Shown in pieces: positions 1 to 23,502 of a stretch of 23,502 nt of DNA. This stretch comes from a virus: positions 1-23,502 of the IMG/VR virus record IMGVR_UViG_3300025009_000370, one strand, 5' to 3'. Positions within the stretch are counted from its first letter, which is position 1. Each line of letters starts with the position of its first letter. The notes under the pieces were generated by a model, which did no database searches, was not told where the DNA came from, and saw only the letters and a list, made by a program, of their open reading frames with translations. A program made the position numbers and the translations under genes.

Positions 1-885
1 CACCCGTAGATGCGGCAACCTGATGGTCAGCGAGTAGTACTGGCCTGTCACGATCAGTTTGCCGGTGAAGGTGATGTCCATTTTTTTCGGCGTCCCCGCC
101 GCCCAGGCATCGAAAAAAGCATCGTTGGCCGTGTTGTAGCGGGGGAACTTGAGGGTCAGCGACACGGCCGGGAAGCCGTTGTCGTCAGGCTCCGCCACAC
201 CGGCCTGGCCGGCGACCGCCTCGGTATCCATTGGCCTTCCGACGGTCAGCTCGAACCCGGACGGCTTGATCACGTCACCAGCCCCGAGAGCCGCGGCGGT
301 CTGGTCGTTCATTCTGAAGACCGCGGCGCTCTGCATCATGATCCGGTTGCCTTTTGCCACCGTGATGCCCGCCATGGTGGCAACGGTGTTCACCAGGCTG
401 TCGCGGACTAACCGATCACCGGTCAGGTCGAACGATGCCTTGAGCGGCTTATTGGCCTCGCCGGAGAGTTTTAAGCCGTGGATCTTGGCGCTCGGATATT
501 CCCAGGTCTTGTTCGCCAGCTTTTTTTCCGCCAAGGTGCCGAAGAGGCCATAAATCTGGCTGGCCATGTCGATGGTATGACGATAGGCGATGGTGGCGGA
601 GATCTGGGCGACCGAGGCGCTGCCCATCAAGAGCGCCAGCGGCAGGCCGAGGCCATCATAGCGGGCATACATCTCGATGTTGCCGGCGCAGGTCATCTCG
701 CCGGGATCGGTGTCGGTGACCCACGGCTGCCCGGCGGAATCGTCGTCCTCCATTTTGATCGCCGGCTTGATGCCGTCGGAGAGGAGCAAGAGCCCGTTCC
801 CCGCTCCGCATGCCGCCGCCGTTCCCCAGGTGGTTCCTTTCTTCAGGCCGCAGACGAATTCTCGGCCGGTTATTTCATTCGCCAT
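1..885 (-). CDS. phage tail tube-like protein (partial, 3' end cut by window)
   Basis: At least 295 residues are visible; the frame is still open at base 1, so the C-terminus lies outside the window. The start is an ATG at 885 with GGAGGA a few bases upstream. The N-terminus (MANEITGREFVCGLKKGTTW) and the following Gly/Ala-rich stretch resemble tail tube proteins of the type found in siphovirus-like and Mu-like phages. Such proteins polymerise into the hollow tail tube through which DNA passes. The gene directly follows a putative tail-completion gene in the late operon, which fits a tail role. No sheath gene lies between it and the head genes. The family assignment rests on the N-terminal pattern and position and is moderately sure. 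Confidence 0.6.
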   Translation of the reverse strand, partial: MANEITGREFVCGLKKGTTWGTAAACGAGNGLLLLSDGIKPAIKMEDDDSAGQPWVTDTDPGEMTCAGNIEMYARYDGLGLPLALLMGSASVAQISATIAYRHTIDMASQIYGLFGTLAEKKLANKTWEYPSAKIHGLKLSGEANKPLKASFDLTGDRLVRDSLVNTVATMAGITVAKGNRIMMQSAAVFRMNDQTAAALGAGDVIKPSGFELTVGRPMDTEAVAGQAGVAEPDDNGFPAVSLTLKFPRYNTANDAFFDAWAAGTPKKMDITFTGKLIVTGQYYSLTIRLPHLRV

Positions 886-900
886 TTAGGAAATTCCTCC

Positions 901-1332
901 TTAAATAAGTTCCCGTTCCAGGGTGTAGATCATGGTCCGGACCAGCTTGACTATCCATTGCTTGTTCTCGGCCTGGAACATTTCCGTCGGCCGGTCCGGG
1001 CCGATCTCCACCTTATCGATGTCGGCCAGCCCGAGATCGTTGTGCATGAGCAGATCACTGGCATCGTCCATGAACTGGTACAGCCCGGTAACCGCCTCGC
1101 CGCCGTCGGCGGTCATCCTGACGAAGGCGGCCAGCTCGACCCGCATGGTCAGCTCAAGCACCCCGCTTGCCTGTTCCTCCCGTATCACCCCGCCGTCCTT
1201 GATACCGAGGCACGACTGCCTGGTCCCGGTCGGCATGTAGTTGACATGGGGAGTGATATAGCAGTCGCTCCGCCTCGGCAGCTGGGGCAGGGTCTGCAGT
1301 ACGTTCTTGATGGCCGGGAGCAGGGTCTGCAT
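901..1332 (-). CDS. putative tail completion/terminator protein (gp37-like position)
   Basis: A 143-residue soluble protein with no membrane segment. The ATG at 1332 has AAAGGA upstream, and the preceding gp36 gene ends at 1333, so the two are translationally adjacent. It lies between the gp36 homologue and the tail-tube gene. In Mu-like and siphovirus late operons this slot holds a small head-tail joining or tail terminator protein that caps the tail and binds the head connector. I do not recognise a signature motif, so the role is inferred from size and position only. Confidence 0.45.
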   Translation of the reverse strand: MQTLLPAIKNVLQTLPQLPRRSDCYITPHVNYMPTGTRQSCLGIKDGGVIREEQASGVLELTMRVELAAFVRMTADGGEAVTGLYQFMDDASDLLMHNDLGLADIDKVEIGPDRPTEMFQAENKQWIVKLVRTMIYTLERELI

Positions 1333-1758
1333 TTAAATGTCCTTTAAAGTCTTCCGCGAAAAGAGCCGATCGGGGCCTGCGAAGACCGCCGCCGAACTGC
1401 CGGCGGCGGCCTTCTCTTCGCCGCCCAGGGTCTGCTTGCCGGTCGAAAGCCGCTCAAGGGTCTTGACCGCTTCCCTGTAGCGATCCTTCCTGTTCTCCGG
1501 CACCCCGCTCGCATCGAGCGAGTAGAGGTTCCAGATGGCGATGTCGACGGCCAGCGTCGAAAGCAGCGGCTGAGACCCGGCAAGCGGCAGTTCATAGCGA
1601 TCGTCAACAGCGAGATAGCTGTCGATCTCGACATCCGCCGCTTCCAGGGCCGCCTCGATGGTGGCGGTGTTGACCAGGCCGCTGTCCGCCTCATCGGTGA
1701 GGCGGATCAGCTCATCCTGGGTGATCCGCTTGTTCAGATCGTCGACTGTGGCGTACAT
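1333..1758 (-). CDS. Mu gp36-like head-tail joining protein (DUF1320)
   Basis: 141 residues. The N-terminus (MYATVDDLNKRITQDELIRL) followed by an acidic helical region (roughly residues 20-60, ending in a YELPL-type motif) is the typical pattern of phage gp36/DUF1320 proteins. In Mu these are encoded just after the capsid gene and are thought to act in head completion or head-tail joining. The C-terminal 30 residues are Ala/Gly/Lys-rich and likely flexible. An AAGGAATAAGCG leader supports the ATG at 1758. It sits in Mu order after gpT and the FluMu-type gene. Confidence 0.8.
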   Translation of the reverse strand: MYATVDDLNKRITQDELIRLTDEADSGLVNTATIEAALEAADVEIDSYLAVDDRYELPLAGSQPLLSTLAVDIAIWNLYSLDASGVPENRKDRYREAVKTLERLSTGKQTLGGEEKAAAGSSAAVFAGPDRLFSRKTLKDI

Positions 1759-1761
1759 CGC

Positions 1762-1986
1762 TTATTCCTTTTTGTCCGGTTCGGCCGGGGCGGTTTTTGC
1801 TTCCTTGCCTTTTTTACCCTTTTCCGCCGGCTCCCCTTCCGAAAGAACGACCGTGAGCATGGGCTCATCCTGCAGGGCGGCAAGTTCCTTTTTGCTGAAC
1901 GTATCATCCGCATAGCTTGTCGGGGCAGTCGAGTGAGCGATCCCGCACCGCCGAAAGCCCTCCTTTTTGCTGATTATCGTGACCAT
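1762..1986 (-). CDS. Mu-like FluMu N-terminal domain protein (gp35-like)
   Basis: 74 residues. The first ~50 carry the pattern of the Mu-like prophage FluMu N-terminal domain (KKEGFRRCGIAHS, then an F-x-x-x-E-L-x-x-L segment and a P-M-L-x-V motif). The last ~25 are a charged Lys/Glu/Pro tail that is probably disordered. Homologues sit directly downstream of the major capsid gene in Mu-like prophages; their biochemical role is not established. SD AAGGAG lies before the ATG at 1986, and the gp36 gene follows after 3 bases. Confidence 0.75.
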   Translation of the reverse strand: MVTIISKKEGFRRCGIAHSTAPTSYADDTFSKKELAALQDEPMLTVVLSEGEPAEKGKKGKEAKTAPAEPDKKE

Positions 1987-2058
1987 CGTTTTCTCCTTAT
2001 GTTCAAGGCGTGAAGGAAAAAACCCTCACGCCGATTCATCTCTCGGGCCGAGCTTGAA

Positions 2059-2952
2059 TTATGCCAGCCAGGGCACCTCGATCAGCTTGACGCGGTTGAA
2101 GTTGGTGTTGGACTCGCCGCCGGCGAGGTTCTGGGCGGTGATGATCTTCCGGGCCTTGCTGGCGTTCGACGGACCGACCGCCAGGAGGCTCGGCACCACC
2201 CCGAGGGGTTTGCCGGAATCGCCCTTGAAGGCACCCATGGCGTCATAGGCCGCCTCGAAGTTGGTGGCGTCCAGTGTCGCCTTGGAGCCGAAGGCCATCT
2301 GCCAGAAGCCGAAACCGACGTTGCAGCGGCTGTCGACGCCGTAGAGCAGCTTCTTCTGCATGAAGACATTCTGGTCGGTCTCCTTATCGAGGGCCACGAA
2401 GTTGGCCTTCTTCCGATCCTGGAAGATGATCGGCTTCAGGGCCCGACGGGTATCGAGGAGGAACCAGGGACTGCCGGCCCCTGCCTGGACGTTGTTGACC
2501 GAGGCGACACTGCCGTCAGCCTGGATCACCGGATGATCTGAGTCGAAGAAATACTGGCCGTCGTAACAGGGGGTAGCAAAGCCCGAGGCCATCAGCCCGA
2601 AAACGAGCACGTCCGGATGCACCTTGCCGTTCTGGCCGAGCATCTCGAACATCGGCGCATAGATGCCGTACTGATCGTCCTCAATGTGGTCGCGATTGAC
2701 CCCCACTGTGGACTCGAAGGACTTGTTCTTGATCGTGTAGCCGTGCTGCTTGAGATTGTTGATCTGCCGATCGCCGATCCATTCGCGCATGCCGGGAATG
2801 TCCCCGAGCCAGCCGTAGTCCTCGATCGCCGTGGACGACGGGACGGTGGTGGCCACCTCCTGATACATCGACGGGGCCCCGTCGAAACCTTTCTGGAACG
2901 ACGCCTTGAAGGCCCTGTTGAGAATTGCCAAATTGCCGCTATTGAGAATCAT
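2059..2952 (-). CDS. T: major capsid protein, Mu gpT family
   Basis: 297 residues, close to the usual gpT length. The N-terminus (MILNSGNLAILNRAFKASFQ) and the segments GWLGDIPGMREWIGDR (about 48-63), FESTVGVNRDHIEDDQYGIY (about 79-98) and YFFDSDHP (about 134-141) are typical of Mu-like prophage major head subunits. The protein forms the icosahedral shell. It follows the protease/scaffold and decoration-like genes, the conserved head order of Mu-like phages. SD AAAAGGAG precedes the ATG at 2952. Full length and intact. Confidence 0.92.
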   Translation of the reverse strand: MILNSGNLAILNRAFKASFQKGFDGAPSMYQEVATTVPSSTAIEDYGWLGDIPGMREWIGDRQINNLKQHGYTIKNKSFESTVGVNRDHIEDDQYGIYAPMFEMLGQNGKVHPDVLVFGLMASGFATPCYDGQYFFDSDHPVIQADGSVASVNNVQAGAGSPWFLLDTRRALKPIIFQDRKKANFVALDKETDQNVFMQKKLLYGVDSRCNVGFGFWQMAFGSKATLDATNFEAAYDAMGAFKGDSGKPLGVVPSLLAVGPSNASKARKIITAQNLAGGESNTNFNRVKLIEVPWLA

Positions 2953-2998
2953 ACTGCTCTCCTTTTGTGAATTGTGGTATCGCCGAAACTGGTCCCTG

Positions 2999-3409
2999 TT
3001 ACCTGAAGTCTACCCAGACGCCCAGAGCGTCGACGTCGAAGACCTTGCCCGCCACCGATCTGGTGCTGGTGCCGTTGGTTTTGGCGACCGTCTGATCGTC
3101 GACGATGTAGCAGTCGTTGCCGATGTCGGCCCGGGCAATCAAATCGCCCGACGCCGAGTTGCCGAAGCGGAAGATGCCCCTGTCGATCGGCACCGCAAGA
3201 TCCCCGGCAGCTCCTCCCGAGTTGTCCACCGTTTCCGCCGCCCGGCCGACGCCGCGCAGGGTGGTCGCTACCGCGCCCGGGGTGGCGTTGCCGCTCGCGT
3301 CCCTGGCGACCAGGGATCCGGCGTAAATTTTCTTTGCCGCCGCAACGGGCAGGCTGAGATTACTGCCGCCTCTCTCGACGGTATCGCGGTCTGCTGTCAG
3401 TGCTGCCAT
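2999..3409 (-). CDS. putative capsid decoration/stabilisation protein
   Basis: 136 residues rich in Ala, Gly, Val and Asp, with no Cys-rich or membrane segment. The pattern (SLPVAAAKKIYAGSLVARDA near residues 18-37, then repeated GVGRA and DRGIFRF strands) looks like the beta-rich small proteins encoded between protease/scaffold and capsid genes in Mu-like and other tailed phages. Many of these decorate the capsid (DUF2190-like). AAGGAG lies upstream of the ATG at 3409. Function is inferred from position and composition. Confidence 0.55.
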   Translation of the reverse strand: MAALTADRDTVERGGSNLSLPVAAAKKIYAGSLVARDASGNATPGAVATTLRGVGRAAETVDNSGGAAGDLAVPIDRGIFRFGNSASGDLIARADIGNDCYIVDDQTVAKTNGTSTRSVAGKVFDVDALGVWVDFR

Positions 3410-3453
3410 GATCTACTCCTTTTTTGAATGTGACTTTTTCCCCGCCGAAACTC

Positions 3454-3945
3454 TCAGCAGGCCGTTTTCTTGAAGTCTTCTTCGCTGATGCCAAGGGCCG
3501 CGCAGACTTTCTTCTCCTCGGCGTTGAGGGCGGTTTTGGTATCGTCCGCCTTTTTGCCGTCCAGGCCCGACTCGCCGCCGATCGCCGGCGCCGCCTTGCA
3601 GTACTCGGTGAACCGGGCAAGCCCGCCTTCCTGCCGGCACTGGGCCTTGTGGTAGTCGGCGGTGGCCGGGGTGATCTTGCCGTCTTTGAGGGCCTGGTCG
3701 ATGGCGGCGTTCACGGCGGTTTCGAGTTGTTCATCCTTCACCGTCTTGAGGGCCTGTTCGGCATTGGTGGCTCTCGCCAGCGCCCCGTCGTAATCGCCCC
3801 TGGGCACGAACTTCGCAAGACTCGGGTTCTCGGCCCGATTGTTGGCGGTCGAAACTTCATTTTTCAGTTCCTTGATTTTGGCCACCGCGTCTTCTTCGGT
3901 GGCGGTCTCCGGCAGCCCCAGGGCCACGAGAATTGATTTCAGCAT
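3454..3945 (-). CDS. nested in-frame scaffold protein (Mu gpZ-like) from an internal start
   Basis: Within the gpI gene an in-frame ATG at 3945 is preceded by AAGGAGGAAGCA, a near-ideal Shine-Dalgarno with good spacing, although it lies deep in coding sequence. Translation from it would give a 163-residue protein (MLKSILVALGLPETATEEDA onward) made of the helical, charged C-terminal half. In Mu the scaffold gpZ is made from an internal start in gene I in the same way. The strong SD is seen directly; use of the site is inferred. Confidence 0.7.
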   Translation of the reverse strand: MLKSILVALGLPETATEEDAVAKIKELKNEVSTANNRAENPSLAKFVPRGDYDGALARATNAEQALKTVKDEQLETAVNAAIDQALKDGKITPATADYHKAQCRQEGGLARFTEYCKAAPAIGGESGLDGKKADDTKTALNAEEKKVCAALGISEEDFKKTAC

Positions 3946-4431
3946 TGCTTCCTCCTTGTTTGCGGGGCTTGCTGGCCCCAGCTGACTATTGAGCGCCGGC
4001 AGCACCAGGTTCGGCTGGTTGGTCAAACCGACCGAAGTGAGCCCGACGATGATGCCGCTGTCGCGGTTGTAGACGATCACCGGGCTCACATACCGGTAAG
4101 CCCGTTCGCCGATAAGTTTTTTGCCTTCCGGGTTCCAGTCCACCCGGCCCCAGATCTCACCGTTGCGCACAGCCAGTTCTGTTACCCAGCCTACCGCCGG
4201 CGCCGGCTCGCCCAAGGGTGCCTTCAGTTCGCTGCTATGCTCGATGTCGAACGGCAGATCGCGGGCGAGCGCGGTGAAGGCCGCGAGGATCCCCTCCGGC
4301 TGACTGTTGAGCCAGGACCGCCCATCACGGCCGGCGGCCTGGCCTGCCGGAATAAGCTGTATCCATTCCGGGGCCTCGCCGGGGGCGGCCTGTAGTTCAA
4401 TGGTATTCAGGGCGATCGCGCCGCGTTTCAT
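3454..4431 (-). CDS. I: prohead protease/scaffold, Mu gpI family
   Basis: 325 residues starting at the ATG at 4431; the frame is open further upstream, but this ATG overlaps the TGA of the gpG gene as ATGA, the normal join in this operon. The N-terminal half resembles Mu gpI-type head maturation proteases (IQLIPAGQAAGRDGRSW, then FDIEHSSELKAPLGEPAPAV with the catalytic-type His-Ser pair, then GRVDWNPEGKKLIGERAYRY and a SPVIVY segment). The C-terminal ~160 residues are helical and charged, as in a scaffold. The protease cuts scaffold and head proteins during capsid maturation. A nested scaffold start is listed separately. Confidence 0.85.
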   Translation of the reverse strand: MKRGAIALNTIELQAAPGEAPEWIQLIPAGQAAGRDGRSWLNSQPEGILAAFTALARDLPFDIEHSSELKAPLGEPAPAVGWVTELAVRNGEIWGRVDWNPEGKKLIGERAYRYVSPVIVYNRDSGIIVGLTSVGLTNQPNLVLPALNSQLGPASPANKEEAMLKSILVALGLPETATEEDAVAKIKELKNEVSTANNRAENPSLAKFVPRGDYDGALARATNAEQALKTVKDEQLETAVNAAIDQALKDGKITPATADYHKAQCRQEGGLARFTEYCKAAPAIGGESGLDGKKADDTKTALNAEEKKVCAALGISEEDFKKTAC

Positions 4432-4886
4432 AACAAGTCTCCTATGAGGATGTATTCTTCCAGCTGCTCCGTGATATCCGGCCAATCCTCATCCTGGACC
4501 ATGAGGTAAGGCCTGGCCGGGATCGTCACCTTGTGGCCCCGCCCGGCCTGGCCGCCGAACTGGTGGATGGCGCCATACTTTTTGTCAGTGCCGACCATGA
4601 CGGAGTTGTTCTCGGGCTCGGAATGGATCGAGCCCATCAGCCCGCCGGCAAAGCCCTTGCCGATGAGGATCTTGCCGCCTTTCTTCATGGCCAGCGTCAC
4701 CGGTGAGAGCTGCTGCCAGCCGTTCGGCCGGCCGCCGTCCTGGAAGTTCTCGACCACGGAGGACTTGACCGTCTCGCCGATGATCTGCATGGCGGGCAGC
4801 AAATTGCCGCAGCGCTTGGCGATCGCCGCCAGTGCGCTTGTCATCTGGCTGTCATCTATCTTTATGCGGATCGTCGTTCCGGCCAC
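4428..4886 (-). CDS. G: virion morphogenesis protein, Mu gpG family
   Basis: 152 residues. The motif series GGRPNGWQQLSPVT (about 52-65), GKILIGKG, L-x-x-S-I, VGTDKKYGAIHQFGG (about 98-112) and IPARPYL near residue 123 is characteristic of phage virion morphogenesis proteins of the gpG/tail-S type. In Mu gpG acts in late head-tail assembly. The start appears to be a GTG at 4886, with CAGGAG six bases upstream. The stop overlaps the gpI start (ATGA). A 111-base noncoding gap separates it from gpF. Confidence 0.85.
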   Translation of the reverse strand: MAGTTIRIKIDDSQMTSALAAIAKRCGNLLPAMQIIGETVKSSVVENFQDGGRPNGWQQLSPVTLAMKKGGKILIGKGFAGGLMGSIHSEPENNSVMVGTDKKYGAIHQFGGQAGRGHKVTIPARPYLMVQDEDWPDITEQLEEYILIGDLL

Positions 4887-4997
4887 TTGTAACTCCTGTC
4901 AACCTGAGGTACTATTTTGTTTACGGTTATGGCGATTGAGCCGCGAATCGATAATCGCCGTACAGTGTGTGAGGATGTCGTGGCATCCTCCGCTGTC
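4887..4997. other. F-G intergenic segment with two short hairpins
   Basis: This is one of the few noncoding gaps in the late operon. It holds a 7-bp stem GAGGATG/CATCCTC (4971-4977 with 4984-4990) just after the gpF stop and another GGCGATT/AATCGCC (4931-4937 with 4953-4959). Neither is followed by a T-run on the minus strand, so they do not look like strong intrinsic terminators. They could be RNA-processing or stability elements. Confidence 0.4.
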
Positions 4998-6233
4998 CTA
5001 TTCCTTCCGATACACAAGCTTCCCCGACCGTTGGTCATTGAGATATTTGCCCTGCTTGGTCGGCAACATCGTCCAGGCCTCCAGCCAGCCATCCTTGACG
5101 TCCGCGACAATCAGGATCGCTTTTTCTTTGCCCAGTCCCAGAACCTTGACGATCCTTTGCCGCAGGATCACCTTGCCCGTCCCTATATGCCTTTCGAAGC
5201 GTATCCAGACCTCTTGCGGATCGGTCAGCACTTCGGGGATGAACGGTAAAAAGGGACTGCGACCGGGATCGATATGACTGCCGAGAACCTCCGCATTGAC
5301 CAGCAGGTCATAACGGAACCCATCCGTTGCAAAGCTGAAGATTTTCTCCTCTCCGCCGAGGATTTCGGTTAAGGCGGCCACCGTGGCTTCTTTGTTCGGC
5401 AAAGTCGGGCCAAGCTTCGCTTCAGGCTGGGCCGCCGGCAATGTCGCGGGCAGGCCGCTGGTCATCCAGTCGCCGGGCGTGAGCTTCTCCCAGGCCTCTC
5501 CCTTCATCGCCTGATATTCCTTCATCGCATTCTCGGACAGCTTCCGCCCCCAGGCGGCCTGGCCGGGGCTATAATCCCAGCCGGGATCGATGCCGATCGG
5601 CACCTGGCTGACCTCGCCGGTCTTCTTGTTCACGTACTCGTAGGTGCCTTCATCCGGAGCCTCGGTCCGCAGCTTATCCTTGTTGCGCTGATATGCGGCG
5701 TTGCTCATGGTCGTTCTGCCGCACTTGCACCCCCAGCCGTTCGGCGGATCGTGTGTCTTCCACCAGGGATCGTCATGGCGGAGCACGATGCCGTACCACC
5801 GCATATGCTCTTTGCGCTGGTGGTCAGAACTGGACGGCATGTATTTCCACCAGGGCCGCACCGCCAGCACGGCCGGTTCGGTGCTTGCGGCATAATGCCC
5901 GGCGCTGTAGGCGGTGGAGAGATTGGTGTCGAAGATCACCGCCGTCCGCCAGTCCCGGCCGCCGTTGTACTGCCAGCCGTGTTTCTCGATGGTCTTGTCG
6001 AAGTCTTTGCGGAAGTCGGCAAGGGTCGTGCCCTGGCTGATCGCCTTGTCCACCGCGCCCCGCAGATCCGCGAGCAGCTGGCTCTTGGTCGCTCCGGCGA
6101 CGACAAAGGCCCGGCTGTGCATCCCGCGTGAGAGATCGTCCCATTTCTTGGTCGGGAGACTGACTTTATCCCGGAAGAAACGGATCGCCTCATCGAAGGG
6201 CAGGTTGAGATATTCGGCGGATGGTGCGGTCAT
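4998..6233 (-). CDS. F: head morphogenesis protein, Mu gpF/SPP1 gp7 family, with C-terminal PBECR-like nuclease domain
   Basis: 411 residues. The N-terminus (LPFDEAIRFFRDKVSLPT, about 11-28) and the segment HMRWYGIVLRHDDPWW...THDPPNGWGCKCG (about 143-172) are diagnostic of the Mu gpF/SPP1 gp7 minor head protein fold. These proteins enter the capsid near the portal. After a linker (about 230-285), residues ~290-411 form a compact beta-rich domain (FRYDLLVNAEVLGSHID, WIRFERHIGTGKVILRQRIVKV, LGKEKAILIVADVKDGWLEAWT) that resembles the phage Barnase-EndoU-ColicinE5/D-RelE-like (PBECR) nuclease families often fused here. No clear SD is seen before the ATG at 6233. Nuclease activity is inferred, not shown. 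Confidence 0.8.
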   Translation of the reverse strand: MTAPSAEYLNLPFDEAIRFFRDKVSLPTKKWDDLSRGMHSRAFVVAGATKSQLLADLRGAVDKAISQGTTLADFRKDFDKTIEKHGWQYNGGRDWRTAVIFDTNLSTAYSAGHYAASTEPAVLAVRPWWKYMPSSSDHQRKEHMRWYGIVLRHDDPWWKTHDPPNGWGCKCGRTTMSNAAYQRNKDKLRTEAPDEGTYEYVNKKTGEVSQVPIGIDPGWDYSPGQAAWGRKLSENAMKEYQAMKGEAWEKLTPGDWMTSGLPATLPAAQPEAKLGPTLPNKEATVAALTEILGGEEKIFSFATDGFRYDLLVNAEVLGSHIDPGRSPFLPFIPEVLTDPQEVWIRFERHIGTGKVILRQRIVKVLGLGKEKAILIVADVKDGWLEAWTMLPTKQGKYLNDQRSGKLVYRKE

Positions 6234-6348
6234 GACGGATATATGTTTAAAACATGTTTAATTTTTTCTGTGCTGGACGCACCGGACCGGGTCCGAGGGT
6301 TGGGGCGCGTCGGGCAGCAAATGCGAATTTGGGCATTCTCGCGCGTTT
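6234..6348. other. portal-gpF intergenic segment
   Basis: 115 noncoding bases between the portal stop and the gpF start. It contains the 10-bp palindrome AAACATGTTT in an AT-rich patch next to the gpF start, then a GC-rich stretch towards the portal gene. No convincing terminator or promoter is seen. The lack of an SD for gpF makes the AT-rich patch a possible unstructured initiation region. Confidence 0.3.
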
Positions 6349-7923
6349 TCATTTTTCCGCCTCTTCGCCTGCGTCAAACCGGCCGGCCAGGTCGGCCAGA
6401 ACCATCCCCCGCTGCAGCAGGTTGCCGAGTTCGGCGCCATCCATTTTCGGGTACAGCTCGATGAACCGGTCCCGGAACTCTTCGAGGCTCGCCACTTCAT
6501 CCAGCAACTGCCGCATCGGGGCGAGCAGGGGATCGAGCGCCGCCTCCCGGGGCAGGGCGTTCAGGATCTCCACCGGATGGGGCTCGGTTTTGTCTTCCTG
6601 ATTGGAACTCCGTTCCTGCCGATTCTGGGCCGTCTCGGTGCCGGGCTGCTCCGGATCGGCGCCCGGTTGCACCTGGGTGGCCGGCGCCTGCAGGCATTTT
6701 GCTCCTGGCGCTGGGTCGGGCAGGCCGAGCTTGTCACGCACCACCGACTGCTCCACCTCCAGGCCCATGGGGACCAGATCCTTGAGGGCGGTGGTCAGTG
6801 CGACGATGTCCTCTTTTTTCGGCTTCCGGATAAACAGCTCCGGATAAATCTCCCTGGGTCCGAAGTTGAGATCGATGAAGGGCCGGACCAGATCGCGGTT
6901 CAGGGTCTCAGCCAGTTGGACGGCATCGTCGTCCCTGATATCCTCTCGTACCTCGGCCTGGGCATCGTCGCCACCGAGCTTGCCGGGCGTGCCCACCGTG
7001 GTGGCGGTCTGGCCGAGGATCCCCCGGCTGACCTGGGCATCGAGATAATCGGCCAGCTTGTTGAACAGTTCATGACCGCCGGTCGACTTGGAACTCTCGG
7101 CGAATTCGATCTTCATCGAATCGGGGAAGACGGCCGCGGCGTCACTGCCGAGGTTGGCCACCGCCATCTTCAGGATGGCGATATCGTCGTCGCTGGCCCC
7201 CGACTGATACTTGCCCACCCGGAGCGGCATGCCGAAAATCTCGGCGAAGGCCATCCAGTCTTTCAGCGTGTAGTTCTTGAACATCCAGGCCCAGGCCGCG
7301 ACGCGGGCAATGCCGCCCCGAATCGGAATGCCGGTCTTGAGATGCGGCAAGTGGGTGATGAACTTGTACGGGGCCAGCGGGATGCCTTCCGCCAGGTTCT
7401 CCGCATCGAGCAGGCGGATGGTTCGCCTGCTCACCCGGTCGAAGGTGAAGAAGCGCGGATCGCGCCATTCGTAGCAAGTCGGCGACCATTTCACTCCACG
7501 CTGCCAGATGATTTCGACAACCGAGTAGCCTTTGGCGAGCGCATCGAGCAGATCCTTCAAGAGGCCACGGAACCCGGCCATCTTGACCATCGCCCGCACT
7601 TCGTCGGCCAGATTCACGTCCTCCGCCTTGTCGGTCGCCGCTTCGACGATGATGGGAAGGGAGGCCGCCGCCAGCTTCCTCTTGCCGATCTCGCAGCGAT
7701 AGTGGAGGTCTTTTTCCTCCATCTCTTCGGACAGAGTCAGGTAATCGTTCGGATCGCCTTCGGCCGCGCCCCTGAGGATGGCGGCGAGCCGTACCGGGGT
7801 GAGCCCTCCGGCAACGGACTGGTCCCAGACGGTGCGGATGCCGGTGAGGGCGGGGGCCGCGTGCTCGCTGGTCAAGGCTTTCGTTTTGACCGGGTTGCCC
7901 CGGTGATCGTAGATGGTCACCAT
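6349..7923 (-). CDS. portal protein, Mu gp29 family (DUF935)
   Basis: About 524 residues, the usual size for DUF935 portals. Recognisable segments include NDYLTLSEEMEEKDLHYRCE, IVEIIWQ-type and FDRVSRRTIRLLD patterns in the first 200 residues, GGIARVAAWAWMFKNYTLKDW and FAEIFGMPLRVGKY near the middle, and FNFGPREIYPELF-like text further on. The portal forms the dodecameric ring through which DNA is packaged. The ATG at 7923 gives a TGATG overlap with the terminase stop and an 8-base spacing from AGGGGG; an ATG at 7929 is possible but sits too close to the SD. It lies in Mu order between terminase and gpF. Confidence 0.88.
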   Translation of the reverse strand: MVTIYDHRGNPVKTKALTSEHAAPALTGIRTVWDQSVAGGLTPVRLAAILRGAAEGDPNDYLTLSEEMEEKDLHYRCEIGKRKLAAASLPIIVEAATDKAEDVNLADEVRAMVKMAGFRGLLKDLLDALAKGYSVVEIIWQRGVKWSPTCYEWRDPRFFTFDRVSRRTIRLLDAENLAEGIPLAPYKFITHLPHLKTGIPIRGGIARVAAWAWMFKNYTLKDWMAFAEIFGMPLRVGKYQSGASDDDIAILKMAVANLGSDAAAVFPDSMKIEFAESSKSTGGHELFNKLADYLDAQVSRGILGQTATTVGTPGKLGGDDAQAEVREDIRDDDAVQLAETLNRDLVRPFIDLNFGPREIYPELFIRKPKKEDIVALTTALKDLVPMGLEVEQSVVRDKLGLPDPAPGAKCLQAPATQVQPGADPEQPGTETAQNRQERSSNQEDKTEPHPVEILNALPREAALDPLLAPMRQLLDEVASLEEFRDRFIELYPKMDGAELGNLLQRGMVLADLAGRFDAGEEAEK

Positions 7924-9269
7924 CACCATGTCCCCCTGGCGGCGCCGAAGCCTGCCGTGGTTTTGATCGCCCGAGTCTCTCGGTCGTCATTCATTTCGCG
8001 TTTTTTGACCGGGTGGTAGGCGTATTCGATCGTCTGCCCGTGCCCCGCATTGGCGGCGAGAAACTTCGCCCAGGTCCGGTCGGCATGGCCGCTGCTGTCG
8101 CTCTCGGCGATAAAGCGCGGGGTGCCGGTCGGGCCGACGATTTTTTTCAGCTTATGCAGATCGGCTCGAAGAACCTTGTCGCCCATGGCGATCCGACACT
8201 TGCGGTTCTCGAACTGCTCCTTGCCGAGGGTCGCCATGATCAATTTGTTCGGAGCGGTGAAAAGCACACCCTCGATCCGCGAACCATAAAGGGCCTGCGC
8301 ATCCTGCACCGGCTTCTCGCCCATGCCGGTCTGGTCCATGCAGCAGCGGACCACCTTGTAGCGGGCGAACACTTCGGCCAAAAGAGCATCCTGCTCGGCA
8401 AAGCTGATCCGTTTCTTGGCAATGATCTCGCGGTTCCAGAAGACATCGCCGACCAGCTCATCAACCCAGATAACAAAGAGGTCGTTACGGGCGCCGATAT
8501 CCACCCCGACGTAGCATGGGCCACCGCCGTACAGTTCGGGCCGGCCGGCCAGATCGTCCTCGCAGCCGCTGATCAGTTCGAAACTGAGCCAGGCGGAGGC
8601 CTCGTCCAGCCACTTCAATTCATATTCCTGAGCCCAGGCGTCCTCATCGCCGAGGGCGGTGCGCAGCTCCTCGATATCGCGGGGCAGACCATCGGCCACC
8701 GCCTGATAGATATCGGTGGTCTGGCGGTACCAGACCGGATCGATACCGGTCATCAGGTCGTAGAACTTATTGCCCTTGCCGTTCGGGGTGGAGACCACCC
8801 GCAGCCGGTGTCCGGCGCTGATCACCGGGAAGAGGGCGGTCCAGATCTTGCGGCTGTCCTGATGAAAGGCAAACTCATCCAGGAAGACATTGGCGGAAAA
8901 GCCGCGCGCGGTGTCCGGATTGGCGGGCAGGGCGGTGATCTTCGAACCGTTCGGGAACTCGACCTCCAGGGCGCGGTAGCTGGCCCCGTCGGTGCGGTAA
9001 TCGCTTTCATGGCTCTTAACCAGCGAGCCCAGGGCCTGGCAGTGGCGTTTCACCCCTTCCTCGATCGCTTCTTTCGCCTGGCGCTCGCCACGGCTGAGGA
9101 TCACCCAGCGCATCCGCTTGCCGCCGAGATCCGCCAGCTGACAATCGCTGGCGATCTCGAAGGTCGTGGTGAAGGTCTTGCCGGTCTGGCGGGCGAACAT
9201 GCCGATCTTGAAGCGGCTGTCGTTGCCGGCCCAGCGTTGCTGGTATGGATAGAAGATTTCAGATCCCAT
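7923..9269 (-). CDS. terminase large subunit, Mu gp28 family
   Basis: 448 residues. The ATPase half has a Walker A-type motif ARQTGKT (26-32), Walker B VFLDE (128-132) and a coupling motif STPNGKGN (160-167). The C-terminal nuclease half has YVGVDIGARND with Asp257, CMDQTGMG with Asp312 and SGHADRTW with Asp397, the three acidic residues of an RNase H-like fold. It drives ATP-dependent DNA packaging through the portal and cuts the host-phage DNA at the end of headful packaging. It overlaps the small terminase by 11 bases. Complete, no defects seen. Confidence 0.92.
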   Translation of the reverse strand: MGSEIFYPYQQRWAGNDSRFKIGMFARQTGKTFTTTFEIASDCQLADLGGKRMRWVILSRGERQAKEAIEEGVKRHCQALGSLVKSHESDYRTDGASYRALEVEFPNGSKITALPANPDTARGFSANVFLDEFAFHQDSRKIWTALFPVISAGHRLRVVSTPNGKGNKFYDLMTGIDPVWYRQTTDIYQAVADGLPRDIEELRTALGDEDAWAQEYELKWLDEASAWLSFELISGCEDDLAGRPELYGGGPCYVGVDIGARNDLFVIWVDELVGDVFWNREIIAKKRISFAEQDALLAEVFARYKVVRCCMDQTGMGEKPVQDAQALYGSRIEGVLFTAPNKLIMATLGKEQFENRKCRIAMGDKVLRADLHKLKKIVGPTGTPRFIAESDSSGHADRTWAKFLAANAGHGQTIEYAYHPVKKREMNDDRETRAIKTTAGFGAARGTW

Positions 9270-9864
9270 AGACCTTGCGTATCTCCGCCTGCAGTTCTTC
9301 CGGGGTCATCGCCCGATTATCTTCGGCCTGGCCCAGGCCGGCATCCTTTTGCTGCAATTTCTCCAACAGCTCCATGGCCTGCTGCAGTTCTTTAATCGCC
9401 GTCAAGTTAATTGTCCCCGGCTGAGACAGCAGCAGCGCCACCTTGTTTTTTATCGCCTGACTGAGCCCCTGGACCATGTCAATGGGTTGCCCTTCCTGTG
9501 CCGGTTCTGGTTGGGTGGCTGTGGCCGCGGGACTCTGCGCCCGCTCCCGCGCCTCCTGGTCCAGCGCCTTGCCGCTGCTGACCAGGGCGGAAAAGGCATA
9601 GGCCTTCTGCGCGTCTTCGGTCTCGATGACCGATTCAATCAACTTGGCTTTCGCCAGCATCACCCCGCGCCGAACCGAAGTCTGCGCCTGGCGGTATTCG
9701 CGCCGGCGGTCACTCCAGGACGGGGTGCTGTCCATTCCCCAGCGTTTCAGCTGGGAGATGGAGACGCCGGTTACCTCGGCCACCTGCTCGTAGGTCCGGC
9801 CGTCTATTATATAGAGCTCCTCGGCGGCCTCGCGGACCTCCCATGAATACGACTCGGGACTCAT
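9259..9864 (-). CDS. terminase small subunit, Mu gp27-like (DUF1804-type)
   Basis: 201 residues. Residues ~8-45 form a helix-turn-helix (VREAAEELYIIDGRTYEQVA, then EVTGVSISQLKRWG), the DNA-recognition part of a small terminase. The middle is helical and the ~115-130 region is a Pro/Gln/Ala-rich linker. The C-terminus (MTPEELQAEIRKVYGI) is the typical end of this family. It would recognise the phage end and recruit the large subunit encoded directly downstream. It overlaps the preceding gp26-like gene as ATGA. Confidence 0.8.
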   Translation of the reverse strand: MSPESYSWEVREAAEELYIIDGRTYEQVAEVTGVSISQLKRWGMDSTPSWSDRRREYRQAQTSVRRGVMLAKAKLIESVIETEDAQKAYAFSALVSSGKALDQEARERAQSPAATATQPEPAQEGQPIDMVQGLSQAIKNKVALLLSQPGTINLTAIKELQQAMELLEKLQQKDAGLGQAEDNRAMTPEELQAEIRKVYGI

Positions 9865-10115
9865 ACAATCCCCAGGGCCTTCTTCATGTTGGCGATCTCG
9901 GCCAAGAGGCCAAGATACTCGGCGTGTTTGCCGGCAAGCTCAACCGCCTGGACCGCGGCCTGCTGGGCTTGCAGCTCCACGATCGGGGCAAAGGGCGGCA
10001 GCAGCATCCGGACCGTCGCGACATCGCCCTCGATCGACAGCGCCAGGTTGCGGGCATCCGCCTCTTTCACGGCCAGCCGGCCTCGTATGGTCAATCTTTC
10101 GGTATCAAACACCAT
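9861..10115 (-). CDS. Mu gp26-like small late protein
   Basis: 84 residues, Ala/Val/Leu-rich and mostly helical at the C-terminus. It occupies the slot of Mu gp26, just before the terminase pair, and its stop overlaps the small terminase start (ATGA). It begins inside the end of the preceding gene (11-base overlap) with AAAGGGG upstream. No known catalytic motif is visible; the function of this position in Mu-like phages is not well defined. Confidence 0.6.
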   Translation of the reverse strand: MVFDTERLTIRGRLAVKEADARNLALSIEGDVATVRMLLPPFAPIVELQAQQAAVQAVELAGKHAEYLGLLAEIANMKKALGIV

Positions 10116-10563
10116 TTCTGCGGTCCCCTTTGGTTATTGGGCAAAACATGTTGTTTTCGATTTTTTCGACCAGCTTGGTCATTACCTGGGTGCTCATATG
10201 GATGATGCCGGCCAGCTCGTTGGCGAGCTTCTGATAGTTCTCGACCAGCAGCACATTGCTCTCGTAATTCCGGACGACCGCCTCGAAACGCTTGTCCTGC
10301 TGGGAGATGATCTGCATCATCTGGCGTTTGAATTCGGCCATCTCTTCCTGGTGCCGGGCCTCGGTCCTGCCCCGTTCTTCGACGATCTGCGACTGGCGGA
10401 GACCATCCGCCTTGACCGCCTCCAGCCGCTCCCGCTCGGAGCGTCGGTGGTCGGAGTACATAAAGGCCATGATCAGGCTCGGCCCGCCCATGCAGATAAT
10501 GATGATCCCCGGCGCACCGAGGGTCTTGATGATGGTATCAAGCAGTCCAAGCTCAGGATTCAT
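10105..10563 (-). CDS. Mu gp25-like membrane-anchored coiled-coil protein
   Basis: 152 residues. One hydrophobic segment (about 15-35: LGAPGIIIICMGGPSLIMAF) is followed by a long charged coiled-coil (about 40-110). This single N-terminal TM plus periplasmic or cytoplasmic helix recalls an inner-membrane spanin, and it lies close to the lysis genes, but no embedded lipoprotein (o-spanin) frame was recognised. It matches the position of Mu gp25. The ATG at 10563 directly follows the TAA of the upstream gene. Confidence 0.55.
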   Translation of the reverse strand: MNPELGLLDTIIKTLGAPGIIIICMGGPSLIMAFMYSDHRRSERERLEAVKADGLRQSQIVEERGRTEARHQEEMAEFKRQMMQIISQQDKRFEAVVRNYESNVLLVENYQKLANELAGIIHMSTQVMTKLVEKIENNMFCPITKGDRRNGV

Positions 10564-10776
10564 TTACCTTGCCTTCTCCCATAGTTGCTGGCAATCCCTG
10601 CACCGGGTGCAGCCGGGGGCGGCCAGCCTGCGCCCTGCCGGTATCTCGTAGCCGCAATCCTCGCAGTGGGTGTTGCTCAATGTCGAGTTGCGGGTGTTCT
10701 CTTGCCGCCATATGTCTAACGCCTGCTGCTGGTAATAGGCGTCCAGATCCTGGGCGCGGTCGAACTGATCCGGCAT
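10564..10776 (-). CDS. TraR/DksA family C4 zinc-finger protein
   Basis: 70 residues. Cys38, Cys41, Cys59 and Cys62 form a C-x2-C-x17-C-x2-C zinc finger (CEDCGYEIP then CTRCRDC), the signature of short TraR-type DksA homologues. TraR mimics DksA plus ppGpp by binding the RNA polymerase secondary channel and altering promoter choice. Such genes are common in Mu-like late operons. The acidic N-terminal helix (MPDQFDRAQDLDAYYQQQAL) fits TraR. Start and upstream stop overlap as TAATG. Confidence 0.85.
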   Translation of the reverse strand: MPDQFDRAQDLDAYYQQQALDIWRQENTRNSTLSNTHCEDCGYEIPAGRRLAAPGCTRCRDCQQLWEKAR

Positions 10777-10934
10777 TACTTGCCAAGAGCCTTCTCAATT
10801 TTATGGCCGATGCCGACCAAGGCCAGCGCCGCGATGATCTGCTGCATGCCGGACTCGGTGTCGCCATTATAGATACTCACCACGCCAAGACCGGCCGTAC
10901 ACGCGGCGGCGAGCCATGTTTTCCAACCTTTCAT
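10776..10934 (-). CDS. small holin-like membrane protein
   Basis: 52 residues starting at the ATG at 10934, which overlaps the transglycosylase stop as ATGA and has GGGAG upstream. Two hydrophobic stretches (about 8-22 and 31-44) separated by a short polar turn, and a Lys-rich C-terminus, suggest a small two-helix membrane protein. Sitting immediately after the endolysin gene, a holin or lysis-timing role is likely. The frame is open further upstream but that part is out-of-frame shadow of the endolysin gene. Confidence 0.6.
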   Translation of the reverse strand: MKGWKTWLAAACTAGLGVVSIYNGDTESGMQQIIAALALVGIGHKIEKALGK

Positions 10935-11371
10935 TTGCCGCTCCCTTGCGCTATCCCGGCGACGATCGATTGCCACTGATCGCCGGGAAACATCCGCCCG
11001 CAAGCACGCTCCTGGGCGCGGACGATATGGCCCGGCCCGGCATTGTATGAGCCGAGCATGAAGCGGATCCGCTCCCGGCCGCGCTCCGCCTGCCAGATGT
11101 CGAAGCACTTGCGGTCATAGGCTATCCCCAGACGGATATTGACGTGCGGGGTGAGGATGGTGCCGTCTTCGCCGGGGTATCTGGCCGCCATCTCGGCGGC
11201 GGTGCCCGGCATGAGCTGCATGACGCCCATGGCCCCGGCCGGCGATACCGCCTCCGGATTCAAGGCGGACTCGACAATGCCCTGGGCCTTAAACCACAGC
11301 CAGTGCAGCCGGCCGCCGAAGAACTCCTGGGCGGAGCGCTGGAAGTATTGGTCGTAACAGTTGGTGTCCAT
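10931..11371 (-). CDS. lytic transglycosylase endolysin (SLT family)
   Basis: 146 residues. It shows the soluble lytic transglycosylase core: catalytic Glu34 in QGIVESALNP, GVMQLMPGTA (about 49-58), an NIRLGIAY segment (about 78-85) and SYNAGPGHI (about 108-116). It cleaves peptidoglycan between MurNAc and GlcNAc. There is no signal peptide, so export would depend on the adjacent holin-like protein. It is the first gene after the candidate late promoter and has AGAGGA before the ATG at 11371. Confidence 0.88.
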   Translation of the reverse strand: MDTNCYDQYFQRSAQEFFGGRLHWLWFKAQGIVESALNPEAVSPAGAMGVMQLMPGTAAEMAARYPGEDGTILTPHVNIRLGIAYDRKCFDIWQAERGRERIRFMLGSYNAGPGHIVRAQERACGRMFPGDQWQSIVAGIAQGSGK

Positions 11372-11465
11372 CTTCTTCCTCTGAATGTTGCCGAATCCAG
11401 GCAGCCGGAGCGGGCCGCGTGCGGACCGTCCCGGCTGTCAGTCGGAGAGCAGAATGCCAGTCACC

Positions 11466-11510
11466 GTTATATGGGGTTTTGAGGATGGGGGTAAGGCTGA
11501 GTTGTTTCAG
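11466..11510 (-). promoter_or_regulatory. candidate Mor/C-dependent late promoter
   Basis: On the minus strand there is a good -10 hexamer TATAAC (11471 to 11466) but only a poor -35 (TTACCC) at 17 bases. Just upstream lies the dyad CTGA-N6-TCAG (11497-11510). If transcription starts near 11460, the dyad centre falls at about -43.5, where Mu Mor binds its middle promoter. A weak -35 with a good -10 is typical of activator-dependent promoters. It would drive the lysis and head genes. Confidence 0.55.
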
Positions 11511-11512
11511 GT

Positions 11513-11537
11513 GGGGGGTTGCGGGGAGGGTGAAGGG
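11513..11537 (+). other. G-quadruplex-type motif
   Basis: Four runs of three or more G with short loops: GGGGGG-TTGC-GGGG-A-GGG-TGAA-GGG on the plus strand, which is the template strand for the minus-strand late transcript. Two more G-runs lie at 11473-11476 and 11487-11491. The pattern meets the simple G3N1-7 rule; folding is inferred. Confidence 0.5.
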
Positions 11538-11560
11538 ATCGCGCGGGCGCGCGATCCCTT
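11533..11560. repeat. perfect 13-bp GC-rich inverted repeat
   Basis: AAGGGATCGCGCG (11533-11545) and its exact reverse complement (11548-11560) are separated by GG. It lies 13 bases downstream of the start-less frame on the minus strand. There is no minus-strand T-run after it, so it may be a Rho-independent-like block without a tail, an RNA 3' end, or a protein site. Confidence 0.7.
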
Positions 11561-11573
11561 TGTTGAGGTTGGC

Positions 11574-11759
11574 TCAGATCAGCTCACGAGCCTGGTCGAT
11601 GGTTTTATTGATGTTGTCGAAGATCAGGCCCAGGCCGAACGCACCTTTTTCGGTGATGCCGTCATACTGGCCGTCGTGGGCCAGGGCCGGCGCAACAGCA
11701 CCAGCAGGCCTTAAAAGAGTCGCAACTGTCTGTCCTCGCCAGGCTCCTGGCCGAGGATG
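11574..11759 (-). pseudogene. start-less reading frame after mor (possible secreted-protein remnant)
   Basis: The frame is open from just after a TAA at 11760-11762 to a TGA at 11574-11576, but it has no ATG, GTG or TTG. Its last ~45 codons look like real protein: an AGAVAPALA stretch with an AxA-type signal-peptidase site, then HDGQYDGITEKGAFG and FDNINKTIDQARELI. It overlaps the end of mor in the -1 frame. It could be the mature part of a small exported protein whose start was deleted, or be reached by -1 slippage at the CTC TTT TAA end of mor. Confidence 0.4.
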
Positions 11760-12034
11760 TTATAGACGTGCCGTTCGGACAGGCCATACTTCCTGGCCAG
11801 GTCGACAACCGACACGCCGCCCTTATCGTATTCCGCCCGGATCTGCCGATCGCGCCACACCACCAGCCAGCGGCGATGGCCGTACAGCCGGGCAGGCGTC
11901 CCGTCGAACAGCTCGGATATCTGCAGCGCCAGCCGCACCCCGACCTTTTCGGCGAGCATGCGCAGATCGCCCTTTAGCTCAACCACCGCAGGCAGGGCTT
12001 CATCCGGCAGTTTATCGATGGTGTAGCTGCTCAT
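11711..12034 (-). CDS. mor: Mor/C family transcriptional activator of middle/late genes
   Basis: 107 residues from the ATG at 12034, which overlaps the GemA stop as ATGA and has GGGAG upstream. The N-terminal half (LPDEALPAVVELKGDLRMLA, then VGVRLALQISELFDG) is the dimerisation region of the Mor family. The C-terminal half (GHRRWLVVWRDRQIRAEYDK, then VSVVDLARKYGLSERHVYNIL at about 75-94) contains the DNA-binding helix-turn-helix. In Mu, Mor activates the middle promoter and its homologue C the late promoters. No second family member is seen here, so this one may act directly on the late operon that starts just downstream. Confidence 0.9.
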   Translation of the reverse strand: MSSYTIDKLPDEALPAVVELKGDLRMLAEKVGVRLALQISELFDGTPARLYGHRRWLVVWRDRQIRAEYDKGGVSVVDLARKYGLSERHVYNILGQEPGEDRQLRLF

Positions 12035-12468
12035 TCGTCTACTCCCGCGCCCACTTGCCGTTTTTTCAGATCGGTGATCAGGACATGCAGCTGATGCGGA
12101 TCCGTCACCCACTCGAACCGCTCGACCCCGAATTGCCGTTTGCACCGGCTATGCAACTTGTCCATGCCGTAGCCGAGAGAATTCCACATCGCCAGGACCT
12201 TGCGCTGCTGGGCGGCGGTGGGGCCCGGCTTGATGGTGATATAATTGCCGTCCCGCCGTATCTGCCCGGGCGCGGGGGCTGAGCCCTTCTTCGGCTTCCA
12301 GCCCTTGGCCCGGAAGAGATCGAGGAGCTGCTCGGCCTGGCGGCCGGTGAGCTCCTTGGCGCTTGCGGCCTTGAAGTGCAGGGCGAGGATATCGCGATAG
12401 GTATCGTCGGTCAGCTGCAGCTCTTTTTTGGCGATGTGAATTTTGGCCAGTTGGGCTTTAGTTGGCAT
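12031..12468 (-). CDS. gemA: GemA/gp16 family regulatory protein (DUF1018)
   Basis: 145 residues. The pattern KIHIAKKELQLTDDTYRDIL (about 9-28), LTGRQAEQLLDLFRAKGWKP (about 40-59), QQRKVLAMWNSLGY and LHSRCKRQFGVERFEW (about 106-121) is that of the gp16/GemA family. In Mu, GemA affects expression of host DNA-topology and division genes. It lies directly before mor with an ATGA overlap. The SD AGGAGG lies 9 bases before the ATG at 12468. Confidence 0.85.
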   Translation of the reverse strand: MPTKAQLAKIHIAKKELQLTDDTYRDILALHFKAASAKELTGRQAEQLLDLFRAKGWKPKKGSAPAPGQIRRDGNYITIKPGPTAAQQRKVLAMWNSLGYGMDKLHSRCKRQFGVERFEWVTDPHQLHVLITDLKKRQVGAGVDE

Positions 12469-12470
12469 GG

Positions 12471-12914
12471 TTAGCTTTCCTCCTGGATCTCATCAGTCCA
12501 TGACAGTCGACTTTCCGACAAAGCGCGATCACATTCCGGGCAAAGGCTTGCAGCACCGCCAATCAACACCCCGCAGCCACCACAAATCCGTTGTTTATCG
12601 ACATGATAATTTTCAAACCTGATCTTATCGCCGATAGCGATGACGATAACCCGGCCCTGCAAAGCCTCTCCATTGGCACAGCTGCAGAGATTTGAATGGG
12701 TTACCATCGCAAAAAGAAACTCGGTAACCATCAAAGGACGATGCTTGCCGTAACCGTTACGAAAATGGATCTCGTCAAACCTCCGGTTCCATCCATCATC
12801 GTTGAAAATTCGTTTATGCCAGTAGGCAGTATCCTGTCGATACTCCATGGTCTTATTGCCCGATGCGATCAAGTCGAACCACGTGCGGTGAAGAGTGAGG
12901 TGTAATATTGGCAT
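12471..12914 (-). CDS. ASCH-domain protein with C-terminal zinc ribbon
   Basis: 147 residues. The N-terminus (MPILHLTLHRTWFDLIASGN then KTMEYR) is the classic start of ASCH domains, a PUA-like fold that binds RNA or modified nucleotides. FDEIHFRNGY and the later IGDKIRFENY fit its beta-strands. The C-terminus has CGGCGVLIGGAASLCPEC, a four-Cys zinc ribbon at about 112-129. Base composition is more AT-rich than its neighbours, suggesting later acquisition. It overlaps the upstream gene as TGATG. Role in the phage is unknown; RNA-based regulation is possible. Confidence 0.65.
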   Translation of the reverse strand: MPILHLTLHRTWFDLIASGNKTMEYRQDTAYWHKRIFNDDGWNRRFDEIHFRNGYGKHRPLMVTEFLFAMVTHSNLCSCANGEALQGRVIVIAIGDKIRFENYHVDKQRICGGCGVLIGGAASLCPECDRALSESRLSWTDEIQEES

Positions 12915-13471
12915 CAGTCCATCCCCTTGATGATCGTTGGGATACTATTCAAATGTATAGTATCGGCTGCAGCGCCATGCGTTGCGTCCCAGTCCCGCCG
13001 GGCTTTTTCCAATGGATCGAGCGAGGCGTCGGCAGGCCTGGTCCGGGTATAGGTTTTTGCCGCCTCGGTTTTGGTCTCCGTCTGGCGGGTGGTCTCGGTG
13101 GCCAGGTCATAGGCGACCTTGCTCAGATAGACATGGCCATTCGGCAAGGGGAGACTCAGGCTGCCCCGCCGCTCGACCATCTGCTCCATGGCCTGCGCCC
13201 AGATCCGCGCCGGGCAGTCGCGATCGATACGGCCCTGGACGTGGACAAAACCCTTGCCGGTGAGAGCCTCAACTTCCAGCGCCAGCCGCAGGGCCTTCTT
13301 CCAGGTGAGCCCGTGCTGGCCCGGGCGGAAGAGGGAAATGTAACCCAAGGCGATTTCCGGCAGCGGTGCCGGCAGACGGCTGATGACCAACAAGGTCTCG
13401 CGGCAGTTGGCATCATTCGTCCAGCTTTCAGCGCTGCCTACGGCTGCGCAGGATGGGCATGTCAGTTTCAT
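12914..13471 (-). CDS. uncharacterised phage protein with N-terminal CPSC motif
   Basis: 185 residues from the ATG at 13471, which has GAGGA five bases upstream and a TGATG overlap with the preceding mini-gene; the longer open frame upstream is shadow. It begins MKLTCPSC with a further Cys at about 28, a possible half zinc ribbon. The middle (GLTWKKALRLALEVEALTGK, GFVHVQGRIDRDCPARIWAQ) is helical and the C-terminus is Thr/Lys/Ala-rich. Similar small proteins occur in the early/middle block of Mu-like phages; I do not know a function. Confidence 0.65.
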   Translation of the reverse strand: MKLTCPSCAAVGSAESWTNDANCRETLLVISRLPAPLPEIALGYISLFRPGQHGLTWKKALRLALEVEALTGKGFVHVQGRIDRDCPARIWAQAMEQMVERRGSLSLPLPNGHVYLSKVAYDLATETTRQTETKTEAAKTYTRTRPADASLDPLEKARRDWDATHGAAADTIHLNSIPTIIKGMD

Positions 13472-13946
13472 CAGATCCTCTTCCATTTGCAGATATTGCC
13501 GTGCTTGTCCTTGCACCAGTCGCCGCGCGCCTTGCGGCACCACTCGATCGGACAACCGGAGCCGGCCGGATAGGCGATACAGCCGGGGAGCTCGACCGAG
13601 ACGTTTTCTTTTGCCTGGGTGCTCTCCTCGGTTTTGACCATGACTTGTCACCTATCAGCCTGGCCGTATCGAGAATGGCGGCGGCGTCTTCGAGCTCCAT
13701 CCAGCCGAGGACAGGGACATCCAGGGTTGCCCCTTCGGCATCGCACCATTGCTCGCCGTCATGGTAGCCCGGCCAGAGAAAGAGAATCTCATCGCCCAGC
13801 CGCAGCAGCACAGTCATGTCCGAGTCCGGCAGCGTGTCGGTTAGCCAATTTTGTTTTTTCAATGGTTCCAGCTTGTCGTAGGCATCGAGAACGGCCGCTG
13901 CATACGGGTCACGTTCCTCAATCGGTTTCAATTTTCGTATTGCCAT
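13428..13946 (-). CDS. uncharacterised early/middle protein, C-terminus probably out of frame
   Basis: The ATG at 13946 is preceded by GGAGGGAGAAA. The first ~103 residues look like a genuine acidic soluble protein (YAAAVLDAYDKLEPLKKQNW, LLRLGDEILFLWPGYHDGEQ, VLGWMELEDAAAILDTARLI). After about residue 103 the text becomes Arg/Ser/Pro/Ala-rich and runs through the whole 56-residue mini-gene and the start of the next gene. A one-base shift near 13650 would end this protein at a TGA at 13648-13650, just before the mini-gene. Function unknown. Confidence 0.55.
   Translation of the reverse strand: MAIRKLKPIEERDPYAAAVLDAYDKLEPLKKQNWLTDTLPDSDMTVLLRLGDEILFLWPGYHDGEQWCDAEGATLDVPVLGWMELEDAAAILDTARLIGDKSWSKPRRAPRQKKTSRSSSPAVSPIRPAPVVRSSGAARRAATGARTSTAISANGRGSDETDMPILRSRRQR
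13471..13641 (-). CDS. 56-residue Cys-rich mini-protein
   Basis: An ATG at 13641 with a weak AGGTGA upstream gives 56 residues (MVKTEESTQAKENVSVELPG then a Cys-rich part with five Cys: GCIAYPAG, GCPIEWCRKA, DWCKDK, ICKWKRI). The stop overlaps the next start as TGATG and a TGA in the same frame ends three codons before the start, both typical of real junctions in this region. It lies inside a longer frame of the upstream gene, so one of the two is likely distorted. Probable zinc- or disulfide-stabilised protein of unknown role. Confidence 0.5.
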   Translation of the reverse strand: MVKTEESTQAKENVSVELPGCIAYPAGSGCPIEWCRKARGDWCKDKHGNICKWKRI

Positions 13947-14205
13947 TTTCTCCCTCCGTTTTAGGCTGCTCATCTTCTTCTCGGTACAAACGGCACCGCC
14001 TGGCGATCTGCCAGTCATTCATGACGACGGTGCCGTCATCGTCAGGCCCGTCCAGACCGGCAAACGCGCTGACCCGCACATAGTTTTGCGCAGGCCGGCC
14101 GTTCGTGCCGGGGACTCGTTTGATAAACTCGATGACCCGTCCTTGCCCACCGAGGCCGCACGGCCAGAGGAGTTTCGTCCCTGGCGCTAACTTTGTTGGC
14201 TTCAT
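13918..14205 (-). CDS. small uncharacterised phage protein
   Basis: 95 residues with GGAGG upstream of the ATG at 14205. The first two thirds are beta-rich (TKLLWPCGLGGQGRVIEFIK, NYVRVSAFAGLDGPDDDGTV, VVMNDWQIARRCRLY), the end is Glu/Lys/Thr-rich. It overlaps the next gene by 29 bases. No known domain recognised; it belongs to the block of small accessory genes upstream of the ASCH gene. Confidence 0.6.
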   Translation of the reverse strand: MKPTKLAPGTKLLWPCGLGGQGRVIEFIKRVPGTNGRPAQNYVRVSAFAGLDGPDDDGTVVMNDWQIARRCRLYREEDEQPKTEGENGNTKIETD

Positions 14206-14259
14206 TTGCTATCCTCCATGTAGGCTGCTTATTCAAACCGGCGGCACCACCCGCCGATG

Positions 14260-14280
14260 ACCCCGGTTTGGCCGGGGTTT
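14260..14280 (+). terminator. weak plus-facing hairpin
   Basis: A 7-bp stem ACCCCGG/CCGGGGT (14260-14266 with 14272-14278) is followed on the plus strand by TT, CGC, TTTG. There is no T-run on the minus strand. It lies between two minus-strand mini-genes and could block antisense transcription, but it is weaker than the one at the end of the transposase gene. Confidence 0.35.
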
Positions 14281-14291
14281 CGCTTTGTTAA

Positions 14292-14471
14292 TTATTCAGA
14301 AATGGCAAGGCGCTCTCTGTATCTGGACGGTGCCCAATCGCAGACTTCATCCTCGGCAATATGCCCATATATTGCATTGCACCTTCGGAAGTGGACGCAG
14401 TCATTACACGTTTTCCCTGCAGGCAAATCCATCTCGGCCTCTCGGCCTCTTTTGTATGGTTTTCTATCCAT
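14292..14471 (-). CDS. 59-residue Cys-rich mini-protein
   Basis: ATG at 14471 to TAA at 14292. Sequence starts MDRKPYKRGREAEMDLPAGK and continues TCNDCVHFRRC with a further Cys at about 44 in VCDWAPSRY. The CxxC-V/F-H-F-x-x-C pattern is familiar from small phage proteins that probably bind zinc. It starts just after the previous gene's stop. Too short for most gene finders. Function unknown. Confidence 0.6.
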   Translation of the reverse strand: MDRKPYKRGREAEMDLPAGKTCNDCVHFRRCNAIYGHIAEDEVCDWAPSRYRERLAISE

Positions 14472-14473
14472 GA

Positions 14474-14686
14474 TTATTCCCCTTGATATCCACAGTTAAC
14501 CGCCGACCCGTTGGCGTTCGTATTCGATCCCAGATAGTGCCCGCACGTTACCTTCTTCTTCGGATCGGTGATCATGCTCACACAGACACATTCCAGCGGG
14601 CAATCGGCCACGGTGCAGGCCGAGGTGATGATCGCCATCCGCCGCACGCTCTGTCTTCCGTCCTCTGTCATCTGGTCTCTGCTCAT
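14474..14686 (-). CDS. 70-residue Cys-rich mini-protein
   Basis: ATG at 14686 overlaps the upstream TGA as TGATG; a GTG at 14689 is also possible. It has six Cys residues (ITSACTVADCPLECVCV, VTCGHYLG, NCGYQGE), spaced as could suit one or two metal sites. It is one of a run of small Cys-rich genes in this block. Function unknown. Confidence 0.55.
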   Translation of the reverse strand: MSRDQMTEDGRQSVRRMAIITSACTVADCPLECVCVSMITDPKKKVTCGHYLGSNTNANGSAVNCGYQGE

Positions 14687-15474
14687 CACACCCCCGAAAA
14701 ATCCAGACTGATCTGGTTATAATTCCCCTCCTCATCCCGCTCATAGATGCGGTAGTAGGTGCACGAGCCGACCACCGTCACCGCGTCGCCGATCGCGTCC
14801 ATCGCCTGCTTCCAGGTCGGATGCTCGATCTTCAGGGTGCGCAGGGAGAGGATCCGCTTGGCGTTGATCCGGCCCTTCTTGTCCACCTGGAAGGCGCTCT
14901 CGACCAGGGTCCGCAGCTCCGGTCCGGCATCCTTGCTCCACTCCCTGAGGCAGGCGTCCACCAGTTCCTTCGCGGCCTGCAGGCGCTCGTCAAAGTCGAG
15001 CCGCTCACTGACCGCCCGGAGCACCTTGAACCGGCCGTCGTAGGAGGTGAGCGACAGATTGCCGCGCGCCCCGCCCAGGTCCGCCCCGTATTTTTCGGCG
15101 GACAATTCGAGAAAGGCCTGCATGTCGCCGGCCAGCTGCCGCTTGAACTGGTCGAGGATCTCGCTTACCTCGCCGGCCTTGGCGACGACGCTCTTGACGA
15201 ATTCATCCCGGGCCAGGTCGATCTCCTTGATGCTCTCGATCGGAACCAGGTGGCCGATGCCGTTCATCATGTAGCCGTCCGGCACTTTCGTTGTATCCAT
15301 GGTCTTACCTCCGTAAACTTCCATCACCTTTTGCTTTATCCCAGCAGTATTGCCGGGATAGATACCGGCCACCGTCTGCGAGATGGTGGCCGGACTGTAA
15401 CCGAGCCTTACGGCAACGCTGCCCTGGCTGCCTTCGGCGATGATCGCCTTACGCAGCAGATCGCGCCAATCCAT
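14686..15474 (-). CDS. DUF3164 family protein with fused N-terminal helix-turn-helix
   Basis: 262 residues from the ATG at 15474, five bases after GGAGG (a GTG at 15480 is less good). Residues ~1-55 are a Cro-like helix-turn-helix (DLLRKAIIAEGSQGSVAVRL, GYSPATISQTVAGIYPG). Residues ~59-262 match DUF3164 proteins of Mu-like phages (DGYMMNGIGHLVPIESI, then a helical EILDQFKRQL region, SYDGRFKVLRAV and the final TYYRIYERDEEGNYNQISLD). An internal ATG at 15300 has GGAGGT six bases upstream, so the DUF3164 part may also be made alone. DUF3164 function is unknown. Confidence 0.75.
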   Translation of the reverse strand: MDWRDLLRKAIIAEGSQGSVAVRLGYSPATISQTVAGIYPGNTAGIKQKVMEVYGGKTMDTTKVPDGYMMNGIGHLVPIESIKEIDLARDEFVKSVVAKAGEVSEILDQFKRQLAGDMQAFLELSAEKYGADLGGARGNLSLTSYDGRFKVLRAVSERLDFDERLQAAKELVDACLREWSKDAGPELRTLVESAFQVDKKGRINAKRILSLRTLKIEHPTWKQAMDAIGDAVTVVGSCTYYRIYERDEEGNYNQISLDFSGV

Positions 15475-15682
15475 GGCCACCTCCGCACAGGCTGAGGGAA
15501 CACAGTTTTCGCACTGTCGCCAGGGTGTTCTCGGCGGCCATCACCAGTACCACCATAGCCTTGATATCACGGGGGTCGCCGTTGTCGATCATCGCCTGCA
15601 GGACGGAGAGCTGTTCTTTCGCGTCATCGCGGCAACTGTCGAGGATCGTGTAAATTCTGTCTGTCTCCGGTGTGCTGCTCAT
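15449..15682 (-). CDS. small helical protein of unknown function
   Basis: 77 residues with GGAGG before the ATG at 15682, directly after the previous stop. The first ~62 residues are helical (DRIYTILDSCRDDAKEQLSV, LQAMIDNGDPRDIKAMVVLV, MAAENTLATVRKL). The last ~15 residues lie in the overlap with the next gene and are low-complexity. It looks like a real small early gene. No domain recognised. Confidence 0.55.
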   Translation of the reverse strand: MSSTPETDRIYTILDSCRDDAKEQLSVLQAMIDNGDPRDIKAMVVLVMAAENTLATVRKLCSLSLCGGGHGLARSAA

Positions 15683-15683
15683 C

Positions 15684-16250
15684 TTATTCTTCCTCCATGG
15701 TTTGCAGTATTTGTCTGACTTCGCCGAGAGCCGTAGAAATGCTGTCGAGCTTGGTTATCATCCGCTTCTTCTTCAGGCGGATGTTGCGCAACCTGGCCGC
15801 CTTATCCTCATCCACCGGCATCTCGGCGCTGTCGTTGATCAACACCCACAGGCCCGCCTTCCCCGGCTCCTGGATCTTGCGGGCCACCTCTCGCCGGACC
15901 AAGATCACCAGCCATTGCCGGGCATAATCCCGGCTGACGCCGGCCATCTCCATCAGGTCGTCAACCGTCACCCGGCGCCGCATCTTGAGCAGCCGCCACA
16001 TAACTTCGCGCTTGTCCGGCTCGGCCGGGGTTGCTGTCGGCAAAGGGGGGCCGTAGACGCCCTGGCGGATGCGCCGCAACTTACCTTCTCCGGTCAGCTC
16101 GCCAAGAGTATTGAGCATCCTTTTATGCTCTTTCCTGTTCATGATCATCAACAGGGTGGAAAGACTATCGGTGGTTACCTCGCCTGATTTTTCTTTGCTG
16201 ACCTTTAGCGCCATAAGGAGGACATCTTTCCTAAACGATTGATGTGCCAT
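15684..16250 (-). CDS. putative winged-helix DNA-binding protein
   Basis: 188 residues. Residues ~20-70 (GEVTTDSLSTLLMIMNRKEH, ELTGEGKLRRIRQGVYG) and ~80-135 (REVMWRLLKMRRRVTVDDLM, EMAGVSRDYARQWLVILVRR, GLWVLIND) look like two winged-helix or helix-turn-helix units. The C-terminus (about 145-188) is a charged coiled-coil. It follows the MuB gene after four bases. It may be a regulator of the early or middle genes; no named family assigned. Confidence 0.55.
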   Translation of the reverse strand: MAHQSFRKDVLLMALKVSKEKSGEVTTDSLSTLLMIMNRKEHKRMLNTLGELTGEGKLRRIRQGVYGPPLPTATPAEPDKREVMWRLLKMRRRVTVDDLMEMAGVSRDYARQWLVILVRREVARKIQEPGKAGLWVLINDSAEMPVDEDKAARLRNIRLKKKRMITKLDSISTALGEVRQILQTMEEE

Positions 16251-16254
16251 GCCG

Positions 16255-16974
16255 CTACCCCCTCAAACTCTGTTTGATTGCCACCTTGGCCATCTCCATG
16301 TCCGGAGCGGCCGTGCCCTTGGCGTTCATGATATTCACCAGGGAGATCAGATCCCTCTTGATTACCCGGAAACAGCCTTTGGCCTCGCGGTGCAGGGTCT
16401 CCGCCACATCGGCCGGCAGGTCTACTCCCGCCGACTCGCGGGCAAACATCACCACATCGCCGAGGCCCAGGGTCTCAAACTCCAGCAGCTGAAAGGTCCG
16501 GTTCCAGATCCTGGTCACCTGCTGCATATGGCTCTGCAGCTCATCCTCGCCGATCAGCACAAACGGCGCCGCCGACAGATCGGAAAGATCGCGGACCAGC
16601 TCCAGATGCAGGCGCGGCAATTTCTCGATCTCCTCGATAAACACCGGCCGGCCGCCCTGGGTGTTCAGCGCATCGAGCGCCGCCAGGAAGGCCGCGTCCT
16701 TGCGATGGGGGATGGTCTTGATGCCCAGCTCCCGGCACAGCGCCTGCAGGAAGCCCAGTTCGGTATGCCGCCAGATCGACAGGCAGCGGACAAAGGCGCA
16801 GCGGTTGTTCGCCGCGTACCACTGCGCCGTCCGCGTCTTGCCGCGACCGGCCGGGCCGATCACCGCGGCGAGGCGCCCTTCACCGGCCGACATCATCAGG
16901 GCGTCGATCATCGCCTGAAAGTTGCGCACGTTTCGGACGTTGACAAACTTGGGGAAAAAACGTATTTCTTTCAT
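16255..16974 (-). CDS. B: transposition ATPase, MuB family (AAA)
   Basis: 239 residues. Walker A GPAGRGKT (40-47), Walker B VFIEEIEK (111-118) and sensor-like PFVLIGED (137-144) define an AAA ATPase. In Mu, MuB binds target DNA in an ATP-dependent way, recruits the MuA transpososome and gives target immunity. This one lacks the N-terminal helix-turn-helix of Mu's 312-residue MuB, like the shorter versions in related phages. AGGAGG lies four bases before the ATG at 16974, 36 bases after the transposase stop. Confidence 0.88.
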   Translation of the reverse strand: MKEIRFFPKFVNVRNVRNFQAMIDALMMSAGEGRLAAVIGPAGRGKTRTAQWYAANNRCAFVRCLSIWRHTELGFLQALCRELGIKTIPHRKDAAFLAALDALNTQGGRPVFIEEIEKLPRLHLELVRDLSDLSAAPFVLIGEDELQSHMQQVTRIWNRTFQLLEFETLGLGDVVMFARESAGVDLPADVAETLHREAKGCFRVIKRDLISLVNIMNAKGTAAPDMEMAKVAIKQSLRG

Positions 16975-17010
16975 TACACCTCCTGGGTAAAACGACTTAA
17001 GGGTTGGTTA

Positions 17011-19254
17011 TTATCCGGCTGCAGCTTCACCTGCAGCCGGATTTTTTGCTCTGTGGAGGATGGCCAGCGCCGCTCGCTGACTATCCCAGTAATCGCGGTC
17101 CCGGTCATATTCCGGCATCTGCTCATAGACCCGCATGAACCGCCGCCACTCGCCGGTAAGCTCCTCGCCGCACATCTCCATTTCAAGCAATTTGCCGTAA
17201 CGGTCGAACTCTTTCATATCCGCCAGGTCGGCTGCGAGCTGGGCTGCTTCCTGCTGCCGGTGATGACGCTGGGCTTCGTCAGCGTCGAGCATGGCCGCTT
17301 GCCGTTCTTCGCTAGTGAGTTTTATTGGCCGGTCTGCTCCCGGGAGCAGCTTGATGTTGTTTCTTCTGCCGCCGTTGCCGCCATTGAGGTTTTTTTGTTC
17401 GTCAGTGGCTGAGCCGAAACCGGACTCCTCGATCAGCCGCTGCGCCTCGGGGATCACGATCTCATCGGCCATGGCCTTGGCATGGGCCACCGTTTGTTTG
17501 CGCAGGCTGCCGACCATTTCCAGTTGATTTTTCAGGAGGGCGACATCCTTCTCGCCGCCGAGGACCAGGGCGGCGGGATGCACCTTGGCAACACGGGACG
17601 CCTCGCAGATAAACTCATCAGTGCGCTGGTCGTAGATCAGCACGGAGTCCCTTTCCTGCAGGTCGTACCGCACATATACCTGGTGGTTCCGGCCGTACAG
17701 CGCCGGGTGATAGTAATACTCGCCGCTGTCGTACACCTTGACGCCGCGGCCATAGATCTTACGCTCTTCCTTTTTCATCATCAGGATACGCAGGGCCTCC
17801 GGATCGACGCCGGGGCCGCGCCCGGCGTCGAAGATCTCTTGCGGGCGGATCCCGGCCAGATGACTGTTCGGCCCTTGCTCGCGGCCGGCGTAGACGTCGA
17901 ACCAGGCGGCGATCGCCCGGTGGCTGTCGATCATGGTCGGCACGTAGCCCCCGGTGATTTTGTCGTTGATCCGCCGGTGCAGCTTCTCGCCGCGGTTCAA
18001 ATGGGCCGGTTTGGTGTCGATGGCCGTGCCGACAAAGGACGGCGACATCCGCTCCAACTCGCCGAAGGTCTTGAAGAACCGCTCGATGGTTTTCGATTGG
18101 CCGTGATAGGGCTTAGCGACGATCAGCTTTATCCCCAGGCGGCCGTACAGGCCGGGCAGCTCGGTCTGGTCGAAGTCGGTACCGGTAAAATACTGGCCTT
18201 TGAAGGCCCGGCCGTTGTCCAGATAGACGATCTTCGGCACCATGCCCAGGCGGATGATGGACCGGCGCAGGGCCGAGGAAATCGAGGCGGTGTTCTCTGT
18301 CGGCATGATCTCCCAGCCGCACGGCATGGAGCTTTTCATGTCGAAGAACAGCACCAGCATCATCCGCTGCGCCTTGCCGGTCCATGGGTTGATGATCAGG
18401 AAGTTGAGGATGTGGCCGTCCGCCACCAGGATATCGCCGACACCTATCGAGTCATAATCGCGCTCGGTCCAGAACAACACCTTATCATTCAGGCCCTTGT
18501 CGCCTTCGCGCCACCAGATCCATTCGTCGTAGTTGACCGCTACCCAGTCTTCGAGGAAACGGCGGTAGGTGGCCTCGGAGAGATTGTCGACTCCTTTCAG
18601 CTGCATGACGTTTTTCGCCAGGCGGATAATCTCGGATTTAGGCAGGCTCTTGCCTTTCGGCTGCCGGACCATGGCCAGGATGATCTGGGCCTGCAGGGGA
18701 GATATGGCCCGTTCGCCTTTCTTCTTGCCGCGCCGATCGGCGAGCTGGAGGGTATCGCCGCAACTCTTTTTCAGCGTGGTCTTCCAGCTTTCGACGGTCT
18801 TCCAGCTCAGTTCGCCAAGAACTTTATACAGTTCAGGATAGGCGGCGCCGCTGTTATAACCGACCATGAAGTTGTCGCGGGCCTGGACCTTGTGGCCCCA
18901 ACCCGCGGAGGCCAGCGCCTGCAGGTAGAGCTTCACCAGCGATGCCTTGAGATTAGCCTTGCACGCCTGGCCGGCGCAGACGATGGTGTTGCCGGCTACG
19001 GCTATGGTGGCGGGGAGGTTGGCGGCGCTATCCACGGGGACCAGGGCGTGGATCTCTTCCTGGTCGAGGATGGCCTTGCGGATATAATCCGGCAGCATGT
19101 AGGCGCGGTACATTTTGCATGAGCCTCCGCGCACCGTCTCCCAGTAGTATGGCCACTGCTCGCGGTCCGCTTTGCGGGCGATGGAGCGCTCGGTGTCAGG
19201 TAACACCGGCAGGTTCATGGCCACCAGGTCTTTCACTGTATAAGCTGATTTCAT
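17011..19254 (-). CDS. A: DDE transposase, MuA family
   Basis: 747 residues, near the MuA size. The N-terminus (SAYTVKDLVAMNLPVLPDTE, IARKADREQWPYYWETVRGG) is the Mu-type DNA-binding winged domain, followed by the end-binding helical domains (about 80-240). The catalytic core has Asp279 in ILVADGHI, Asp346 in VYLDNGRA and Glu391 in SKTIERFF, matching the DDE triad with the same 67-residue first spacing as Mu. The C-terminal part (about 490-747) fits the MuA beta-barrel and the MuB/ClpX-interacting tail. It cuts and joins phage ends during integration and replicative transposition. Intact. Confidence 0.93.
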   Translation of the reverse strand: MKSAYTVKDLVAMNLPVLPDTERSIARKADREQWPYYWETVRGGSCKMYRAYMLPDYIRKAILDQEEIHALVPVDSAANLPATIAVAGNTIVCAGQACKANLKASLVKLYLQALASAGWGHKVQARDNFMVGYNSGAAYPELYKVLGELSWKTVESWKTTLKKSCGDTLQLADRRGKKKGERAISPLQAQIILAMVRQPKGKSLPKSEIIRLAKNVMQLKGVDNLSEATYRRFLEDWVAVNYDEWIWWREGDKGLNDKVLFWTERDYDSIGVGDILVADGHILNFLIINPWTGKAQRMMLVLFFDMKSSMPCGWEIMPTENTASISSALRRSIIRLGMVPKIVYLDNGRAFKGQYFTGTDFDQTELPGLYGRLGIKLIVAKPYHGQSKTIERFFKTFGELERMSPSFVGTAIDTKPAHLNRGEKLHRRINDKITGGYVPTMIDSHRAIAAWFDVYAGREQGPNSHLAGIRPQEIFDAGRGPGVDPEALRILMMKKEERKIYGRGVKVYDSGEYYYHPALYGRNHQVYVRYDLQERDSVLIYDQRTDEFICEASRVAKVHPAALVLGGEKDVALLKNQLEMVGSLRKQTVAHAKAMADEIVIPEAQRLIEESGFGSATDEQKNLNGGNGGRRNNIKLLPGADRPIKLTSEERQAAMLDADEAQRHHRQQEAAQLAADLADMKEFDRYGKLLEMEMCGEELTGEWRRFMRVYEQMPEYDRDRDYWDSQRAALAILHRAKNPAAGEAAAG
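17013..17047 (+). terminator. strong intrinsic terminator facing the plus direction, inside the transposase 3' end
   Basis: A perfect 12-bp stem ATCCGGCTGCAG/CTGCAGCCGGAT (17013-17024 with 17031-17042) with a CTTCAC loop ends in TTTTTT (17042-17047) on the plus strand. It encodes the last ~10 residues of the transposase on the minus strand. On the minus strand no T-run follows, so it should stop antisense, not sense, transcription. Confidence 0.65.
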
Positions 19255-19260
19255 GACCGA

Positions 19261-20157
19261 CTATCCCTGCACGTGCATGTCGTTCTGTAGGATAGTCTTG
19301 AACGCGGCATCCATCTCTTTCAGCGACGCATAGGGACCGGCTGTTTGTATCCACCCCCCTTTTTCGCTGCGCTGCCTGATGGTCATGCTGGACCGGTCCA
19401 TGCGGAAGATGGAAAAACCGGCTTTCTCCAGTTTATTCAAATCAGCCGACCCGCCGTGCGTTACACTATCCTCGATGGTGTCGCCGTCCTCGGCCAGTTC
19501 GGCGCGGAGCTGGTCGAGCGCCTTGATGATCATCTCGCGGGAGGTGTGCTTATAGTTGGCCTTACGTGCCTCGGAGATCTGTTCGGCAAAGGCATCGAAG
19601 GCCTCGGTAAATTCTGCGCTGCAGGTCTGGCTGACTTTTTGCCGTGCTGCATGGACGGTCTTTTTAATGTTCTCGCCAAGATAGCTTTTCACCACCTTAT
19701 TGACATGACTGGCTGTCACCTTGCCGTTTGGTGCCGAATGAGTAGCCTCTTTCCACATCGCTACTATCTTTTCGGGATGGCCTTTGAACTTTGTCAGCGG
19801 TCGGACCTGGGCCTCATTCAGAGGCAAGTTTCTTTCCTGCGAGCCATCCTGAGAATCTCCACAATTTGTGGACAAAAACTCACCGCACTGTAGTTGCAGC
19901 TGGCCGTATACTCCCGACGCATCGATCAGCTGGTAGGCTTTGCTCTTCGACATATCCCAGAGCTTTTTGCAGTATTGCTCGAAGGTCCGGCCTTCTTCGG
20001 TACGATAAAGACGGAGCCTGTTAATTTCTGCTAACGCCTGGCCGACACGATAGAACGCGGCGAAATCTTTGACTATCGTGTGCTCATATTCTGCCAGCAT
20101 CATCGCCTCTCTCGCTGATAAAGGCTTCTCTATCACTTCGAGTTTGATTGTTTTCAT
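19261..20157 (-). CDS. HTH-like early protein upstream of transposase
   Basis: 298 residues. The N-terminal ~90 residues (EYEHTIVKDFAAFYRVGQAL, YRTEEGRTFEQYCKKLWDMS, KSKAYQLIDASGVYGQL) have the F-x-x-Y-C-x-x-x-W-x-x-S-x-x-x-A-Y-x-L-I pattern of DNA-binding helix-turn-helix proteins on phages, plasmids and ICEs. A ParB-like middle (VRPLTKFKGHPEKIVAMWKE) and a helical C-terminus follow. The start ATG directly follows the preceding TAA, with AAGGAAAG upstream; the transposase gene follows after 6 bases. Its place between Ner-like genes and MuA suggests an early replication or regulatory role. Confidence 0.6.
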   Translation of the reverse strand: MKTIKLEVIEKPLSAREAMMLAEYEHTIVKDFAAFYRVGQALAEINRLRLYRTEEGRTFEQYCKKLWDMSKSKAYQLIDASGVYGQLQLQCGEFLSTNCGDSQDGSQERNLPLNEAQVRPLTKFKGHPEKIVAMWKEATHSAPNGKVTASHVNKVVKSYLGENIKKTVHAARQKVSQTCSAEFTEAFDAFAEQISEARKANYKHTSREMIIKALDQLRAELAEDGDTIEDSVTHGGSADLNKLEKAGFSIFRMDRSSMTIRQRSEKGGWIQTAGPYASLKEMDAAFKTILQNDMHVQG

Positions 20158-20394
20158 TTATTTCTTTCCTTTCATCGTCTTAGGCAGATCCAGATATTCA
20201 ACCGGGCATCCCTTTTCGACCAGATACCGCAGCACCCGTTTATTGTTTTGCCTTCCGGCCAGAGTGTTGGCAACCAGGCTGTGACTCCTCATCCGCAGCG
20301 CGATCTGGATATCCACACTGCGGATATCGTGTGTCAGCATCCAGACCCTGGCCTGCTTTCTGACATCCCGCGTCCTTTCAACCTGCTTGGTCAT
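20158..20394 (-). CDS. small HTH protein, Ner-like position
   Basis: 78 residues from the ATG at 20394, overlapping the upstream stop as ATGA; the longer open frame is shadow. Residues ~10-60 (RKQARVWMLTHDIRSVDIQI, ALRMRSHSLVANTLAGRQNN, KRVLRYLVEKGCPVEYLDLP) form a compact helix-turn-helix. In Mu the second early regulator, Ner, has this size and shuts off the repressor and early promoters. A Ner-like role is inferred from size, fold and position. Confidence 0.65.
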   Translation of the reverse strand: MTKQVERTRDVRKQARVWMLTHDIRSVDIQIALRMRSHSLVANTLAGRQNNKRVLRYLVEKGCPVEYLDLPKTMKGKK

Positions 20395-20810
20395 AACTCC
20401 AACTCCAGCTTGCGCATCCTGTTGCGCGCATCTTTGGCCCGGTGATACTCCTTGGCCCACAACAGCAGCTTCACCTCATCTTCATCGATCAACATTCCGC
20501 CCAGGGGCGCAAGCATCTCCCGCATCGGCGCCAGATCATCGAGCGCCGCGCAGAAAACCATCAAACTGTTAATGCCCGGCATATGTTCCATAGCTTCCGG
20601 ATTAAGCCATTTTTCGAGCGTGGCCATGGTCAGCCCGCTGCCGTTGCCCTTGACCAAACGGACCCCGTAACGGCTGGCCAGATCGTTCATCCGGTCAAGC
20701 AGCTCTTCCCGGGAGAACTTGCTCTCCCGGGAAGACAATGCCATCTGCTCCTTGAGCTTTTTGCCGACATTCAAACTCGGCTGGCTGAATAGGTTGAGCT
20801 GCTTGACCAT
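20391..20810 (-). CDS. first early gene, uncharacterised phage protein
   Basis: 139 residues from the ATG at 20810, with AAGGAT about 10 bases upstream (a TTG at 20813 is possible). The N-terminus (VKQLNLFSQPSLNVGKKLKE) is followed by a helical region (SREELLDRMNDLASRYGVRL), a GLTMATLEKWLNPEAMEHMP segment that resembles a helix-turn-helix, and an acidic C-terminus ending KLELEL. Proteins like this are common as the first early gene in Mu-like prophages of non-enteric hosts. Likely DNA-binding; function unknown. Confidence 0.6.
   Translation of the reverse strand: MVKQLNLFSQPSLNVGKKLKEQMALSSRESKFSREELLDRMNDLASRYGVRLVKGNGSGLTMATLEKWLNPEAMEHMPGINSLMVFCAALDDLAPMREMLAPLGGMLIDEDEVKLLLWAKEYHRAKDARNRMRKLELEL
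20704..20735. repeat. perfect 13-bp hairpin inside the first early gene
   Basis: TCTTCCCGGGAGA (20704-20716) and its reverse complement (20723-20735) with the loop ACTTGC. It lies within the first ~36 codons of the first early gene. No T-run follows on either strand. Confidence 0.6.
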
Positions 20811-20844
20811 CAAATTCTATCCTTCAAATGACTCCATCCTTGTG

Positions 20845-20934
20845 CTACTTTCTCCGGGTAGTGCCAACTATGAGCCACCGTCTGTGCCCATTTAGTCGAA
20901 TTGGAGCTACAACGTTTTTTTCACTGTCCGCCAT
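20845..20934 (-). CDS. possible 29-residue leader peptide
   Basis: ATG at 20934 preceded by GGGGG, ending at a TAG at 20845. The peptide is MADSEKNVVAPIRLNGHRRW plus nine residues, basic and without a known motif. It would be the first reading frame of the early transcript. It may be chance, given its length. Confidence 0.25.
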   Translation of the reverse strand: MADSEKNVVAPIRLNGHRRWLIVGTTRRK

Positions 20935-21015
20935 ACCCCCAGCTCACTATCTGAATTGAATCAAAACTCATACATTGATATCCGTCTTACCGATGTGGTA
21001 GATTGCTCATACTGG

Positions 21016-21033
21016 CAGTAACAATTGTTACTG
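21016..21033. promoter_or_regulatory. perfect 18-bp palindromic operator candidate
   Basis: CAGTAACAATTGTTACTG is a perfect palindrome. Further related half-sites TGTTAA (21032-21037) and TGTAAC (21042-21047) follow, reaching the region just upstream of a TATAAT at 21053. This is a likely binding site for the repressor or the Ner-like protein. Confidence 0.6.
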
Positions 21034-21109
21034 TTAAGCAATGTAACCACATTATAATTAGCCTGTAAAGCTAAAACGAATGCGTCTAGCTTAAAATTCT
21101 TCACTTTAT

Positions 21110-21138
21110 TTGACGAAGCTCATAAGTATCTGTATTTT
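21110..21138 (+). promoter_or_regulatory. candidate repressor promoter
   Basis: TTGACG (21110-21115), a 17-base spacer and TATTTT (21133-21138) on the plus strand, giving a leader of roughly 85 bases before the repressor ATG at 21229. An alternative upstream -10 TATAAT at 21053-21058 lacks a good -35. Confidence 0.45.
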
Positions 21139-21185
21139 CGATTAATACAGCAAACATTGCTTTTTCTCTCGCTGTCCAGCTTTAT

Positions 21186-21213
21186 GTCGGACTTCGCCAC
21201 AGTGAAGTCCGAC
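21186..21213. promoter_or_regulatory. dyad in the repressor leader
   Basis: GTCGGACTTC (21186-21195) and GAAGTCCGAC (21204-21213) form a perfect 10-bp inverted repeat with an 8-base loop, ending 15 bases before the repressor ATG. It could be an operator or an RNA hairpin limiting repressor translation. Confidence 0.55.
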
Positions 21214-21228
21214 GCGAATTGATGAATT

Positions 21229-21771
21229 ATGATTCCATTTGGTGATAAATTTAAATTAGCCAGAAACCATCTCGGCAAGACGCAGGCCGAGATGGCCGAT
21301 GCTATTGGTATCAGCAAAAGAGGGTGGCAGACTTACGAGGAGGAAAAGAGTGTTCCTGGTGGTAATGTCTTCAGGGCACTATCCGACCTTGGCTTTAATG
21401 CAAGCTGGTTTTTTAACGATGATGTGCCGATGCTGTTGCGGGAAAACTCCGAACGCCCTTCGGCTGTCAAGGAAAGCGCTGACGCCTCGCCACTTCCCAG
21501 CGACAACCTGGGCCTTGGCGAAAGCGTGGAACTTCTAGCCAAGATCTACAATTCAGGCAATAAGGTGTTGATCAGGGCCATCGCCGCCAACCTCAACGCC
21601 TTCGGCGAAGCCATTGACAACAAAGCCCTGGCCCAAAAAGCCATAGATATGATGGATGAAATGAACAAACGAATGCTCGCCATGGAGAAAGATCTTGCCA
21701 AACTAAAAAGCGAAAACGAAGAACTAAAGACACGCGAGCCTGTAAAGGATCAGCATCAGGCTACGGGCTAA
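21229..21771 (+). CDS. prophage repressor, HTH_3 (Cro/C1) type
   Basis: 180 residues. Residues ~5-60 (GDKFKLARNHLGKTQAEMAD, AIGISKRGWQTYEEEKSVPG) are a canonical Cro/C1-type helix-turn-helix. There is no S24 peptidase domain; instead the C-terminus (about 98-170) is helical, ending in a coiled-coil (MMDEMNKRMLAMEKDLAKLK), likely for oligomerisation. It is divergent from the early operon, as expected for the lysogeny repressor of a Mu-like phage. The ATG at 21229 has no clear SD. Base composition is less GC-rich than the structural genes. Confidence 0.85.
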   Translation: MIPFGDKFKLARNHLGKTQAEMADAIGISKRGWQTYEEEKSVPGGNVFRALSDLGFNASWFFNDDVPMLLRENSERPSAVKESADASPLPSDNLGLGESVELLAKIYNSGNKVLIRAIAANLNAFGEAIDNKALAQKAIDMMDEMNKRMLAMEKDLAKLKSENEELKTREPVKDQHQATG

Positions 21772-21789
21772 GGGATGGGTGGTGGGGGG
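21765..21789 (+). other. G-quadruplex-type motif at the repressor 3' end
   Basis: GGG-CTAA-GGG-AT-GGG-TGGT-GGGGGG spans the repressor stop codon on the sense strand. It meets the simple G3N1-7 rule and would form in the repressor mRNA 3' end. No intrinsic terminator is seen after this gene. Confidence 0.45.
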
Positions 21790-21821
21790 AATCTACGGCA
21801 AGAGGATTATCATAAAACTTT

Positions 21822-21850
21822 CAAAAGCGCAGTGGCAGATCAGCCATAAT
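21822..21850 (+). promoter_or_regulatory. candidate promoter for the small membrane gene
   Basis: TTCAAA (21822-21827), a 17-base spacer and CATAAT (21845-21850), about 57 bases before the likely start of the next gene. It would let that gene be expressed independently of the repressor gene. Confidence 0.35.
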
Positions 21851-21906
21851 AACAAAGTGGTCTGCCCATTTATGGTGATTGTTTTCTAAATAGGGAGGTT
21901 ATGTAT

Positions 21907-22254
21907 ATGCTAATTTTTCTTGGAGTTATAGGGATAGCTTTTCTCACTGCGATAGCAGCAGTTTCACGGGGACGCAGTAGCCTTGGCTGGTTTATACTTG
22001 GCCTTCTGTTTAGCGTCTTCGCCTTAGCGGCCGTCCTGATCATGCCCTCAAAAAAGAACGATCCATTCGCCATCACTCCAGACACTCACTTCCGTTGCCC
22101 GGACTGCAAAGAGTTTGTCCGTAAAGAGGCAAGCGTTTGCAAACATTGCGGCTGTAAACTCGCTGTCCAGACAGAAGAAGATCCACCTAAAAAGAAGACT
22201 GTCGCCAAAAGCCCAGACAACGACGACCAGCCCAACGTCTACATCATCAACTAA
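21907..22254 (+). CDS. small membrane protein with zinc ribbon
   Basis: About 115 residues. The ATG at 21907 is eight bases from GGAGG, better than the ATG at 21901. Two hydrophobic segments (about 1-18, LIFLGVIGIAFLTAIAAV, and 26-46, LGWFILGLLFSVFALAAVLI) are followed by a four-Cys zinc ribbon (CPDCKEFVRKEASVCKHCGC) and a charged tail rich in Lys, Asp and Pro. It would sit in the inner membrane with the ribbon inside. It lies next to the repressor, outside the lytic operon, where phages often keep lysogenic-conversion or superinfection-exclusion genes. Function unknown. Confidence 0.65.
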   Translation: MLIFLGVIGIAFLTAIAAVSRGRSSLGWFILGLLFSVFALAAVLIMPSKKNDPFAITPDTHFRCPDCKEFVRKEASVCKHCGCKLAVQTEEDPPKKKTVAKSPDNDDQPNVYIIN

Positions 22255-22376
22255 TGGCGTAAAAAAAAATCAGCCAGGTGATTCCAATCAAAACTCTGCG
22301 GTTGGGTGATTAAACAAGTACAAGATATGACACAAAATAACACCTGCCACTTTGTATCACGACAATAGGAACTTAA

Positions 22377-23285
22377 ATGAGAACTATCAATAACTATGAT
22401 GAATTGCTGGAATACACTTTCGATTGTCTGGATAAAACTAAGCCTGCTGAATTGATGGAATTGAAAGGAGATTTCAATTATACTATAAAGGTTTCCGGCC
22501 AAAACTGGGACCAATATATTGACTGGAGATTAGCCAAACTCATCACCGAGTTTCAGAATTCAATCAACAGGGCGTTAAAAGAAGCAAACATAGACCTCAC
22601 CAAGGAAGAAGAGCAGAAAACAACTGTAAAATTCAGAATTTCAAAAGGAAGTTCGCTGGTTGAGATCAACTGTGGGGACCTATTCAAAGTGGTGGCAGAT
22701 CATATGACCGGTGGGCAGTTAACAGCAGTAATTATCGCGGCGATATTGGTTACCGGTGGCGTGTTGACGGTAAGGAGAATTATGGCCCGTCGCGAAAAAG
22801 AGTCAGACGAGAGAACTAAAAGGGAACTCGCTAAAGTGATAGAAAATGTAGCGCAGTACGAAAAACCAATACGTGGATTACTAAGCCGGATGGACAAGGA
22901 AGATACTGTTGAAATATCTCCAACCGATAGAAAACTCAACAGATCCGAGCTGCGAGCCGAATACCCTGGTAAAAGCAAATATCGAGCAGAGAACGTTTAT
23001 ATAGATGGTGTTTACACAGTAGTTGCTATCAAACTCGACGAAGGCACATTGGCAGTCGAGAAAGAAGGACACCGTTTTGACTGCCACTCTTCACTTAGCC
23101 GAGAAGCATCAGAAGAGTTATTCTCAAAGGTACAAGAGGCTCATTCTAAAGGGAAGGGCTTTGACTTGCCTCTAAAAATCACTGCTGAATATTATCAAGG
23201 CAGCAAGCAACTTAAAAAACAAAACATCTATGAAATTGGTGAACCGCGAATAGGCACCAGAACCTTGGTTGAGCTTTTAAATTAA
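22377..23285 (+). CDS. single-TM protein of unknown function, possible lysogeny cargo
   Basis: 302 residues, AT-rich codon use. The N-terminal ~100 residues are soluble (NYDELLEYTFDCLDKTKPAE, KGDFNYTIKVSGQNWDQYID, then an FRISKGSSLVEINCG strand pattern). A membrane segment follows (about 113-132, GQLTAVIIAAILVTGGVLTV), then a charged helix (about 133-170) and a C-terminal beta-rich domain (ENVYIDGVYTVVAIKLDEGT, FDLPLKITAEYYQG). The ATG has AGGA upstream. I do not recognise a named family. Position beside the repressor suggests an accessory or exclusion function; it could also be flanking host DNA. Confidence 0.6.
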   Translation: MRTINNYDELLEYTFDCLDKTKPAELMELKGDFNYTIKVSGQNWDQYIDWRLAKLITEFQNSINRALKEANIDLTKEEEQKTTVKFRISKGSSLVEINCGDLFKVVADHMTGGQLTAVIIAAILVTGGVLTVRRIMARREKESDERTKRELAKVIENVAQYEKPIRGLLSRMDKEDTVEISPTDRKLNRSELRAEYPGKSKYRAENVYIDGVYTVVAIKLDEGTLAVEKEGHRFDCHSSLSREASEELFSKVQEAHSKGKGFDLPLKITAEYYQGSKQLKKQNIYEIGEPRIGTRTLVELLN

Positions 23286-23502
23286 TCGCCAAAATTCTCA
23301 ACAAGATTTTTCTATATTCATCTGCAAATAAAGCCACTGTGTGGCACCTCAACTCAATTTTTTTCTACGATTAAAAATTCATTGCTTTTTACACCATACC
23401 ACTCGCCGCAAACTCAATAAAATCCGGCAAAAGTATCATAATAGTTTCATGCTTTGCCCATTCTGTAAATATCTCTGGTCATCAGTCCCCCTATAGCTAC
23501 CG
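23286..23502. other. AT-rich non-coding end of window
   Basis: No gene is seen. Three related stretches sharing CTCAA followed by an A/T-rich run (near 23297, 23353 and 23413) are spaced about 56 and 60 bases apart. They could be transposase-binding sites of the phage left end or chance repeats in AT-rich DNA. Confidence 0.3.

Follow-up and report, generated by a model that had tools for sequence, protein, structure and literature searches.

The window, by which we mean the whole 23,502-nt (23.5-kb) stretch of DNA analysed, had a Mu-like layout of the B3 type on the minus strand, with a Mu-type transposase C-terminal domain, an AAA ATPase, GemA, Mor, a transglycosylase and head genes. The genes from the transglycosylase through the tail tube were tightly packed on the single strand. 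The features considered here were the following.

11711 to 12034, minus strand: Mor-family activator gene, 107 aa (PF08765, 36.1 bits, cut-off 24.9)
11533 to 11560, minus strand: 12-bp stem-loop that resembles a terminator but lacks a T-run, situated between mor and the dyad (-24.4 kcal/mol, z -6.9)
11497 to 11510, minus strand: predicted Mor-family dimer binding site, dyad CTGA-AACAAC-TCAG (from sequence and conservation)
11466 to 11471, minus strand: TATAAC as the -10 element, with 25 nt separating it from the dyad (24-26 nt in relatives)
11459, minus strand: predicted transcription start, placed solely from the -10 element
11402 to 11437, minus strand: leader hairpin CAGCCGG...CCGGCTG, between the predicted start and the ribosome binding site
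10931 to 11371, minus strand: lytic transglycosylase/endolysin, first gene of the late operon (PF01464, 1.4e-17; phrog_669 endolysin)
1 to 10934, minus strand: rest of the late operon, with a small membrane protein, DksA/TraR zinc finger, Terminase_6 and Portal_Mu, continued by MuF, Mu-like protease, gpT capsid, gp36 and tail tube

TATAAC lay at 11471-11466 of the minus strand, and the perfect dyad CTGAAACAACTCAG at 11510-11497 (CTGAGTTGTTTCAG in the plus-strand reading of 11497-11510). The hexamer 17 nt upstream of TATAAC was TTACCC, which agreed with TTGACA at three of six positions and offered no usable -35. The TGn of an extended -10 was absent at TATAAC, and a consensus scan reported no sigma-70 promoter on the minus strand at this site. 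The first-pass annotation had described the same TATAAC, poor -35 and perfect CTGA-N6-TCAG dyad, and all were present where it had placed them. Its centre for the dyad, near -43.5, was close: if the -10 occupies -12 to -7, the centre falls at -44.5, one base off that of Mu Pm. The DNA upstream of the dyad, CAACCCCCCAC, was C-rich and did not provide the A-rich partial UP element of Pm.

CTGA-N6-TCAG occurred once within the whole window. The chance expectation was 0.39 per window, and at least one copy was found in 34 of 100 window shuffles, so the dyad was not significant from the window alone. It was raised above chance by its conservation in relatives.

The window, itself a fragment, held one Mor/C-family gene, in agreement with the earlier statement that it was the sole such gene here. 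As regards an N-terminal dimerisation domain and a dimer, its match to PF08765 spanned only profile positions 25-92 of 107. The Mor family profile matched the structures of Mu C (9l0x, 1.4e-6) and Mu Mor (1rr7, 6.3e-5) in the C-terminal part, where the helix-turn-helix resembled those of both proteins. The single Mor protein as query found no match among the genome contigs, and an alignment query found the relatives. Near-full-length close relatives, including records of 34-38 kb, contained exactly one Mor/C gene each and not the two per genome of the Mu cascade; the Mu control gave two. Mor was found in the site-bearing records examined, the exceptions being fragments that ended upstream of the site. 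One near relative (L200) was integrated in a Desulfobulbaceae metagenome-assembled genome, and Mor genes of the window type were present in 34 of 258 Desulfobulbales genomes.

Directly after mor, at 11585-11710 on the minus strand, was an open frame without a usual start that looked like a truncated gene remnant. In G014 an intact protein of 71 aa (L156:12618-12833) matched it in its C-terminal half, and so did small proteins encoded by L018, L204 and L205.

The check that the first-pass annotation had proposed, conservation of the dyad before the transglycosylase gene in relatives, gave a positive answer, which extended to other endolysin types. The near-relative dyads consisted of CTGA, then AACAAC, AGCAAC, AGTAAT, AATAAA or AACGTC, then TCAG. 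Variants were CTGC-AATAAC-TCAG; CTGA followed by AGCCCT or ACTGCT and then TCAA; and CCGA-AATGCT-TCGG, in which both arms had changed symmetrically relative to CTGA..TCAG. In L202, L203 and L205 the upstream half-site was well kept and the other half was not. The spacer between mor and the lysis gene varied among relatives, with other genes inserted; the dyad and the -10 were nonetheless kept, and the centres of the lysis-operon sites fell at -43.5 to -45.5. Among nine relatives, pairwise identity was 95% for the arms, 70% for the six inner bases and 62% for the DNA immediately downstream; at 20-60 bases upstream of the dyad it was 27%, the chance level.

A profile restricted to the 18-bp dyad region was applied by leave-one-out, the tested dyad being excluded from training. 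Of the 13 related sequences, each with 11,000-76,000 scored positions, 10 had the true site at rank 1; in the remaining ones it ranked 3, 6 and 10. A profile of dyad plus -10 gave one outstanding site per near relative (24-36 bits, the next independent site at about 10-15), located ahead of the lysis gene. The exceptions were G014, with two high sites, and L195/L203, with a second site at 17.8. In the window, the late-promoter site scored 35.6 and the runner-up 11.1. A scan of 11 whole records for perfect 4-bp dyads of any sequence, 23-26 nt ahead of TATAWN, gave 11 hits, of which 6 were the late-promoter site. Weaker dyad matches elsewhere in the genomes were discounted as chance.

A held-out set of 29 prophage loci was picked by Mor homology alone, and the DNA downstream of mor was taken. 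About half of the loci had convincing sites, mostly ahead of lysis-type genes, in which shifted dyads (CCGA..TCGG, GTGCA..TGCAC, GGGCA..TGCCC) lay about 24 bases before the -10. The sites are given below, with downstream gene types assigned by inspecting translations rather than by Pfam scans.

L275: CTGCAACGCTTCAG, transglycosylase downstream
L269: CTGCAACGCTTCAG, M15-like endolysin downstream
L266: CCGAAATGCTTCGG, transglycosylase downstream
L252/L253: CTGCACCCCTGCAT, transglycosylase downstream in L253
L255: ATGCACCCCTGCAG, M15-like endolysin downstream
L258: GTGCACCCCTGCAC, transglycosylase downstream
L259: GGGCAACGCTGCCC, transglycosylase downstream
L276: CTGCAACGCTGCAG
L270: CTGAAACGCTTCAG
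L264: CTGAAACCGTTCAG, lysozyme-like (GH24-type) gene downstream
L256: CTGAAGTCCCTCAG, lysozyme-like (GH24-type) gene downstream
L260/L261: CTGAACCGCCACA(C/G), lysozyme-like (GH24-type) gene downstream in both

No clear site emerged from about half of the 29 loci, some of which have little downstream sequence, and looser rules added one doubtful case (L262). Because several of the sites were picked after looking, the gap count was the fairer test. When dyads before TATAW were counted at gaps of 0 to 60, the peak was at gap 24, with 6 hits against a mean of 1.34, and five of the six look real. The recognition helices differed where the dyads differed (SLRRIKQIL in L259, STRQIENIL in L266, GVRRVWDIL in L258), in a raw comparison that ignores shared ancestry.

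Some relatives had a second site. In G014, CTGAAACGTCTCAG occurred twice, ahead of a SleB-type hydrolase gene (PF07486) and ahead of a separate module of unknown function. A SleB-type hydrolase was the gene behind the late promoter in both G014 and L185. The two G014 dyads were identical at 14 of 14 positions and the ten upstream bases were 80% alike, with the downstream flanks at 27%, the chance level. Identical dyads with unrelated downstream flanks fit one trans-acting binder. A second dyad was also present in G008, L194, L195, L193 and G010, before a homologous module. The second Mor-type dyads before the unknown-gene module (MxDKIGVPTGHIGTGS...) were located as follows.

L156, 12914 and 16368
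L194, 5401
L195, 5798
L193, 4756

The matching -10 of the second dyads in G008, L194, L195, L193 and G010 was inside a hairpin, with a long T-run afterwards in three of them. In several relatives with a second dyad, the -10 was embedded in a terminator-like hairpin.

Downstream of the predicted start, a stem-loop was present in every near relative folded and in most held-out loci. In 13 records, 96.9% of the cells in the arms paired, a figure favoured upward because the arms were hand-aligned from predicted folds. Two-sided changes were seen in five of ten pairs, and the covariation score was reached by none of 500 shuffles. The leader stems averaged 12.6 bp, and stems in random stretches taken from the same contigs 7.5 bp. 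In the window alone the leader folded with only modest z scores, -2.1 (hairpin) and -0.7 (whole leader), and an Rfam search with the hairpin returned nothing above threshold. This conserved leader hairpin was unreported in the material searched. Its identity as an intrinsic terminator was rejected for most records, a T-run after the stem being rare (exceptions L015 and L259). In L015 (G009), upstream of 2732, the transglycosylase leader hairpin together with six T made a full terminator-like structure that separated the promoter from the gene; the late-promoter dyad of this record was the shifted form CTGCACCCTGCAT.

The stem-loop at 11533-11560 probably ends early transcription. Relatives carried stems at the equivalent place, with a T-run in some (G003, L185), and a consensus terminator scan listed none at 11533-11560 in the window. 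Because this stem-loop has no T-run, read-through into the late genes is possible.

We interpreted the site as driving late transcription in a Mu-like transposable phage with relatives in Desulfobulbales; judging from sequence comparison, a single Mor-family protein probably activates the lysis-head-tail operon there. The early transcript would cross the transposition genes from right to left, reach mor and probably halt at the 11533-11560 stem-loop. The only Mor-family protein of the phage would then bind CTGA-N6-TCAG near -44 as a dimer, substituting for the -35, and recruit the host sigma-70 RNA polymerase to TATAAC. The lysis-head-tail transcript would then begin, its leader folding as a hairpin. 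The late genes would thus probably be switched on by one activator, as against two in Mu. The first-pass annotation had Mor acting directly on the lysis/head operon. What stands of this is a Mor-type promoter ahead of the operon, with a conserved dyad, a fixed spacing, a single Mor/C gene and one site; direct action by Mor is what these elements predict.

The dyad could instead be a chance inverted repeat, the late genes being served by read-through from the early promoter or by a Mor-independent promoter. The occurrence of CTGA-N6-TCAG in about a third of the shuffles (34 of 100) would agree with this, as would the possible read-through at 11533-11560. The conservation already disfavoured this explanation, and we considered it very improbable: the arms are conserved well above the flanks at a fixed spacing, the change to CCGA..TCGG is symmetric, G014 has two identical dyads, and the held-out dyad profile placed the true site first in most sequences (10/13). 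Binding of the dyad by some other regulator from phage or host, for example a late-stage activator or a repressor of a different family, with Mor acting elsewhere or indirectly, is quite unlikely. The early region does encode several small unassigned proteins and HTH regulators, but the position, the spacer length and the loss of the -35 all match the Mu Mor site (PMC4390567). Moreover, Mor accompanied the site except in fragments ending upstream of it, and different recognition helices (L259, L266, L258) went with different dyads.

The promoter might also be activated by Mor but only as a middle promoter, the distal head and tail genes needing a second activator outside the fragment, as in Mu. 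Genes past the ends of the 23.5-kb fragment are unseen, and several relatives have a second dyad before another operon. On the other hand, the 34-38 kb relatives carry one Mor/C gene only, a single strand holds the packed genes from transglycosylase to tail tube, and the window has no other good-scoring site. This suggested that a purely middle role is unlikely, and that one Mor-family protein probably serves the whole late operon.

Phage Mu is the textbook two-activator cascade. At Pm, Mu Mor recognises a 16-bp element that extends from -51 to -36, has its centre at -43.5 and consists of two 5-bp repeats around a 6-bp spacer; this element replaces the -35, and a proximal UP element helps (PMC4390567, PMC4287176). 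The Mor paralogue C acts at the Mu promoters Plys, PI, PP and Pmom (PMC4461284). The window promoter shared with Pm a dyad with a 6-bp spacer near -43.5, a -10 with neither -35 nor extended -10, and an activator from PF08765. It differed in preceding lysis/head genes, whereas Pm precedes the C operon; in its 4-bp arms (5 bp in Pm) and AACAAC spacer (G/C-rich in Pm); in having no A-rich UP element, a feature of Pm that is maybe not general to Mor promoters; and in being followed by the conserved leader hairpin. Its layout was like that of Pm and its position that of Plys. With Plys, PI, PP and Pmom it would share the driving of lysis/morphogenesis genes by a Mor/C-family dimer just upstream of the -35 region, but with one gene in place of both Mor and C, and one main promoter in place of four.

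One 'late regulator Mor/C' is conserved in Mu and B3 (PMC8705779). The B3/D3112-type phages (PMC8705779; NC_006548, NC_005178) shared with the window one Mor/C gene per genome and Mu-like head genes, and the terminase of B3 was related to that of the window. D3112 differed in having no matching dyad after mor, and inspection by eye of the spacers of D3112, FP_Mushu and Pasteurella phage AFS-2018a gave no convincing dyad. No paper mapping the Mor target in a single-Mor phage, B3 and D3112 types included, was found in a library search that covered few subscription journals.

The single activator had been described earlier as a merging of the Mor-then-C cascade of Mu. This was unsupported as worded, because the single-activator state is widespread (one Mor/C gene per genome was also the count for B3, D3112, FP_Mushu, phage B23 and AFS-2018a) and the wording presumes that Mu is ancestral. 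The Mor-then-C pair of Mu may be a duplication, with Mu the derived case. The reverse of merging, in which the single-gene state is ancestral, is at least as likely.

A more tentative possibility is that the late switch is a cassette, in which a Mor-type dyad promoter and a structured leader with its own regulatory role are kept as a unit while the endolysin is swapped, and that some relatives have a second Mor site whose -10 is inside the early terminator. The role of the leader might then be protection, processing or antitermination. With the second-site -10 inside the early terminator, the late RNA of some relatives would start within the hairpin that stops the early RNA.

Many Mu-like phages have one annotated 'late regulator', its target unreported in the papers searched. 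For the Mor/C family, the site, its spacing and the dyad variants paired with recognition-helix changes are now concrete. This makes direct one-protein late activation and family specificity testable with short DNA and a small protein.

Two other genes of the window drew attention. The MuF head protein (4998-6233, minus strand) had a C-terminal PBECR2 nuclease-like domain (PF18810, 1e-17), a toxin-like fusion. An early gene (15684-16250, minus strand) gave a weak match, below the cut-off, to an AbiEi_4 antitoxin-type regulator (8.5e-4).
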